Assembly: GCF_026802175.1 (NCBI RefSeq)
Contig: NZ_CP113797.1
Span: 4,503,026 to 4,567,025 of the forward strand
Direction of reading: 5' to 3'
Source: Thermocoleostomius sinensis A174
GTDB lineage: Bacteria; Cyanobacteriota; Cyanobacteriia; Elainellales; Elainellaceae
Length of the DNA stretch: 64,000 bases
Shown here: positions 1 to 64,000 of the stretch, piece by piece
How the letters are laid out: each line of letters opens with the position of its first letter
Position numbering within the stretch: position 1 is the first letter of the stretch
Position numbers and translations under genes: made by a program
The notes under the pieces: generated by a model
The model's database searches: none
What the model was told of the DNA's origin: nothing
The model's input: only the letters and a program-made list of their open reading frames with translations

Positions 1-156
1 GAGGCGGCGGCAGTCCTCAACGAGCGAATTGAGCATGTCATCATTCCCAATACGGCGCACTTCCCCATGTTGGAAGATACAGAAACCTATTTAAATCTAG
101 TTAGAGCTTTTTTAGGTGTGGAACAACCCGTTACAGGAGCATCAGAGGCGGTATAA
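1..156 (+). CDS. alpha/beta hydrolase, C-terminal fragment (cut by window edge)
   Basis: An open frame runs from base 1 to a TAA at 154-156 and gives the last 51 residues of a protein that starts upstream of the window. The fragment contains NTAHFPMLED followed by a short helix, the usual setting of the catalytic histidine near the C-terminus of alpha/beta-hydrolase-fold enzymes (lipase, esterase, haloperoxidase-like). Nucleophile and acid are outside the window, so the substrate cannot be inferred. It is followed by a 68-bp gap and an HAD gene on the same strand. The fold assignment rests only on this tail. Confidence 0.6.
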   Translation, partial: EAAAVLNERIEHVIIPNTAHFPMLEDTETYLNLVRAFLGVEQPVTGASEAV

Positions 157-224
157 TCCTCGCTAGATTGAGGCCGCGATCGCGACCAGTTTGATCGCGC
201 CAAGTACTGTGCCCGTGAGCTTCC

Positions 225-959
225 ATGTCCCTGAAAGCGGTTTTGTTTGATTTCAATGGTGTCATTATTAACGACGAAGCCTTACACGAAAAACTGATTG
301 AACAACTTTTGGTCGAGGAAAACCTCCGGATTAAACCCGGCGAATATCGAGAGGTTTGCTTAGGGCGCAGCGATCGGGCTTGTTTAACAGATCTGCTGAC
401 TCGTCGCGGTCGTGTGGTGACAGACACCTATTTAACCAACCTGATTGAGCGCAAGTCTCGCGCCTATCAACAAGAACTGGCAACGCTTGAAACGTTGCCT
501 TCATACCCGGGTTTGACTGAGTTGATGACACAGCTTCAAGCCGCACACATAGTAATGGGAGTAGTGAGTGGGGCGGTCCGGTCAGAAGTTGAGTATGTAT
601 TAGCTCACCTCAATCTCCGAGAATTCTTTACGGTGATTGTGGCAGGAGATGATATCCAAGGCAGCAAACCCGACCCCGAAGGCTATTTGCTCGCGGTGAC
701 ACAGTTGAGACAACATAGTCCTGCCTCACAGCTACAACCGTGCGAATGCTTAGCGATCGAGGATACATTGAGGGGCATTACAGCCGCCAAACAAGCCGGA
801 ATGCAGGTTGTAGGAGTTGCCAATACCTATCCGTTCCATATGATGCAACGCTACGCTAACTGGGCGGTTGACTATCTGTCCGATCTTGAACTCGATCGCA
901 TTCAAGCTGTCTTTGCCGAGGAACAGAATGTTAGAATGAAACCCGTTGAGGGGAGTTAG
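225..959 (+). CDS. HAD-superfamily hydrolase, beta-phosphoglucomutase/phosphatase-like
   Basis: This 244-residue protein has the layout of a class I HAD enzyme with a helical cap. Motif I is DFNGV at residues 9-13, motif II is VVSG near 113, the motif III lysine lies in GSKPDP near 146, and motif IV is IEDT near 177. Motif I carries Asn where most HAD phosphatases have the second Asp, the general acid/base, so activity may differ from a plain phosphatase. Similar Asn-bearing proteins are, to my knowledge, common in cyanobacteria. The substrate is probably a small sugar phosphate, which is inference. The last codons and the stop lie inside the following tRNA gene. Confidence 0.85.
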   Translation: MSLKAVLFDFNGVIINDEALHEKLIEQLLVEENLRIKPGEYREVCLGRSDRACLTDLLTRRGRVVTDTYLTNLIERKSRAYQQELATLETLPSYPGLTELMTQLQAAHIVMGVVSGAVRSEVEYVLAHLNLREFFTVIVAGDDIQGSKPDPEGYLLAVTQLRQHSPASQLQPCECLAIEDTLRGITAAKQAGMQVVGVANTYPFHMMQRYANWAVDYLSDLELDRIQAVFAEEQNVRMKPVEGS

Positions 960-1022
960 CGCAGTTGGTAGCGCGTCGCGATCGCACCGCGAAGGTCAGG
1001 AGTTCGAATCTCCTACTCTCCA
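950..1022 (+). tRNA. tRNA-Ala(CGC)
   Basis: A full 73-nt cloverleaf can be folded: 7-bp acceptor stem GGGGAGT/ACTCTCC, 4-bp D stem GCGC/GCGC, 5-bp anticodon stem TCGCG/CGCGA with loop ATCGCAC (anticodon CGC at 983-985), a 5-nt variable region and T arm AGGAG-TTCGAAT-CTCCT. Position 3 pairs G with U, the G3:U70 identity element of alanine tRNAs, which agrees with the anticodon reading GCG. The discriminator is A1022 and CCA is not encoded. The gene begins 10 bases before the upstream HAD gene ends. A HIP1 octamer sits across the anticodon stem and loop. Confidence 0.95.
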
Positions 1023-1110
1023 TGAAGCTAAATCACGCAGTGTTCAAACGGCTTGATCTCAAGGATCGAGTAATGATTCTCAACCGAGATTCGCTCACTG
1101 GATAGAGTTG

Positions 1111-1144
1111 CCATCCCACTAGAATCTTTCTCTAGGTAGGATGG
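1111..1144 (+). terminator. possible terminator downstream of tRNA-Ala
   Basis: An imperfect stem, CCATCC-C-AC-TAGA pairing with TCTAG-GT-AGGATGG, encloses a short T-rich loop and is followed by ATTTTG. It lies about 90 bases past the tRNA. The following T tract is weak, so this could also be a processing or structural hairpin. Confidence 0.4.
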
Positions 1145-1180
1145 ATTTTGAAAAAAAACGAGTTGACTAATTAAAAGCAG

Positions 1181-1334
1181 GCGTTGCTGAACAGAGGTAT
1201 GATTCTCGGGCTGGCGCTTCTTGCAGCCCTCACTCTACCCCTCTCGCAAAAGAAAGGGAACGACAAGTCTGGCTCCCTGCTCCCAAGGGAGAAGGGTTGG
1301 AGATGAGGGCAATTCACCTCTGCATTCAGCAACG
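1181..1334. repeat. MITE-like element with 18-20 bp inverted ends
   Basis: The ends are imperfect inverted repeats: GCGTTGCTGAA-CAGAGGT on the left and ACCTCTGC-ATTCAGCAACGC on the right, 154 bp apart. The interior is itself palindromic (CCCTCACTCTACCCC at the left, GGGTTGGAGATGAGGG at the right) and belongs to the same dispersed family seen near 7.8, 18.9, 19.1 and 39.8 kb. No long reading frame follows from it and there is no transposase inside. I could not identify a clear target duplication. It lies just upstream of the symporter gene and may contribute to its leader. Confidence 0.65.
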
Positions 1335-1410
1335 CATAAACGCAAACGCTCTCAGTACAACTTCTTTGCATGTTTGCATTTGCCCATTCGCAATCCATGC
1401 ATTCATATCT

Positions 1411-2826
1411 ATGATGACGACGAATTTGAGCCAGCGATCTTTGAGCCACCCCATCACGCTACTGACCCGTCTTGCCTATGGTGTCGGGGACTTTGGACCC
1501 TCGATGGCCGGCAATACCTTAATGGTATTCTTCTTCTTTTTTTTAACCACAGTGGCAGGGTTATCACCCGATCGAGCCGGACTAATTTTATGCCTCAGTC
1601 AAGGTTGGAGCGCGGTCAGCACCCTGTGCATTGGAGCCTTGAGCGATCGCACTCAAAGTTCATGGGGACGCCGGCGAATTTGGTTATTGAGCAGTGCTCC
1701 AATCTTGGGCTTGAGTTTCTGGCTCCATTGGTGGGTACCACCAGGCGGTGAATGGTTGCGCTTTAGCTACTTTTTGCTGATGGCGCTGCTGTTTCAAACG
1801 GCCGGAAACGCCTTCACAATTCCCTATGGAGCGCTACTGACTGACCTGAGCGATCGTCATGATGAACATATTCGCCTCAATGGCTTTCGGTTTGGCTTTT
1901 CTCTGAGTGGTTGCATTCTGTCGCTACTGCTCGCCCAAGGCATGGATCGCTGGATCAGTCAGCCACAACAACGGGTGTTTAACTTGGGATTAATTGGTGC
2001 GATCGTCATTGTTCTATCTATTTTGAGTTGCTGCTGGGGCGTAACAGAGGCACCGAGTATCCATTCACAAGTTCAGCCAAGGAATGAATCTCCCCAACAA
2101 GCGCTACAAACGTGGTGGCAATTGCTCTACAACCGTCCCTTGCTCCTGCTAGCCGGGATTTATGCAGGGTCTTGGCTAGCGTTGCAGATTACACCTACCC
2201 TTTTGCCCTATTTCATTGTGTATTGTCTGCAACGAGACTCGTCGGCAATTCCACAACTGGTTTTGCTGATGCAAGGAACGGCATTGGCAACGCTATTTCT
2301 ATGGGAGCGATTGAGCCAAGCGATTGGCAAGCGATTGGTATTTTGGGCAGGCACAAGCCTATGGATCTTAGCTGCGCTGCAACTGCTTGATTTACGTCCG
2401 GGTCAAACGAGCCTGCTGTATATGCTGTCTGTCTTAATTGGATTCGGCATGTCTACGGTTTACCTCATTCCTTTGTCCCTCCTACCAGAAGTGGCAGCGA
2501 TAGACGAGCAGCATACTGGAAACCGTCGAGAAGGATTGCTGTACAGCGTTCTGGTATTTCTGCAAAAAATCGCGTTGGCGATCGGGCTACTGTTCGTTGG
2601 TCAAGTGCTGGCATCGGCCGATTTTCAACAGGCAGTTCCGGGTCCAATTCAACTAGTTCAACCCACTTCCGCGTTGGCAATGATACGAGCACTGACGGCT
2701 TTCATTCCAGTCCTGTCATTGCTCGCAAGTCTCTGGCTAATGAGTTTGTATGAGGCTTGTCCTAGTTTGTCAATGCAAAAGCAACTGCGACTACAACTTG
2801 TCAGAGTCAGCAGCCAATCTAAATGA
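1411..2826 (+). CDS. MFS transporter, GPH (glycoside-pentoside-hexuronide:cation) symporter family
   Basis: This roughly 471-residue inner-membrane protein has about 12 hydrophobic segments. Family marks are the N-terminal TRLAYGVGDFGPSM, the first-loop GALSDRTQSSWGRRR near residue 85, and FTIPYGALLTDLSD, all typical of MelB/GPH symporters that take up sugars or glycosides with Na+ or H+. The frame is open from 1297, but residues encoded before 1411 are unlike the family and lie partly inside a repeat, so I start at ATG 1411 (an ATG at 1414 is equally possible). The substrate cannot be told. The next gene in the same direction is a tiny membrane protein 146 bp on. Confidence 0.8.
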   Translation: MMTTNLSQRSLSHPITLLTRLAYGVGDFGPSMAGNTLMVFFFFFLTTVAGLSPDRAGLILCLSQGWSAVSTLCIGALSDRTQSSWGRRRIWLLSSAPILGLSFWLHWWVPPGGEWLRFSYFLLMALLFQTAGNAFTIPYGALLTDLSDRHDEHIRLNGFRFGFSLSGCILSLLLAQGMDRWISQPQQRVFNLGLIGAIVIVLSILSCCWGVTEAPSIHSQVQPRNESPQQALQTWWQLLYNRPLLLLAGIYAGSWLALQITPTLLPYFIVYCLQRDSSAIPQLVLLMQGTALATLFLWERLSQAIGKRLVFWAGTSLWILAALQLLDLRPGQTSLLYMLSVLIGFGMSTVYLIPLSLLPEVAAIDEQHTGNRREGLLYSVLVFLQKIALAIGLLFVGQVLASADFQQAVPGPIQLVQPTSALAMIRALTAFIPVLSLLASLWLMSLYEACPSLSMQKQLRLQLVRVSSQSK

Positions 2827-2892
2827 TACGGAAATACTCCTTTTTGGGGTGTAGTGATTCATAGATAGGTTACTAGGCGTTGGGCTGCTGCT

Positions 2893-2924
2893 ATCCCCCT
2901 AAATGGGTAGCCTATCTGGGGGAT
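2893..2924. terminator. hairpin between symporter and small membrane protein
   Basis: ATCCCCC at 2893-2899 pairs with GGGGGAT at 2918-2924 over an 18-nt loop. There is no T tract, so it could be a weak terminator for the symporter or a 5' leader structure of the small gene at 2973. AGATAGG also recurs at about 2870 and 2955, with its complement in the loop. Confidence 0.35.
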
Positions 2925-2972
2925 GTGTAATTCATACTCTCAGAGCAAACTAATAGATAGGAGGACAAAACC

Positions 2973-3086
2973 ATGAAAAACAACGCGACTAATTCTGCTA
3001 ACGTCGATACATTCACAGCTGGGCTGTTCTTTGACTCTAGCCTTCCCATCATCAGCTTCTTGCTGTTGATCCTTCTGATTGCTTGA
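2973..3086 (+). CDS. 37-residue single-pass membrane protein, unknown function
   Basis: ATG at 2973 follows a strong Shine-Dalgarno AGGAGG with 7-8 nt spacing, and the frame ends at TGA 3084-3086. The product has a polar Asn/Thr-rich N-terminus (about 20 residues) and a hydrophobic C-terminal helix, LPIISFLLLILLIA, that runs to the stop. That is a membrane-anchored microprotein layout with the N-terminus probably exposed. It does not match the small photosystem or cytochrome subunits I can recall (PsbM, PsbX, Psb30, PetM, PetN, PsaI, PsaJ). No partner gene is obvious: upstream is the sugar symporter, downstream cutA is convergent. The strong ribosome site is the main argument for translation. 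Confidence 0.6.
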   Translation: MKNNATNSANVDTFTAGLFFDSSLPIISFLLLILLIA

Positions 3087-3203
3087 ATCTATCGAGACAA
3101 CCACGGGTCACAAACAGTGAGCAAGATGGGTTTGTTCACCAGCTCTACTTGTGTTTCAGCAACTTGAGATTGCCTCAAAGCCTTTAGTTGACCTTTTTAA
3201 ACA

Positions 3204-3554
3204 CTAGTTTTGTACTTGCTCAGTTACCCACTGCAAATAAGTTTGTGTACCGTAAAGAATGGGCACTGCAATAATTTCTGGAACCTCGTATGAATGTAAT
3301 GATTGCACCTTCGCTTCTATGTCTTGGAATCGATCGAGGTTAGTTTTGATAATTAATTGTACCTCTTCATCACGCTGAATTGTTCCGTTCCAGGTGTAAA
3401 TTGAGTGGACAGGCAAGAGATTGACACAGGCAGCCAATTTTGACTGAATCAAAGCATCTGCAATTGTCTCTGCTTCGGCTTTGGAGCCAGCTGTCACTAA
3501 AACAATTCCGTAATTTTCTTCGTAGTTCTTTGGGTCTGAAGTAGATTGGCTCAT
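3204..3554 (-). CDS. cutA: CutA1 family divalent-cation tolerance protein
   Basis: The 116-residue protein matches CutA1 over nearly its whole length: GIVLVTAGSKAEAETIADALI at the N-terminus, LAACVNLLPVHSIYTWNG in the middle, and EVQLIIKTNLDRF followed by SYEVPEIIAVPI. CutA1 is a small, very stable, ferredoxin-fold trimer in the cytoplasm. It was first linked to copper tolerance, but its function in cyanobacteria is unsettled. The first 13 residues are a polar extension. It is transcribed away from the small membrane gene and stands 115 bp downstream of trpA on the same strand, so it may or may not belong to that operon. Confidence 0.93.
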   Translation of the reverse strand: MSQSTSDPKNYEENYGIVLVTAGSKAEAETIADALIQSKLAACVNLLPVHSIYTWNGTIQRDEEVQLIIKTNLDRFQDIEAKVQSLHSYEVPEIIAVPILYGTQTYLQWVTEQVQN

Positions 3555-3669
3555 AGGCTACTCCATAATTTGATCTCGCTGGTTCGATCTCACCATATCT
3601 TTCGTCAGATCAGCAGATATAGGTATTCAGATAGACATTTGAACTATTTGTGCTGCTCGGTCTTGCTAA

Positions 3670-4467
3670 CTATTCCAGAATTGCTGCCTTGAGAGACCGA
3701 CAAAATGTTTCGATTGCTTGCAAGCCTTGATCGGGTGAACCTTCCGCTAGACGCTTAACAAAAGCACTGCCTACAATTACTGCATCGGCCCCCCATTCCA
3801 TTACTTGTTTTGCCTGACTAGGTTGAGAAATGCCAAATCCAACCCCAATCGGTTTATCAGTAACACTGTGCAACTCGGTCAACAGCGTTTGTACTCGCGA
3901 TTCAATTTGCGATCGCATTCCGGTTACACCTGTAACGCTGACTAAATAGATAAAGCCTTGGCTCTGCTGAGCGATCGCTTCAATCCGCTGTTTAGGAGAC
4001 GTGGGAGCCACCAGCAATATCACTTCAATTCCAGAATGCTTAGCAGCTGTCAATACAGCATCGACTTCTTCTAGAGGCAGATCAGGAATGACTAAACCAC
4101 TAGCTCCGGCCGCTGCAATTTGCTGCATGAAGGTCGAAATGCCACGATTGATGATGGGATTGTAATAGGTGAACAAAATGATCGGGGCTTGCAGATGAGG
4201 GCTAACGGTTTTAAGCATTTCTAACACTTGCTCTAGGCGTGTACCCCGTTGTAAAGCCCGCGTAGCCGCTGCTTGAATCACAGGGCCATCTGCCAAGGGA
4301 TCAGAATAGGGGACTCCTAATTCAATTAAGTCTGCGCCACTGCGATCGAGCAGGTGTAACGCCTGAGCCGTTGTCTCCAAATCTGGGTCGCCAGCCGTAA
4401 TAAACGGAATTAAGGCACATTGTCCCCGATCGCGCAGTGTTTCAATTTGCTTCCCAACAGAACCCAT
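3670..4467 (-). CDS. trpA: tryptophan synthase alpha subunit
   Basis: The 265-residue TIM-barrel protein cleaves indole-3-glycerol phosphate to indole, which is channelled to TrpB. Signature stretches are [13 protein letters not shown] near residue 22, [19 protein letters not shown] (the catalytic Glu and Asp lie here) and [12 protein letters not shown] at the phosphate-binding end. Length is normal for the family. Its ATG shares one base with the TAA of the DUF3007 gene upstream (TAATG), which suggests translational coupling. The order ndhL, DUF3007, trpA is a conserved cyanobacterial arrangement as far as I know. Confidence 0.97.
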
Positions 4468-4805
4468 TACTTTCCTGATTCCTCACCCATCATACGTTGC
4501 TTCTCCTGTTTCTCCTGTTCAACCTCTGCCTGGAGGGCTTCAAGTTCTTCGGGCGACATTTCTTCGAGGCGGCGACGGAGAACAGCCTCTTCGTATTCTT
4601 CTAGCTGTTGGTTATAAGTCATATTTCTGGTGAGTACCCGAGTTAAGTAGGTGGCAACCCAGCCAATCAGCCCACCTAGAAAAATGACTTGGCTCCAAAT
4701 TCCGGCGTTGAGATCGTCTAGGCCCACCAACTTCAGAATCACGTAAATGATTCCGCCCGCTGCAAACACACCGATACCAATGCCAATTACATCAATCCGT
4801 CGCAT
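4467..4805 (-). CDS. DUF3007 family membrane protein
   Basis: This 112-residue protein has two transmembrane helices (about 6-27 and 37-58) followed by a charged, probably coiled-coil tail rich in Glu/Gln/Arg that contains [18 protein letters not shown]. It matches the DUF3007 family of cyanobacteria and plastid-bearing relatives, which is regularly found beside ndhL. The position, 6 bp after ndhL and overlapping trpA by one base, suggests co-transcription and a thylakoid-membrane location. A role in NDH-1 or photosynthetic complex assembly is inference from neighbourhood only. Confidence 0.85.
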
Positions 4806-4811
4806 AATGAC

Positions 4812-5045
4812 TTAGCTCATCTGCCGAGGCTGCGGACGGAAGTTGAGAAATGGGCTGAGCAGCAGCAATCCAGGGAATAGCAAAAACACCATGAAGTACA
4901 TCAGCACCCGCTCAATCGATCGAGCCGTGTACCAGCGCTGCTTTAAATAGAGAAACAACAGAGCCGGTAGCACGACTAGGTAGATTCCACCGATCGCTAC
5001 ATACAAGAGAACTACCAGAAGAGAAGTAGAGGATAGAGCTTCCAT
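4812..5045 (-). CDS. ndhL: NAD(P)H-quinone oxidoreductase subunit L
   Basis: The 77-residue product has two membrane helices and the conserved core [42 protein letters not shown], typical of NdhL. NdhL is a small membrane subunit of the cyanobacterial NDH-1 complex, used in respiratory and cyclic electron flow and in CO2 uptake. The frame is open up to 5150, but family proteins are about 70-80 residues, so I place the start at the ATG ending at 5045. It leads the ndhL-DUF3007-trpA operon. Confidence 0.93.
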
Positions 5046-5337
5046 AGAAACAGTCGAAATGCTTAGTGATCCTTTACATCTTACCGTTTTCAGTCCATCC
5101 CCACTAGCGCGATCGACTTTTTCTATTGCCTGATTTGATGCCACGAGCACAGTGCCCTACAGGGAGGCAAAGAGTGGTATTCTCGCAGGTCATCTCACCC
5201 TTTACAAAAATTTCAACTTTAATTCGTGGAACTGAGCGAAATCGATGGGACTGCCGTTGAAGTCTATTACAGAAAGCAAGCAAACGGGTGCAACCCCTCA
5301 ATAAACCACCAAGATTTTGCTCAAGGAGTTCTTAACT

Positions 5338-5514
5338 ATGACATTGCACTACTACTTCCACGAATTCCACACCGGTCGTCAGTCGATTGTTCATCACTTC
5401 GGTACGAATCGTGTTGCTGCCTTTGCTAGCCACCGTCAGTTGGAAAAGCAAGGCAAGAAGCTCAGTGCTGTGCAAATTAAGAAATCAGGACATACCAAGA
5501 CAAAGGCAGCTTAA
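5338..5514 (+). CDS. small basic protein, unknown function
   Basis: ATG at 5338 is preceded by AAGGAG with about 9 nt spacing and opens a 58-residue frame ending at 5514. The product starts MTLHYYFHEFHTGRQ, has many His residues in the first half, and ends in a Lys-rich tail (KKSGHTKTKAA). It has no signal peptide or membrane helix. The His/Tyr cluster followed by a basic tail could bind nucleic acid or metal, but I recognise no family. It is divergent from ndhL and stands alone. Confidence 0.6.
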   Translation: MTLHYYFHEFHTGRQSIVHHFGTNRVAAFASHRQLEKQGKKLSAVQIKKSGHTKTKAA

Positions 5515-5788
5515 TTTCTCCTCATATCGGCTTGTCTTTTGCAGATGTTTTGTCAAACGAATCGGCTGGTCGCCTGAGACTGCTTCTCTACAGTTTTAGT
5601 GTTCCTTACTGAAACACCTCTCGCCAGCGCTGGCAAATCGACCGAGTATTATTGAGCCTTCTTTATATCGCTTTTGTATCCCTCTGATTGATTGCATGGG
5701 TTCTGGAATGCTATGGTGCTGAACTGGGTTTCAAAACCATGCACTAGCGCTAGAGTTGAGTTAGCAATACGCTCTAAATGGCATTTTT

Positions 5789-6408
5789 ATGATCTCTCAG
5801 GTAACTCAGCAGGCGATGCAATCTACCGATCGCTTGGCTCAACAAATTGCATTTATTTTAGAAATCGATCGCCTCAAGCAAATCTTACGGCAGACTTGCT
5901 AACCGATAGTTCCCGGAGAGAAAACAGCGCCGAACACTCGTGGCATATTGCTTTGATGGCAATGGTGTTGTCGGAATATGCTCCGGCTGGAACCGATTTG
6001 TTTCGGGCAGTAAAAATGCTGCTGATTCATGATCTGGTTGAAATCGATGCAGGCGATACGTTCTGCTTTGATGTGCAAGGCAACCAGTCTAAAGCTGAAC
6101 GGGAACAGCGAGCCGCCGATCGTCTGTTTGGGCTTCTCCCCAGCGAGCAGGGACAAGAATTATGTCAGCTTTGGAATGAATTTGAGGCTCAGAAGACTGT
6201 CACTGCCCAATTTGCCACCGCTCTCGATCGTATTCAGCCTTTACTGCACAATCGACAAACCCAAGGGGGAACTTGGCGCATTCACAGTATTACCCGCGAT
6301 CAGGTAATACAACGAATGCAGCCGATCGCCAGTGGTGCTCCTGAGCTGTGGGAATTTGTACAGCAAACGATTGAAACCTGTGTGGCAGCAGGGTATCTGA
6401 AAGGATAA
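5789..6408 (+). pseudogene. HD-domain phosphohydrolase (YfbR/5'-nucleotidase-like), frameshifted
   Basis: ATG at 5789 opens a frame that reads like the N-terminus of this family, with QQIAFILEIDRLKQILRQT, but stops at TAA 5900-5902. In the next frame the rest continues directly as LTDSSRRENSAEHSWHIALMAMVLSEY and LLIHDLVEIDAGD, carrying the metal-binding His and HD residues of the HD fold. One missing base near 5896-5900 explains both halves. The downstream frame is open back to 5692, but that upstream part is unlike the family. Without the repair no product would keep both N-terminus and HD core. A real mutation, a sequencing error or recoding are all possible. Intact relatives dephosphorylate nucleotides. 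Confidence 0.8.
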
Positions 6409-6503
6409 CGGATAAAACTAACGGTAGGAACAGCGCCACTGGTTCTATTAATTCTGTTAACTGGGTCTATTAGTAGAGGCAGCACCTGCCTATCTGCGCC
6501 TGC

Positions 6504-7733
6504 CTACCGCAGTAGTAATGTCACAGTCTGAATCAAGCCGATGACAAATCCCAAGATGCCACCCAAGTTGACGATCGCTTGTAATTCGTTGCGAACGATG
6601 CCTTGGATAGCCATTTCTAAATCTCTAGCAGAGGTGGCTTGCACACGATTAATAATCACTTGATCAATATTAAGAATTGGAATGACTTGCGCAACGAGTG
6701 ATTCCAGATCACGTTCAAGGTAGCGCTCTAAAATCAGCGCTAATTCTTGGCTGACGGGTTCTAGGGAATTGGTGACAGCCGCCGAAGTACGCAACCGATT
6801 TAACAACAAATTGGCAACATTGTTCCAGTCGATCGAATCAGTTAAGCCTTGCAAAACCTCTGATCCTTTTTCTTGTAAATAGGTGCGTACGCTGTCACGC
6901 ATGGTTTTTCGCAATTGCCGCACGGTGGAAATGGGCAAATTTTGCAAAGATAGGTTCAGCAATATTTCTGTCAGTCGATCTTGAATGCCCAAAGATTTAA
7001 TCAATTCGGCAATCCGGGCGTTGCTTTCCTCACGCTCGTCCAAGCAGTAGGTGCGGAGTCGCGTTAAGGCATTGCGCAATCCAAACAAATTGGCTACAAC
7101 CCAATAGGTGCCGCTGGTGCGCTCTCGGAACCCTTCATCGATGATACGAATATTGCGATCGGTCAGAAAATCTACAATCGCCGATCGAATCACATCCGGT
7201 GGCACAACAACGTCCAAGAGCCATTGAGAAAGCTGCTGAGCCTGTGCTTCTGTTAATTGCAGTTCCAATAAAACTTGATCAAAGATTTGGTTGAGTTGAG
7301 CTTCTAAAAAGTCATCACGCCGCGCCAGAACTTTAATCAATCGCGGCAACGATTGTCCTAGTAAATCCTTCAAAATATTAGCAACAACCTGGGTCGCTTT
7401 GGCTTGATTTGCTCCCTGTACCTGTTCCAGGGTCAGTTTTAATAGCCACAAAATTGCGGCTTGAGTGCGATCGGTTTGTAGTAGTTTTCGCGCCAAGTTT
7501 TGCAGTTCTTCGGGCGTCAGCAACGACCCCATAATGGTGTCGGAAATTCGCTTGGCCAAGCGTTCCTGATTACTAGGGATCAATCCAGGGGTGAACGGCA
7601 GTCGTCGCCCAGCAACATAAAGTGGACGGTATGGGCGAAACAGCATTTTGATGGCGATGTCATTTGTGAAGTAACCAATGATGCCACCAATGATAGGAGG
7701 AGCAATTAAAATCCAGATGCTATAGAGATCCAA
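6504..7733 (-). CDS. DUF445 family membrane protein
   Basis: The 409-residue protein has an N-terminal membrane helix, then the DUF445 mark [22 protein letters not shown] near residues 16-38 and [21 protein letters not shown], a long amphipathic helical middle, and a C-terminal membrane helix ([16 protein letters not shown]). This is the YheB/DUF445 arrangement, a probable inner-membrane or peripheral protein of unknown function. The start appears to be TTG at 7731-7733, since the family begins near this point and there is no nearer ATG. A degenerate heptanucleotide repeat lies immediately upstream and no good ribosome site is visible. Confidence 0.85.
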
Positions 7734-7740
7734 GGCAGTT

Positions 7741-7768
7741 GAAGATTGGAGGTTGGCAATTGGTGATT
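7741..7768. repeat. degenerate heptanucleotide repeat
   Basis: Four consecutive 7-base units, GAAGATT, GGAGGTT, GGCAATT and GGTGATT, share the pattern GGnnnTT. This resembles the short tandemly repeated repetitive (STRR) heptamers known from filamentous cyanobacteria. It lies just upstream of the DUF445 gene. Confidence 0.55.
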
Positions 7769-7811
7769 AGGAAGGATTGAGAAAAGAACAAAGGGAGCCT
7801 ATCACGTGTGT

Positions 7812-7905
7812 CGCCCTCACCCTCAATCCCTCTTCCCAAGGGCGAGGGACTTCGATCCGGCTCCCCTTCTCCCTACTTGAGAGAAGAGGTTGGGGGATAA
7901 GAATC
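7812..7905. repeat. dispersed CCCTCA-type palindromic repeat, copy 2
   Basis: The stretch opens GCCCTCACCCTCAATCCCTC, contains GACTTCGATC in its middle, and closes with GAGAAGAGGTTGGGGG. Read on the opposite strand, the element at 39813-39910 has the same blocks in the same order. The two arms can fold on each other. No gene is seen between 7734 and 7969. Confidence 0.7.
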
Positions 7906-7969
7906 AGGCTTGAAAATGTGGCAGGCTCCCAAAACGAACGATTAGAACCGAATTCCTAACCCCCAATTT

Positions 7970-8674
7970 CTATTTTGTCGCAACCAGTACGCCCATCATG
8001 CCGTTGGCGATCGGGTAATGAATGACATGGGAAAAGCCAGCGGTTTGGGCCAGGGTGATCTGTTGTGCTCCTATGGGAAACCGATCGAGGCTAGGGGCAA
8101 TATAGGCATAATCCTCGCGCAACCCCATGCGTTCGGACAAGGGCACAACGATTGCTTCAAGATACCATTGCTGAAAGGCTTGAGCCACAGCACTATCAGG
8201 ACGATGAAAATCCAAAATAGCAACCGTTGCGCCGGGTTTTAACACACGATGCAATTCCTTGAGGCTAGCGGGGATATCTACGACATTGCGTAGTCCATAG
8301 CCCATTGTGGCGGCATCAAAAAAATTGGCGTCGAAGGGTAAATGCAACGCATCCGCCTCGATCCAAGTGATGGCAGGTTGCTGAAATGGCAGGGTACGCT
8401 GGCGAGCGATCGCTAGCTGAGCCGGTGCAAAATCAACGCCGTACACTTTTCCACTTGACCCAACCCGCTTTGCCAACAAACGTGCTAAATCGCCGCTGCC
8501 ACAGCACACATCTAGACAGGTGCCCCCAAGGACTGGCTGGCTCCACTTTACAGCCATTTGTTTCCACACACGATGCAACCCCAAACTCAGCCAATCATTG
8601 AGTTGGTCGTAGGCGGGTGCAATGCGATCGAACAACGCCTGAATCTCTTGGGACGACGTTGAAGTTAATTTCAC
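7970..8674 (-). CDS. menG: 2-phytyl-1,4-naphthoquinone (demethylphylloquinone) methyltransferase
   Basis: A roughly 234-residue UbiE/MenG methyltransferase. Family marks are FDRIAPAYDQLNDWLSLG near the N-terminus, the SAM site LDVCCGSGDLA near residue 55, GVDFAPAQL, and MGYGLRNV around the middle with LDFHRPDS after it. In cyanobacteria this enzyme performs the last methylation of phylloquinone, the PSI A1 cofactor. The frame is open to a TTG at 8686, but cyanobacterial MenG proteins begin close to TSTSS-EIQALFDRI, so I favour GTG at 8672-8674. No strong ribosome site distinguishes the two. Confidence 0.9.
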   Translation of the reverse strand: MKLTSTSSQEIQALFDRIAPAYDQLNDWLSLGLHRVWKQMAVKWSQPVLGGTCLDVCCGSGDLARLLAKRVGSSGKVYGVDFAPAQLAIARQRTLPFQQPAITWIEADALHLPFDANFFDAATMGYGLRNVVDIPASLKELHRVLKPGATVAILDFHRPDSAVAQAFQQWYLEAIVVPLSERMGLREDYAYIAPSLDRFPIGAQQITLAQTAGFSHVIHYPIANGMMGVLVATK

Positions 8675-8735
8675 AGAAAAATGCAACTTGTTGAGTACTA
8701 CACGTCGATCCTACACGTCAATCATGCTAGTTGAT

Positions 8736-9701
8736 TTATACTCCAACTGTTTGTTGACGCTTGCAGGTCAAAACAATGCCAAGCTGCTGTGCCGATAGGT
8801 GAATGGTATGTAGTTCGTCTTCAGACAAAGCATGGGGTCGTTGCCATTGCAGAGAGAGCACTGCCAAGGTTTCAGATTGAAAAGTAATTGGAACGATCAG
8901 ATGGGCCTGAATACCAGTGTCAAGATAATGGGGAATATCAGCCAACGCTGGATTAGAAGCAACATTGACGGCAACCTGCATGGTCTGGGAAGCGATCGCT
9001 GTTTGTACCAGTGGATCGAGTGCAAGCCAATTAGTGAGAGTGCCATTGGCACTATAGATTCCTACTGTTCCTAAGGTTGTACCTGTTACCAGTTGCAAGA
9101 TGCATCCATCGGTTAAAAACACAGCCCCATAGGCATCTGCAATAGTTTGTAGACAGGTTTCGAGGGTGAATCCTGCGTGGGCTGTTTGCACGATCGTTTG
9201 CAACAGCATGGTTTGCGCTTGGGCCCGACGCAGTTCCTCGGTGCGTTGTTTGAGGAGATCATAGGTTTCAACCGCGCGTTGCACCACAGATTTCAGTTCA
9301 CTGGGGTCCCACGGTTTTGTGATATATTTATAAACCTGTCCAGAGTTAATTGCTTCGACTAGATCCTCTACATCGGTGAAGCCGGTCAGAATGATGCGCA
9401 TCGTGTCTGGAAATGTAGGAACAGTTTTGCTGAGAAACTCAGTTCCTTTCATTTCAGGCATTCGCTGATCCGAGATAATGACAGCAACTTCGCCTTCCGC
9501 CGCCAAAATTTCCAGTGCCACAACTCCACTTTCGGCTCGCAAGACGATGAAATCGCGGCGAAAGGTGCGATACAGCAAGTCCAGATTGTCGGGTTCATCA
9601 TCCACAACCAACATTTTTGGCTTTTTGGGACGTTCCAGACTCATGAACTGACGGCTGATTGTGTCCAGATTATTGTCAACATTGTCGATCGGATTGCTCA
9701 T
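8736..9701 (-). CDS. response regulator with REC and GAF domains
   Basis: The 321-residue protein has a receiver domain at about 28-145 (MLVVDDEPDN acidic pocket, phosphoacceptor Asp in IISDQRMPEMKG, Thr in ILTGFTD, Lys in YKYITKPWDP), a short helical linker (LKQRTEELRRAQAQ) and a C-terminal GAF domain. There is no output domain for DNA binding and no kinase core, so it probably works as an adaptor that joins phosphorylation to small-molecule or protein sensing. ATG at 9701 has GGAG about 10 nt upstream and is preferred over the ATG ending at 9755. No partner kinase is adjacent. Confidence 0.87.
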   Translation of the reverse strand: MSNPIDNVDNNLDTISRQFMSLERPKKPKMLVVDDEPDNLDLLYRTFRRDFIVLRAESGVVALEILAAEGEVAVIISDQRMPEMKGTEFLSKTVPTFPDTMRIILTGFTDVEDLVEAINSGQVYKYITKPWDPSELKSVVQRAVETYDLLKQRTEELRRAQAQTMLLQTIVQTAHAGFTLETCLQTIADAYGAVFLTDGCILQLVTGTTLGTVGIYSANGTLTNWLALDPLVQTAIASQTMQVAVNVASNPALADIPHYLDTGIQAHLIVPITFQSETLAVLSLQWQRPHALSEDELHTIHLSAQQLGIVLTCKRQQTVGV

Positions 9702-9987
9702 GGCACAAGGCTCCTCGGGCTGATCTAGAGAGTAGAAGACGCTGTTGCTGACCAAGATCTGACCAATGCAAAGCTCAGAATTGGGGTCTCCCTCCCTAGT
9801 TTTGACACTTTTCCGTCTGTTCTAACCCTAGCGCTCACGAAATCCGATGCAATCCTTCAAGGACCACTGTATTGATAGACGCCTTTGAACGCCTTTTGCG
9901 TAAATTCTGGGAACTACACAACGCGAATCGGCTGTGTTATGCAACCCGATCGCGTTGAAACGATTCAAGTCAAGAAAAAGTAAACCG

Positions 9988-10009
9988 GGGGCATGTCTTA
10001 ATATGCCCC
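9988..10009 (-). terminator. intrinsic terminator downstream of rpsU
   Basis: On the minus strand GGGGCAT and ATGCCCC form a perfect 7-bp stem over an 8-nt loop, followed by CGGTTTACTTTTTCTT. It lies about 95 bases after the rpsU stop. The gap 9702-10102 otherwise shows no gene; it presumably holds the promoter of the REC-GAF gene. Confidence 0.65.
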
Positions 10010-10102
10010 TACCTGTAGGCTCGATCTTCAATAAGGTTTTAAGAAGCGGCTAAAACCCTAGGTTTATGGCTGGCTCGAATGAACCTGACTATTTCGATTT
10101 GT

Positions 10103-10282
10103 TTAGCGGAACCGACGTTTGCGGCGAGCCATAATTGCTTTACGCTTGCGTTTCTCTAACGGAGTTTCAAAATGGCGATGACTCTTCACGTCAGCCAAAA
10201 TTCCAGCCTTTGAAACTTGCCGTTTAAACCGACGCAGTGCTGATTCAATTCCTTCGTTTTCTCCGAGGACCACTTGGGTCAT
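10103..10282 (-). CDS. rpsU: 30S ribosomal protein S21
   Basis: The minus strand encodes a 59-residue protein, [19 protein letters not shown] followed by [14 protein letters not shown] and the basic tail [14 protein letters not shown], a full match to bacterial S21 in length and pattern. S21 binds the 30S platform near the anti-Shine-Dalgarno region and helps initiation. A good ribosome site (AAGGAGA, about 10 nt) precedes the ATG. It is monocistronic, with a terminator hairpin near 10.0 kb. Confidence 0.97.
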
Positions 10283-10481
10283 TGCTTTCAGTCTCCTTTT
10301 CTACCTTGTCTAGAGTTAATTGAATTAACAGGTCGAACCCTAATATAAAACACTCGATGGATATTTTAAAAAATTCCAAGCACCATCTGCAACGTCATGA
10401 AAGGTTGTTTGATAAGAGCTACGTTTGATCGACCCAGAGGGAGTATCATGGCTGCTAATCGAATGTAACGATTTCGGTTTC

Positions 10482-11867
10482 ATGGCTTGTTCTGTTTCCC
10501 TAAGTCAGCTTGTTTCGCGATTGTCCGCACACTCATATTTGGCAGATTCTTATCTGCAAACGGTCGCCACTGGCATTAATACTGATACCCGTCACCTTCA
10601 GCCGGGTGACGTGTTTGTGGCCCTTCGCGGCGATCGATTTGATGGGCATCAGTTTGTGACTCAAGCAATTGCGCAGGGCGCTGTAGCAGCCATTGTCGAT
10701 CACAGCTTTAGTGAGACAATAACCCTGAATGAGACAGCAAACCTGCCGATTTTAAGCGTAGACAATACGCTGACAGCCTATCAAACAATTGCGCAGTGGT
10801 GGCGATCGCAGTTCACCATGCCGGTGATTGCCGTGACAGGTTCGGTAGGTAAAACTACCACAAAGGAATTGATTAGTGCCGTTTTGTCTACACAAGGTCA
10901 CGTTTTAAAGTCGCAGGCTAACTTCAACAACGAAATTGGCGTTCCCAAAACCCTGCTAGAACTAGACACCACCCACAACTTTGCGGTAGTGGAAATGGGA
11001 ATGCGCGGCATGGGCGAAATTTCGCTGCTCAGCCAAATTGCCCGTCCTGATATTGCGGTCATTACCAATGTAGGGACGGCCCATATTGGGCGTCTAGGGT
11101 CAGAGCAGGCGATCGCAGAGGCCAAGTGTGAACTGTTGCGCGAAATGCCAGCCGCCAGCGTAGCCGTTCTCAACTATGACAACAGTCGGTTAATGGAAAC
11201 AGCAGCGCGAGTTTGGCAGGGAAAAACAATTACCTATGGATTAGAGGGCGGCGATTTACAAGGCAAATTGCTGGATGCAATGACGCTGCAAGTAGAAGAT
11301 GTAACTCTGCCGTTACCACTTCCGGGACGGCACAATGCCTTCAATTACTTAGCCGCGCTAGCAGTAGCCAAGGTGCTCCAGATCGACTGGTCGCCACTGA
11401 TGCAGGGTTTGTCGATCGAATTACCACAAGGACGGGCCCGGCGCTATGCTCTCCCTAACGACATTGTGCTGCTGGACGAGACCTACAATGCTGGGTTGGA
11501 ATCGATGACTGCTGCTCTACAGTTGTTGGCAGACACTCCTGCCAAACGTCGCATTGCCGTGCTGGGCACAATGAAAGAACTGGGCGATCGATCGATCGCC
11601 TTCCACCAGCAGGTAGGGGCACTGGTGCAGCAGTTGAACTTGGATGGGCTGCTGATTTTGGCAGATGCAGCAGAAAGCCAAGCACTGGCTGAAGGAGCCT
11701 GGCCGCTGGCGGCTGAACAGTTCTCTCATCCCGATGCAGTGGTACAACGCTTAACGGCATTGATGCAACCGGGCGATCGGATTTTATTCAAAGCCTCCCG
11801 TGCCGTAGGATTAGATCAAGTCGTAGATCGCATCCGCACGCACCCACAAAACCAAGACCTTGGGTAG
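10482..11867 (+). CDS. murF: UDP-N-acetylmuramoyl-tripeptide--D-alanyl-D-alanine ligase
   Basis: The 461-residue cytoplasmic Mur ligase adds D-Ala-D-Ala to the UDP-MurNAc-tripeptide in peptidoglycan synthesis. Seen in order: the N-terminal substrate domain with GINTDTRHLQPGDVFVALRGDRFDGH, the ATP loop AVTGSVGKTTTKE, NNEIGVPKTLLEL typical of MurF, EMGMRGMGEI, and the C-terminal domain with DETYNAGLESMTAAL. The frame is open to a TTG at 10425; ATG at 10482 gives a normal length. No strong ribosome site is visible at either. It stands alone between rpsU (divergent) and a convergent methyltransferase. Confidence 0.95.
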   Translation: MACSVSLSQLVSRLSAHSYLADSYLQTVATGINTDTRHLQPGDVFVALRGDRFDGHQFVTQAIAQGAVAAIVDHSFSETITLNETANLPILSVDNTLTAYQTIAQWWRSQFTMPVIAVTGSVGKTTTKELISAVLSTQGHVLKSQANFNNEIGVPKTLLELDTTHNFAVVEMGMRGMGEISLLSQIARPDIAVITNVGTAHIGRLGSEQAIAEAKCELLREMPAASVAVLNYDNSRLMETAARVWQGKTITYGLEGGDLQGKLLDAMTLQVEDVTLPLPLPGRHNAFNYLAALAVAKVLQIDWSPLMQGLSIELPQGRARRYALPNDIVLLDETYNAGLESMTAALQLLADTPAKRRIAVLGTMKELGDRSIAFHQQVGALVQQLNLDGLLILADAAESQALAEGAWPLAAEQFSHPDAVVQRLTALMQPGDRILFKASRAVGLDQVVDRIRTHPQNQDLG

Positions 11868-11934
11868 AGGGAGAAATCGGCTACATTCAACCCACTTGTT
11901 CCCTAATAGGAACTGACTCAGTAGGTTTGTCCAA

Positions 11935-12552
11935 TTAGGCGACTTTAGTAGCAATGCCCTGATAGAGATATCCAAGAAATTTCGGGGTTTTATCGGCGTA
12001 AAATTCCTTCAAGCTTACAGAGGAAAATTGATTCTCCACTAATTGCCGAATATTACGGTTGAGGTGACAGCCATCGGCAATGATAGTTTGTAACGGATTC
12101 AACCGATTTTGCCATGCTTGTACTTGCGGATCGCGGCTTAAGCCATGCTCAATAAAGAAGAAACGTCCGCCTGGTTTCAACACCCGATGAATCTCCTGGA
12201 GGGCTTGATCAATGTTTGCGATGCTGCATAACGTCCAAGTGCTGACAACGCTATCAAATGTGCCGTCGGACATAGGTAAGTGCTCACCATTGAGTACACG
12301 ATGATCAACTGTAATAGATGAGGTATTGATTCGTTTTTGTGCTAACTTGTGAACGCCAGGATTTGCATCGATCGCCACAAGTTTGTGAATGTGTTCTGGA
12401 TAGTACGAGAGATTTAAACCTGTTCCAAATCCAATTTCCAGCACGTCACCCTCTACCTCTGCCAAAACCGTCCGACGGTAGTTAGCAAAGGATTGATCTG
12501 ACATTGACCAATCTAATAAATATGGGAAGATCCGTTGTGAATAGAAGCCCAT
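11935..12552 (-). CDS. class I SAM-dependent methyltransferase
   Basis: The protein of about 205 residues has SAM motif I as VLEIGFGTGLNLSYYP (residues 38-53), motif II acidic VAIDANPG, and HRVLKPGGRFFFIEHG near the middle. The arrangement resembles METTL7/UbiE-like small-molecule methyltransferases, but the acceptor cannot be read from sequence. GGAGGGT precedes two tandem ATG codons; the second (ending at 12552) has the better spacing. It is convergent with murF, and its upstream region is shared with the divergent nucleoside transporter. Confidence 0.85.
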   Translation of the reverse strand: MGFYSQRIFPYLLDWSMSDQSFANYRRTVLAEVEGDVLEIGFGTGLNLSYYPEHIHKLVAIDANPGVHKLAQKRINTSSITVDHRVLNGEHLPMSDGTFDSVVSTWTLCSIANIDQALQEIHRVLKPGGRFFFIEHGLSRDPQVQAWQNRLNPLQTIIADGCHLNRNIRQLVENQFSSVSLKEFYADKTPKFLGYLYQGIATKVA

Positions 12553-12892
12553 CATACCCTCCGAGCACGGTTTGCTATGCCTAGTATGGCGGATGAAGCT
12601 GATAGATGTTCTACATGAAAGAATCGGTTGAAGCTATCGCTATGGCACTTACCTGCATCAAACATTAAAGGTTAGAAACAGATTTCGCGGTAAGTGTTCC
12701 CAAGCTTTAGATTTGAGTTATTCTCTGTAGATGGAAAATAATAGAATGAGTTGGCGCTAGCCTCAAGATAAGCGTGGTAGATCAGTTTTGCAACATCTGC
12801 TTTGTCTTTGCAAAATCTTTCAAGCACCAGTCGCCATCGGTTTCCCCTCGCACTCGTTTACTTAAATTTCGTCAACTAAGGATGCACAGCTT
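12553..12892. other. intergenic region between divergent genes
   Basis: No coding frame is supported here. The region must hold the promoters of the methyltransferase (leftward) and the CNT transporter (rightward). A short inverted repeat, TTTTGCAA near 12786 and TTGCAAAA near 12808, could be an operator or a leader hairpin, but I cannot assign it to a regulator. Confidence 0.4.
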
Positions 12893-14443
12893 ATGGGATT
12901 CCTCAACATGATTTCCTTGATTGGAATTTTTGGGTTGTGTGCGATCGCCTGGCTGTTTTCCGAGAATCGCGACCCGAAGTATTTTCCTTGGCGGGTGGTG
13001 ATGTTGGGGCTTTTGTTTCAATTTGCAATTGGTTTCGTTGTATTTGTGCTACCGCAACTGATCCCGCAAGTACGAGATCTCTTAATAGGGCTAGGCAGCT
13101 TCTTAAATCTCGTGTTTGAGGCAGCCGATGCAGGAGCACGGTTTGTATTTGGCAGAAACCTTGTTCCCTTTCCAGGGCAAGACACTTTCTTTTTATCGCC
13201 TCTACCTCCCGGTACAGATAGCTGTACCGCTGACAGTGCTGGTCAAGTAGTTCCAGGTTTTTGTGGCATTCGCTTGGGTTATATCTATGCGTTTCGAGCT
13301 TTGCCAGCCATCATTTTTGTAAGCGGATTGGTGGCCTTACTGTACCGACTAGGAGTAATTCAAGGGCTAGTTCGCTTGTTTGCTGCACTGTTTCATCGCT
13401 CAATGCACTTGAGTGGTGCAGAATCCTTGAGTGGTGTGACGAATATATTTTTGGGAATTGAGGCGGCGATTGTGATTAAACCTTACCTGCCTAGAATGAC
13501 CCGAAGCGAGCTATGCGCTGTGCTTGCCTGTTGTTTCGGCACAGCGACTTCCGCTACATTACCGGCTTATGTAGGTTTATTGCAACCAATCTTTCCCAAT
13601 GTGTCTGTGCATCTAATTGCCGCCTCTATCATGGCAATTCCTGCTTGCTTTTTGTTGTCTAAAATCCTAGTTCCAGAGACAGCCCAGCCCTCAGCAGATT
13701 GGAAGGCGAAACCTGTTGTCACTGAGTCTGCTTGGATCGATCGACCCGATCGTTCAACTTTTGTGACTGAACCAGTGGCGGAACCAATGGATACAACAAT
13801 CGATACAACAACTGTTGATTTGCCAGACGCGACGATTCCAGAGATATCCATTCGCCAACCCACTCCTACCGAAGCCGCGATCGAAGGGGCGATTGAGGGC
13901 GTAAAAATCGCGGCGGCGATCGTCGCTGGACTCATAATGGTATTGGGATTAACCTATTTTGTGGTTCAACTGGCTAACTGGCTGGCCACCTTGCCAAACC
14001 CCGTAGGTGGATGGTTTAGACTTGTGAGTCTTCCCAACATTCTAGGGGCGTTGTCGCTGCCCTTTACAGTTTTGACTGGGGTATCCTTGCGCTGGGAAGA
14101 ACTGTGGCAATGTTCGTTGTTGTTGGGGCGACGGCTGCTGGAGACGGCGATCGTTCCCTATCAATCGGTGACTGTATCTGTGATATCGGGCAGTAACACC
14201 TTTAGCGATCGAGCCGTGCTGTTGCTGAGCTATGCCTTGTCTGGGTTTGCCCATCTAGCATATTGGGGAATTGTAGTCGGCGGGGTGTTTGCCCTACTGC
14301 CATGGCGCCGCAAAGAAGTGATTGGATTGTGCTGGAAAGCGCTGCTGGCTGGTGCTTTGGCCACTTACATGATTGCCTGCGTTGCTGGATTTTTTGATGG
14401 AATTTTTGGAACGAGTACGCTCAATCTTTTGGGCAAATCCTGA
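12893..14443 (+). CDS. NupC-type concentrative nucleoside transporter (CNT family)
   Basis: The 516-residue membrane protein carries the CNT order: an N-terminal pair of helices, the gate-like region RALPAIIFVSGLVALLYRLGVIQ, the substrate signature GAESLSGVTNIFLGIEAAIVIKPYL near residues 178-202, and a C-terminal helical core. CNT proteins import nucleosides with Na+ or H+. About 70 polar residues (near 262-335) replace the usual short loop and are rich in Thr, Pro and Asp (TEPVAEPMDTTIDTTTVDL); this cytoplasmic or periplasmic insertion looks low-complexity. A second insertion, near 98-125, contains two Cys (DSCTADSAG and GFCG). Confidence 0.9.
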   Translation: MGFLNMISLIGIFGLCAIAWLFSENRDPKYFPWRVVMLGLLFQFAIGFVVFVLPQLIPQVRDLLIGLGSFLNLVFEAADAGARFVFGRNLVPFPGQDTFFLSPLPPGTDSCTADSAGQVVPGFCGIRLGYIYAFRALPAIIFVSGLVALLYRLGVIQGLVRLFAALFHRSMHLSGAESLSGVTNIFLGIEAAIVIKPYLPRMTRSELCAVLACCFGTATSATLPAYVGLLQPIFPNVSVHLIAASIMAIPACFLLSKILVPETAQPSADWKAKPVVTESAWIDRPDRSTFVTEPVAEPMDTTIDTTTVDLPDATIPEISIRQPTPTEAAIEGAIEGVKIAAAIVAGLIMVLGLTYFVVQLANWLATLPNPVGGWFRLVSLPNILGALSLPFTVLTGVSLRWEELWQCSLLLGRRLLETAIVPYQSVTVSVISGSNTFSDRAVLLLSYALSGFAHLAYWGIVVGGVFALLPWRRKEVIGLCWKALLAGALATYMIACVAGFFDGIFGTSTLNLLGKS

Positions 14444-14619
14444 GTTCACAATCGTATTGAAAGCTCGGCAACGCCACCAGCTACGCTAGAATTTATTTTT
14501 TTGTAGAAAATCAGGGGTAGGCTGTCTGTGCCCGGAACAATGGATTAGGAGCGAATGCGTCCCGGTCAAGTTCTGCACCGCTCCTATGTCCTCCTGATCC
14601 TATGCGGAGATTTTCTATT

Positions 14620-14889
14620 ATGCCGTATCGCGATTCTCTAAAGCGATGGGTGGTTGTGCGGTTTGTTTCAGCCACCGATCGAGTTCCTGTGGCTCGCTTT
14701 GTCAAATTTTCTGATGCCGAAGGACATGCCCACACGCTCAATCGCCAGCATCCAGCCGATCGCTATTTGGTGATGTTCGATCCTAAAGGACTACCCGATG
14801 TGAATGCGCTTGCACCAGAGCTTTCAGACCTGCCTCCACCTCCTGATTTCACCGAATCATCTACCTGGCATTCCCTTGAGGCACTCTAG
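14620..14889 (+). CDS. conserved-looking small protein, unknown function
   Basis: The 89-residue frame starts at ATG 14620, chosen because GGAG lies 10 nt upstream; an in-frame ATG at 14602 has no such site. The N-terminal half (RWVVVRFVSATDRVPVARFVKFSDAEGHAHTLNRQ) looks like a compact alpha/beta fold, followed by DRYLVMFDPKG and a Pro-rich C-terminal tail. There is no signal peptide or membrane helix. I recognise no family. It lies 176 bp after the nucleoside transporter in the same direction. Confidence 0.65.
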   Translation: MPYRDSLKRWVVVRFVSATDRVPVARFVKFSDAEGHAHTLNRQHPADRYLVMFDPKGLPDVNALAPELSDLPPPPDFTESSTWHSLEAL

Positions 14890-14971
14890 CGATCGCTAGA
14901 AGACGGGTTGAGCAAGAAACACTGAAAACGTGTTCGTTCCAAGTCTGAAAGTTGGATTCCAGATCCTGGGA

Positions 14972-14993
14972 GGGGCGTTTTACGAAACGCCCT
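14972..14993. terminator. strong hairpin downstream of the 14.6-kb small gene
   Basis: GGGCGTTT at 14973-14980 and AAACGCCC at 14985-14992 form a perfect stem with a TACG loop, about 85 nt after the stop. There is no T tract. Hairpins of this type recur in cyanobacterial genomes, so it may be a dispersed element acting as terminator or RNA stabiliser. Confidence 0.5.
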
Positions 14994-15146
14994 CAGCCTA
15001 TCTTTGCTTCCCCTTCAGGTTTCACCCGCCTCACAGTCCGCAGCATTTCCTCATCGATCGCATAAAGAATGAAGGGACTCGGAAGCAGGTGTGTGATAAT
15101 GCTAGTCAGTCTTAAATGCAGGATGAGTCCATAGAGGGTTGTCAGA

Positions 15147-16061
15147 ATGCACAACTTTTTACCATTCGCTTATTTCGAGGGTCAGTTTATTCCATTTGAA
15201 AGTGCCAAACTTTCGATTGCAACCCATGCGCTTCACTATGGCACAGGGGCATTTGGCGGGTTAAGAGGCATTCCAGATCCTCAACATCCGCATCAAATTT
15301 TGTTATTTCGACTCGATCGCCACTGCAAACGGCTCAGCGATAGTGCCCGGTTTCTTCAGTTTGACTTGCCCGCTAGCACAATTGAATCTATCATTGTCGA
15401 ATTTGTTAAAAAGAATCAACCCACCACATCGTTTTACATCCGCCCTTTTGTCTATACTTCTGATTTAGGAATTGCTCCCCGGTTGCACAATGTGGCTAAA
15501 GATTTCTTTGTATACGGGCTGGAACTTGGAGATTATTTGTCGCCGGAGGGGGTTAGCTGTCGGATTAGTTCTTGGTATCGTCAGGAAGATCGAAGCCTGC
15601 CGTTGCGTGGCAAAATTAGCGGTGCTTACATCACCTCATCGTTGGCCAAAACCGAAGCGGTCGGGGCTGGGTTTGATGAAGCCATTTTGATGAATGCTCA
15701 AGGCAAGGTCAGCGAGGCGTCGGGCATGAATGTGTTTATTGTTCGCCATGGGCAAATTATCACCCCTGGATATGAGCAAGACATTCTGGAAGGGATTACC
15801 CGCGATAGTATCTTAACAGTAGCACGGGATTTAGGCATTCCTGTGGTTGAACGTCCGATCGATAAATCGGAACTGTTGATTGCCGATGAAGTGTTTCTGA
15901 GCGGAACCGCTGCGAAGGTGACACCCGTGCGGCGCATCGAAAACTACGAGTTGCCGTCCCATCGACCGATTACTGACAAGCTACGCGAGAAGCTCACCGC
16001 TATCACCGAGAACCGCGATCCGCAGTATCAAGCCTGGGTATCAGTTGTGTCCCTGTCCTAG
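15147..16061 (+). CDS. ilvE: branched-chain amino acid aminotransferase (class IV)
   Basis: The 304-residue PLP enzyme matches IlvE: FAYFEGQFIPFESAKLSIATHALHYGTGAFGG at the N-terminus, FYIRPFVYTSD in the middle, Schiff-base lysine in LRGKISGAY near residue 157, then FDEAILMNAQGKVSEASGMNVF and the phosphate-binding GTAAKVTPVRRI. It interconverts valine, leucine and isoleucine with their 2-oxo acids. Length is normal. The four-helix-bundle gene begins 45 bp after its stop. Confidence 0.94.
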   Translation: MHNFLPFAYFEGQFIPFESAKLSIATHALHYGTGAFGGLRGIPDPQHPHQILLFRLDRHCKRLSDSARFLQFDLPASTIESIIVEFVKKNQPTTSFYIRPFVYTSDLGIAPRLHNVAKDFFVYGLELGDYLSPEGVSCRISSWYRQEDRSLPLRGKISGAYITSSLAKTEAVGAGFDEAILMNAQGKVSEASGMNVFIVRHGQIITPGYEQDILEGITRDSILTVARDLGIPVVERPIDKSELLIADEVFLSGTAAKVTPVRRIENYELPSHRPITDKLREKLTAITENRDPQYQAWVSVVSLS

Positions 16062-16106
16062 TCTTTGTACTTACACATCCAGCCTCTTGCACACACAAAA
16101 GGAAGC

Positions 16107-16436
16107 ATGGAGGAGAACGTCCTTCAAACTAAGAGCTTTGAATTTGCGATCGGCGTGATTCGGCTCTATCGAAAACTGCAAGCCCGACAAGAATTTGTAC
16201 TATCTCCCCACATCTTGAGGAGCGGTACTGGTATTGGTATGAAATTAGAACAAGCCAGCGCCGAGCGGGATCACCAGAAATTCCTGGAGAAGCTGGCAGC
16301 CGTCATGAACGAAGCTAGAGAGGCCAAGTATTGGCTACGATTGTTGCAAGAATCTAAGCTTACGGACGTAGATGTGAGTCGAGAATTGCAGCAAATTGAA
16401 GCCATCATTCAACAACTTGACAACTATGAAACTTGA
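16107..16436 (+). CDS. four-helix bundle protein (23S rRNA intervening-sequence/S23-like family)
   Basis: The 109-residue all-helical protein matches the family first found inside 23S rRNA intervening sequences: SFEFAIGVIRLYRKLQ, the conserved LRSGTGIGMKLEQASAERDH near residue 45, and EAREAKYWLRLLQESKL. Members occur widely as free-standing genes; they form homopentamers in known structures and have no settled function. AAGGA a few bases before ATG 16107 supports this start. The final codons carry a short direct repeat (CTTGACAACTA) that continues past the stop. Confidence 0.85.
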   Translation: MEENVLQTKSFEFAIGVIRLYRKLQARQEFVLSPHILRSGTGIGMKLEQASAERDHQKFLEKLAAVMNEAREAKYWLRLLQESKLTDVDVSRELQQIEAIIQQLDNYET

Positions 16437-16712
16437 CAACTACGACGGCTATTTAGATCATGACTTCAACGCGAGGAAGTGAAGAAGTGCGTAGGGAAGA
16501 AACTCGCTCCATTAATCTAGCAACTTTCAATTCGTTGAAAATTGTAACCAATCGATCGCAATGGCTGTCTATGATACTTTTGCCTCTGGACTCAGCTATT
16601 AAGCTATGCATACAATTTCCCATTTGTTTGGAATTCATAACCTAGAATGGGCTTACTGAGATCACTCGATGGGATCAATGGGTAGGGGCAACAACCTACT
16701 AGAGGTGATGCG

Positions 16713-16910
16713 ATGCTTGTCGTTCTACTAGATAATCAACTCTGTTCTCCTCATCAAGTTTGTCAAACCTGCTTAATGGCTGACCAAAACGGTCAACCTC
16801 GGTGGCATCAAGGGCAACTCCGCTGTGGGCGTGCCCTCCGAAAACTCACCGATGATATGCCCGAACAATTTGAGTGTCAGATGGGATTTCGGATCGCCCA
16901 CATTGAGTAG
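16713..16910 (+). CDS. small Cys-containing conserved protein, unknown function
   Basis: The 65-residue frame begins at ATG 16713 after GAGGTGA. The protein has Cys at about residues 11, 17, 20, 38 and 55 (LCSPHQVCQTC, LRCGRAL, FECQMGFRIA). This spacing could bind a metal or form disulfides, but there is no signal peptide. The pattern, including PEQFECQMGFRIA at the end, is one I associate with a short family of cyanobacterial hypothetical proteins; no function is known to me. The 276-bp gap before it shows nothing convincing. Confidence 0.65.
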   Translation: MLVVLLDNQLCSPHQVCQTCLMADQNGQPRWHQGQLRCGRALRKLTDDMPEQFECQMGFRIAHIE

Positions 16911-17008
16911 GGCTTGAGTTGAATGAGAAGATTGCAACGGAATCGAAGCGAGTACGCTATTCTAGGCATTAGTAATGCAGTGATCAATGCCGTTCTGGAG
17001 AATCCAAC

Positions 17009-17488
17009 ATGACTTGGCGCAGTACCACAACTCCTGCCGATCGGGTTTTTGCCTGCCTACCCTATCTGTTGCCGCTACTAGACAGCCTCGAGTTTTCCCA
17101 ACCCTTTTTTAATCAGTTTCCAGCCCTGCTGCCGTTGCTGCTACCGCTTCAACCGCTGCTGGCTATCTATCGAGGCGTTCCATTTGTGGGACTGATTATT
17201 TTCTTTGCTCTGTTTCTGTTGGTAGTTCGCAACGAGCGCATTAGTCACTTTATTCGCTTCAACACTATGCAGGCAATTCTCCTCGATATTGTGCTAATTC
17301 TGTGCAGCATCATTGTTCGACTCGTTTTACAGCAAGTTTTAGGCGGTGGGCTGTTCCTAGAAACAATCTTTAATGTCATCTTCCTGGGAACCTTAGTGGC
17401 TGTTATTTACTCGGTGATTCAATCGGCGCTAGGGCGCTATGCCGAGATTCCAACGCTTTCAGAAGCGGTTTATATGCAAGTGCGCTAG
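17009..17488 (+). CDS. Tic20 family protein
   Basis: The 159-residue membrane protein has about four helices and the family marks DRVFACLPYLLPLLDSLEF near the N-terminus, FFALFLLVVRNERISHFIRFNTMQAIL in the middle, and a C-terminal YSVIQSALGRYAEIPTLSEAVYMQV. This is the cyanobacterial relative of plastid Tic20, a component of the inner-envelope translocon; the bacterial function is not settled. GGAG lies 8 nt upstream of the ATG. It is convergent with the FAH-family gene. Confidence 0.93.
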   Translation: MTWRSTTTPADRVFACLPYLLPLLDSLEFSQPFFNQFPALLPLLLPLQPLLAIYRGVPFVGLIIFFALFLLVVRNERISHFIRFNTMQAILLDIVLILCSIIVRLVLQQVLGGGLFLETIFNVIFLGTLVAVIYSVIQSALGRYAEIPTLSEAVYMQVR

Positions 17489-17535
17489 TTCCTTTCGATA
17501 TTTACTCCTTTCGCTATCTACCCCTTCGTTTTCAG

Positions 17536-18369
17536 CTACAGGCTTGTTTCCTCGGCGCTTTCAGATTCCAACGGCGGATCTGGAAGCGCTGTTGGCTTTC
17601 TTAAGGTCACGACATTCTTCAGTGACCCAATCCCTTCAATTTCTACCCGCACCCGATCGCCTACATGCAGTTCACCGACCCCTTCGGGCGTTCCCGTCAG
17701 CACTACATCGCCTGGCAATAACGTCATAATATGGCTAATGTAGGATACCAGCACATCGGGAGCAAAGACCATTTCTTCGATCGAAGCCGATTGCACGGGC
17801 ACCGCCTCATCATTGAGAAAGGTTTGCAACCGTGCCCCAGCGCTGACCTCGCGCACAATCCATGGTCCCAATGGACAGAAGGTATCAAAACTTTTGGCTC
17901 GTGTCCACTGTGCATCTTTGCGTTGCAGATCTCGTGCGGTGACATCGTTGGCAATGGTGTAGCCCCAAATCTTAGAGCGGGCTTCTTCAGGCGTACAATC
18001 AATGCACCGATCGCCAATGATCAGCGCCAGTTCTCCTTCATAATCCACCCGTTTTGACTGCGGTGGATACAAAATGGTGGCATCAGGAGCCGTGATACTC
18101 GTAGACGGCTTGATAAACAACAGCGGCTCTTCGGGAACCATACCACCCATCTCTGAGGCATGACGGGCATAATTTTTGCCAACCGCCACAATTTTAGAAG
18201 GCGCACAAGGAGCCAACAAATGGTAATCATTGGGTAGCAGTTCTTCATCTGTTGGTTGCCCTTTCATCCAGGGAGGAGCATCCAACACTTGCACTCGCCG
18301 ATCGAGGTGCAGGAGACCATAATAAAGCTGCCCTGTTGCTGTTTGAATTCGGACGTACCGTTGCGCCAT
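17536..18369 (-). CDS. fumarylacetoacetate hydrolase (FAH) family protein
   Basis: The 277-residue protein has the FAH catalytic region: KIVAVGKNYARHASEMGG near residue 60, LFIKPSTSITAPDATI, the metal-site VDYEGELALIIGDRC near 110 (Glu pair), YTIANDVTARDLQRKD, and LLPGDVVLTGTPEGVG near 222. Family members are Mg2+-dependent hydrolases, decarboxylases or tautomerases acting on 2-oxo acids such as acylpyruvates or oxaloacetate. An acylpyruvase-like activity is plausible but not provable here. It is divergent from rpsF, with about 145 bp of shared promoter space. Confidence 0.9.
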   Translation of the reverse strand: MAQRYVRIQTATGQLYYGLLHLDRRVQVLDAPPWMKGQPTDEELLPNDYHLLAPCAPSKIVAVGKNYARHASEMGGMVPEEPLLFIKPSTSITAPDATILYPPQSKRVDYEGELALIIGDRCIDCTPEEARSKIWGYTIANDVTARDLQRKDAQWTRAKSFDTFCPLGPWIVREVSAGARLQTFLNDEAVPVQSASIEEMVFAPDVLVSYISHIMTLLPGDVVLTGTPEGVGELHVGDRVRVEIEGIGSLKNVVTLRKPTALPDPPLESESAEETSL

Positions 18370-18514
18370 AGATAGAGTGGGTTAACCTGGTATATGATTG
18401 TAATTCCTTGCCTCTTACCAAAGATCTCCTAAAATCGAAACCTCCAGGAAAATTCTGGTTCGATCTGAAAAGGTTTTTGGTGCAGCGGCCTGATGTCCAC
18501 AAGGAGAAAATTTC

Positions 18515-18829
18515 ATGCCACAGTACGAAACAATGTACATTCTGCGTCCTGATTTAGGAGACGACCAGACCGATCAAGCGATCGGTAAATACCAAACCAT
18601 TTTGCTGGAACAAGGCGCTCAGAACCTGGAAACGCAGCATCGCGGTCGCCGTCGTCTTGCTTACGAAATTAAAAAGCAACGTGAGGGCATTTACATTCAA
18701 ATGAATTACAGTGGCAGTGGTGCTGCTGTTGCCGCAATGGAACGAGCCATGCGCCTGAGCGACGAAGTGATTCGCTATCTTACCATTAAGTTGGAAGATA
18801 CAGCCAATCAAGTTGGGGCTGAAGCTTAG
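18515..18829 (+). CDS. rpsF: 30S ribosomal protein S6
   Basis: The 104-residue protein matches S6 throughout: [42 protein letters not shown] and [19 protein letters not shown]6 binds 16S rRNA with S18 in the platform of the 30S subunit. A strong ribosome site (AAGGAG) precedes the ATG. Here it is alone rather than next to ssb and rpsR, as is common in cyanobacteria. Confidence 0.97.
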
Positions 18830-18916
18830 CAGGACAGCACGGCTAAACTTTTGGCGTGGCTGCATCGAGAGAACCCCTTGGGTGCATTCCATTTTCGTAT
18901 TGGTGTGGTTGTAACA

Positions 18917-19050
18917 GCCCTCATCCCCCTGCCTCTTCTCCCAACCTTGGGGGAAGGGGAGCGAGAGAAAAATGACTCGGGCGCAAGCGAAGCCAATTCT
19001 TCTGGCTCTAAGTTCCTCGTCTAGCCTTGAGAACGGGATTGAGGGCGGGG
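18917..19050. repeat. dispersed CCCTCA-type palindromic repeat, copy 3
   Basis: The left arm reads GCCCTCATCCCCCTGCCTC and the right arm AGTTCCTCGTC...GGGATTGAGGGCGGGG. The right arm matches the plus-strand right arm of the copy at 39.8 kb (AAGTTCCTCGTC, GATTGAGGG). The centre contains a sub-hairpin (TCCCAACCTTGGGGGA). Confidence 0.65.
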
Positions 19051-19118
19051 CTTGCACAACTGGGAGGCACCTGAACTCCTTTCTCTAAAGTGCCCTCTCT
19101 TTGTCCCTGCGCATTTTA

Positions 19119-19185
19119 CGCCCTCATCCTCCAATCCCTTGCTCGCACCAGTAAGGGGAAGAAGTGTCCGGTTCCCTTTGCTATT
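19119..19185. repeat. dispersed CCCTCA-type repeat, truncated copy 4
   Basis: CGCCCTCATCCTCCAATCCC is followed by AAGGGGAAGAAGTGTCCGGTTCCC, matching the left half of copy 2 at 7.8 kb. The matching right arm is missing, so this looks truncated. Confidence 0.5.
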
Positions 19186-19367
19186 TTCAGTATGGCTAAC
19201 CAGTTGCTCGACTGTGAGTTACCCGCAAGATAGGGGTAGAAAAATCCCCCAGTGGGTATCGCACTAGGGGACTTATCTATTAGAGGATCGCATTAAAACT
19301 AGATCGGATTGAATTGGATTGATCGGGTTACCAGTTCCACGGCTGGGTCTGCTGATCGAGCGCTCAA

Positions 19368-19604
19368 TTATGCATCGGGCAGCATCCGGCTGGAATAGGC
19401 ATCCATTTGGTATGCCGGAACCCGGGCACTGTAATCGGTTTCAACCCCCGTAACCGACTTTGCCAGTTGTTCAAAGGAACTCGATCGCCAATTACGCTCG
19501 TGAATTGGCTTGGTTTGCTCGCCGCGAAAATAGGCTTGGGTTCCAATGATGGCAGCCGCCGCCCAGCCAACTACAAACAGTGCAATTAAAAGCGTCAACA
19601 TCAT
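19368..19604 (-). CDS. small thylakoid-type membrane protein, possibly Psb35-like
   Basis: The 78-residue protein has one N-terminal membrane helix (TLLIALFVVGWAAAAIIGTQAYF) and a conserved-looking polar tail: RGEQTKPIHERNWRSSSFEQLA, TGVETDYSARVPAYQMDAYSS. I associate this tail pattern with a cyanobacterial family annotated as PSII assembly protein Psb35, which stabilises the CP47 module. That link is from memory and unverified. Start is the first of two tandem ATG codons (19604 or 19601). It is divergent from rsmE, with about 200 bp between. Confidence 0.75.
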   Translation of the reverse strand: MMLTLLIALFVVGWAAAAIIGTQAYFRGEQTKPIHERNWRSSSFEQLAKSVTGVETDYSARVPAYQMDAYSSRMLPDA

Positions 19605-19808
19605 TCCTACCTCCCTTGCTGTAAATCTTGAATGTAAATCTCGAACCGCCGCTCAGCTACTCCCAATAGCTGAGGAAGTTCCTCATAAAAACTCTCTACA
19701 GATCGCTGTGCGTTCTTGTAACTTTATGTGAATAAATATAACAATATTTGTAACGAAATCGCAATAGCCATTGCAAGATTTTTGAAATAGTGGTAATTGA
19801 AATTAGTT

Positions 19809-20624
19809 ATGAATCCGTTTCAGCGGCTTGTAGTAGCGCCCGGGCAAATGGCGGGCAATCAGGTTGACCTTACTCCTGCACAGCAGCACTATTTAAGCCG
19901 AGTTTTGCGGCTGCGACCAGGCGATCGATTCATTGCCATGGATGGGCATGGGCAATGGTGGCTAGTGGCTTTGACCGAAAATGCAGCGCAGGGGCAAGTT
20001 CTGACGACGATCGCGGTGGCAACTGAACTGCCAATCACTGTCACGTTGTTAATTGCCATGCCCAAAACCGGCTTGGATGATGTCGTGCGGCAAGCCACTG
20101 AATTAGGCGTTTCTCAAATAGTGCCGATTCACAGCGCTCGCACCGTCTTGAACCCTAGCCCTCAAAAGATCGATCGTTGGCAGCGTATTGCTCAAGAAGC
20201 CGCTGAACAATCAGAACGCCAAGTGGTTCCAGTCATCACGGCTCCTCTTGTGTGGTCAGACGCTCTGCAAACGTGGAACACCCGCCAGTCTATTTGCTAC
20301 ATATGCCAAGCGCGGGATCACCATCCTCACCTGCTGACCTGTTTGGAGGAAGCGCGGAATCAGCGGTTGGGGGGTGGGGGATGGAAAGATGAACTTTCTG
20401 CAACACAAGCGCCGCAACCATCTCGTCCTATTCTGGCGATCTCGCTAGCTACTGGACCTGAAGGTGGTTGGACTGAATCAGAACTTGCCGTGGCTATCGA
20501 TGCTGGCTATCAACCCGTTTCGTTAGGCGATCGGATTCTGCGGGCGGTCACGGCTCCTCTTGTTGGCTTAAGCTTAATTGCCTCCGTATTTGAAGCGGAG
20601 CGTGGCAACGGAGAACAAGGATAG
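19809..20624 (+). CDS. rsmE: 16S rRNA (uracil(1498)-N(3))-methyltransferase
   Basis: This SPOUT-class methyltransferase (271 residues from ATG 19809) has the PUA-like N-terminus with HYLSRVLRLRPGDRFIAMDG, the catalytic entry LLIAMPKTGLDDVVRQATELGVSQIVPI, EQSERQVVPVI, and the knotted C-terminus ATGPEGGWTESEL and SLGDRILRAVTAPLVG. It methylates U1498 of 16S rRNA. An insertion before the knot (near residues 186-200, GGGGWKDELSATQ) is encoded by a heptamer-like G-rich run at 20365-20385 and is not part of the usual fold. Confidence 0.93.
   Translation: MNPFQRLVVAPGQMAGNQVDLTPAQQHYLSRVLRLRPGDRFIAMDGHGQWWLVALTENAAQGQVLTTIAVATELPITVTLLIAMPKTGLDDVVRQATELGVSQIVPIHSARTVLNPSPQKIDRWQRIAQEAAEQSERQVVPVITAPLVWSDALQTWNTRQSICYICQARDHHPHLLTCLEEARNQRLGGGGWKDELSATQAPQPSRPILAISLATGPEGGWTESELAVAIDAGYQPVSLGDRILRAVTAPLVGLSLIASVFEAERGNGEQG
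20365..20385. repeat. heptanucleotide-like repeat inside rsmE
   Basis: Three 7-base units, GGTTGGG, GGGTGGG and GGATGGA, lie within the coding sequence and encode the Leu-Gly-rich start of a family-atypical insertion. The frame remains open. The resemblance to other heptad runs in the window suggests the same process. Confidence 0.45.
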
Positions 20625-20751
20625 GATGAGTCCGCGTGACTGTGGCAATGGCGAGAAGCGTGTTGAGCAGAACTGCACCCTATTTGACTGATTTTTAGGT
20701 GAATTGGGTATCTTCAGAGTTTAGCTGGGTTGCTCATGGCGCAGCCCATCC

Positions 20752-20793
20752 ACTTCCCACTCCCGATCCCTGACTTCCAATTTCCCAAGTTCA
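20752..20793. repeat. degenerate heptanucleotide repeat upstream of TPR gene
   Basis: Six consecutive units with the theme (A)CTTCCn: ACTTCCC, ACTCCCG, ATCCCTG, ACTTCCA, ATTTCCC, AAGTTCA. The run ends at the ATG I chose for the TPR gene, so it may be leader sequence rather than coding. Confidence 0.55.
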
Positions 20794-21878
20794 TGCTCCA
20801 CCAAATTGCCGCTGCACTCGATCGCCAAGACTACCGAACAGCCGTGCAATTGTTAAAACAGCTACGGCAGCAATCACCCGAAAGCCCTTGGGTAGTGCTG
20901 TTCACGGCTCGGCTTCAGGAGGAAACTGGCAAGCCGGAGGCGGCTGAAGCACTCTATCGCCAACTTCTGCGGCAAGCACCCAGTTCTAAGGTAATGGCTC
21001 AAGCTAGGCAAGGGTTGCATCGACTAGCAGCGATCGGACAAGCCCAGCGACAACAGGTAAGGGCTGAGGTAGTAGCTGATCCCTCGAATGCGGGCGTTGG
21101 GTGCTTGGTGCTTGAACCCGTTTCTCCGGAACGCAAACGAGCGGCGGCACAACAGTTTGGGCAAATCATGAACCTCGATGCTTACACCGCGCGATTGCTG
21201 CTGCCTAGCCGAGGTTGGCGATTGTACCGCACAGGTCGTTTTGCTGAACTGCAAAACTATGGTCGGGCATTGCGTCAAGCTGGATTATCTGTATTCTGGG
21301 TAGCGCTGGCAGAGCTTCAAGCGATTCGAGTGTTTCGCGTCCAGTCCTTTCAAACGATCGATCGTCAGGGCACAATCCTCTGTCAGGATGAGTCCAATCA
21401 GATGGGGTTGCTGACATTTGCCTGGTCTGAGGTAGCAGCACGGGTAGAGGGCAGGCTACCAATTTTTGAGGATGTGGTGGATGTAGGAGCTTACCACACG
21501 CTAATACGCAAAGAACAAACACAGGATTTCGTGCAATTGTTGGATTTACACCTACCGCAACGCCACTGCATTGTGCGGCTATGCGATCGAAGCTATCAGT
21601 TTCAGCAAGGGCTTGAGTTTGAGCCGCTTACCCAAGCCCCGTCATCCCTAATTACAACCCGCCTTCGCTGGAACCGTTTGCTTAGAACTCTGGACGATCG
21701 ACTCCCATCGGTATCAGTTTGGTCAGATTTCCCGATCTTTGCTGATTCTGCCCTTGAACATCTAGATTTGATCAAAGGCTTCTCATCCCACATTGATGTG
21801 TTTCGTAAAGCCCCTACAAACTGGGACTCTGCATTTCACCTATACAGTGCGCTGGCCTTTGCCTATCGCCATTGCTAA
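20793..21878 (+). CDS. tetratricopeptide-repeat protein
   Basis: From ATG 20793 the protein has 361 residues. The N-terminus holds two to three TPR-like units (ALDRQDYRTAVQLLKQLRQQSPESPW, LQEETGKPEAAEALYRQLLRQAPSS), followed by a long alpha/beta domain of unknown type with LLPSRGWRLYRTGRFAELQNYGRALRQAGLSVFW. No signal peptide or membrane helix is seen, so it is probably a cytoplasmic scaffold. The frame is open to 20730, but residues before 20793 are encoded by a heptanucleotide repeat and have no ribosome site, so the start is uncertain. Confidence 0.75.
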   Translation: MLHQIAAALDRQDYRTAVQLLKQLRQQSPESPWVVLFTARLQEETGKPEAAEALYRQLLRQAPSSKVMAQARQGLHRLAAIGQAQRQQVRAEVVADPSNAGVGCLVLEPVSPERKRAAAQQFGQIMNLDAYTARLLLPSRGWRLYRTGRFAELQNYGRALRQAGLSVFWVALAELQAIRVFRVQSFQTIDRQGTILCQDESNQMGLLTFAWSEVAARVEGRLPIFEDVVDVGAYHTLIRKEQTQDFVQLLDLHLPQRHCIVRLCDRSYQFQQGLEFEPLTQAPSSLITTRLRWNRLLRTLDDRLPSVSVWSDFPIFADSALEHLDLIKGFSSHIDVFRKAPTNWDSAFHLYSALAFAYRHC

Positions 21879-21990
21879 GCTATGCCTTTTGTTGGTGAAA
21901 GACATCATGCGGATGACCGATGAGCAGGGCGATCGTTCCCTTTAGAGGCAACTTTAAAAAAGCGATGCCCCTCTTACCGGAGGTTGCAGA

Positions 21991-22638
21991 ATGTTTCAAA
22001 ATAGCATCAGCATCTCTAGCAGGTTCAAGTTAGCTGTTATGACCTTTCTCCAATTCTTTTTCCGATTCTTCATCTCGCTCTTACACGGTTGGCGTCCGAC
22101 GATCGCGCGTCTGCTGGTGCTGGTGTTAGGGCTAAGCTGTGTCCTAATGGGTGCTGCTCCAGCTTGGGCGGGGTTAAATGACGATCATTACGATGGCAAT
22201 ATTTTTGCGCTGTATGCTGGTAACGGGTCGCTGTTTCCGCCGCGCGTTACTCTGGCAGAATCGCTGCAACGCGACAAGCCCGTTGTTTTGGCATTTTTCA
22301 TCGATGATAGCCGTGACTGTAAACTATACGCCTCGGTGCTGTCACAGATCGATGCGTTTTATGGTCGTGCCGCCAACCTGATTCCCGTCAATGCCGATAC
22401 TATTCTGCCCAATTCGACCTACTCGCCTACCGAGCCAGGTTATTACTACAAAGGGTTCGTTCCTCAAACAGTGATTCTTGACCAATCGGGACAAGTCGTT
22501 TTTGATGAGATTGGCAATATTGCCTATGAGCAAGCAGATGATGTACTGCGGGAGGTGTTTGATTTGTTGCCGCGATCGGAATCCGTTGAATTGAAGCGGC
22601 GGCCGATTAACGAATTCAACACAGAGTTAGTGAATTAG
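21991..22638 (+). CDS. thylakoid photosystem I accumulation factor (Tpa1-like, thioredoxin fold)
   Basis: The 215-residue protein has a hydrophobic N-terminal anchor (residues about 35-62, ending APAWA) and then a thioredoxin-like domain. The active-site position reads DDSRDCK, so there is one cysteine rather than CxxC, and a redox role is unlikely. FVPQTVILDQSG and the DHYDGNIFALYAGNGSLFPP entry fit the cyanobacterial family described as needed for PSI accumulation; that name is recalled and unverified. GGAGG precedes ATG 21991; ATG 22039 is an alternative. It precedes an HAD gene by 40 bp. Confidence 0.78.
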   Translation: MFQNSISISSRFKLAVMTFLQFFFRFFISLLHGWRPTIARLLVLVLGLSCVLMGAAPAWAGLNDDHYDGNIFALYAGNGSLFPPRVTLAESLQRDKPVVLAFFIDDSRDCKLYASVLSQIDAFYGRAANLIPVNADTILPNSTYSPTEPGYYYKGFVPQTVILDQSGQVVFDEIGNIAYEQADDVLREVFDLLPRSESVELKRRPINEFNTELVN

Positions 22639-22678
22639 ATTACTCTCTTCCATTTCTTTCTTTATTAAGTGTTCCAAG

Positions 22679-23380
22679 ATGCTGCGGATTATCACAGATT
22701 TCGACGGCCCAATCATGGACGTATCTGAACGGTACTATCAGGTTTATCAGTTTTGTCTTGATCAGGTACGCGATCCAGATCAACCCGTACATCGGCTCAG
22801 CAAAGCTGAATTTTGGCGGTTGAAACGGGCCCAAGTTCCCGAACGCCGCATTGGTAAAATCTCTGAACTCCACGATGACCAAGCCGCAGAGTTTGCCCGC
22901 CTGCGTCGCCAAACGGTGCACACATTGCCCTACTTAATTTATGACACCCTGATTCCCGGCGCAGTTGCAGCCTTGGAACGCCTTCAGCAATTGGGAGTTG
23001 AGCTAGCAACAATGACCATGCGACGCACCCGCGAACTGGATGCCGCTTTAACACAATACGATTTAGGAAAATTCTTTCATCCCGATCGCCGCTATTGCCT
23101 CAGCAATGACTATCTCAAAACCAATGACATAGATGACAAAACCTGGCTGATGGGTAAAGCATTAGCCGAAATGCCCCCGGCTCAGGAAACTTGGATGATT
23201 GGCGATACCGAAGCAGATATTCTGGCGGCTAAAGCTCACGCTATTCCTGTGATTGCGGTGCTGTCTGGTATTCGTAATCGCGAGTGTTTAGCGGTTCATG
23301 CCCCAGATGCGATTGTGGCAGATCTGAATGAAGCGGTTGATATGGTGTTGCAAAAGTCTGCCCTCGTTGCTAGCTTGTAA
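22679..23380 (+). CDS. HAD-family hydrolase
   Basis: The 233-residue protein has HAD motif I as ITDFDGPIMDVSERYY (residues 5-20, with both Asp), motif II as MTMR near 118, a Lys near 152, and motif IV as IGDTEADI near 182. The cap between motifs I and II is helical. It is a probable phosphatase of unknown substrate. It follows the PSI factor gene closely and could be co-transcribed. Its last 11 bases overlap the convergent gene on the other strand. Confidence 0.85.
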   Translation: MLRIITDFDGPIMDVSERYYQVYQFCLDQVRDPDQPVHRLSKAEFWRLKRAQVPERRIGKISELHDDQAAEFARLRRQTVHTLPYLIYDTLIPGAVAALERLQQLGVELATMTMRRTRELDAALTQYDLGKFFHPDRRYCLSNDYLKTNDIDDKTWLMGKALAEMPPAQETWMIGDTEADILAAKAHAIPVIAVLSGIRNRECLAVHAPDAIVADLNEAVDMVLQKSALVASL

Positions 23381-23624
23381 CGGCTGTTGGGCAATCAGTT
23401 GATTGGGGCAGCCCTGACTGCTTAGTTTGCCGCTCAATCTGTTCGATCGCCAGCGGCATGTTCAGTTTCTCCGCAAGCTGCTGTACCTGTCGCACAAACT
23501 CATTTGTGTTGGACACAGTAGGGTCTTGCTTGAATTGCTGATATGCTTTGCGAGATTGCTCTTGAACTTGCGTTGATAACTCAGTGAACATCTGGCGAAA
23601 TTGAGCAGTTGTCCGAGCTTTCAC
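23370..23624 (-). CDS. RelE/HigB-like toxin N-terminus fused to an unrelated tail (possibly decayed)
   Basis: From GTG at 23622-23624 the frame reads KARTTAQFRQMFTELSTQVQ then EQSRKAYQQFKQDP, which resembles the first 35 residues of RelE/HigB-type toxins (TxxFRxxxxxLPxxVQxxAxxAYxxFxxDP). The usual continuation (HPSLxFKRV and the YRAV core) is absent. It is replaced by NEFVRQVQQLAEKLNMPLAIEQIERQ, which I do not recognise. The frame is open further upstream to 23687. No antitoxin is next to it. It could be a truncated orphan toxin or a small unrelated protein; I favour decay. Confidence 0.45.
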   Translation of the reverse strand: MKARTTAQFRQMFTELSTQVQEQSRKAYQQFKQDPTVSNTNEFVRQVQQLAEKLNMPLAIEQIERQTKQSGLPQSTDCPTAVTS

Positions 23625-24063
23625 AACGTTTCTGGATCTAGTTCCTAAGTTTTGCCTGGAAGTCTCTCTGCAAGAAACTTGTGGCACAACGACGTGCTGA
23701 CCCTAAGTTGCTTTAAGTGCTTCAAGTACAATAGAAAAAGAGGTGTCGCACCTGAAAAACTAGGGAGTGATAGGGGGTGATCGTGCCCCTTGAACAGCTT
23801 AAAGTTGAAGTGCGGGCACTTTCAAAAACTCTCAAGTGTTTTGTTGACGTGATGATTTAAGTAATTAAGATAAGACGGCAAAATAAAACAAGAAACCACA
23901 GATATATGAGCAAAGAAGTCGAAAAGTGTGATGAAGCCATAAATACTAATTAAATGACCACCAATTAACCTGTTAAGATTCCTTCTGAAGTTGCACTTAA
24001 ATGAGTTCTGAAATCTTTTCGGTGACAAAGTTGTATATCATCCACTAGCAGCGCAAGAACTGA
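23625..24063. other. AT-rich intergenic region upstream of pyrB
   Basis: No gene with family resemblance or ribosome site is visible. A 68-codon frame on the minus strand at 23822-24028 is Phe/Ile/Ser-rich and looks accidental. The region presumably contains the pyrB promoter. Confidence 0.4.
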
Positions 24064-25092
24064 ATGACCAACACAACCTGGAATCGTCATCATGTTATTT
24101 CGTTAGCCGATTTTCAACCGGAAGAATACGACACGGTTCTGCAAACGGCGGCCAGTTTTCAAGAAGTCCTGTCTCGACGCACTAAGCGTGTCCCTGCCTT
24201 GCAAGGACAGGTGATTGCCAATTTGTTTTTTGAATCTTCAACCCGCACTCGCAGCAGCTTTGAACTGGCAGCCAAGCGCCTCTCAGCTGATACCCTCAAC
24301 TTTGCACCCGGTACGTCTTCCCTAACCAAAGGCGAAACTATCCTGGATACAGCCAAAACCTATCTGGCGATGGGAACTGATATCATGGTGATTCGCCATC
24401 GTGAGGCCGGTGTGCCACTGGCGATCGCCAACGAAATGGATCGATTGCAAACAAGAGTGGGCGTGTTTAATGCCGGAGATGGACAGCACGAACATCCGTC
24501 TCAAGCTCTGCTCGATCTGTTCACTCTCTGTACTCTAATTGATGCAGAAAAGCCGCGACTGTCGTTGTTGAAAGGTAAAAAAATTGCGATCGTCGGAGAT
24601 ATTCTGCATTCACGAGTGGCACGATCGAACATCTGGAGCCTCACAGCCAGTGGCGCAGAAGTTCACCTCGCCGCCCCCCCTACTCTATTACCTAAGTGGT
24701 TTGCCGATTTCGTCACTGAACCTATTCAATCAACCCAACCTTCAACCTCCAACTCCCAACTCCCCCGAAAACTCTTCCTACACTGGAGCTTGGAGCCTGC
24801 CCTCAAAGATGCCGATGTGGTGATGACACTGCGGCTGCAACGCGAGCGGATGACGCAACACCTATTGCCTAGCCTGCGGGAATATCATCAACGCTACGGT
24901 ATCACCAAAGAGCGATTGCAACTCTGTAAACCCGATGTCAAAGTCATGCACCCTGGCCCAACAAATCGCGGCGTAGAAATTAGCTCTGATCTGATGGATG
25001 ATCCTCAGTTCAGCCTAATTTCGCAGCAAGTGACAAGCGGAGTGGCCGTACGCATGGCGTTACTTTACTTAATGAGCACGGGCAAAATGTAG
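24064..25092 (+). CDS. pyrB: aspartate carbamoyltransferase catalytic subunit
   Basis: The 342-residue enzyme makes N-carbamoyl-L-aspartate in pyrimidine synthesis. It has the carbamoyl-phosphate loop [19 protein letters not shown] near residue 60, the mobile-loop [30 protein letters not shown] near 146, the nucleotide-fold [17 protein letters not shown], and [11 protein letters not shown] near 300. A 12-15 residue Ser/Thr/Gln/Pro stretch (residues about 222-235) interrupts the sequence before [12 protein letters not shown] and is encoded by heptanucleotide repeats at 24727-24766. The enzyme otherwise looks complete. Confidence 0.95.
24727..24766. repeat. heptanucleotide repeat inside pyrB coding sequence
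   Basis: Consecutive 7-base units CAATCAA, CCCAACC, TTCAACC, TCCAACT, CCCAACT and then CCCCC. The run stays in frame and encodes [13 protein letters not shown], a segment absent from the pyrB pattern I know. It is the clearest case here of an STRR-like repeat within a gene. Confidence 0.7.
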
Positions 25093-25177
25093 GAATCTGT
25101 TGATTCTGCATTAAATCTTAAGATTTTCTCTCTAGCTATCAACAGTGATTTCAGCGATATTTGGCTATGTTGCTGTC

Positions 25178-28100
25178 ATGGTGGGTAGAATCATGAGAAT
25201 CTGGGGCGATCGGTTCATTCGGCTAGGATTCACCGGGGTTTTGACGGTTGCAGGATTGGTAGTTTGGAATTGGTACAGTTCAGCGATCGCCCAAAGCCGG
25301 CCTGAAGCAGATGAGACCCTGGGAACTGAGTCATCGCAAGTCAGAGATTTTAATGATGCCATTGACCTGATCGAAGGCGGTGCAACCCGCGATCGCAACC
25401 TCTTTCACAGTTTTCGAGAGTTTAATATTGGTGCTGGACGACGAGCCTATTTCATTCACCAGTTGGGTATCGATAATATCTTCTCGCGAGTTACAGGCGG
25501 AAATCCCTCTCAAATTGATGGCGTATTGGGAACACGACTGCTTGAAAATGGCGCGTTTGTCAATTCTGATGCGAATCTATTTTTGATTAACCCCAACGGT
25601 ATCATCTTTGGTGCAGGCGCACGGCTAGATATTGGTGGTTCGTTTGCTGCTACCACCGCTAATGGCATTCAATTTGGCGATCGAGGGTTCTTTAGTGCCA
25701 CCAATCCTGAAGCGCCATCTCAGTTATTGACCGTTGATCCGTCTGCGTTTTTCTTTAATCAGCTTCAAACTGGAAGTATTGTCAATCAAGCCACTATTCT
25801 TCCAGGACAAACAACAGGCGGTTTACAAGTCCCTCAAGGTGAAAGCTTGCTGCTAGTAGGTGGCGAAGTGCGCTTGGAAAGTGGACGAATGGATGCTCCT
25901 GGTGGTCGTATTGGATTGGCAAGTGTGGCAACTACAGGAACAGTTAACTTAGGCGAAGATTTTAGCCTCAGTATTGCGAATAATACAGCCCGCGCAGATA
26001 TGCTGTTTGGCACTGGAGCCATTGTGGATGTGACAGCCGCTGGAGGTGGAGACATTGCTATTTATGCAAGAGATGTGAGGTTGCTAGGCAGTAGTGCTCT
26101 TCTCGCTGGCATTAGTGCTGCTTCAGATTCCGAGACCAACATAGCAGGCGATATTTTGATCGATGCCACTGGCTTGGTACGGCTAGCTGAGCCTATTTCT
26201 ACATCTTCCCCAAATCGTATTGCCAATCTTGTGAATTTAGATGGAATAGGAACAGGTGGAGATGTGGTGATTCGGGCAAATTCGCTGGAACTTGTGGGCA
26301 ATTCTCAAATTGGTGCACTGACAGGGGGACGAGGGGACGCTGGGCGTGTAACGGTTCGGGTAGAGGACAGTGTTTCTCTCTCAGGAATCAATAGTGGACT
26401 AGTAAGTGGCGTTAATCAGTTTGCGGTGGGTGATGGTGCGTTGATTGATATTCAAGCTCGATCGCTTTCTCTTTCTGATAGTGCTCAAATCATTACCTCC
26501 ACCATTGGGCAAGGCAATGCCGGGGAAATTCAGATTATTGTGGATGACGACATCTCTCTCAGCGGTGGCTCGTTGATTCGGTCAGATTCCGTTGGCCAAG
26601 GCAATGCTGGAATGATTAGGCTAACAGCCGGAGATACTATCACCCTGACAGGTGTCGGGACTAATGGAGTTGCCAGCCAAATACAAAGTAATATTTTCCC
26701 ATCGCTACCATCTAGTTCAGCCGCCTCTCCTCGAATGGGAGGTGATATTCGGCTTAGAGCTAGGAATTTGATTGCAACCGCTGGAGGTAACATATCGGCT
26801 AGCACATTCAGCCGTGGTAACGCAGGCAATCTCACCTTTGAAGTGGATGAACGCCTAGCTTTCTCAGGTATCAGCACGAATGGAATTGTCAGTGGCGCGT
26901 TCAGCAATGTCGAAAATGGTGGCGTCGGCGACAGTGAAGGTATCAATATCCGGGCCGGTTCGCTCTCCCTCAGTGACGGAGCATCCATTCAAACAGTTGT
27001 GCGGCAAGAACAACCTGGTGTTGCGGCTGGACGTGGAACCGCAGGCGATGTCGTCCTTCGTGTGGATGGCGATGTACGAATTGATGGTAACGAGCGATCG
27101 GGGCCAGGCTTTTCATTCCTTTCCTCAATCGACAGTAGCTTGGGAGGCGGTGCATCTGGCAGCGGCGGCTCGATCGATATTGCAGCCGGATCTCTGTTGC
27201 TGCTTAATGGAGGATCACTGAATGCTGCCACCTTTGGTAACGGCGATGCTGGCAGTGTTCGAGTTGATGCCAATACGATTCGGTTGGAAGGTCTCAGCAC
27301 TGGAGGTCGATCGAGCGCTATCTTCAGCAGTGTAGAACCCGGAGCCGTGGGTGATGGGGGGATGATCGATATTACGGCTGATACTTTAACCATGCGCGAT
27401 GGGGCTGAGTTACAGACGATCGTGCGGCAAGCAGGTTCTATCCCAGGTAGAACAGGAGAGTTTCCAGCAGGACAGGGAAACGCCGGGGATATTCTGCTGA
27501 GGGTCTCTGGCAGCACAATTCTGGATGGCACGGTCAATAATCGGGCAACTCAAATCATTAGTTCATTGGGTACAGGAACCGTTGGAGAAGGTGGCTCCAT
27601 CTTGATCACAACCGGAGACTTGCGGCTATTGAATGGCGCAGACTTGTCTGCTGGAACCTCTGGGCGGGGCAACGCTGGAGATGTAATCATCCGCGCGAAC
27701 AACATCCGTCTTGAAGGAGCCGTGGCTGACCCTAGCGCGATCTTCAGCACCGTGGAAGCTGGGGCGGAAGGGGATGGTGGCACGATTGACATAATTGCCA
27801 ACCGCTTGACTATGCGGAACGGAACAGGCATCTTAACAACTGTCCGACCCGCTTCAGGTTCTCCAGCGGCAGGACGTGGCAATGCAGGCGATATTTTGAT
27901 TGATGTATCAGGGGATATTGTTTTGGATGGCGTTACCGGTTTCATTCCTACGCAAATTAATAGCACCCTGAGCACCGGAGCAAGGGGCCGTGCGGGCGAG
28001 ATTAGGATCGAAACCGGATCACTGGCTCTCACCAACGGAGCCAGACTCATCACGAGTACGTCTGGCTCTGGTAATGCAGGTAGAATTACGATCGACGCTG

Positions 28101-30172
28101 ACAGTAATATAAACCTCTCTGGTTTCAGCGAAACTGGCTTCTTCAGTGGTATCTTCAGCACGATCGAGAATGGTGGTGTCGGCAACAGCGACGGCATTGA
28201 AATCACAGCCGGGTCGCTGCGGCTGAATCGGGCTGCTACAATTCAGAGTCTTGTTAGGCAGACACAAGGCGAATTTACGGCTGGAGAAGGCAGGGCAGGC
28301 AATATCACGATTCGCGTCGATGGCGATGTGCGCATTGATGGTACTGAACAAATTGTGCAAGGCAATCCGTTCATTGCTCAAATCAATAGTAGTTTAGGGG
28401 CTGGAGCCTCCGGACGCGGTGGTAATATATTCCTTGACGCAGGATCGTTGTCGCTGCTTAATGGTGCGTCCATCACAGCCAGCACCTTTGGCACAGGCAA
28501 TGCTGGACGCATCACAATCGACGTAGATGATATTGTGAGCTTAACGGGTGAGAACATTGTCAATTTAAACGGTAATAATTTCTTGCAACAAAGCAATATC
28601 GCTACACTAGTGGCGTCTGGAGCCGAGGGTAATGCTGGGCGTATTCGCATTACAGCAAGGTTATTGAATTTAGATGACTTTAGCTTTATTTCCAGTAGCA
28701 CGGGCGGGCGAGGGAATGCTGGTAACATTAGCATTCGGGTAGACGACACTATTCAGCTAGAGGAGTCGAGCAACATTGCTAGCGGTGTGGGGGCAGGAGG
28801 ACGCGGTAGAGGTGGCGATATCACGCTACGAGGACGATCGCTAACTTTGAGGGATGGTAGCCAAGTAGGAGCATTTCTGTTTCGTGAACAATTTGGCACA
28901 GCAGGAGGACGCGGGCGGGGCGGTACAATTACTATCAACGCGACTGACTTTGTAGAAATTGCGGGTGTGGGTAGGCGTCAACTGCCTATTGTCTACTTTC
29001 CGAGGACTGACGTTACTGTTCTCACTCGTGGCTTCTCTAGCGGGCTATTCACCAACTCGGAGCGGGGTGCATCGGGCCAGGCAGGAGACATTACAGTAAA
29101 CACCCGCGATTTTCGCATTTCGGGTGGTGGGATAGTGGTAGCTAGCACCTTTAACGATGGTGATGGTGGCGATATTGTTATCAATGCCGATCGTTTCACA
29201 GCCCGTAATGGCGGGCAAATTGTTACCAACACTCGCAGCAGTGGTACAGCAGGTTCTATTACGTTGAATGTGTCCGATCGCGTCACAATTACAGGCAGTG
29301 ACCCAACTCTGAATCGACGACGGACCCAAATTCGGGAAATTCTATCGCAGCCAGGACAGAGCGATCGAGCCAGCGATATTTTACTGGGTTTAGGAAATAG
29401 AAGTGGATTGTTTGTCAATGCTGATGAAAATGCAACTGGGAATGCAGGTGAGATTTTAATTGACACGAACAATCTAACCATGCGTGATAGTGCTATCATT
29501 TCGGCGGTAGCAACTGGTCGAGATGCGGGCAACATTGACATCACGGCCAACACGGTTGAACTGCGCAACAATAGCGACATTCGCACCAATGTCACTGGAG
29601 AGGGCGATGGCGGCAACATCACGATCGATGGCAATTATGTTGTGGCACTGGGAGACAGTGATATCCTTGCCTATTCTGGCGGTGGTTCCGGCGGCAACAT
29701 CACCCTTCCTGCATTTTTTGGTGAGGGGTATGTTGAACCCGATCGCGATCCGGACGCATCTCTCAGCTTGAATGAGTTGAATGCCCTAGACGGCAACGAT
29801 CGCGTGGATGTCAATGCTAGTGGCCGTGTTCGTTCGGGAACCATCACCACTCCTGATACCAGTGCCATTCAAAATAGCCTTGCTGAATTGCCCAATACGG
29901 CGATTGATACCGATGCGCTACTGGCCAATAGTTGTGTAGTACGCGATCAAGATCAAGTTGGCACGTTTATTATTACCGGTCCGGGTGGTTTACCCGAACG
30001 CCCTGGTGATCAGGCTCCGTCTGCTTATCCCACTGCCCCAGTGCGATCTATTCCTGATGAACCCGATGAGCACCATGATCACTCCTGGCAGCCCGGTGAC
30101 CCGATCGTAGAACCCCAGGGAGCCTATCAACTGGCTGACGGGCGCATGGTGTTGAGTCGAGAATGTCAGTAA
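25178..30172 (+). CDS. two-partner-secretion exoprotein (filamentous haemagglutinin N-terminal domain, S-layer-like beta-helix)
   Basis: About 1,664 residues. The signal peptide (GFTGVLTVAGLVVWNWYSSAIAQS) is followed by a TPS domain with FHSFREFNIGAGRRAYFIHQ, IDNIFSRVTGGNPSQIDG and NLFLINPNGIIFGAGARLDIGGSF, the mark of TpsA proteins exported by a TpsB/Omp85 pore. The rest is more than 20 degenerate beta-helix coils of the type GxAGxIxIxxxxxIxLxG and DGGxIxIxAxxLxLxxGAxI, ending in a tail with LLANSCVVRDQDQVG. The protein is probably released to or anchored on the cell surface. No TpsB gene is in the window. GTG 25145 is an alternative start. Confidence 0.9.
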   Translation: MVGRIMRIWGDRFIRLGFTGVLTVAGLVVWNWYSSAIAQSRPEADETLGTESSQVRDFNDAIDLIEGGATRDRNLFHSFREFNIGAGRRAYFIHQLGIDNIFSRVTGGNPSQIDGVLGTRLLENGAFVNSDANLFLINPNGIIFGAGARLDIGGSFAATTANGIQFGDRGFFSATNPEAPSQLLTVDPSAFFFNQLQTGSIVNQATILPGQTTGGLQVPQGESLLLVGGEVRLESGRMDAPGGRIGLASVATTGTVNLGEDFSLSIANNTARADMLFGTGAIVDVTAAGGGDIAIYARDVRLLGSSALLAGISAASDSETNIAGDILIDATGLVRLAEPISTSSPNRIANLVNLDGIGTGGDVVIRANSLELVGNSQIGALTGGRGDAGRVTVRVEDSVSLSGINSGLVSGVNQFAVGDGALIDIQARSLSLSDSAQIITSTIGQGNAGEIQIIVDDDISLSGGSLIRSDSVGQGNAGMIRLTAGDTITLTGVGTNGVASQIQSNIFPSLPSSSAASPRMGGDIRLRARNLIATAGGNISASTFSRGNAGNLTFEVDERLAFSGISTNGIVSGAFSNVENGGVGDSEGINIRAGSLSLSDGASIQTVVRQEQPGVAAGRGTAGDVVLRVDGDVRIDGNERSGPGFSFLSSIDSSLGGGASGSGGSIDIAAGSLLLLNGGSLNAATFGNGDAGSVRVDANTIRLEGLSTGGRSSAIFSSVEPGAVGDGGMIDITADTLTMRDGAELQTIVRQAGSIPGRTGEFPAGQGNAGDILLRVSGSTILDGTVNNRATQIISSLGTGTVGEGGSILITTGDLRLLNGADLSAGTSGRGNAGDVIIRANNIRLEGAVADPSAIFSTVEAGAEGDGGTIDIIANRLTMRNGTGILTTVRPASGSPAAGRGNAGDILIDVSGDIVLDGVTGFIPTQINSTLSTGARGRAGEIRIETGSLALTNGARLITSTSGSGNAGRITIDADSNINLSGFSETGFFSGIFSTIENGGVGNSDGIEITAGSLRLNRAATIQSLVRQTQGEFTAGEGRAGNITIRVDGDVRIDGTEQIVQGNPFIAQINSSLGAGASGRGGNIFLDAGSLSLLNGASITASTFGTGNAGRITIDVDDIVSLTGENIVNLNGNNFLQQSNIATLVASGAEGNAGRIRITARLLNLDDFSFISSSTGGRGNAGNISIRVDDTIQLEESSNIASGVGAGGRGRGGDITLRGRSLTLRDGSQVGAFLFREQFGTAGGRGRGGTITINATDFVEIAGVGRRQLPIVYFPRTDVTVLTRGFSSGLFTNSERGASGQAGDITVNTRDFRISGGGIVVASTFNDGDGGDIVINADRFTARNGGQIVTNTRSSGTAGSITLNVSDRVTITGSDPTLNRRRTQIREILSQPGQSDRASDILLGLGNRSGLFVNADENATGNAGEILIDTNNLTMRDSAIISAVATGRDAGNIDITANTVELRNNSDIRTNVTGEGDGGNITIDGNYVVALGDSDILAYSGGGSGGNITLPAFFGEGYVEPDRDPDASLSLNELNALDGNDRVDVNASGRVRSGTITTPDTSAIQNSLAELPNTAIDTDALLANSCVVRDQDQVGTFIITGPGGLPERPGDQAPSAYPTAPVRSIPDEPDEHHDHSWQPGDPIVEPQGAYQLADGRMVLSRECQ

Positions 30173-30319
30173 GCCAGCTTGTGAATTGTCCGCCAGCCAC
30201 TTTCCGCTTTGCTCAATCAGCAACGGGTAGTGCTGCATGGCAAACTAGGGGCTGTCCATATAACTTTATTTTGCGAAGGGTAAGGACGATCGAGCAAAGG
30301 ATGATACGATGGGCAGACA
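30173..30319. promoter_or_regulatory. thiC promoter region
   Basis: This stretch between the exoprotein stop and the TPP aptamer has no coding frame of note and should contain the promoter of the thiC transcript. No confident -10/-35 pair can be picked out. Confidence 0.35.
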
Positions 30320-31778
<1,459 letters not shown>

Positions 31779-31830
31779 AGTGAGCACTGAACGATCGGTT
31801 GTGGAAGATCAGGTTTAACAGGTTGGGCTT

Positions 31831-31858
31831 AAAGGGTCAGACGTTGCATCTGCCCTTT
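31831..31858. terminator. bidirectional hairpin between thiC and ABC ATPase gene
   Basis: AAAGGG-T-CAGA and TCTGCCCTTT pair with a single bulged T over a 7-nt loop between two convergent genes. There is no strong T tract on either strand, but position and stem strength fit a shared terminator. Confidence 0.5.
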
Positions 31859-31867
31859 AGCTCCTCC

Positions 31868-32590
31868 CTACAGCACTTTCTCTAAAAACTGGCAGGCGCG
31901 TTCGCTGCGCGGATTTGAGAAGAATTCAGCAGGCGGTGCGTCTTCAGCAATTTTGCCACCATCAAGAAAAATGATGCGATCGGCCACTTCCCGGGCAAAA
32001 CCCATTTCGTGGGTGACGATTGCCATCGTGATCCCAGTTTGCGCCAGTCCTTTCATCACCTCCAGCACCTCTTTCACCATTTCGGGGTCTAGGGCTGAGG
32101 TTGGTTCATCAAACAACATCACTTGGGGTTGCATAGCCAAAGCCCGGGCGATCGCTACCCGTTGTTTTTGTCCACCCGACAGCCGCGACGGGTAGACCTC
32201 AGCCTTTTCGGCTAAGCCCACCTGTTCCAGCCGCTTCATACCCTCTTCCCTCGCTTCTGCCTTGCTTAACTTCTTCACCTTGATGGGGGCATAGGTAACG
32301 TTATCCAGCACCGTCATGTGTGGAAACAGATTGAAGTGCTGAAACACCATACCCATGTTTTGCCGAACTTTCTTGATATCGGTTTTGGGATTGGTCATTT
32401 CTATATCGCCGATATAAACTCGCCCTCGCGTCGGCACTTCCAGCAAATTTAGACAGCGCAAAAATGTCGATTTGCCGCAGCCTGATGGGCCGATAATGGC
32501 AACAACTTGCCCCTTTTTGATTTCGGTTGAAATGTCTTTAAGAACATCCAACCTTCCAAACGATTTAGATAAAAATTCAGTTCTAATCAC
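31868..32590 (-). CDS. polar amino-acid ABC transporter ATP-binding protein (GlnQ-like)
   Basis: The 240-residue ATPase has Walker [11 protein letters not shown] near residue 30, the Q-loop [14 protein letters not shown], the signature [15 protein letters not shown], Walker [15 protein letters not shown], and the switch His in AIVTHEMGF. This is the HisP/GlnQ class that drives uptake of polar amino acids. I start at GTG 32588-32590, 10 nt after GGAGG, rather than at the TTG ending at 32611; this overlaps the permease stop by 8 bases and implies translational coupling. Its permease is split by an IS, so the transporter is probably inactive unless another permease substitutes. Confidence 0.92.
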
Positions 32591-33141
32591 TTTTCCGTAT
32601 CCTCCGTTCAAATCGCTGTGCTAACCAAGTAAAACCCGTGACCATGACGTAATAAACTAACCCCACAATAATTAATGGTTCAAAGTAAATGAACTTTTCG
32701 GCTGCCACAATTTGACCACGTCGCATTAGGTCTAATGCGCCAACCGTGGAAACCAGAGACGAGTCTTTCAAAAGTGCGATACTTTCATTGACAAGAGCAG
32801 GCAAAATGTTCTTAAACGCTTGAGGCAGTACGATATCCCACATCATCATGGTATATGGAACACCCATGGTTAGGGCAGCCTCTCGTTGTCCTTTGTCTAC
32901 TCCTAAAATTCCTCCTCGAATGGTTTCTGAGTTATAAGCTGCCGAGTTTAAAGAGAAAGTAATAACACCGGCAATAAAGGGAGGAATTGACCAGCCAATT
33001 AACTGAGGAGTTGCAAAATAAATGATTGCCAATTGTAAGATTAGCGGTGTTCCTCGAAAAACAGATGTATAGAAATCAGCAAACCACTTCAGCGGTTTAA
33101 TATTAGAGGGTGTTTGAGAAGCCAGGAAGGTCGTAAAAAAG

Positions 33142-33190
33142 CTCACTCAGTGTAGGCTGCGAATAGCAAATATCTACAGCCCTGAGTGAG
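33142..33190. promoter_or_regulatory. inverted repeat in IS leader
   Basis: CTCACTCAG (33142-33150) and CTGAGTGAG (33182-33190) are perfect complements, with inner TGTAG/CTACA pairing. It ends 4 nt before the transposase ATG and may block translation of readthrough transcripts from outside the IS; that role is inference from other ISs. Confidence 0.45.
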
Positions 33191-33194
33191 TCAG

Positions 33195-33986
33195 ATGAGT
33201 AAAGCATATCCCAGTAACCTAACCCGCGCCCAATATGAGGTTTTGAGTGAATTAATTCCAGCAGCAAAGCCAGGTGGTCGTCCTCGCAGCGTTGACCTGT
33301 GGGAGGTGCTCAATGCCATGCTCTATGTTCTGGTTGAAGGCTGTCGTTGGCGTTCTTTACCTGGTGATTTCCCAGCCTGGCAGACGGTGTACACGTACTT
33401 CCGCAACTGGCGATTGGACGGCACCTGGATTTCCATTCATGACCAGTTGCACCAGTGGGTTCGCATCGATGCGCAACGCTATCCTAGTCCATCAGAAGCG
33501 ATCATCGATAGCCAAAGCATCAAGAGTGCAGCAGGAGTTCATCAACAAGTTGGCTTTGATGGAGGCAAGCTGATTACAGGACGCAAACGATTTTTAACGG
33601 TGGATACGTTAGGACTGGTTTTGCGGGTGTTTGTGAGTGCGGCAAACCTGGGGGAACGCGAAGGGGGCAAACGTGTCCTCAAACGAGTCAAACGGATGAA
33701 GAAAAAGGTTTCACGCTTAATCACCATTTGGGTAGACGGCGGGTTCGATGGCGCCCCTTTTCTGATGTGGGTGATGGATGTTTGTCGTTGGATTGTGCAA
33801 GTTGTACTGCGACCTGAGCAAACCAAAGGCTTTAGCTTGCTCAAAAAGAGGTGGGTGGTAGAACGAACTTTTGGTTGGCTAATGGGATGCAGACGGTTGG
33901 TCAGAGACTATGAATTATTACCAGAGACATCAGAAACCTTGATCTACCTTGCCATGATTCGGATTATGGTGAGGCGGTTGGCATAA
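33195..33986 (+). CDS. IS5-family transposase
   Basis: The 263-residue DDE transposase begins at ATG 33195 (a GTG at 33186 is also in frame, inside the hairpin). It has the N-terminal helical domain (NLTRAQYEVLSELIPAAKPGGRPR, WRSLPGDFPAWQTVYTYFRNW) and the three catalytic acidic positions in IIDSQSIKSA, WVDGGFDGAPF and VVERTFGWLMGCRRL (DDE with the IS4/IS5-type YREK-like region). No frameshift or internal stop is seen, so the element is probably able to move. Confidence 0.93.
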   Translation: MSKAYPSNLTRAQYEVLSELIPAAKPGGRPRSVDLWEVLNAMLYVLVEGCRWRSLPGDFPAWQTVYTYFRNWRLDGTWISIHDQLHQWVRIDAQRYPSPSEAIIDSQSIKSAAGVHQQVGFDGGKLITGRKRFLTVDTLGLVLRVFVSAANLGEREGGKRVLKRVKRMKKKVSRLITIWVDGGFDGAPFLMWVMDVCRWIVQVVLRPEQTKGFSLLKKRWVVERTFGWLMGCRRLVRDYELLPETSETLIYLAMIRIMVRRLA

Positions 33987-34407
33987 ATTTGACACCTCAA
34001 ATCTTTTCAAACACCCTCTTAGAAATTTTGAAAACAGATAAAATCGTTCCCCAAGTAAAGCCAAAGATTGCAGAAACAATTGTGAACGAAAGTGTTGTAA
34101 AAATACCGCCTAAGATGAAAGGAATGTTGGGTCGTATCTGGTTAAAACCGGATAAGAAGCCTGTTTGCGCGAATAAGTAAGAAGTGCTGAGAGACTCTCC
34201 TAGAACGTCCAACGTCATGCCTGATGGGTTCCTCAATGGTTAAATGGTTGAGCTTGTCAAATTTTATTTAAGGCTAGTTATTTTACAGTGTTTGAAGTTT
34301 TTATACCATTCTCTCAGTGCCAGTTTTTTATGGTTGCTCTATTAGCGCATTCGTAATACATTAACCGTGGTGTCTCAACTGCTAAATGCAACAATAACTA
34401 AGAAAAG

Positions 34408-34443
34408 CCAGGCTTCTGTACCGCGATCGATCGAGAAGCCTGG
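34408..34443 (-). terminator. terminator/attenuator after substrate-binding protein gene
   Basis: CCAGGCTTCT and AGAAGCCTGG form a perfect 10-bp stem. On the minus strand it is followed by CTTTTCTTAG. It lies between the binding-protein gene and the permease, where such hairpins often lower downstream expression. Confidence 0.7.
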
Positions 34444-34511
34444 AATTAGCGCAGATCAAAGACGTGTAAAGAAACGAATGTCTAAAAATTTGATCCACAA
34501 ATTTGATCCAC

Positions 34512-35315
34512 CTAACTAGCAGCTTCTTGCCCAGCCGCTGGAGAATTCTCGCCAAACCACTTGTTGACTAGTTCCTCCATTGTGCCGTTTTGCTGCATTT
34601 CTCGGAGAACGGTATTGAACTCATCTCGTAGTTCAGAGCCTTTAGGAAAAGCGATCGCCGAACCCGCTTCACCTGCGGTGGGAATTTCAGTAAATTGTAG
34701 ATCAGGGTTATTGGCGACAAAGCCGCTGGCAACGGTGTCTTCAATAATTAACGCATCTACCCGACCCGCCTTCAACTCCTGAATCATTTCGCTGATGCGG
34801 TTTAGGGATTTGACATTCGCGCCTTGAATTTCTTTTGCAGCTCCCTCTTGAATCGAACCAAGCTGCACCCCAACGGTTTTACCATTCAAACTCTCGGTTG
34901 TGGTGAGATCGCTGCCCTGTCTAGAAACGATTGTGTTTTTTGCCTCGTAGTAGATATCTGAGAAATCTACGTTTTGCTTACGCTCTTCGGTAGGGGTCAT
35001 GCCCGCCATCACAAAGTCGGCACGGTTGGCTTGCAGGGCTGGAATTAAGCCGTTGAAGTCAATGTTTTGAATTTCCAACTCATAGCCAAGTTCATTGGTA
35101 ATATATTCAGCGATGTCAACATCAAACCCAATGATCTCTTGACTGCCGCTAGCAGAATCCACAAACTCGTAGGGAGGATAGTCTGCCGAGGTGGCCATCA
35201 CCAACCTTCTGCCGCCTTCTCCAGCCGTTGGACTACCGGAATTGCCACAAGCGGCTACAGTTACCGCTAAAACGGCAGATAGAGCACTCGTAAACAAAAA
35301 ATTGCGTCGTTTCAT
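34512..35315 (-). CDS. ABC transporter substrate-binding lipoprotein, polar amino acids
   Basis: The 267-residue protein has a lipoprotein signal (MKRRNFLFTSALSAVLAVTVAAC, with Cys as the lipidated residue) and a family-3 solute-binding domain: ATSADYPPYEFVD, IIGFDVDIAEYI, ANRADFVMAGMTPTEERKQNVDFSDIYY, and LKAGRVDALIIEDTVA. It captures amino acids outside the membrane for the GlnP/GlnQ-like transporter encoded downstream. The frame extends to an ATG ending at 35327, but MKRRN is the better signal start. It is separated from the permease by a terminator-like hairpin. Confidence 0.92.
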   Translation of the reverse strand: MKRRNFLFTSALSAVLAVTVAACGNSGSPTAGEGGRRLVMATSADYPPYEFVDSASGSQEIIGFDVDIAEYITNELGYELEIQNIDFNGLIPALQANRADFVMAGMTPTEERKQNVDFSDIYYEAKNTIVSRQGSDLTTTESLNGKTVGVQLGSIQEGAAKEIQGANVKSLNRISEMIQELKAGRVDALIIEDTVASGFVANNPDLQFTEIPTAGEAGSAIAFPKGSELRDEFNTVLREMQQNGTMEELVNKWFGENSPAAGQEAAS

Positions 35316-35816
35316 TGCTATCATCAACTACTTAAAAACTGAATAACTGATATTAGTTCAGCAACAGGCTGCACTGTAGAAACACTGGTTTTAATCTCAG
35401 TTTTTGATCGAGACTTGATATAACTGGATATCGATCAATTTCGAGAACCAATAAGCTTCTTCAATCCGCTGCGTTTCTGCAAGTGTTTAATCGCTCCCAA
35501 GCAGCCCAGTGCAAGGATAAAGGGATCTGGGTAGCGGAACTGTAACTTGTGAGACTGTTGAACTGAAGCTCGCTCTTCGTTTCCTACTTTTTGATTTTTA
35601 TGCAGAGGGGGTGCACCAAACTTCATCACAAAGAGTGAGGTTTTTCTCACTAATGGGTGATCTTTTCGGGTGAATATCAAGGTGATGAGGGAATAATGAC
35701 AGGTTAGTCAACCGTGGAGGCAATTGCATTCGGTCTCCGCCGTTTCCAGATCTAGCAGCGATTACAGCGGCGCAAGTCCTTCAGACTAGCAGTTCCATAT
35801 CGGGGTAACTGAGCTT
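35316..35816. other. intergenic region without a supported gene
   Basis: It must contain the promoter of the binding-protein gene. An 81-codon minus-strand frame at 35435-35680 (MIFTRKDHPLV...) has no recognisable family, unusual composition and no ribosome site, so I do not call it. No repeat or RNA structure stands out. Confidence 0.4.
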
Positions 35817-36923
35817 TCAACCGAGTAAAGTATCCAGAGCAGGTACATCCACCCACGCTGCGGTTTCATGTGATTGATGGGTCAAATCCATCAATAGTTG
35901 CGAATAGACTCCCTCTCGCAAAGAAGGTGCAGATGCTTGGCCCTGCTCAATGCTCTCTACCCAGCGATCGACCACACGAATGAATGGTGCTAGGCGACCA
36001 TCCGTATAGGTTTGGGGAAATTGCAGGCGTGCTGGAATTTCTAGCTCTGTCAGTGGGTTACCCTGTTGACTGCCCCATAACCGAAAGCCATGCACGTAAT
36101 CTTTTTGGTTATCGCTACCTAAAATCAGCGTGCCCCGATCGCCGTACACCTCTACCCAATGTCCGCGTCCTTGATAGGTGACAGCACTGAGGGCGGCTTG
36201 GCAGGGCGTCCCCTCGTCTAGTTCCATCAATAGCGTACAGGTATCATCGGCATCAACAGGCTTAAATTCACCTGTCAGAGGATCGGGACGAGACGAAATT
36301 GTAGTACTAAGACGTCCGCACAGCCGCTTGATGGGGGCAAACAGCCAAGGAATGTAGTCAAATAAATGAGAGCCGATCGCGCCTAGAGCGCCACCACCCT
36401 GATCCTTGCGGGCATACCAGTTCCAGGAACGAGTGGCATCAGCACGACTAGACACTAGCCAATCAATCTTAACCAGTCGTTTTTGACCGACATAACCTTC
36501 GGCTAACAGGTCTGCTAATCGCTGCCAAGCGGGAACAAAGCGAAACTCAAAATCCAGCGCCGTGCTTACTTTCTGAGTTTGAGCGAGGTGATACAATTCA
36601 ATAGCTTCCTCTACATTGAGCGCGGTTGGTTTTTCTAGCAGTAGGTGCTTACCCGCTTGCAGGGCTGCTTTGGCTTGTTCGTAGTGCAAAAACGGCGGCG
36701 TGCTGATGCTGACAGCCTGTACCTCTGGCAACGCCAGTACCTCTGCCAACGACTGACAGGCATGGGGAATCTGATGCGTTGCGGCAATCGATCGGGCTTT
36801 GTCTAAATCGCGATGGTAAACTGCCACAACCTCTGTTTTGTGATGAAGCTGTAATCCGGGGATGTGGATTTTTTGACCAAAGCCAGTCCCCATTACCGCT
36901 ACCCCGATCGTTGATTGAGTCAT
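35817..36923 (-). CDS. Gfo/Idh/MocA family oxidoreductase
   Basis: The 368-residue enzyme has an N-terminal NAD(P) Rossmann domain (GVAVMGTGFGQKIHIPGLQ, VVAVYHRDLDKA, SISTPPFLHYEQAKAALQAGKHLLLEKPTALN, where EKP is the family mark) and a C-terminal alpha/beta domain with GGALGAIGSHLFDY near residue 176. Such enzymes oxidise or reduce sugars, inositol or related polyols; the substrate cannot be deduced. It stands alone between a secreted-protein gene and the amino-acid binding protein, all on the minus strand. Confidence 0.9.
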   Translation of the reverse strand: MTQSTIGVAVMGTGFGQKIHIPGLQLHHKTEVVAVYHRDLDKARSIAATHQIPHACQSLAEVLALPEVQAVSISTPPFLHYEQAKAALQAGKHLLLEKPTALNVEEAIELYHLAQTQKVSTALDFEFRFVPAWQRLADLLAEGYVGQKRLVKIDWLVSSRADATRSWNWYARKDQGGGALGAIGSHLFDYIPWLFAPIKRLCGRLSTTISSRPDPLTGEFKPVDADDTCTLLMELDEGTPCQAALSAVTYQGRGHWVEVYGDRGTLILGSDNQKDYVHGFRLWGSQQGNPLTELEIPARLQFPQTYTDGRLAPFIRVVDRWVESIEQGQASAPSLREGVYSQLLMDLTHQSHETAAWVDVPALDTLLG

Positions 36924-37004
36924 AACCTCTGCGCAACAGACGATCGTTCTTCATGTTACCTGAGAGTGGGATCGAGATAGCGATAACTTCAAAGCCCTAT
37001 AGGG

Positions 37005-37535
37005 TTAACTGCCCCCAAACGTGCGTTGTCCTGCGGGCGGAAACCGCTCTGGCCAAGTTTCTGGGTCTGTCACTGTATAGCGAATGGGATTTTCACAGCT
37101 TGCAACGTTTTGATTATTCGCACATGCCCAACTACCCGGTTCTAGGGGAACTCTCAATCTCGGTGGTTCGCTGTACTCGGGACCAGGATTGTTCTCACTC
37201 GCCCAGCTTTCAGACACATTCCGTTTTGGATTTTCGCAAACCGGGTTAGGATTGTTCTCACAGGCAAAGGAACCAGGCTCAGGGGGCGGTTCTACAGACG
37301 TTCCCGTTGGTACTGGGGCGGGCGCTGGAGCGGCATCGGGGGAGATTCCAGGTGTTACCTCTTCAGGAGCAGGCATTGTTTCTTCAGGAGCAGGGTCTAC
37401 CTCTTCTGGCAGTGGCTCGCCGGTGGCTTGTGCTATTGCCGACGTTGGTGCGGTGCCAATTGAGACCAAACTAGCGCTTAAAATACCCGCTGAAACGAGA
37501 AAAGCTTTGGAAAGGATAGATAGATTAAACGTCAT
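37005..37535 (-). CDS. secreted Pro/Glu-rich protein with duplicated Cys motif, unknown function
   Basis: The 176-residue protein has a signal peptide (cleavage near TSAIAQA), a low-complexity Pro/Glu/Ala stretch (residues about 40-85: EPLPEEVDPAPEET, APAPAPVPTG) and a C-terminal part with a repeated unit: EPGSFACENNPNPVCENPKR and EPGSWACANNQNVASCENPIR. Each unit has two Cys and a CENP ending, so paired disulfides in the periplasm are likely. It does not match a family I know. It is divergent from the potC gene. Confidence 0.7.
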   Translation of the reverse strand: MTFNLSILSKAFLVSAGILSASLVSIGTAPTSAIAQATGEPLPEEVDPAPEETMPAPEEVTPGISPDAAPAPAPVPTGTSVEPPPEPGSFACENNPNPVCENPKRNVSESWASENNPGPEYSEPPRLRVPLEPGSWACANNQNVASCENPIRYTVTDPETWPERFPPAGQRTFGGS

Positions 37536-37770
37536 AAATACCTCTAAATGGAGGATTAAATGCAGAAATTTATTGTTTTAGAGCGTAGACCATTCAAAAG
37601 CTTCCTCTATCCTGCTAAAGATAGAAGTTAGTCGCGTTTGCCCAAGTTGATAGGGTTTGACGTTCGCTTGCAACCGCCTATCCTACGCAAATGACACTGC
37701 ACCAAGTGACCCGTCATCCCGCAGGATCAGAAGTAGACCGATCGACCAATCGATAGGAGTTATTCACCGT

Positions 37771-38577
37771 GTGAGTAATGTTGTACAGACAAACCCTTCA
37801 ACCTCTTCAAAGCCTTGGCTATTGATTGGTTGGTCAGTGGCAGTGTATGCCTTTTTATATCTGCCGATCGCCGTACTAGTGCTGATGAGTTTCAACCAGT
37901 CTGCTATTTTGTCGTTACCCTTCAAAGGCATAACACTGGATTGGTACAGCCTGACGCTTCGCGATCGATCGATTCAGCAAGCCTTGATCAATTCCTTGAA
38001 AGTAGCCAGCAGTGCCACCATTGTTGCCACGCTGTTTGGGCTATTGGCAGCCTTTGCCATCTATCGCTATCAATTTTTTGGTAAAAATGCCTTTCGCATT
38101 GCCTTGAATTTACCAATTTTGTTGCCCGGAGTTGTAACAGGCGTGGCGATGCTGGCCTACTTTTCTGATTTAGGATTGGAGTTATCTCTAGCAACGGTGA
38201 TTTTGGGTCATGCTGTGTTTGGTATCCCGGTTGCTTTAGGTCCGATTCTGACTCGCCTCGCTCAATTTCCCCGCAGCTTGGAAGAAGCTGCCTATGATTT
38301 GGGTGCAACCCCTAGCCAAGTGTTTCGAGATGTAATTTTTCCTTACATCCGTAGCGCTGTGGTGTCGGGGGCCCTGTTGGCGTTTACGTTGTCGTTTGAT
38401 GAAGTGGTCGTAACAATTTTCCTCACTGGTCGGGACAATACGTTACCAATGGAAATCTGGGGGCGGTTACGCACCGACATCACCCCTGAAATTGCTGCTG
38501 TTGCCGCGTTGGTGCTAATTGCCAGTGGCGCGATCGTCGGTTTAAGTCAATGGACAAACAGAACGGCTGAAGGATGA
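37771..38577 (+). CDS. potC: spermidine/putrescine-type ABC transporter permease (PotC-like)
   Basis: The roughly 268-residue inner-membrane permease has six helices and the EAA loop EEAAYDLGATPSQVFRDVIFPYI near residue 178, with LPILLPGVVTGVAML before it, as in PotC/PotI. The start is GTG 37771, which has AGGAG upstream; the frame is open back to 37657. It precedes the ATPase gene by about 60 bp, so both are co-transcribed. The partner permease (PotB) and binding protein (PotD) are absent from this window, so they lie elsewhere or the transporter is incomplete. Confidence 0.88.
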   Translation: MSNVVQTNPSTSSKPWLLIGWSVAVYAFLYLPIAVLVLMSFNQSAILSLPFKGITLDWYSLTLRDRSIQQALINSLKVASSATIVATLFGLLAAFAIYRYQFFGKNAFRIALNLPILLPGVVTGVAMLAYFSDLGLELSLATVILGHAVFGIPVALGPILTRLAQFPRSLEEAAYDLGATPSQVFRDVIFPYIRSAVVSGALLAFTLSFDEVVVTIFLTGRDNTLPMEIWGRLRTDITPEIAAVAALVLIASGAIVGLSQWTNRTAEG

Positions 38578-38640
38578 GGAATGAGAACACTCTAGATACA
38601 GATCAAGGTGATTGTGCACGTAAAGACGAGGAATAGGGGG

Positions 38641-39735
38641 ATGAAAGAAACGAGCATTGTGTATTTGGATCAGGTCAGCAAAATTTATCCCTCAACCAAT
38701 GGTGATGTCTATGCTGTGCGGGATGTGACGATCGATGTGCAGCCTGGAGAGTTCTATTCGCTGCTGGGATCAAGTGGCTCTGGAAAAACGACGACACTGC
38801 GGTTAATTGGCGGGTTTGAAATTCCTGAATACGGTCGGGTTCATATTAGTGGAGATGAAGTGACGACCTTGCCACCCTATCGCCGCAATGTGCATACGGT
38901 GTTCCAAAACTATGCGCTGTTTCCACACATGAGCGTGTTTCAAAATATTGCCTATTCGTTGACTTTGGCTAAGGTTCCGCGTGAGGAAATTGGGGCACGG
39001 GTAGCAGAAGCATTGCGCATGTTTCGTATTGAAAATTTGGGCGATCGGCGTCCGGCTCAACTTTCGGGAGGACAACAACAACGGGTGGCGCTAGCGCGGG
39101 CGTTGATCAATCGTCCCAAGGTGCTGCTATTGGATGAACCACTCTCGGCGCTAGATGCCAAAATTCGTGATGAGGTGCGGCAAGAATTGCGCCAGTTGCA
39201 AAAACAAATTGATCTTACGTTCATCTATGTGACGCATGATCAAGAAGAAGCCTTGGCGCTGAGCGATCGGATTGCGGTGATGCACAATGGCCGCGTAGAG
39301 CAAATTGGCACGCCCAAGCAGATTTACAATTATCCGGCCTCGCCGTTTGTGGCGCAGTTTATCGGTAAAGCTAATTTTTTAACGGGAAAGGTTGTGGATA
39401 ATTCCTCAGAGGTGGTTCATGTGGACATGCAGGGCATGGTGATTCGAGCAATGGCTCCCAACGATCGCCCCATCGTGGGAGAGACGGTCACGGTAATGAT
39501 TCGTCCAGAGCGTTTCAAACTGGGGAATCAGACTGCTGATAACCAAGTCGCTGATAACCAAGTTGTCGGAAAGCCTGTCCGCGTCACCTATGTAGGGCAA
39601 CTGATAGAAGTTCAACTAGAAACGACGATCGGACTACTCACAGTGATGCAACTGAGTAATGATGGCATCAATGAAACCGAAGACCAACGGCTGACCTGGA
39701 ATGCAATAGATGGTATTGTGATTCCGTCTATGTGA
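38641..39735 (+). CDS. potA: polyamine-type ABC transporter ATP-binding protein (PotA-like)
   Basis: From ATG 38641, 364 residues. Walker A is GSSGSGKTTTLRLI, the Q-loop is TVFQNYALFPHMSV, the signature LSGGQQQRVALARAL, Walker B LLLDEPLSALDAK, and the switch YVTHDQEEALALSDRIAVM. A C-terminal TOBE domain (IRPERFKLGN onward) completes the CUT1/PotA class. A 15-bp tandem duplication at 39535-39564 repeats ADNQV in that domain. It energises uptake of polyamines, iron or related solutes together with the potC product. Confidence 0.9.
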   Translation: MKETSIVYLDQVSKIYPSTNGDVYAVRDVTIDVQPGEFYSLLGSSGSGKTTTLRLIGGFEIPEYGRVHISGDEVTTLPPYRRNVHTVFQNYALFPHMSVFQNIAYSLTLAKVPREEIGARVAEALRMFRIENLGDRRPAQLSGGQQQRVALARALINRPKVLLLDEPLSALDAKIRDEVRQELRQLQKQIDLTFIYVTHDQEEALALSDRIAVMHNGRVEQIGTPKQIYNYPASPFVAQFIGKANFLTGKVVDNSSEVVHVDMQGMVIRAMAPNDRPIVGETVTVMIRPERFKLGNQTADNQVADNQVVGKPVRVTYVGQLIEVQLETTIGLLTVMQLSNDGINETEDQRLTWNAIDGIVIPSM

Positions 39736-39812
39736 TGGTTGGCTTAATCACTCACCCCTCCGACTTGCCAATAAAAATCGACCTGCGGCTTGCAAATCTC
39801 GGCGCAGCATTC

Positions 39813-39910
39813 GCCCTCCCTCATCCCCCAAACTCTTCTCTCAAGCGGGGAGCAGGGGGGGCAGATCGAAGTTCCTCGTCCATAGGGCAAGAGATTGAGG
39901 GTGAGGGCGC
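39813..39910. repeat. dispersed CCCTCA-type palindromic repeat, copy 5 (inverted)
   Basis: On the minus strand the blocks GCCCTCACCCTCAATC, GAACTTCGATC, CGCTTGAGAGAAGAG and TTGGGGGATGAGGG occur in the same order as in the copy at 7812-7905. The interval 39736-40132 contains no supported gene outside it. Confidence 0.7.
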
Positions 39911-40132
39911 AAAGGGGACAGGTACACCGCTGCATCGAAGTAGTCAATCAATTATTACTCGCCTAGTTTAAATTTGCATATCACCCGAACAGTCAGTATT
40001 CTTACAAACGAAGTAACCAAGATGCTTTACTAGTAAAGCACTAGGTGCTTGTTCTAATTCGTTTGAGTGAATTCCCTGTGCTATGAACTCCATAGCACTC
40101 CATTAAACTATCAAGGTAGAGTGCATTCATTT

Positions 40133-40690
40133 ATGGTAGAGATACTAAAAGCCCCAATACATGAGGACATATCCAAACAACATCCGATCGAGTTTGCTGA
40201 ACCATCGTGTCCTTTGCAAACTCTAAACTTAAGCGCAGGAGAGTTATCCACTAATCGATGCACTTGTGTACGCTTAGATTGGGAAGATTTGCGCTGCTTT
40301 GAAGTAGTGAATCATCAATTTCAACAGTGGGAAGTAATGTTTGACAATGCGATCGCACTGCGTCCGTCTAATCCTGCTTATCCGGCATATTCCGGTGTCA
40401 TGGTAATCATGGGAGCGCCCCAAGACGGCTGGATTGCAGCTACATTTCTGCGTCCGGTACAATTTGTCAGCAGCTTTGTTACTAGCTCACGGCGCACAAT
40501 CCTTACCGCTTTTGATAAGCATCATAAACCCATTGCCCAAGTGGAAACGCCGGGTGCTAATTTAGCCCATGCTGATGCAGGACGTTCTCCTAATGTGCAG
40601 CTAAGTATCGCGATCCCTAATATTCACCGTGTCATGTTTCACACCTTCAATGGACATCTGACGCTGGATGATTTTTGTTTTGGATTTTAG
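40133..40690 (+). CDS. hypothetical protein, beta-rich
   Basis: From ATG 40133 the protein has 185 residues; GTG 40067 would add 22. It has no signal peptide. The body alternates hydrophobic strands (AIALRPSNPAYPAYSGVMVIMGAP, GWIAATFLRPVQFVSSFVTSSRRTILTAFDKHHK) and ends RVMFHTFNGHLTLDDFCFGF. That final pattern (strand, F-G/N-G, aspartate-rich LDDF) is like the carbohydrate-binding jelly-roll modules of PEP-CTERM or galactose-binding-type proteins, but there is no sorting signal. The function is unknown. Confidence 0.65.
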   Translation: MVEILKAPIHEDISKQHPIEFAEPSCPLQTLNLSAGELSTNRCTCVRLDWEDLRCFEVVNHQFQQWEVMFDNAIALRPSNPAYPAYSGVMVIMGAPQDGWIAATFLRPVQFVSSFVTSSRRTILTAFDKHHKPIAQVETPGANLAHADAGRSPNVQLSIAIPNIHRVMFHTFNGHLTLDDFCFGF

Positions 40691-40829
40691 TGAAATCGTT
40701 TGCTTTGCCGATCGATAATCTGTAATTCTCGTGACGATTCATTTTGTTCAACAGTGACATGAATTCATTGCATTGACAGCTTGATCGACTGTGGCATGAT
40801 CAAACGGTTTCTAGTGCAAACACCGAGCG

Positions 40830-41432
40830 ATGTACAAACTTTACGACTTTCTGCCATCGGGAAATGGTTACAAGGTGCGGTTGCTGTTGGCGCAATTGGG
40901 GATTGCCTTTGAGCGGATCGAGATTGATATTTTGCAGGGCGAATCTCGCACTCCGGAATTTTTAGAGAAAAATCCCAACGGTCGTATTCCCGTTTTGGAA
41001 CTGGAACCGGGCGTGTATCTGTCTGAATCGAATGCCATTTTGGTTTATCTCGGTCAGGGCACAAACTTTTTGCCTATCGATCGTCTCGAGTATGCGCGTG
41101 TCATGCAGTGGATGTGTTTTGAGCAATATAGCCACGAGCCGTACATTGCCACCTCGCGGTTTTGGCTTCAGCACAATATGGCCAATCAGTACCGCAAGGA
41201 ATTACTGCAAAAACAAGCTCCTGGCTATGCTGCATTAGGCGTGATGGAACAACGGTTAGTTAATCACCCATTTCTAGTGGCCGATCGCTATACTCTTGCT
41301 GATATTGCTCTCTATGCCTATACTCATGTGGCGGACGAAGGCGGATTTAGCTTAGAAAACTTTCCGGGCATTCGCGCCTGGATCGATCGGGTGCAAGCAC
41401 AACCGCAGCATATTCCTATCACGCAAGAATAA
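40830..41432 (+). CDS. glutathione S-transferase family protein
   Basis: The 200-residue protein has a thioredoxin-like N-terminal domain (YDFLPSGNGYKVRLLLAQLGIAFER, NPNGRIPVLEL, YLSESNAILVYLG; the Ser/Asn pocket and cis-Pro of GSTs) and an all-helical C-terminal domain (ADRYTLADIALYAYTHVADEGG). Such enzymes conjugate or isomerise electrophiles with glutathione. There is no signal peptide, so it is cytoplasmic. It stands alone upstream of a decayed region and ureC. Confidence 0.9.
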   Translation: MYKLYDFLPSGNGYKVRLLLAQLGIAFERIEIDILQGESRTPEFLEKNPNGRIPVLELEPGVYLSESNAILVYLGQGTNFLPIDRLEYARVMQWMCFEQYSHEPYIATSRFWLQHNMANQYRKELLQKQAPGYAALGVMEQRLVNHPFLVADRYTLADIALYAYTHVADEGGFSLENFPGIRAWIDRVQAQPQHIPITQE

Positions 41433-41514
41433 TTAGGCGATCGCTTTTGCTGTATTGCCCCTCTGTCTCCACAAAACAGTGTTAGTGTGGAAACCATCTC
41501 CGACTAAAACTCTA

Positions 41515-41800
41515 ATGATTACCGTTGGGATCACCAAAGCAATTACAAATCTCACCCAGGCTCATGCAAAATTGGGTATTTCGCCTAGACAAACGAACCA
41601 CTCGTAAGGGCGAATCGCGAATTGCCCTTACCCGATCTGCTCTCCCCATTATTGAAAACCGTGGGTTTTATTGATCTGCCCTACCAAGTCCGAGATGAAA
41701 AATGCGTTCGCTTTGAGATAGAAGATGGCAATGCCCAACTCGATGGATTATATTGATGCTCTGGTTATCCATGATCACGAATCTTAAAACGTCTGGTTAG
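41515..41800 (+). pseudogene. remnant of a restriction-endonuclease-like protein (DUF-type, N-terminal part)
   Basis: Three pieces in different frames read like one N-terminal region. ATG 41515 gives MITVGITKAITNLTQAHAKL then a stop; 41637-41756 gives LLSPLLKTVGFIDLPYQVRDEKCVRFEIEDGN; the next frame gives YIDALVIHDHES. Together they resemble cyanobacterial proteins with an opening ITxLTxAHxKL and a core SPLLxIAGFYDxPFxxRxExxIxxxxDD...GRIDVLIL, which are nuclease-like. No family search was possible. Stops and shifts make translation unlikely. The surrounding 41433-41979 shows no other gene. Confidence 0.45.
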
Positions 41801-41979
41801 CCCATAGCCGACCATCCTAAACTTTTCAGTGAATTCGGATGTCTTAGCTACTCTCTGTGGTACGCTCTGCTGATTAGATCATGGGTATGTGCAAGAATTG
41901 AGCACCTGGAGCGGGCGATCGCGGATTGCCCTGCCATAGAAGCGATACCCTAGGGATGATGTGTGATTGAGGGAGTGCT

Positions 41980-43689
41980 ATGAGTTATAGGATGGATCGC
42001 CGAGCCTATGCCGAAACCTTTGGCCCCACCGTGGGCGATCGGGTGCGGTTAGCCGACACAAATTTGATCATTGAGGTGGAGCAAGACTACACCACTTATG
42101 GTGACGAGGTGAAATTTGGTGGTGGCAAGGTGATCCGAGATGGCATGGGGCAGTCGCCCATTTCCCGTGAAGGTGGAGCGGTGGATGTGGTGATTACCAA
42201 TGCGCTGATCCTGGATTGGTGGGGGGTGGTCAAAGCCGATGTGGGGATCAAAAACGGCAAGATTTGTGGCATTGGTAAGGCGGGCAATCCGTATATTCAG
42301 GACAATGTGACGATCGTGATTGGCCCCGCCACAGAGGCGATCGCGGGTGAAGGCATGATCCTCACCGCAGGTGGCATTGATGCGCATATTCACATGATTT
42401 GTCCCCAGCAAATTGAAACGGCGATTGCGTCGGGGGTTACTACTATGATTGGCGGTGGTACAGGTCCCGCCACCGGAACTAACGCCACAACTTGTACACC
42501 AGGTGCGTGGAATATTCATCGCATGCTGCAAGCAGCCGATGCGTTTCCGGTCAACATTGGTTTTCTGGGTAAAGGCAACAGTGCGCAGGCGGTGGGACTA
42601 GAAGAACAGGTAGAAGCGGGGGTCATTGGACTCAAGTTGCACGAAGATTGGGGTACAACTCCAGCAGCGATCGATACCTGCCTCAGTGTGGCGGATGCAT
42701 ATGATATTCAAGTGGCAATTCACACCGATACCCTCAATGAATCGGGGTTTGTGGAAGATACGATCGCGGCTTTCAAACATCGCTGTATTCACACTTACCA
42801 CACCGAAGGAGCCGGAGGTGGTCACGCACCTGACATCATCAAAGTTTGTGGTGAACTAAATGTCTTGCCCTCATCGACTAATCCTACTCGTCCCTACACG
42901 GTGAATACTCTGGAAGAACATTTGGATATGCTGATGGTCTGTCACCACCTCGATCGCGGTATTCCCGAAGATGTGGCCTTTGCTGAATCGCGCATTCGTC
43001 GAGAAACGATCGCCGCTGAAGATATCTTGCACGACTTAGGAGCCTTCAGCATGATTTCGTCAGATTCACAGGCTATGGGTCGGGTGGGAGAAGTGATTCT
43101 GCGCACCTGGCAAACGGCTCATAAAATGAAAGACCAGCGCGGCGCGTTGCCGGACGATAGCGATCGCCATGATAATCTACGGGCAAAACGCTACATCGCT
43201 AAATATACAATCAACCCGGCGATTACACACGGTATTGCTGACCATGTGGGGTCGATCGAAGTCGGTAAACTGGCGGATCTCTGCCTCTGGAAACCCGCCT
43301 TCTTTGGCGTTAAGCCGGAACTGGTAATTAAAGGTGGACTCATTGCCTGGGCCCAGATGGGCGATGCCAATGCCAGCATCCCCACCCCACAACCTGTCCA
43401 TATGCGCCCGATGTTCGGCAGCTACAGCGGAGCCATGCACAGCACCTCGCTCACCTTTGTTTCAAAATCGGCTCTAAAAGCAGGGATTGCTGACAAGCTG
43501 AAGTTGCAAAAAAAAGTAGTGGCGGTGGGGGGAATTCGCAAAATTACCAAAAAAGACATGAAACTAAATGATTTGCTGCCACAAATTGAGGTGAATCCTG
43601 AAACCTATGAGGTGCGGGCAGATGGCGAACTGTTGACTTGTGAACCGGCAACGGTGTTGCCAATGGCACAGCGGTATTTCTTGTTTTAG
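41980..43689 (+). CDS. ureC: urease subunit alpha
   Basis: The 569-residue nickel enzyme hydrolyses urea to ammonia and carbamate. It carries [18 protein letters not shown] at the N-terminus, the nickel His pair GGIDAHIHM, the carbamylated Lys in [16 protein letters not shown], and the flap His in [21 protein letters not shown]. All key residues are present and length is normal. GAGGGAG lies 8 nt upstream of the ATG. ureA, ureB and accessory genes are not in the window, so the urease is scattered here, as occurs in some cyanobacteria. Confidence 0.98.
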
Positions 43690-43794
43690 GAGAGGCTTCA
43701 CAATGTTTCGACTATGCCTCAAACTACCTCCCTAACCCTAGGAACCGAAGCTCTCGAAGTCCTCCAACGTTGAGGGATTTATGGAGGTACTCTC

Positions 43795-44550
43795 ATGAAT
43801 TATTCAATCTGGCGCTACATTCCCCCGATCGCGGCTTCTGGTGCTGTGCAAATGGCTGTGGATGTATGGTTGTTGGAACAACATCGCCAAGGCAACCATC
43901 CGCCTACTCTGCGGTTTTACACCTGGAAGCCGATCGCCCTTTCTTTAGGTCATCATCAGCGGCGCTATCCTGATGCTTGGCGAAACCTAAGCTGGCAAGG
44001 ACAGCCGATCGAGTTGGTGCGGCGGCCCAGTGGCGGACGGGCAGTGTTGCATCAAGGCGAGCTTACCTATGCTGTGATCACGTCTGGCATTCCGGGGACG
44101 CGCCTGCAAGCCTATCGGCAGATTTGCCAATTTTTGATTCAGGGCTGGCGAGCGATTGGCATAGACCTGCATTACGGAGAGGCGGGGCGCGGCTATATTC
44201 ACAACCCCAATTGCTTTGACACAGCCACCAGCGCGGATTTGGTGACAACAGACGGGATTAAGTTAATTGGCAGTGCCCAACTACGACGAGATACCGTCAT
44301 TTTGCAGCATGGCTCCATGCAGCTTATGCCCGATCCGACTCTGTTTCGTCAGGTGTTTGGCGTAGAGATACAGCCGATCGCTCTGCCCAATCACTTGAAG
44401 CAAAATCTGCATCACCAGGTGATCCAAGCGCTACTAGATGCGGCTTGTACCTGCTTTGACATTCGGCTTGAAGCTCGACCGCTATCAGAAACCGAATGGG
44501 AGAGGATATGCTCGAGTGATTGTGTCAAGCAAGCATCTGCTTCGATCTAA
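43795..44550 (+). CDS. lipoate--protein ligase A family protein
   Basis: The 251-residue protein has the biotin/lipoate ligase fold: an N-terminal GAVQMAVDVWLLEQ helix, then VRRPSGGRAVLHQGELTYAVI (the RRxSGGxAVxH signature) and TTDGIKLIGSAQLRR (the GxKLxGSAQ signature with catalytic Lys). It probably attaches or transfers lipoyl or octanoyl groups to E2/GcvH lysines. A GGAGG ribosome site precedes the ATG. It follows ureC by 105 bp but seems functionally unrelated. Confidence 0.88.
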   Translation: MNYSIWRYIPPIAASGAVQMAVDVWLLEQHRQGNHPPTLRFYTWKPIALSLGHHQRRYPDAWRNLSWQGQPIELVRRPSGGRAVLHQGELTYAVITSGIPGTRLQAYRQICQFLIQGWRAIGIDLHYGEAGRGYIHNPNCFDTATSADLVTTDGIKLIGSAQLRRDTVILQHGSMQLMPDPTLFRQVFGVEIQPIALPNHLKQNLHHQVIQALLDAACTCFDIRLEARPLSETEWERICSSDCVKQASASI

Positions 44551-44606
44551 CTATCGATTTGCGTAACAGTAGAATGAAGGGAGCGATTGAGAAGATTTGC
44601 CGTACT

Positions 44607-45944
44607 TTATACCAAAAAACGTGCCAACACGTAGATTGCGGCGGCCATCAGTTGCATGATCATAACGGGAATCCCATAGTGTAAGAAGGTTTTGAAGGGG
44701 ATGCGCCGACCGTGCAATTCAGAAATTCCTGCCGCTACAATATTAGACGATGCCCCAACTAATGTGCCGTTACCGCCCAGAGTTGCCCCAAACATCATGG
44801 CATAGAACAGCGGCATTACCTCGGGTGGAAAAGCTCCTTGATAGTCAGCTTGCAGAATTTCGTTACCAGCTAGGCCCACATTGACAATGTATTCTTTCAG
44901 TAATGGAACCATTGCCACCACCAGCGGAATATTGGGAATAACGCTAGACAATAACCCGACAAAAAACAGCAGCGCGATCGAGCCTAAGGCAATATTTTGA
45001 CCCAACACGATCGTCAATAGACCAGACAAGCTGCTAATCACACCTGTTTTACCGAGTGCTCCAATTAACACAAACACACTCATGAAGAAGATCAACGTAC
45101 TCCAGTCTACATCGCGCAAAATATTGTTGACCGTATCGATTTTGCTGTGATGGGCCAACAGCAGCGCAATGCCGGCTCCCATCAACGCGACAGCGGCCGG
45201 GGAAAGAGGAACTGGCAGTGTCTCACCAATAGCAAAGAACAAAAGCACAAAAAACATCAGCACGCCACCGGCTGCCAACACCCCTGGATGATTAATTTTG
45301 GGACGCGGCAAATGCTCTAGATCAGCAAGTTGTGTGTTCCAAATAGGGGAAAATAAGGCTGGCAGCAACAACACGATCGTCACGATCGCTACAACCCCGC
45401 CTAGGCTTAGACGCCCCAGGTAATCGAGAAAGGTGACATTTACGGCATCCCCTACAATGAAGGTGGCTGGATCGCCCACCAATGTCAAAAGTCCAGCGCT
45501 ATTCGCCACAAACACCATCAAAATTAGCAATGGCACAAAATCTACGCCAATTTCTTGAGCAATGGGCGGCAACAGTGGAGCCAATAACATTACTGTGGTG
45601 GCATTGGGTAAAACGGCGCAAATCGGAGTTGTAATAGCTACGATCGCTAACAGCAGGCGTTTACCGCTGCCCTTAGCCAGCATCACCATTTGGGTTCCCA
45701 AATAATCAAAAATTTTAGTAGGTTCAAACGAGCGTACCAGCACCATGACTCCAAAAAATAGTGCCAAGGTAGCATAACTACTGCTGATATAGCCAATCGC
45801 CTCTCCTAGAGTAATCACGTTGGCAAACACTAGCAACAACGCACCCAGAAAGGCGGCAATCATCAGGTGAACCCATTCGGTCATCACCAAACCAATCACT
45901 CCAATAAAGGTGGCTGTTGCCACAATCGCTTGCCAATTTTCCAC
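44607..45944 (-). CDS. ArsB/NhaD/SLC13-superfamily anion or ion permease
   Basis: About 445 residues with roughly 11-12 hydrophobic segments. It shows the ion-transporter superfamily layout with two inverted halves: FFGVMVLVRSFEPTKIFDYLG, AVLPNATTVMLLAPLLPPIAQEIG (the SNT-like NATT motif), NSAGLLTLVGDPATF, and in the second half VIPNIPLVVAMVPLLKEY and GGNGTLVGASSNIVAAG. These features fit ArsB, NhaD or citrate-type carriers; substrate unknown. The frame extends to 46082, but GTG 45942-45944 precedes the first real helix. Confidence 0.88.
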   Translation of the reverse strand: MENWQAIVATATFIGVIGLVMTEWVHLMIAAFLGALLLVFANVITLGEAIGYISSSYATLALFFGVMVLVRSFEPTKIFDYLGTQMVMLAKGSGKRLLLAIVAITTPICAVLPNATTVMLLAPLLPPIAQEIGVDFVPLLILMVFVANSAGLLTLVGDPATFIVGDAVNVTFLDYLGRLSLGGVVAIVTIVLLLPALFSPIWNTQLADLEHLPRPKINHPGVLAAGGVLMFFVLLFFAIGETLPVPLSPAAVALMGAGIALLLAHHSKIDTVNNILRDVDWSTLIFFMSVFVLIGALGKTGVISSLSGLLTIVLGQNIALGSIALLFFVGLLSSVIPNIPLVVAMVPLLKEYIVNVGLAGNEILQADYQGAFPPEVMPLFYAMMFGATLGGNGTLVGASSNIVAAGISELHGRRIPFKTFLHYGIPVMIMQLMAAAIYVLARFLV

Positions 45945-46508
45945 AGTCTTTCTCCACAATGGTTTGAGCAGTACAAACAATCGACAGAACAACACCCCTC
46001 GGCATGAAAGCGATTGCATCGGCGGAGTCAAGATACAACCGCACCACAGCGTTGAATTGGATAGAGCAATCAGAGCGATCAAGTCATCCTGTGCGTTGTA
46101 CAGGCCGCAAGACCCGTGTTGTCCTTTCGCTCATATCCTTTGGTTGGGAAGCTGACGAGCGCACCGCATTTGATTGTGAAAATGCTGTCTCTTCAGTCCC
46201 TCTCGATGCCTACGGAGTTAGCTGACGGGCGAGGACTGAGAGGTGTCCTTCTTGGAAAGGTTAAAGTACTAAGGCTCAAGGCTAAAAGATTTGATTTATC
46301 CTTTGTCCTTCATCCTTTAAAAGATTTGCCCCGAATGTTGGTTCCTCCGCTTCAGCAGGTTCATGGATGGCTCTCAGTTAGTTCCTGCTGAATTAGGCTG
46401 ACAATACAGTATTTGGTTTGATCCATCCTATCACCCGCTCTCGTGGTCGGCAATCTTCTACAATGGCAGCGAGTAGGCCGAATGAACGGACGTTGAGCGA
46501 AAAATGGC
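45945..46508. other. intergenic region without a supported gene
   Basis: It contains the promoters of the permease (leftward) and photolyase (rightward). Short direct repeats AAAAGATTTG near 46285 and 46317 occur. Frames here lack ribosome sites and family resemblance. Confidence 0.4.
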
Positions 46509-47939
46509 ATGGCTGATCTAATTTTGTTTTGGCACCGTCGCGATTTGCGCATCTGTGACAATGTAGGGCTAGCCGCGGCTAGACAACACAGCACTAGGGT
46601 AGTGGGCGTGTTTTGCCTCGATCCTGGCATCTTAAAAGGGGATGATGTGGCAGCGGTTCGAGTGACTTATATGATGGGCAGCCTCCAAGCGCTTGCAGAA
46701 AACTATGCTCAGGTAGGCAGCCAGCTTTTGGTGTTGCAAGGATCGCCAGCCCAACAAATTCCAGCGTTGGCACAGACGTTACAAGCACAAGCGGTTTTTT
46801 GGAACAAGGATGTAGAACCCTATGCCAGAGACCGCGATCGCACGGTGGCAGATGCTCTGAAACAGGCAGGCATTGAAGTGCAAGCCTTTTGGGATCAATT
46901 ACTTCACGCTCCTAGAGAAATATTAACGGGGACGGGTGCACCTTATACGGTATTCACTCCCTTTTGGCGCAATTGGCGCAGTCGGGGGAAATCGGCTCCT
47001 GCACCCAATTTAGAGAGTGCCGAGGGTTTGACGGAGGCTGAACAAGACCAAGCCAAACAGACAGGCTGCATTCCATTACCTTCGGCGAAGGACTTGGGGT
47101 TTGGGTGGGATAATGAGTTGCCCCTCTTACCTGGAACACAAGCGGCTCACGATCGCCTAGAAGAATTTTGTGACCAATCCATCGACGAATATCGAGAACG
47201 GCGGAACTTTCCGTCGGTGCGTGGTACGTCACAACTGAGCGCGGCGCTCAAATTTGGTACGATTGGCATCCGCAGTGTATGGGCAGCAACAGAAATGGCC
47301 CTGTCCGAGTGTCGTAGTGATGAAGCTCGCGATAACATTCATACCTGGCAACAAGAATTATGTTGGCGCGAATTTTATCAACATGCTATGTACTGCTTCC
47401 CAGAACTGGCGGAGGGGGCGTACCGCGATCCAATGAAGGATTTTCCCTTTATCAACAACCCAGAACACTTTCAAGCGTGGTGTGACGGTCAAACTGGGTA
47501 TCCGATCGTTGATGCTGCCATGCGTCAGATGAATCAGATTGGCTGGATGCACAACCGCTGTCGGATGATTGTTGCCAGTTTTCTCACCAAAGATTTGATC
47601 ACTGATTACCGTTTAGGTGAAAAGTATTTTGCACAACGGCTAATTGATTGGGATTTATCCGCTAACAACGGTGGTTGGCAATGGAGCGCTTCTAGTGGCA
47701 TGGACCCAAAACCTCTGCGAATTTTTAATCCTGCTAGTCAGGCCCAAAAGTTTGATCCAGAAGGTGAATATATTCGCGAATGGGTTCCGGAATTGCGGAG
47801 TCTGGATACAGAACAATTGGTGACTGGGAAAATTTCTCAGGAGGAACGCGATCGCTGCAACTATCCTGTGCCGATTGTTGATCACAAACAACAACAGAAC
47901 CGCTTCAAAGACCTGTATCAACAACAAAAAACCAAGTAA
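46509..47939 (+). CDS. phrA: deoxyribodipyrimidine photo-lyase (class I CPD)
   Basis: The 476-residue flavoprotein repairs cyclobutane pyrimidine dimers with blue light. It begins LILFWHRRDLRICDNVGL and has the antenna domain, then the FAD domain with KFGTIGIRSVW, WQQELCWREFYQHAMY, WCDGQTGYPIVDAAMRQMNQIGWMHNRCRMIVASFLTKDL and LIDWDLSANNGGWQWSASSGMDPKPLRIFNP, all class I photolyase marks. The antenna is probably 8-HDF, as in other cyanobacterial enzymes (inference). Its TAA abuts the stop codon of the convergent membrane-protein gene. Confidence 0.95.
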   Translation: MADLILFWHRRDLRICDNVGLAAARQHSTRVVGVFCLDPGILKGDDVAAVRVTYMMGSLQALAENYAQVGSQLLVLQGSPAQQIPALAQTLQAQAVFWNKDVEPYARDRDRTVADALKQAGIEVQAFWDQLLHAPREILTGTGAPYTVFTPFWRNWRSRGKSAPAPNLESAEGLTEAEQDQAKQTGCIPLPSAKDLGFGWDNELPLLPGTQAAHDRLEEFCDQSIDEYRERRNFPSVRGTSQLSAALKFGTIGIRSVWAATEMALSECRSDEARDNIHTWQQELCWREFYQHAMYCFPELAEGAYRDPMKDFPFINNPEHFQAWCDGQTGYPIVDAAMRQMNQIGWMHNRCRMIVASFLTKDLITDYRLGEKYFAQRLIDWDLSANNGGWQWSASSGMDPKPLRIFNPASQAQKFDPEGEYIREWVPELRSLDTEQLVTGKISQEERDRCNYPVPIVDHKQQQNRFKDLYQQQKTK

Positions 47940-48389
47940 TCAGTAAACCCTGCGCCATTTACCAATCCATTCACCGCCGCGAAACCGCCAGCGAGGAAAC
48001 AGTAACCGCATAATTACCCAAGAAGCCAAATAAGTAGAGATCCATACAGCACCATAGTGTAGAACAAAGGTTCCTAGGTTAAAGTGGCTGCCATCAATGA
48101 ATGGTAGCACGTTCAATCGGACCAAAATTGCCAGCAACACGCCCTCAGCAATGCCCGCTAGCAACTGAAATGCCCCTGGCCAGTCGTGATCCCACATAAA
48201 CTTCTGCAAGAAGTTATAGAGAATGTCCCAAAGCAGCCCGAACAGAGCCACATAAAACAGCACCCAATAGTAGGATGTGCCAGGTTCTGTACCCAATAAT
48301 CCTGATGCAAATTTCCAAGTTGTAATCAGTCCAATTGTAGCTAGAAGAAAGATGCGAGTTTGCCAACGGCCAAACAGTGTAGGGGTCAT
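47940..48389 (-). CDS. hypothetical membrane protein with four helices
   Basis: From ATG 48387-48389 the protein has 149 residues. It has about four transmembrane segments (near 15-32, 38-58, 73-90 and 103-127) and a basic C-terminus (FPRWRFRGGEWIGKWRR). The motif LWDILYNFLQKFMWDHDWPGAFQLLAGIAEG lies between helices 2 and 3. Residues encoded upstream of the ATG are Ser-rich and include heptanucleotide repeat, so they are probably not translated. It lies downstream of the FHA-oxidoreductase on the same strand, about 185 bp away. I recognise no family. Confidence 0.7.
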   Translation of the reverse strand: MTPTLFGRWQTRIFLLATIGLITTWKFASGLLGTEPGTSYYWVLFYVALFGLLWDILYNFLQKFMWDHDWPGAFQLLAGIAEGVLLAILVRLNVLPFIDGSHFNLGTFVLHYGAVWISTYLASWVIMRLLFPRWRFRGGEWIGKWRRVY

Positions 48390-48421
48390 AGGTGTAAGGT
48401 TTTGGTGAATAGGTTTTAACG

Positions 48422-48456
48422 GGAAGTCGGTAATGGGTAAGCAATGATGGGTAATG
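48422..48456. repeat. degenerate heptanucleotide repeat
   Basis: Five 7-base units GGAAGTC, GGTAATG, GGTAAGC, AATGATG and GGTAATG occur just upstream of the 48.4-kb membrane-protein start. Confidence 0.5.
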
Positions 48457-48520
48457 GAACGAGAATTAATAATAAAAACGGAAGTGAGAGCAGACGATGC
48501 TACTTCTTGAATCGATCGAT

Positions 48521-48569
48521 CAACAATCAACAATCAGCAATTATTAATTATCAATTACCAATTACTAAC
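48521..48569. repeat. heptanucleotide tandem repeat (STRR-like), seven units
   Basis: Seven units in perfect 7-base phase: CAACAAT, CAACAAT, CAGCAAT, TATTAAT, TATCAAT, TACCAAT, TACTAAC. The array ends 4 bases before the stop codon of the FHA-oxidoreductase gene. The pattern matches the known STRR class of cyanobacterial intergenic repeats. Confidence 0.7.
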
Positions 48570-48573
48570 CCCT

Positions 48574-50691
48574 CTATGGCGATACATTCAACGCCCATTT
48601 ACACCACTGCCACAGAGAACCAATGCCTTCTAAGTAGCGAATTTTAGGTGCTCTGGCAGCAGCGAGGGACTCGGCCGATCGATGGGCAGCATATTGCAAT
48701 CCCAAGAAGGTATCGACAGGAGCATACGGCCCGCCCAATGTGATCACTCCTGCTGCATACATGCGTCCACGATTGTTGCGCATTTTCTTGATTTCAAAAT
48801 CATTCTCAACGTGCAAGCGCATCTGTGGATTCAGGTCTAGGTTGTAGTGATCGATGAGATCGCGCAGTAGGGGATTCTCGCGTGGGTCTGACACCAACCC
48901 GGTACAGTCAATCACAAAATCAGCTTCGATGCGTTCGACCCCTTCATAGCCGCGACTCTTAATATAGGTAACAGGTTGCCCTTTCTCGTTTTGGTCTACT
49001 TTGTCAACCTGACCAAACTTGATGGTGTACCACCCTTCTTTTAAGCCTTCTTTGACGGTTTTGCGCCAATTTCCTCGGCTAGCGGTGGTCGTGCCACCCC
49101 AAGCTTCCAGTAACTCTCGTCGCCGCAATGGATCGGCTGATTCCAGCTTAGCCCGCATGTCTCCGCCCCAGGTTCCTTTGGGCCAGTTAAAGGGTTGAAA
49201 TTCCCAGTGATTTTCCACAAACCGCTTGGCAAAGCCAAACCGATTACCAGATTTTGGCGTGCGGCTGAGATGAATGACCGAAATACGCGGATTCTCTTTA
49301 CGCGCCTTATAAAGCCGATCCATTACCTGTGAACCAACAATACCAAAACCGCGTACAACCACAGTTCCACCAAATTTCTCTAGATGTTCGTATACATGAT
49401 CATGGGGTTCATAACCATGTACTACGGTTTTTACATCTCCCGTTCGCTGCCGATATTCTTGTAAATCATTCAAGAGTTTAATAGCAGGATACCCCGTAGA
49501 AAGATGAATGTACTTGGCAATCAAAAATCGGTAATCAGACGATAGCAATTGAGGTGAGCCGGCAATGGGCGGTTTGGTCGCAGAATAGGCAATCACATAG
49601 CGTCCATCTTCGGTTTTGCGAATGCTGCGAACGCTGCCATATTGCACGACTCGATCCCAGCCAATTCGCTCGGCTTCGCGATCCATCGAGGTAAAAACAT
49701 TGTCGGCGATCGGCGTATAGGTATCGGCAAACGCTGGTTCAGCAAATACTTGCCACAGATGGGAAAGAGCCGACGGAAACCGTGCTGAAAACACTTCTCG
49801 CCATGCCTCCCGCAGCGCATAGCCTGGCCAACCCCAGACGTTATCAGGACAGGAATCCGAACCCGATCGAATGCGCTTATAGCGAGGAATTTGGCAATTG
49901 CGCAGCAGCGCTTCATAGCGAGCATAGGGCTTTTCGGGACGCAACGTTAAGACTCGAATTTGATCAGATCGCACTCCGCAAATGCGAATCATATCTACCC
50001 AAACAAATGAACCCATGCCGCCACCGATCGCCGCATAATCAATTTCTTCGACTGGATAGCCTGTTGCATGAAGGGCATTGATCGACACATGCTCTGCTGC
50101 AAACACATCCGCTGGCGGAAATGGGCGGCGTGTAATACCAGGGGGACGGGTGGGGCGAACGGGCTGGGACTCCAGTTGATCGGTTTCTGGATCAAAAATT
50201 AACGTCGAGGAACTGAGGTTGGCGCTAACTGGTGGTTCTGCGGGCGCACCCGTTGAGCGTATTGCATCTTCGAGTTCATCGGCTGAAACAATGTCTGTTT
50301 GAGGACTGAAAACGATCGTCGATGAGGAACTCAACCGGGTTGCATTGGGGTCTTCGGCTTCCAGCATTTGGACTGTGATGTGATACGTGCCAATCCGAAT
50401 CGTATCTCCCGGGTGTAAGGGGCGTCGTTCTCCCACAATTCGTTCATTATTGAGAACCGTCCCGTTGGTGCTGCGATCTTCCAAAATGGCTTGACCCGCT
50501 ACTTCAAAGATCAATGCGTGATATCGCGAAATCTCATGATTTGTATCTAACAAAACGATGTGATGCACGGGTTGATCATCGAGAATGCGCGGCAGTTGTG
50601 CCAATTCACGCCCAAAGGCGATCGGCAACGGAGAAACTCGCTGCTGGGGTTCTTCGGTAACTGGATCATCCCAAGTCAGTTGCAGTTGCAT
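48574..50691 (-). CDS. FHA domain fused to a flavoprotein-type FAD/NAD(P)-binding oxidoreductase
   Basis: A 705-residue fusion. Residues 1-110 form an FHA domain (FGRE near 26-29, ISRYHA near 54-59, STNGT near 74-78), which reads phosphothreonine. A linker (about 111-205) holds two copies of a short motif, SSTIVFSPQTD and SSTLIFDPETD. From about 218 a Rossmann fold starts at AIGGGMGSFVWVD; a second dinucleotide motif, GFGIVGS, lies at 448-454, and VIDCTG near the end closes an FAD-type domain. The second half resembles SidA/PvdA-like or DUF-type FAD/NAD(P)-binding proteins. The substrate is unknown; phosphorylation-gated redox activity is inference. Confidence 0.85.
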   Translation of the reverse strand: MQLQLTWDDPVTEEPQQRVSPLPIAFGRELAQLPRILDDQPVHHIVLLDTNHEISRYHALIFEVAGQAILEDRSTNGTVLNNERIVGERRPLHPGDTIRIGTYHITVQMLEAEDPNATRLSSSSTIVFSPQTDIVSADELEDAIRSTGAPAEPPVSANLSSSTLIFDPETDQLESQPVRPTRPPGITRRPFPPADVFAAEHVSINALHATGYPVEEIDYAAIGGGMGSFVWVDMIRICGVRSDQIRVLTLRPEKPYARYEALLRNCQIPRYKRIRSGSDSCPDNVWGWPGYALREAWREVFSARFPSALSHLWQVFAEPAFADTYTPIADNVFTSMDREAERIGWDRVVQYGSVRSIRKTEDGRYVIAYSATKPPIAGSPQLLSSDYRFLIAKYIHLSTGYPAIKLLNDLQEYRQRTGDVKTVVHGYEPHDHVYEHLEKFGGTVVVRGFGIVGSQVMDRLYKARKENPRISVIHLSRTPKSGNRFGFAKRFVENHWEFQPFNWPKGTWGGDMRAKLESADPLRRRELLEAWGGTTTASRGNWRKTVKEGLKEGWYTIKFGQVDKVDQNEKGQPVTYIKSRGYEGVERIEADFVIDCTGLVSDPRENPLLRDLIDHYNLDLNPQMRLHVENDFEIKKMRNNRGRMYAAGVITLGGPYAPVDTFLGLQYAAHRSAESLAAARAPKIRYLEGIGSLWQWCKWALNVSP

Positions 50692-50884
50692 AAACCCAAA
50701 TCTCCTGTTATCAAGTACGAATGAACCAGAAAAAACTAATCAATGCTGGTTCTATTGGCTGTTAGTGGATGCAATCAGTAAACCCGATTGAAACCTAGGG
50801 ATACCTCTGTTTGCCTACTTGCTCGAACGATCGCTTCCATCAAACTATGCAGCCATTGGTGATGCAGATGCTTGAAAAATGAAT

Positions 50885-50966
50885 ACGGAGGTGAATCCTA
50901 CACAATTCCTGCCTTAGGCAAGGAAGTAGCTAACTAGTTGCTCATTGTCTCCGCACTAGCCTCCGT
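50885..50966. other. nested stem-loop, possible structured RNA leader
   Basis: ACGGAGG (50885-50891) pairs with CCTCCGT (50960-50966), and inside it TTCCTGCC (50906-50913) pairs with GGCAAGGAA (50917-50925) with one bulge and a TTA loop. It lies in the 420-bp gap between the two FHA genes. No protein is supported in the gap. Confidence 0.4.
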
Positions 50967-50967
50967 G

Positions 50968-50990
50968 GTTTAACCAACCGTTTAACCAAC
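50968..50990. repeat. 12-bp-period direct repeat
   Basis: GTTTAACCAAC occurs at 50968-50978 and again at 50980-50990. The about one-turn period suggests a tandem operator on one DNA face, upstream of the minus-strand FHA-oxidoreductase gene; no regulator is identified. Confidence 0.45.
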
Positions 50991-51111
50991 TATGTATTCT
51001 AAAAACTGCGCTCTTGAAAACTGGCTATCACTGATCGCTCGAGTTTGTCAAATAATTGACACTTGAAGCGTTACAATTCGATGCTTTTATTTACCATGTA
51101 GCCTCGTAGCC

Positions 51112-51645
51112 TCACACCTCAGCTACCGGATAAACGAGTGTTGCTCCTTGCATGACGTAGCCACAAATGTCGCAGTTTAATTTGTCATAGGTCAGCGGGT
51201 GATAGTGCGGAGTTCTGGGATTGCCGCATACTCGTTGATAGATAGGCACGGCAGGTGGTTCAACCGGGACTGGTTGTGTATCAATAGATTTCACCTGTAG
51301 CGCCATTCGACCCAACCGAATTTGGCTGCCTACGTGGAGTGGAACCTCTTCCATCACCACTTTTTGTCCATCTACAACCACGGGATTCGGACGTTTAGGT
51401 GGCTGACGATCGCGCGTTAAATTACGCAAATAGAATTGATGGTGCTCTGGGTTGAAGAAGATTTCAATGTGTAACCCAGAGACGGTTTTTTCAATGGTGG
51501 GATCAGGATGCTTGATGACCACATCACACATCGTCGCATCGCGTCCCACTCGAATCGTTCCGGGGTTTTTAGTCGATTGTTGCAATGAGACGGTTTGCGA
51601 AAGATGCTGATCCGCGGCTGCCCATTCAAGAGTTAACTGTTGCAT
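51112..51645 (-). CDS. FHA-domain protein with C-terminal zinc-ribbon-like motif
   Basis: About 177 residues from ATG 51645 (a GTG two codons upstream is in frame). The FHA domain shows IRVGRD near residue 33, VSGLHIEIF near 55-63 (the Ser/His phosphothreonine contacts) and NLTRDR near 75. The C-terminus has VCGNPRTPHYH followed by LNCDICGYVMQGATLVYP, a Cys/His set that could bind zinc. The sequence begins like the neighbouring FHA-oxidoreductase (short beta strand, LTLEW versus LTWDD). It is 420 bp upstream of that gene, same strand. A redox or kinase partner is not visible. Confidence 0.82.
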   Translation of the reverse strand: MQQLTLEWAAADQHLSQTVSLQQSTKNPGTIRVGRDATMCDVVIKHPDPTIEKTVSGLHIEIFFNPEHHQFYLRNLTRDRQPPKRPNPVVVDGQKVVMEEVPLHVGSQIRLGRMALQVKSIDTQPVPVEPPAVPIYQRVCGNPRTPHYHPLTYDKLNCDICGYVMQGATLVYPVAEV

Positions 51646-51908
51646 GGCCACAAGGTTTGCGATCGGCTAGTAAATTTTTCTAGAAATGACTACAGCCATA
51701 CGGATGATCATTTCGCATTTTGGATGCAAAAGAACGACGGGAGGTTACCTCCCAGTCACAGAGCATTAAGCATAAACTGCATCGTAACCTGCTGTTGTGA
51801 AGCGCTTGAGGAAGTGACTGCCGATCGCATTCCTCGTTCTAATTTATCTACTGGTCTATAGCCTAATCCGGATTGATGAAGAAATAAGCTGGTTGTGGGA
51901 CAAAAAAT

Positions 51909-51930
51909 AGGGCGACCACTCGATCGCCCT
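51909..51930 (-). terminator. intrinsic terminator of the BI-1 gene
   Basis: On the minus strand AGGGCGA and TCGCCCT form a 7-bp stem over an 8-nt loop, followed by ATTTTTTGT. It lies about 60 bases past the BI-1 stop. The rest of 51646-51988 has no supported gene. Confidence 0.78.
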
Positions 51931-51988
51931 TTCACCATATCAGACATGCTAAACAGTCTGGTGAATTAACTAGTTGCTCGACCAAAGG

Positions 51989-52714
51989 CTAATCGCGGTT
52001 GAAGGCAATCAGCAACCGCAAGATAAACACAAACAAATTGATGTAAGTCAAATACATCGACAACGCGGCTGGAAGATACTGGTCATCTCGATAAACCCGT
52101 GGCAGCACATAAAAATCAACCACAGCGGCTCCGGCAAACAGCAATGTGCCCATGCCCGAAATAGCAATTTCTAGAAACGTGGGAGTGAACACCCCAAATA
52201 GCGCAAAGAGTAATTGCGCCACCAAAACCACCAGTAGCGCTATGATACCCAAGCGCACGGTTTGCGCCAGCGCCATGCCATCCTTGTCGGACAGATTTGA
52301 ACCAATTTGCCGACCTAGGATAAAGGCAATGCCACAGCCGAGGGCTGCGACACCAATGCCCTGTAGCCCCACCCCCGACGTGTCTAGAGCTACGTAAACA
52401 ATTCCACTGAGCGTATATCCAGACAACAGACTATAGGTTGCTAACAACGGCAGCGCTACGCTGTTGTTGCCTTTTTCAGCGATACCGCGAGCGACAAAGA
52501 ATAGGACTAGCTGAAGGATTAACGCCCCAATGAAGGTGGGCATAAACAAGGCTGGATTTGCGTCGATGATCCGTACTCCAGCATAAGTACCTAGAGCAGT
52601 CAGAACGAGTCCGCCGCCCAAAAACGGTAACGCATTGGCAATTACGTTAGGTCCAACTAACGCTTGCCCTTGTGCTTGCCGAATCGCTTCTCGAAAATTA
52701 CTCGTGTTGCTCAT
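51989..52714 (-). CDS. Bax inhibitor-1/YccA family membrane protein
   Basis: The 241-residue protein has seven predicted helices and the family marks in the C-terminal half (LFALFGVFTPTFLEIAISGMGTLLFAGAAVVDFYVLPRVYRDDQYLPAALSMYLTYINLFVFILRLL), including the Asp pair region of BI-1 channels. BI-1 proteins are pH-sensitive Ca2+-leak channels or membrane-stress factors in the systems studied. It is divergent from sigF with a 354-bp shared region. Confidence 0.9.
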   Translation of the reverse strand: MSNTSNFREAIRQAQGQALVGPNVIANALPFLGGGLVLTALGTYAGVRIIDANPALFMPTFIGALILQLVLFFVARGIAEKGNNSVALPLLATYSLLSGYTLSGIVYVALDTSGVGLQGIGVAALGCGIAFILGRQIGSNLSDKDGMALAQTVRLGIIALLVVLVAQLLFALFGVFTPTFLEIAISGMGTLLFAGAAVVDFYVLPRVYRDDQYLPAALSMYLTYINLFVFILRLLIAFNRD

Positions 52715-53068
52715 AAGCTTCCTTTGTTAAGGGTCATTACAAATGGCTATCGTTCACCGATCGCTATGGCTCAAGTCTAGCGTAGGTGTTGTTGAAGGCG
52801 TCATGGGCAAAGTGAACCACGACTGAATAACGAACTCAGCGACAGACTGGGGGCACCACCCTCCGAGCAGCTAATTCGTTGTGGGTTCTTCTAGTCCCAT
52901 CGATAGTTTTCCCAGTGTTGACATCGATTAGCCTCTTCCACGTAGCACTCCCGTGTTTCTGCTGATACTTGCGTAGCCCTTGCTTTCCATTCCCGTAAAA
53001 AAACGATGGTTACAGCCGCCTCGATCTACAGAAAATGAGCCTAACCCTGGATACAAGGTAATTCTTCG
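52715..53068. promoter_or_regulatory. shared promoter region of BI-1 and sigF genes
   Basis: This 354-bp stretch lies between divergent starts and contains no supported frame. Promoter elements could not be assigned with confidence. Confidence 0.4.
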
Positions 53069-53854
53069 ATGACGGCTACTCAATCTTCTCTTCGATCGCA
53101 CAGTCTGGAATTGTTAATCGCCTATCAACAATCACCGTCTGTTGCACTGCGCAACAAGTTGGTACGGCTCAACGCCGGTTTAGTCCGTAAAATTGCCCAT
53201 CGTGTCAGCTATCAATGTGCCGAACCATACGAAGATCTAGAACAGATTGGTTATTTAGGTCTGATTCGAGCCATCGAGCGATTTGACCCCACCCAAGGGT
53301 GCGCCTTCAGTTCCTTCGCCGTCCCCTACATTCGCGGTGAAATGCTGCATTTTCTACGAGATCGGGGCAGTTCCATCAAAGTTCCCCGGCGTTGGCAAGA
53401 TATGCAGAAAGAAGGGCAAAAAATTCGAGCCGAACTGGCAAAACAGTCCGGCCGTCCACCTCAAGACGATGAAATTGCTGCGCGTTTGGGCGTTTGTGTG
53501 CATGAATGGCGCGAAATTAAGATGGCCACTAAAAACCGACTGCCGCTGAGCTTAGATGCCACGGTTTGCCAGCAGGTTGATTCCACCATTACTCTTGGTG
53601 AAACTCTACCAGACGTGCATTATCAACATCTCCAGCGCTTAGAAGAAGATCGGCAGCAACTACAGCACGCCCTCAATCAACTGGAAAGCAAAACTAGAGC
53701 CGCGATCGAGTTTGTGTTCTTCAGCGACTTGTCCCGTAAGGAAGTTGCAGAGCGGATCGGCGTCAGTCCTATGACCGTAACCCGTCGTATTCAACGTGGT
53801 CTCGAACAAATGGTGGCATTTCTACAACCTCAGTCGTTGCAAACCGATCCCTGA
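53069..53854 (+). CDS. sigF: RNA polymerase sigma factor, SigF/SigB-type (group 3)
   Basis: The 261-residue sigma factor has region 2 (RLNAGLVRKIAHRVSYQCAEPYEDLEQIGYLGLIRAIERFDPTQGCAFSSFAVPYIRGEMLHFLRDRGSSIKVPR), region 3 (ELAKQSGRPPQDDEIAARLGV) and region 4 helix-turn-helix (FFSDLSRKEVAERIGVSPMTVTRRIQRG). This order is that of the group 3 stress/motility sigma factors; in cyanobacteria SigF controls type IV pili and surface traits. No anti-sigma gene is adjacent. Confidence 0.93.
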   Translation: MTATQSSLRSHSLELLIAYQQSPSVALRNKLVRLNAGLVRKIAHRVSYQCAEPYEDLEQIGYLGLIRAIERFDPTQGCAFSSFAVPYIRGEMLHFLRDRGSSIKVPRRWQDMQKEGQKIRAELAKQSGRPPQDDEIAARLGVCVHEWREIKMATKNRLPLSLDATVCQQVDSTITLGETLPDVHYQHLQRLEEDRQQLQHALNQLESKTRAAIEFVFFSDLSRKEVAERIGVSPMTVTRRIQRGLEQMVAFLQPQSLQTDP

Positions 53855-53930
53855 CGTGAAGTACAGATGTCTTTGTTGAGAACCCCTTCACGAATTCAAT
53901 TAGTTGCAATACTGATTGCAGTTCAGAAAA

Positions 53931-54914
53931 TTAGTTGGAATCTGCGGCGTTCGATTTCAGTAACTCTGGATGAACTCGAGTCGATCGACTGGTGGGCTGC
54001 AAGAGCAGTTCGTGCAAATGATAGCGGAAGCCCTCGTCCAAATAGGTTTGGCGCGTGTCTTCCCAATTTGCCAAGGCCTCTGCTTGTTGTTGCCGAATCT
54101 TTGCTTGTAACTCTGGCAGTGTGGATTTACGCCCCAGTTCCTCTGCTAGTAGTGCTTGCAGGATTTGAGTATCTTGGAATGTACCCAAATTGTCTTGAAT
54201 TTGCTTAATGTCTTGCACCCAATTGTAGAACTCATCTCCATAGAAGGGCACAAAAAATTCGGTTTGGTAGCGCACATGCTTACAGAGTTTTCTGAGATCA
54301 TGCAGTACCTCGGCATTTTCTTCAGAAATCTGGTCGGTCGGGATGAGCCAGCCAGGATGTAAACATAGCTCAGATAGCAAGGGGCTGAGCACATCCGGCA
54401 AGACTAACCCGATCGGCAGTTGCGCTACATCGGTAAATTTGGGGGTTTCAATCCAGTCTACATAGGACTTGTGGATGCGCTCAAACTCTCCATTTAGTAC
54501 CGCTTTCATCCGAGCAAATGCAATTTTGCGGCGATTGATCAGCACCTTCAACACTTGCTCCAGCTTCTTTTGTTCTCGTTGGTTCAAACCTGGAAGATAG
54601 TCATCTTGAAGACTGGCTGTTTGCACATCCAGATCGCGGACTTCGCCGAGCACTCTAGCCAAATCGCGCAGTTGTTTAGCATTTGCAGACTTCGGTAAGC
54701 AAACAGCATTTTCAAATATCTGTAGCGCCGTTCGCAGCCGCCGCGTTCCTACCCGCATTTGGTGCAAGTGTTCTGTTTCCTTATCGGCTAAAACTCCCTT
54801 TTTTCGCTTCACAACCCGCTTAAATTGGTCCGTAATGACCTGCTGAGCAAACTCACCAAGCGTCAGAGTGTGTGGGTCTACTTTTGCAACTGCCCCTTTC
54901 TGTGTGCTTGCCAT
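53931..54914 (-). CDS. CHAD domain protein
   Basis: About 327 residues from ATG 54914, with an upstream ATG ending at 54953 as an alternative. The conserved helical-histidine marks are HLHQMRVGTRRLRTALQIFE, RVLGEVRDLDV, and LHDLRKLCKHVRYQTEFF with Arg/Lys-rich helices. CHAD domains bind inorganic polyphosphate on their basic face. The protein is probably cytoplasmic. It is convergent with sigF. Confidence 0.9.
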   Translation of the reverse strand: MASTQKGAVAKVDPHTLTLGEFAQQVITDQFKRVVKRKKGVLADKETEHLHQMRVGTRRLRTALQIFENAVCLPKSANAKQLRDLARVLGEVRDLDVQTASLQDDYLPGLNQREQKKLEQVLKVLINRRKIAFARMKAVLNGEFERIHKSYVDWIETPKFTDVAQLPIGLVLPDVLSPLLSELCLHPGWLIPTDQISEENAEVLHDLRKLCKHVRYQTEFFVPFYGDEFYNWVQDIKQIQDNLGTFQDTQILQALLAEELGRKSTLPELQAKIRQQQAEALANWEDTRQTYLDEGFRYHLHELLLQPTSRSTRVHPELLKSNAADSN

Positions 54915-55231
54915 AGGCTTAAGTCGGAATATACAACCTGAAATTTCTAGCAATGGCTGTTTGCTAAACGAAGCAGAATAAGCAGGCTAACACAATCCTG
55001 CTGTGTGCTGTCGTGTCTCTGTGCAAACATTTGCTGAGTAAATAATCCTAACTCAGAATTGATTCAACTTGCATCCCCTGGGGGAGCTAACCCAACCGTT
55101 TCCCTATTGCTGATGGACTATTTCCCACTTTTAGCATCCAGTGTCGTCTACAAGACCTGACAATTGCTCAAAAATCGGCTACATCTAGCAGCGTTAGATC
55201 TTTTTTTACCACTAGCAATTAACTCATTCCT
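54915..55231. other. intergenic region upstream of the deacetylase fusion
   Basis: No gene is supported. A short TCCCC-TGGGGGA palindrome near 55074 lacks a loop. The region should contain promoters for the CHAD and deacetylase genes. Confidence 0.4.
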
Positions 55232-57118
55232 ATGAAGTTGCCCCACTGGGTCGGTCTTCTACGGTTACGGTGCCGCTGTTCCCGATCCTTCTTGCTGCAT
55301 TCAGTAGGCCTATCGATGACGATCGCGGCGCTTCCAGTGTTTGTTTTATCGCCCAAGTCTGTCTTGGCAAACGTGGTGCAACAACCTGTTTCTAGCCCGG
55401 TGTTGCCTTGTCCAGTTGGTCAGTTGGCAACTGCATCCTTGACGGCTGGAGCACCGTCTAGTCGAGTGGTGTATCCGTCAAACGTTAGCACACTGGTTGA
55501 GTCTGTCTTGCCGGGATTAGAACCATTATTTTCCGCTCGTCCTTTTCCGTTGATTCACGAACAAGCGCGCCTGTCCCGCGTTCCTGTGATCATGTATCAC
55601 GATATTCTGCCCACAAAAGAAGTATTTTTCGATGTCACTCCGGAGGAATTGGAAGCTCATTTTCAACTCATTCAAGCGGCTGGTTTGACACCGATCGGTC
55701 TCGATCAATTAGTGGAACACCTGTCTACGGGACGACAATTGCCTGCTAAACCGATCGTTTTGTCGTTTGACGATGGTTATGCCGGTCACTATACCCATGT
55801 GTTTCCGCTACTGAAACAGTATGGCTATCCGGCAGTGTTTGCGATTTATCCATCGAAAGTGGGTCGCGGTTTTGGGCGATCGAGCTTAACGTGGGAGCAA
55901 CTACGGGAAATGGTCGCTGATCCACTAGTGACGATTGCCTCGCACAGCATTACCCATCCCCCCGACCTGCGTGAACTGTCTGATGCTGAATTACGCCACG
56001 AAATCGTGGAATCGAAACGCATCTTGGAAACAGAACTGGGGCAGCCGATCGATCATTTTGTGTATCCCGAGGGTAAGTATGATGAGCGGGTGGCGCGTTG
56101 GGTTCAGCAATCTGGGTATCACTCGGCACTGACGATGAATGATGAGGACAATCGCTTTGCCGGACAGTCAGCGGACTTGCTGAGCGTCGATCGCATTGGG
56201 CAATCTCAGTTAGAGATGATTCTGGATTCGGTCTATGGTGGGCCACCGTTGTTGTCTGTAGGACAGTCTTTTAACTTTAACAATGCCATTCAACTGCATC
56301 GCCAGACCGTTGATGCGGTACCGCTGATTTTTGCTTCCGGTGGTCAACCCACCACGGTTCATGCTGATAGCCGTTATCAAGTTTGGGAGATTATGAAAAC
56401 AACAAAGGCGATTGCGGCAGTGGATGGTGGATTTTTTTCGTTGGAGTTTTTAGATTCTAACGATATGATTGGGCCTGTTTACAGCCAAAGCACCCAACAG
56501 TTTGTTCCGGCTAATGCAGCCGAGAACCGCAGCATTCAGGGGCGTCCGCTGGTGCTCATTGGTTCTAGCCGAGTGGAGTTTATTCCTTATGATCCAACGA
56601 AACACAATACGCTGAGGGGAATCCGGGCCGAAATGCCTGAAGTAACAGATGCGTTTGTGGCGGCCGCGTGGCTAGTGAAAAATGGGCAGCCGCGATCGCC
56701 TCATACCTTTAAGAACTTGTTTGATTTTGATGCCGCTCGCGATCGAGCCTTTTGGGGCATTGATCAGGCAGGTCAACCTGTAGTAGGTGTTTCCGGCGAT
56801 TATGTGGATTCGGTATCTCTAGGCAACGCTCTCAGCCAAGTGGGGCTACGCGATGCCGTAATGCTAGATTCTGGCGCCAGTGCGTCACTGGCTTACGAGG
56901 GGCAATCTTTAATGAGCTATGAGCCTCGCCCTGTGCCCCATGTTGTCGCTCTGTTGCCGCCGCCGGAGGTGCTTCCCCGTGTGAATCTGGCTCCGTCTCA
57001 AGAGAGTTTATCTGGTCGGGCGGCTTGTGCCACTGTGTCTAAGCAATCTCTGTCTGAGCAATCTTTATCTGAGCAACCTGTATCTCAACCATCTGACAAA
57101 GGAGTGAACGTCGAGTGA
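55232..57118 (+). CDS. polysaccharide deacetylase (NodB) fused to phosphodiester glycosidase domain
   Basis: A 628-residue secreted or lipid-anchored protein with an N-terminal hydrophobic signal (residues about 19-45, ending SVLANV). Residues about 115-300 form a NodB domain: VPVIMYHDI, PIVLSFDDGYAGHY (metal-binding Asp pair), ASHSITHPP (His pair). Residues about 355-600 form a phosphodiester N-acetylglucosaminidase-type domain: AIAAVDGGFFSLEFLDSND, GVSGDYVDSVSLGNALSQVGLRDAVMLDSGASASLAYEG. A Ser/Gln-rich tail repeats SEQSL. The two activities fit deacetylation and cleavage of capped glycans; this pairing is inference. It overlaps the next gene. Confidence 0.88.
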   Translation: MKLPHWVGLLRLRCRCSRSFLLHSVGLSMTIAALPVFVLSPKSVLANVVQQPVSSPVLPCPVGQLATASLTAGAPSSRVVYPSNVSTLVESVLPGLEPLFSARPFPLIHEQARLSRVPVIMYHDILPTKEVFFDVTPEELEAHFQLIQAAGLTPIGLDQLVEHLSTGRQLPAKPIVLSFDDGYAGHYTHVFPLLKQYGYPAVFAIYPSKVGRGFGRSSLTWEQLREMVADPLVTIASHSITHPPDLRELSDAELRHEIVESKRILETELGQPIDHFVYPEGKYDERVARWVQQSGYHSALTMNDEDNRFAGQSADLLSVDRIGQSQLEMILDSVYGGPPLLSVGQSFNFNNAIQLHRQTVDAVPLIFASGGQPTTVHADSRYQVWEIMKTTKAIAAVDGGFFSLEFLDSNDMIGPVYSQSTQQFVPANAAENRSIQGRPLVLIGSSRVEFIPYDPTKHNTLRGIRAEMPEVTDAFVAAAWLVKNGQPRSPHTFKNLFDFDAARDRAFWGIDQAGQPVVGVSGDYVDSVSLGNALSQVGLRDAVMLDSGASASLAYEGQSLMSYEPRPVPHVVALLPPPEVLPRVNLAPSQESLSGRAACATVSKQSLSEQSLSEQPVSQPSDKGVNVE

Positions 57119-58056
57119 CCCTGAAACCTGATTCTTTTCAACCCGCGTCGCGTAAGAAAATCAATGTCTGGATTAAAACTCCTAGGCGGCTACACTGGGT
57201 TAGGTTAGGGATCAGGGGGATTCGGCAAGCACTATTTTGTGACTTTAACGGTGGGCAACGGCGATCGTGGACAACGAGAACCCGGTTGAAGGTATGGCAC
57301 ATTGGACTCGTGTTTTGGCTGGGGGTGCTCACTGCCATAGTGCAGTCGGCCTTGTTGCAGATAGTCAGCCCAGATACGGCTCAACGGCTGCATCAAGCTA
57401 CATCCGAGATTGTACAAGTGCTAGAGCCGACGGCATGGCTTCCAACCCCGATCGACATGCCTAAAGCGATGGCTGGGCTGGCACAACTGGAAATTCGATC
57501 GTACAATGCCAATTTTGCCTATCTGGGGCACTTGCCCTATGACAAACCCTCTGCCGATCAATTGGTTCCATTCCCTAGCGAGCCGCCCTATATGACTCGA
57601 GCAGGCGAAACGCTACATCAAGAGGCGGTGGCAGCCCTGAAAACCATGATGACAGCCGCACAGCAGGAAGGAATTTTTCTGTTTCTCGTGTCTGGCTTTC
57701 GAGATTTATCGACGCAACATTTGTTATTCCAAGCCCGAACAGCCGCACTGGGGTCCGAAGCAGCGGCAGCTAAGGCGGTGGCTCCTCCTGGATACAGTGA
57801 GCATCATACAGGTTATGCGATCGATTTAGCGGATGGGCTAAACGATTTTCGGGATTTTGAGCATACGGCTGCTTTCGCTTGGATGACGACTCATGCCCAC
57901 GAATATGGCTTTGAGCTATCTTTTCCGCCCGGAAATCCTCAAGGAGTCGATTATGAACCTTGGCATTGGCGGTTTGTTGGATCGCCCACGGCTTTAGACA
58001 TCTTTGCCACTGCAAGAGAGAAATTGGGAAAGAATGAATTTCAAACGGACAACTAG
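57115..58056 (+). CDS. D-alanyl-D-alanine carboxypeptidase family protein (M15/VanY-like)
   Basis: The 313-residue protein has a basic cytoplasmic N-terminus, one membrane anchor (about residues 60-82, HIGLVFWLGVLTAIVQSALLQIV), and a periplasmic zinc peptidase of the M15B/VanY class. The motifs are LVSGFRDLSTQ, GYSEHHTGYAIDLADG (zinc-binding His and Asp) and VDYEPWHWRFVG (the final His). It trims the terminal D-Ala of peptidoglycan stems. GTG 57115 overlaps the upstream TGA by 4 nt (GTGA), so the pair is translationally coupled. Confidence 0.9.
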   Translation: MTLKPDSFQPASRKKINVWIKTPRRLHWVRLGIRGIRQALFCDFNGGQRRSWTTRTRLKVWHIGLVFWLGVLTAIVQSALLQIVSPDTAQRLHQATSEIVQVLEPTAWLPTPIDMPKAMAGLAQLEIRSYNANFAYLGHLPYDKPSADQLVPFPSEPPYMTRAGETLHQEAVAALKTMMTAAQQEGIFLFLVSGFRDLSTQHLLFQARTAALGSEAAAAKAVAPPGYSEHHTGYAIDLADGLNDFRDFEHTAAFAWMTTHAHEYGFELSFPPGNPQGVDYEPWHWRFVGSPTALDIFATAREKLGKNEFQTDN

Positions 58057-58205
58057 TCAAAGGCACTGATGAGCCGCAATGCCGACATAAGTGCGGGCGT
58101 GTTTTTCGATGCAGAGTGGGTTCCGGTGAATGCGGCGCCTCGAACTCTGACAACAATTTTGACCTGTGCGGTTTTCGGTTCAGGAATCCTTATTCAATAT
58201 TCAAT

Positions 58206-58409
58206 CTATTGAACCGGTGTCAATCGATTGTTGTTTGTTGATGTTCCAATGTTAGTGGCACACATGATTCTGCCTAATTTCTCTAGATAAGAAATTGCAG
58301 TTTTCGGCAAAGTACCCGGCACTTTTACGCCAGCAACCTCGTACAAAAGGTAAATGCGATCGGCGATCGTTCCTTCTATAGTTTGAATATGCTCATCGTT
58401 TGCCCCCAC
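58206..58409 (-). CDS. possible small helical protein, unknown
   Basis: A 67-residue frame starting at GTG 58407-58409, with DEHIQTIEGTIADRIYLLYEVAGVKVP and KTAISYLEKLGRIMCATNIG. The composition is protein-like (a helix-turn-helix-like pair of helices) and unlike a shadow, but there is no ribosome site and no family recognition. It lies in the 400-bp gap between the carboxypeptidase and kinase genes, where nothing else is seen. Confidence 0.4.
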   Translation of the reverse strand: MGANDEHIQTIEGTIADRIYLLYEVAGVKVPGTLPKTAISYLEKLGRIMCATNIGTSTNNNRLTPVQ

Positions 58410-58456
58410 GATGCATCTACCAAAGCCCCTAGCAAGTCGATGGTTTAATGTAACTC

Positions 58457-59161
58457 GTGATACTGGTTTTTTGCGTCATGCTATTACTTTGGTCTGTAGT
58501 CTCCTATTTGGAGATGCAACATGCGTTGCAGTGGTGGTTTAAGCGTCAGTCTGCTCAGCTTTCGTCTGAGTCAGAGCAAATTCACAACGGTTTGTTGCAA
58601 GAGGTGTTTGCGATTCGTCGCAGTCTGGAATTGTCCTTAATTGAGGAAACGGGTGTTTCGCTAAACCAGGGGCACGATTGGCTACACAAAGCGGAAAAGC
58701 TGCACCAATCACTTGAGCAACTAAGTGATACCTTGTCGCCGCCGTTTTTGTCTGAAAGCTTGCCGTTGGCCATGCAGTGTATGCTGGCGCGACAACGAAA
58801 CCAGTCGGGGTTAAACCTGGAGGTGACGTTGCCGTCCCAGTGGAACGATGCATCATCAGAACGTAATCGCATCATTTTGATGGTTCTAGATGAGTTGCTG
58901 AAGTTGGCTCTGCCCAAGGCGGCGATCGAAGCAACCCAGCGAATTGGTCTGAGTGCTGACGAAACCACAGGCGAATTAACGGTTGAACTGACTTATCCAG
59001 ATCTGCAAACTCTCACCAGCCTGATGCAAACAAAAGAGTTGAAGTATCTCTGTTGCTGTTTTCAATGTTTAGCCCCTGGACGGTGTATATGTCAAAAAGA
59101 GAATCTTACGGTAATTTGGCGGTTCCGTTGGAGGTTACAAGAAGCTTATCCGTTACAGTGA
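58457..59161 (+). CDS. degenerate histidine-kinase-like protein with HNGxLQ box
   Basis: The 234-residue protein (GTG start) has an N-terminal membrane helix (ILVFCVMLLLWSVVSYL), a helix with EQIHNGLLQEVFAIRRSLE near residue 40-58, where His43 sits in an IHNGxLQ box, and a C-terminal part that fits the HATPase position but lacks its boxes: DELLKLALPKAAIEA replaces the N-box and there is no DxGxG. It is therefore unlikely to bind ATP as a kinase does. The same box occurs in the CHASE2 kinase downstream. A dimer partner or phosphotransfer role is inference. Confidence 0.7.
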   Translation: MILVFCVMLLLWSVVSYLEMQHALQWWFKRQSAQLSSESEQIHNGLLQEVFAIRRSLELSLIEETGVSLNQGHDWLHKAEKLHQSLEQLSDTLSPPFLSESLPLAMQCMLARQRNQSGLNLEVTLPSQWNDASSERNRIILMVLDELLKLALPKAAIEATQRIGLSADETTGELTVELTYPDLQTLTSLMQTKELKYLCCCFQCLAPGRCICQKENLTVIWRFRWRLQEAYPLQ

Positions 59162-59202
59162 AGGATAAACGGACAAAACCGGATACTGGTACATCAGCGC
59201 CC

Positions 59203-59850
59203 ATGAAACTCACTATCGTTGTCATTGATGATCATGAACTTGTTCTAGATGGAACGGTCAGCACATTACGGCAAAAATATCCAGACGCCACGGTGTTCAC
59301 TGCTGACACGAAACAATCGGGGCAAGATATGGTTAACAGTACGCATCCAGACCTGGTAGTTGTAGATTTATCGATACCCGAAACCGTTGAGGAAGTGGCA
59401 CGGGTTGACACGGGAATTGAATTATTAAAAAACTTAATGCAAAAGCATCCCACCCTCAATATTGTGGTGCAAAGCGCCAATGTGCGACCGTTGGTGCGCT
59501 TGAAGCCGATGATTGATGATCACGAAGGTGGATTTACCATTGCTGATAAAAATCTGCGTCGAGATGAAATGCTCAAGAAAGTAAGCATGGCGATCGACGG
59601 CGGACGATATTTACCGAAGGAAATGAAATTAGGCTTGGAAGTGAAGCCAGAATGGTTAGAAGTATTGCGCTTGGCTTTTCAAGAAGGGTTGCAAGATAAA
59701 GCGATCGCCAAACGCATGAATTTATCCGAAAGAACAGTACGACACTATTGGACAAAACTGCAAGATGCCCTAAGCGTTTATCCCGAAGATGATCAAAACT
59801 TGCGAATTCAGGTAGAAATCCGGGCACGGGAAGAAGGATTAATTGATTAA
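59203..59850 (+). CDS. NarL/LuxR-type response regulator
   Basis: The 215-residue regulator starts at ATG 59203 (open to 59053, overlapping the upstream gene). The receiver has VVIDDHELVLDG at residues 6-17 and phosphoacceptor Asp55 in VVVDLSIPE; the late Lys position is atypical (GGFTIADKNLRR). The C-terminal HTH is LAFQEGLQDKAIAKRMNLSERTVRHYWTKLQD (residues about 158-190), with the LuxR-like four-helix layout. It sits between the degenerate kinase (41 bp upstream) and the CHASE2 kinase (29 bp downstream), which are its likely partners. Confidence 0.9.
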   Translation: MKLTIVVIDDHELVLDGTVSTLRQKYPDATVFTADTKQSGQDMVNSTHPDLVVVDLSIPETVEEVARVDTGIELLKNLMQKHPTLNIVVQSANVRPLVRLKPMIDDHEGGFTIADKNLRRDEMLKKVSMAIDGGRYLPKEMKLGLEVKPEWLEVLRLAFQEGLQDKAIAKRMNLSERTVRHYWTKLQDALSVYPEDDQNLRIQVEIRAREEGLID

Positions 59851-59879
59851 ACCCAGATCAATCAGCATAAAACAAAGTT

Positions 59880-61784
59880 GTGAAACGTTACACCTGGGAA
59901 GCCATTCGGAAAGAACTAATACTTTGGCGAATTGGAGCGCTGCCAGGGCTATTGGTTATTGGTCTCGTAGTTTTATTGCGCTTGACGGGTTCGTTACAGC
60001 AAATGGAATGGTGGTCGCTTGATCATCTCTTGCGATCGCGTCCCAACGAACCCACCGACGATCGAGTCTTAATTGTTGGCATCGATGAAGCGGACATCAA
60101 TGAAGTTGGCGTCCATCCCATTCCCGATCAGCAACTGGCCGCTCTGCTCAAAAAACTGCAAACCTATCAACCAGCGGCGATCGGCATTGATATTGTGCGC
60201 GATTTACCGATTAAACCCGGTGAAGCCGAGCTAGAGCAAGTCTTTCAAACCCATAACAATATTATCGGGATTGAGAAAGTTCTACCCGATGACATTGGCG
60301 CTACGATCGACCCACCCCGAGGGTTGCCGCCCCAGCAGGTGGGCTTTGCCGATGTGGTATTGGATCAAGATAGCTCCATGCGACGCAGTTTGCTGGGCAC
60401 CCCCACCAAAACCGGAGATTATCAGTTTTCGCTGGCGTTGCGCTTGGCTTGGCTTTACCTAGATCGATATGGCTGTCAACTGGCGAATGGGGTGCAAGAT
60501 ATCGAGGCGTTGAGTTTTTGCTCAGTGGAACTGCGACGGTTTCAACCCAACGACGGAGGATATATTCATGCCGATGCCCGTGGCAACCAGATATTGATTA
60601 ACTATCGCTCTGGCGAACAGCCTTTCCGTCGGGTATCGATGATACAGGTGTTGCGGGGAGAGGTGGCAGAAGACTGGATTCGCGATCGCGTGATTCTCAT
60701 AGGCGTCACAGCTACGAGCGGGCGCGATATGGTCAAGTCAGAAGCGGTCGATCACAATACCTCCGGCTTGATCTTTGGCATTGAAACCCATGCCCATGTT
60801 ACCAGTCAAATCATCAGTATGGTGTTGGACGATCGACCCGCACTGATGGTGTGGAGCGACGGTTGGGATTATGTTTGGATTATTGGCTGGGGTCTTTTAG
60901 GAATTTTGTTTGGACGAATTTTTACGTCACCCGTGAAAACATTGCTAGGGTTGGGAATTGCGGTGGCTCTGCTGTTTGGCATTTCCTATACGGCGTTAGT
61001 GATGGGGTGGTGGTTGCCGATCGTGCCAGCGGCAATGGTGCTGGTGTTAAATGGAGCCGGACTGACAGCCTCGCTGTTTTATCGCTATCAGCAAGACCTG
61101 AAAGCCCGCATTCAAGATCGCCAGCAAGTCATCGATCAAACCTTTGATGCCATTCACAACGGCCCTCTGCAAACCCTAGCTCGCCTGTTGCGCAATACCC
61201 AGGAACAAGTACCACTCGAGCAATTGCACGCTGATTTGGAACGATTGAACCAAGAACTGCGATCGGTCTATGAGGCGGTGCAGCAAGAGTCCTTACCCCA
61301 AAGCAAAACTCTGTATCTTTGCAATGGGGCAAACTTAAACCTGCAACACGCTACCCACGAACTGCTGCATGAAGTCTATCGCAACACCATGACACGCAGT
61401 TTCCCTTGTTTCAAAACCGTCAAAGCAAAAATTGTCTCGTTTGAACATATCGACGACCGACCGCTGAGTTTAGAACAAAAGCGAGGTCTGTGCCGTTTTT
61501 TGGAAGAAGCCCTATGCAATGCTGGCAAATATGCGACGGGAATGACCCGGCTTGAAGTGGTTTGTAAACCCGAAAATCATTGGATTGTGGTGCGCGTCGT
61601 GGATAACGGCTTAGGGATAGAGGGTGGATCAGACGGGCAGATGAGTCCTTCGGGCGGTCGAGGTACGCGCCAAGCTAAACAGTTAGCCCGACAATTAAAT
61701 GGAATGTTCCGCCGATCGCCCAATCGCCCCAAAGGAACCATCTGTGAAATCAGTTATCCTATGAACAAGCTGTGGTTTCGCTAG
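59880..61784 (+). CDS. CHASE2-domain sensor histidine kinase
   Basis: The 634-residue protein (GTG start) has a first membrane helix at about 18-36, a large extracytoplasmic CHASE2 domain (about 40-320: VLIVGIDEADINEVG, AAIGIDIVRDLP, GYIHADARGNQILINYRSG, DWIRDRVILIGVTA), three helices at about 329-400, and a HisKA_3-like dimerisation helix FDAIHNGPLQTLARLL with His426. The ATPase domain has FLEEALCNAGKYA (N-box), VDNGLGIEGG (G1) and GGRGTRQAKQLA (G2). CHASE2 senses an external signal of unknown nature. It is the full kinase of this module. Confidence 0.93.
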   Translation: MKRYTWEAIRKELILWRIGALPGLLVIGLVVLLRLTGSLQQMEWWSLDHLLRSRPNEPTDDRVLIVGIDEADINEVGVHPIPDQQLAALLKKLQTYQPAAIGIDIVRDLPIKPGEAELEQVFQTHNNIIGIEKVLPDDIGATIDPPRGLPPQQVGFADVVLDQDSSMRRSLLGTPTKTGDYQFSLALRLAWLYLDRYGCQLANGVQDIEALSFCSVELRRFQPNDGGYIHADARGNQILINYRSGEQPFRRVSMIQVLRGEVAEDWIRDRVILIGVTATSGRDMVKSEAVDHNTSGLIFGIETHAHVTSQIISMVLDDRPALMVWSDGWDYVWIIGWGLLGILFGRIFTSPVKTLLGLGIAVALLFGISYTALVMGWWLPIVPAAMVLVLNGAGLTASLFYRYQQDLKARIQDRQQVIDQTFDAIHNGPLQTLARLLRNTQEQVPLEQLHADLERLNQELRSVYEAVQQESLPQSKTLYLCNGANLNLQHATHELLHEVYRNTMTRSFPCFKTVKAKIVSFEHIDDRPLSLEQKRGLCRFLEEALCNAGKYATGMTRLEVVCKPENHWIVVRVVDNGLGIEGGSDGQMSPSGGRGTRQAKQLARQLNGMFRRSPNRPKGTICEISYPMNKLWFR

Positions 61785-61808
61785 TTCTCACAAAGCCTTA
61801 TCTCTCCC

Positions 61809-63587
61809 CTATTCCTCTTTTTCAACAACCGACGGCAGCGGCCCGACCGTTCTGTCCGATCGCGGCATCAACACCCGCACATCATGGCGTGTCGTGCGAT
61901 TGTCTTGCACTGATGTTGTCAGTCCGATCGCTCGAATAGCGCTGAGGGTTTGGCGATTGGAGTCTGGTAAAGCCGGAAGCGGCAGGCTGATGTTGGGGTT
62001 CACCAACTGATCTACCGCCAGAAAGAAGTGCCCACTCGCAGCTTCTAAATCCGTTGCGGTCGCGCTTTGAAATAAACTACTGGTTGCTAAAGGGGTGTCG
62101 GGGGCGGGGGCCACGGCTTCCGCCACACCGGGGCCAACTGCCACGTAAACAATATTGCCGTCTAGCCAGCCACGAGTGACGGTGAGAGAGGCAAAGGGCG
62201 ATGTCCAAGTCATTACAGGCTGTCCTTCTACTTGCGCTTCCTGCACTTGCCAACCGTTGCGCTCTTGCATGACTTGATCGAGCTTATTAAATGTTTCATC
62301 GGCCGCTTTGCGATCGCTGGCTTGAATCAGCAGCAGCACACCTGCGGTCGTCACCGCGTTATCGGCTGGAGCCGGAGCCGACAGCAACGACAGGGCAAAT
62401 TCGCCGTCTGTCCACGGAATTACCTCCTGATCCCAATCTAAGCCTGTAAAGTTGCGGAAAGCTTGGCGAATGGTATCTGGACTCCAAACGCGCCGTTGTA
62501 ACGTTGATGGTGTCACGTCTGAAGCAGGCACGGGTTCCGAATAGTTTTCCCAAAACTCCTTCAGGTTATCGCCCGATGCCATCAATACTGTCTGATTGGG
62601 CAGCAACACTGGCATTCGTTCGGCGCTGTTTTGTACCTTCAACCGCAACCGACTGTTGGGTGCCACCCAAGTCGTTCCTCGAAAGCGAACCCCATCCGAC
62701 TCTAGCGTCATTGCCGACGCTATCCCTTGATTAGTTTGCAGCAAACTCAATAACTGAGGTGGAATGGGCTGATTGGGGTTGCTGGAGGTAAATTCTGTGG
62801 CGGCTGGCACATTGACATATAGCCGCATGAAGGGATTAGTCACGGTTTCGCGCAGTTGACTAAAAGCCCGCCCATAGTCGGAATTTTGGGCGACCGACGC
62901 TCTGCCCTTGAGCGTATCAATCACTCGCTCGATCGATTGAGCATCCCCAGATACGACCAAAAAGCGATTGTCTATTAAGGTTGCCGCATAATCTAGCTGA
63001 GTTTGACCATGTACTTCTCGAATCGTCTCGCCCTTATACTCTCGATCGACCCACTCTTGCTCAGCAGTAACATTAGGGGAACTCAGAAAGCGTTGTGCTC
63101 GATCGACATCGGCAATCGGCAAAATCATCACAGCCGATCGATCGAATTCAAGGGTATTGGGTGTGCGGTAGGGACGAACCACCTTGTTGCTAGCATCCTC
63201 GTCCATTGTTGGGGGGGGCAAAAACGCCACTGTGATCTCTTCGCCAACCCAAGGACGAATATCGCGCTGATAATCAATGCCGTTAGCCGTAAACAAGCGA
63301 TCGCGCCAAGTTGCTAGCCCCCGATCAAACGAGGCTTGAGAATCGGTCGTGCCATACTGCCGCAGCCGCCGCCATTGCCCCTCGTCACTGGTAAACGAAA
63401 GACTCATGGCTGTCTCTTGTGGCAAGGCATCTGCCCCCGTAGGCAGTTCTGAAAGCGGCGTGCGTTGCAGCAGCCACCAAGCCGTTGCCCCACCTGCCAT
63501 CAGCGCCAATGCTGTTCCTACCGTTAGCAATAAGGTTGGTTTCTTTTTCCACATCACAGTCACAGCCGATCGCCTAGATTTTGCCAT
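61809..63587 (-). CDS. DUF3352 domain protein, membrane-anchored
   Basis: The 592-residue protein has an N-terminal anchor (KKPTLLLTVGTALALMAGGATAWWLL) and a long extracytoplasmic region matching cyanobacterial DUF3352: ALPQETAMSLSFTSDEGQWRRL, NGIDYQRDIRPWVGEEITVAFLPPP, GETIREVHGQTQLDYAATLIDNRFLVVSGD and EGQPVMTWTSP. The function is unknown. ATG 63585-63587 lies in the innermost of three 14-bp repeats; an internal ATG (63552-63554, MWKKKPTLL) is a credible alternative start. It is convergent with the CHASE2 gene. Confidence 0.88.
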   Translation of the reverse strand: MAKSRRSAVTVMWKKKPTLLLTVGTALALMAGGATAWWLLQRTPLSELPTGADALPQETAMSLSFTSDEGQWRRLRQYGTTDSQASFDRGLATWRDRLFTANGIDYQRDIRPWVGEEITVAFLPPPTMDEDASNKVVRPYRTPNTLEFDRSAVMILPIADVDRAQRFLSSPNVTAEQEWVDREYKGETIREVHGQTQLDYAATLIDNRFLVVSGDAQSIERVIDTLKGRASVAQNSDYGRAFSQLRETVTNPFMRLYVNVPAATEFTSSNPNQPIPPQLLSLLQTNQGIASAMTLESDGVRFRGTTWVAPNSRLRLKVQNSAERMPVLLPNQTVLMASGDNLKEFWENYSEPVPASDVTPSTLQRRVWSPDTIRQAFRNFTGLDWDQEVIPWTDGEFALSLLSAPAPADNAVTTAGVLLLIQASDRKAADETFNKLDQVMQERNGWQVQEAQVEGQPVMTWTSPFASLTVTRGWLDGNIVYVAVGPGVAEAVAPAPDTPLATSSLFQSATATDLEAASGHFFLAVDQLVNPNISLPLPALPDSNRQTLSAIRAIGLTTSVQDNRTTRHDVRVLMPRSDRTVGPLPSVVEKEE

Positions 63588-63616
63588 CTAGATTTTGCCA
63601 TCTAGATTTTGCCATC
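63575..63616. repeat. three tandem 14-bp repeats carrying start codons
   Basis: On the minus strand the unit ATGGCAAAATCTAG occurs three times without gaps. Each copy holds an ATG, at 63613-63615, 63599-63601 and 63585-63587. Because 14 is not a multiple of three, only the last ATG opens the DUF3352 frame; the first two open reading frames of 13 codons that end at or just past the third. Confidence 0.85.
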
Positions 63617-63733
63617 ACTGATTGACTATAGACGATCGTGTTAGTTTCGGGACAAGTTTCTAGGCAATGTAATCGATCGTTATGGAACGAAAGCAAGATC
63701 AGATCTGACAGTCAACGGGGTTTCAGAATTTCT

Positions 63734-64000
63734 TTAGAATAGCGATTGCCATTCATCCAGTCCAAATTCCTGCTGAAACTCATCGATTACCCAGGAAATA
63801 GACTTGCCTTGCCGCTGAGCTTGGGCCATCAGGTAAGTCCGATAGGACACCTTATCGTCGATCGACGGATTATCCCCAAAGATCGCACCCTGACACCAAG
63901 ATGGGTCTGGTAGGCGACCAAACTTTTCGTAAAACTTGTGCTTAATCCAATTGAGCGACTCGCCATCGCGAAACATCTTGCGGCGTTGTGCCCGGTAAAA
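63734..64000 (-). CDS. C-terminal part of a larger protein cut by the window edge, possibly a helicase
   Basis: The minus-strand frame ends at 63734 and is open through to 64000, adding FYRAQRRK before an internal ATG at 63974-63976, so it is an incomplete gene. The 88-residue tail (RKMFRDGESLNWIKHKFYEKFGRLPDP, WCQGAIFGDNPSIDDKVSYRTYLMAQAQRQGKSISWV) resembles the tails of some bacterial DEAD/DEAH helicases, but no core motif is inside the window. The call is tentative. Confidence 0.55.
   Translation of the reverse strand, partial: FYRAQRRKMFRDGESLNWIKHKFYEKFGRLPDPSWCQGAIFGDNPSIDDKVSYRTYLMAQAQRQGKSISWVIDEFQQEFGLDEWQSLF

What the first reader, a model, noticed from the sequence alone, without database searches (positions are those of the whole stretch)
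48574..51645. FHA-flavoprotein fusion beside a second FHA protein with a zinc-ribbon-like tail
Two FHA genes on one strand: one fuses an FHA domain to two Rossmann motifs (GGGMGS, GFGIVGS), the other to a Cys-rich tail. FHA domains read phosphothreonine, so a Ser/Thr-kinase input to a redox enzyme is possible. I know of no described system with this pairing.
Basis: partly seen in the sequence, partly recalled or inferred. Interest (0 to 1): 0.62.

Follow-up and report, generated by a model that had tools for sequence, protein, structure and literature searches.

The report
Three-gene cyanobacterial FHA-flavoenzyme cassette
A protein that joins a phosphothreonine-reading FHA domain to an undescribed flavin enzyme is inherited, across many cyanobacteria, together with a small membrane protein and usually a second FHA protein, which suggests an uncharacterised enzyme system that protein kinases may control.

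Summary
The 705-residue protein (FHA + linker + ~515-residue flavoprotein) and the 177-residue FHA/zinc-ribbon protein lie at the stated coordinates. The fusion is not a single-genome oddity: 407 relatives in the genome collection, and all 80 kept loci have the N-terminal FHA. The small FHA gene lies directly upstream, same strand, in about 85-97% of loci. Enzyme and membrane protein occur in exactly the same 41 of 146 genomes, and share 60 genomes (61 each) in a sample of 386; the one membrane-protein-only genome holds a broken relic. The small FHA gene is absent in one clade that keeps the other two. The host carries two complete diverged cassettes. The enzyme domain matches no Pfam family, but its predicted fold (pLDDT 85) is a two-dinucleotide-domain flavoprotein closest to NADPH N-hydroxylases and bacillithiol-disulfide reductase. 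FHA and both dinucleotide-binding motifs are invariant or nearly so. Best reading: an NADPH/FAD enzyme working with a membrane partner, assembled or switched through phosphothreonine. Kinase, substrate and chemistry are unproven. I found no published description.

The parts
51112..51645 (-). F1: small FHA protein with C-terminal zinc-ribbon-like tail (177 aa from ATG 51645)
   Evidence: PF00498 35.8 bits; directly upstream of the fusion on the same strand in 29 of 30 and 68 of 80 loci
51310..51555 (-). FHA domain of F1 (residues 31-112)
   Evidence: invariant G34 R35 and S56, near-invariant H59
51160..51228 (-). Zinc-ribbon-like tail of F1 (C140..H..C158xxC161)
   Evidence: C140 and C158 invariant, C161 near-invariant; CxxC..CxxC in 29 of 30 type II members; weak Zn-ribbon Pfam matches in some members
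48574..50691 (-). F0: FHA-flavoprotein fusion, 705 aa
50389..50613 (-). N-terminal FHA domain of F0 (residues 27-101)
   Evidence: PF00498 47.2 bits; G27, S55, R56, H58 invariant, R28 near-invariant in 25 homologues
50296..50322 (-). Linker motif copy 1, STIVFSPQT (residues 124-132); candidate phosphothreonine site
   Evidence: F-[NSDH]-P-x-T in 62 of 80 linkers against about 0.9 in shuffles
50182..50208 (-). Linker motif copy 2, STLIFDPET (residues 162-170); candidate phosphothreonine site
48577..50121 (-). Flavoprotein domain of F0 (residues 191-705), no Pfam family
   Evidence: no family; AlphaFold model pLDDT 85; fold matches
50008..50025 (-). First dinucleotide-binding motif GGGMGS (predicted FAD)
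   Evidence: G223, G225, G227 invariant in 49 homologues, S228 in 90% or more
49330..49350 (-). Second dinucleotide-binding motif GFGIVGS (predicted NADPH)
   Evidence: R447, G448, G450, I451, V452, S454 invariant
47940..48389 (-). F2: four-helix membrane protein, 149 aa, near-invariant N-terminus MTPTLFGRWQTR
   Evidence: no Pfam match for the window copy; occurs in the same genomes as F0; alignment A5; hydropathy

Best explanation
The unit is a three-component system inherited as a block: F1 (FHA + zinc ribbon), F0 (FHA + linker + NADPH/FAD flavoenzyme of an undescribed family) and F2 (four-helix membrane protein). I propose that F0 is a working oxidoreductase, most likely a single-component NADPH-dependent hydroxylase or reductase of the two-dinucleotide-domain type, which acts on or through F2 at the membrane. 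A Hanks-type Ser/Thr kinase phosphorylates a threonine in the conserved S-x-I-x-F-x-P-x-T motif of F0's flexible linker, in the invariant N-terminal MTPT of F2, or in both. The FHA domains of F0 and F1 bind these phosphothreonines and so switch or assemble the complex. F1 is an accessory adaptor, since one clade lacks it. Shown by computation: the three families, their linkage, intact FHA and dinucleotide-binding residues, the fold prediction, and the motif conservation. Inferred: FAD and NADPH binding, catalysis, phosphorylation, the F0-F2 contact and the direction of control.
For: F0 and F2 occur in the identical 41 of 146 genomes (27 of 86 genera), including nine copies where F2 lies elsewhere in the assembly, so this is not only linkage. 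In 386 genomes: 61 and 61, 60 shared, and the single F2-only genome carries a broken F2 with three internal stops. Completeness control: a neighbouring window gene is in 120 of 146 genomes. F1 adjacency 29 of 30 and 68 of 80 loci, always same strand, gaps -4 to 667 nt in 29 measured pairs. F1 in 54 of 61 F0 genomes, and not as a separate small gene without F0. Two complete cassettes in the host (L198); F0 and F1 split into the same two subfamilies (30/22), distance correlation 0.94. FHA residues GR and SxxH conserved. Linker motif 62 of 80 against about 0.9 in shuffles. F2 T2 65/66 and T4 63/66. Fold: SidA TM 0.62/0.70, PvdA Z 23.1 over 375 aa, YpdA Z 24.1 over 313 aa. A stand-alone actinobacterial homologue (38-39% identity) keeps the same core motifs without FHA, as expected of an enzyme. 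Precedent: OdhI and GarA, FHA proteins that control metabolic enzymes and are switched by a phosphothreonine in the same protein (PMC2784874).
Against: No phosphosite, kinase, flavin or substrate is measured. No conserved Ser/Thr kinase adjoins the cassette; kinases near some loci (18 of 80) may be background in genomes with dozens of them. The linker motif is missing or altered in some members (for example L116, L119, L124, L141, L147), and the shuffle test ignores shared ancestry. The residue at the end of the second FAD-domain strand is acidic in type II but not in type I (by eye). F1 is absent in one clade. The fold match cannot separate hydroxylase from reductase.
Confidence: 0.45

Rival explanations
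1. The FHA domains are constitutive, phosphorylation-independent scaffolds: they hold F0, F1 and F2 together, and the enzyme is controlled by gene expression or substrate alone.
For: No kinase is linked to the cassette. FHA modules can bind unphosphorylated partners, as OdhI and GarA do with their enzymes (PMC2784874).
Against: Phosphothreonine-contact residues are conserved in both FHA domains, which a purely structural role would not require.
Confidence: 0.25
2. F0 is not a dedicated enzyme but a redox or NADPH sensor: its flavin domain reports redox state through FHA contacts to F1 and F2, like a flavin-based switch.
For: Fusion of a signalling domain to a flavin fold; membrane and zinc-ribbon partners rather than pathway enzymes; no conserved biosynthetic neighbours across all loci.
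Against: Many invariant residues are spread over the whole 515-residue domain, including its inserts, and a stand-alone homologue without FHA exists, which fits catalysis better.
Confidence: 0.13
3. F0 is a siderophore-type N-hydroxylase (lysine, ornithine or diamine) that happens to carry an FHA domain.
For: Best Foldseek matches are SidA, PvdA and DfoA, covering about 375-390 residues.
Against: No PF13434 match in any of 25 members; no profile similarity to a cyanobacterial N-hydroxylase that sits beside a putative exporter, though against a single sequence; no siderophore genes recur beside the cassette.
Confidence: 0.06
4. The two FHA genes are chance neighbours with no shared function.
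For: The host has 17 FHA stretches, and one clade has F0 without F1.
Against: Adjacency in 29 of 30 and 68 of 80 loci across diverse genera, a matching subfamily split, and two cassettes in one genome.
Confidence: 0.02

Closest known systems
OdhI / GarA (actinobacterial FHA regulators of 2-oxoglutarate dehydrogenase and glutamate metabolism)
   Same: An FHA domain controls a metabolic enzyme; a conserved threonine in a flexible segment of an FHA protein is the kinase target and binds the FHA domain (PMC2784874).
   Different: There the FHA protein is a separate small inhibitor. Here FHA is fused to a flavoenzyme, the candidate threonine lies in the linker after the FHA, and a membrane protein is the near-obligate partner. 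Phosphorylation is unproven here.
Flavin-dependent N-hydroxylating monooxygenases (SidA, PvdA, KtzI, DfoA; PF13434)
   Same: Predicted fold: two dinucleotide-binding domains plus helical insert, TM 0.62/0.70 to SidA, Z 23.1 to PvdA.
   Different: No Pfam or profile similarity; no siderophore context; FHA fusion; membrane partner.
Bacillithiol-disulfide reductase YpdA/Bdr and thioredoxin-reductase-like flavoproteins
   Same: Highest VIA-align Z (24.1, 313 residues) for the core.
   Different: No CxxC and no invariant cysteine in the domain; about 190 extra residues in inserts.
FHA-containing Hanks kinases of cyanobacteria (PMC2176072)
   Same: Same FHA superfamily; the FHA of one host kinase ORF (C1:4591472-4592653) is the closest FHA domain to F1 outside the cassettes of this genome (43% identity).
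   Different: They are kinases; no flavin domain or membrane partner.

Membership tests
FHA domain (PF00498) | Profile match above the curated cut-off | tested here: met
   F0 47.2 bits, F1 35.8 bits against 20.7; all 25 F0 and all 22 F1 members match
FHA domain (PF00498) | Conserved phosphothreonine-contact residues (GR, SxxH) | tested here: met
   F0: G27, S55, R56, H58 invariant, R28 near-invariant. F1: G34, R35, S56 invariant, H59 near-invariant
FHA domain (PF00498) | Binding of a phosphothreonine peptide | not testable with these tools
   needs a binding assay
N-hydroxylating monooxygenase (PF13434) | Sequence-profile match to PF13434 | tested here: not met
   no match in any of 25 members at E<=0.1; hhalign against one true cyanobacterial N-hydroxylase, probability 0.7% (low power, single sequence)
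N-hydroxylating monooxygenase (PF13434) | Fold of the family | tested here: inconclusive
   SidA/PvdA best by Foldseek and over 375-390 residues, but YpdA and other two-dinucleotide flavoproteins score similarly
N-hydroxylating monooxygenase (PF13434) | NADPH-dependent amine N-hydroxylation | not testable with these tools
   needs enzymology
Thioredoxin-reductase-type disulfide reductase | Redox-active CxxC | tested here: not met
   no invariant cysteine in 49 homologues; only C91 of the domain is near-invariant
GarA/OdhI-type FHA regulator | Separate small protein with an N-terminal phospho-threonine segment before the FHA | tested here: not met
   F1 begins directly in the FHA fold; the candidate threonine motif is in the linker of F0
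Known anti-phage defence proteins (PADLOC) | Match to a PADLOC model | tested here: not met
   no match for any of the three proteins

The most novel reading that the evidence does not exclude
A previously undescribed three-protein, phosphothreonine-gated membrane flavoenzyme system of cyanobacteria: a new FAD/NADPH oxidoreductase family fused to its own FHA reader, a near-obligate new four-helix membrane partner carrying an invariant N-terminal threonine motif, and an FHA/zinc-ribbon adaptor. It would be a direct route from Hanks-type kinases to redox chemistry at a membrane.
Probability: 0.35. Interest if true: 0.78.

Novelty: new variant of a known kind. Interest (0 to 1): 0.6.

Why it matters
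Carrier genomes hold dozens of Hanks-type kinases (36 matches in the host), and their targets are mostly unknown (my general knowledge). Here an enzyme carries its own phosphothreonine reader and travels with a membrane partner that can be lost with it, so a kinase-to-redox link becomes directly testable. It also adds an enzyme family and a membrane-protein family that Pfam lacks, found in about 16% of sampled cyanobacterial genomes (61 of 386).

Tried and rejected
Sequence search of the flavodomain against Pfam, NCBIfam and the PDB gave no usable relative. PF13434 as a finder of the nearest relatives: the model rings weakly on many NADPH-domain proteins and only one true N-hydroxylase turned up in 98 genomes; hhalign against it and two other flavoproteins was negative. 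PADLOC: nothing. F2 against the PDB and NCBIfam: nothing relevant. DUF3267 ('zincin') matched 8 of 26 F2 members weakly (best E 7.7e-5); I did not accept it because the F2 alignment shows no HExxH motif. Ser/Thr kinase linkage: kinase genes lie near 18 of 80 loci, not convincing given 36 kinase matches in the host. Literature: no description of an FHA-flavoprotein fusion found in the open-licence library; subscription papers were not searchable.

Full report
OBSERVATION. The 705-residue protein has an FHA domain at residues 27-101 and no other accepted Pfam domain; the 179-residue protein (177 from the conserved ATG at 51645) has an FHA domain and a Cys-containing tail. GGGMGS and GFGIVGS are real. 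Across 25 homologues the key glycines and serines of both motifs are invariant, as are residues in stretches such as RxRSxSDSxPDNxWGxPxYAxR, HLxxGYPAI, NWPK, WGGTTTA and FLGLQ.

IT IS A WIDESPREAD FAMILY. Full-length homologues occur in 41 of 146 related genomes (27 of 86 genera) at 48-82% identity. A profile of the flavodomain finds it in 61 of 386 genomes drawn from the phylum, and the genome collection has 407 relatives. Among the 80 loci kept, all 80 carry the N-terminal FHA. All titles are cyanobacterial except one bacteroidete MAG contig, probably mis-binned. One relative outside the phylum was found, in Nonomuraea gerenzanensis: a stand-alone flavodomain without FHA, 38-39% identical over nearly its full length. 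So FHA was probably added to, or lost from, an older enzyme.

THE PARTNERS. The small FHA gene (F1) is directly upstream on the same strand in 29 of 30 first-set loci and 68 of 80 second-set loci. F1-F0 gaps run from -4 to 667 nt, 11 of 29 at 60 nt or less. Clustering of neighbours showed a third recurrent gene, the window ORF at 47940-48389. It encodes a 149-residue protein (F2) with four hydrophobic helices, no Pfam match for the window copy, and near-invariant ends: MTPTLFGRWQTR at the start and MRxxFPRWRFRGG near the finish. F2 occurs in exactly the same 41 of 146 genomes as F0. Nine F2 copies lie outside a 6-kb reach of F0, most of them on other contigs or far away, so linkage alone cannot explain the match. 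In 386 genomes F0 and F2 are each in 61 and share 60. The F0-only genome (G388) is a draft. In the F2-only genome (G488), F2 is a relic with three internal stops and no F0. As a completeness control, another window gene is in 120 of 146 genomes. Hypergeometric P values (3e-37 for 146 genomes, 6e-23 by genus; 2e-68 for 386) ignore shared descent and are only a guide. F1 is found in 54 of the 61 F0 genomes; the seven without it are in three genera (g88, g89, g98) that share the 4-506 profile match, and the Dolichospermum/Anabaena/Aphanizomenon loci of the second set also lack it beside F0. No small F1 gene was found without F0. F0+F2 is therefore the core and F1 an accessory.

TWO SUBFAMILIES. 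The host genome has a second complete cassette at C1:2219712-2222816. F0 and F1 divide into the same two subfamilies (30 type II, 22 type I) with correlated distances (r 0.94); F2 correlates at 0.78, and its average-linkage cut did not reproduce the split. Type II tails of F1 are CxxC..CxxC; type I tails have His in place of the second Cys in most members. Window type I and II copies are 57% (F0), 44% (F1) and 50% (F2) identical.

WHAT THE ENZYME DOMAIN IS. No Pfam family and no PDB relative by sequence. A 49-sequence AlphaFold model has pLDDT 85 and pTM 0.85. Foldseek ranks SidA first (E 9e-17, TM 0.59-0.62 on the query and 0.66-0.70 on the target). VIA-align gives YpdA Z 24.1 (313 of 322), PvdA Z 23.1 (375 of 410), KtzI Z 22.5 (386 of 414). 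The domain is therefore a two-dinucleotide-domain flavoprotein with a large insert. Within this superfamily I lean to the NADPH hydroxylase side, because those structures cover 60-70 more residues and because there is no CxxC or invariant Cys; Z values within about 1 are tied. By eye, an HLxxGYP strand precedes the second Rossmann motif and an IIDxTGL strand follows it, as in NADPH monooxygenases; I mark this as a resemblance, not a test.

HOW IT MAY BE CONTROLLED. Both FHA domains keep the GR and SxxH residues. The linker of F0 (median 45 residues; residues 113-162 of the window protein below pLDDT 50) is variable except for one motif, S-x-[ILV]-x-F-x-P-x-T. F-[NSDH]-P-x-T is found in 62 of 80 linkers against about 0.9 in composition shuffles, and the window protein has two copies. 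Shared ancestry inflates that contrast, but the motif spans both subfamilies. The N-terminus of F2 offers two further near-invariant threonines. OdhI and GarA set the precedent: a phosphothreonine in a flexible segment binds the protein's own FHA and blocks its binding to partners, which releases a metabolic enzyme (PMC2784874). I propose the same logic built into the enzyme, with F2 as membrane partner. The kinase cannot be named: the host has 36 kinase matches, none adjacent.

VERDICT. Real, widespread and undescribed in the literature I could search; not an artefact. Function remains inferred. New variant of a known kind (FHA-controlled enzyme), with two protein families that lack a Pfam entry.

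Noticed in passing
G488:C1:3657581-3658011 (L196 8582-9012): Broken F2 relic (three in-frame stops, split frame) in the one genome that has F2 but no F0: a natural case of joint loss.
   Followed up: partly
L158:14911-16455 (Nonomuraea gerenzanensis): Stand-alone homologue of the flavodomain in an actinobacterium, without FHA; the upstream gene is 14089-14907. Its reaction might be inferred from more actinobacterial neighbours.
   Followed up: partly
L110-L157 (31 of 80 loci): A gene that looks like endonuclease V (by eye, not profile-tested) lies just upstream of the type II cassette in 31 loci; possibly only old synteny.
   Followed up: no
L078-L102 (16 of 80 loci): A lipoprotein-like gene with a YHS-like region (by eye) lies downstream of many type I cassettes.
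   Followed up: no
L119, L124, L141, L144, L147 (upstream, opposite strand): A gene fusing an FHA domain to a membrane region that looks like PrsW protease (by eye) stands beside the cassette in five loci.
   Followed up: no
G000:C1:4591472-4592653: A kinase-FHA ORF about 37 kb from the window cassette has the FHA domain closest to F1 outside the cassettes in this genome (43% identity): a candidate kinase.
   Followed up: no
L097: A contig titled Crocinitomicaceae MAG carries a complete cyanobacterial-type cassette; probably mis-binned.
   Followed up: no
L089-L102 and G183, G195, G217, G232, G276, G278, G356: A group of Nostocales-like genomes keeps F0 and F2 but lacks F1; in L089-L102 the linker motif reads like STIFNPQS and SSIIFNPYTD.
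   Followed up: partly
window 51989-52714 (-): Bax-inhibitor-1 family membrane protein (PF01027) next to the cassette; not among the recurrent neighbours listed for other loci.
   Followed up: no
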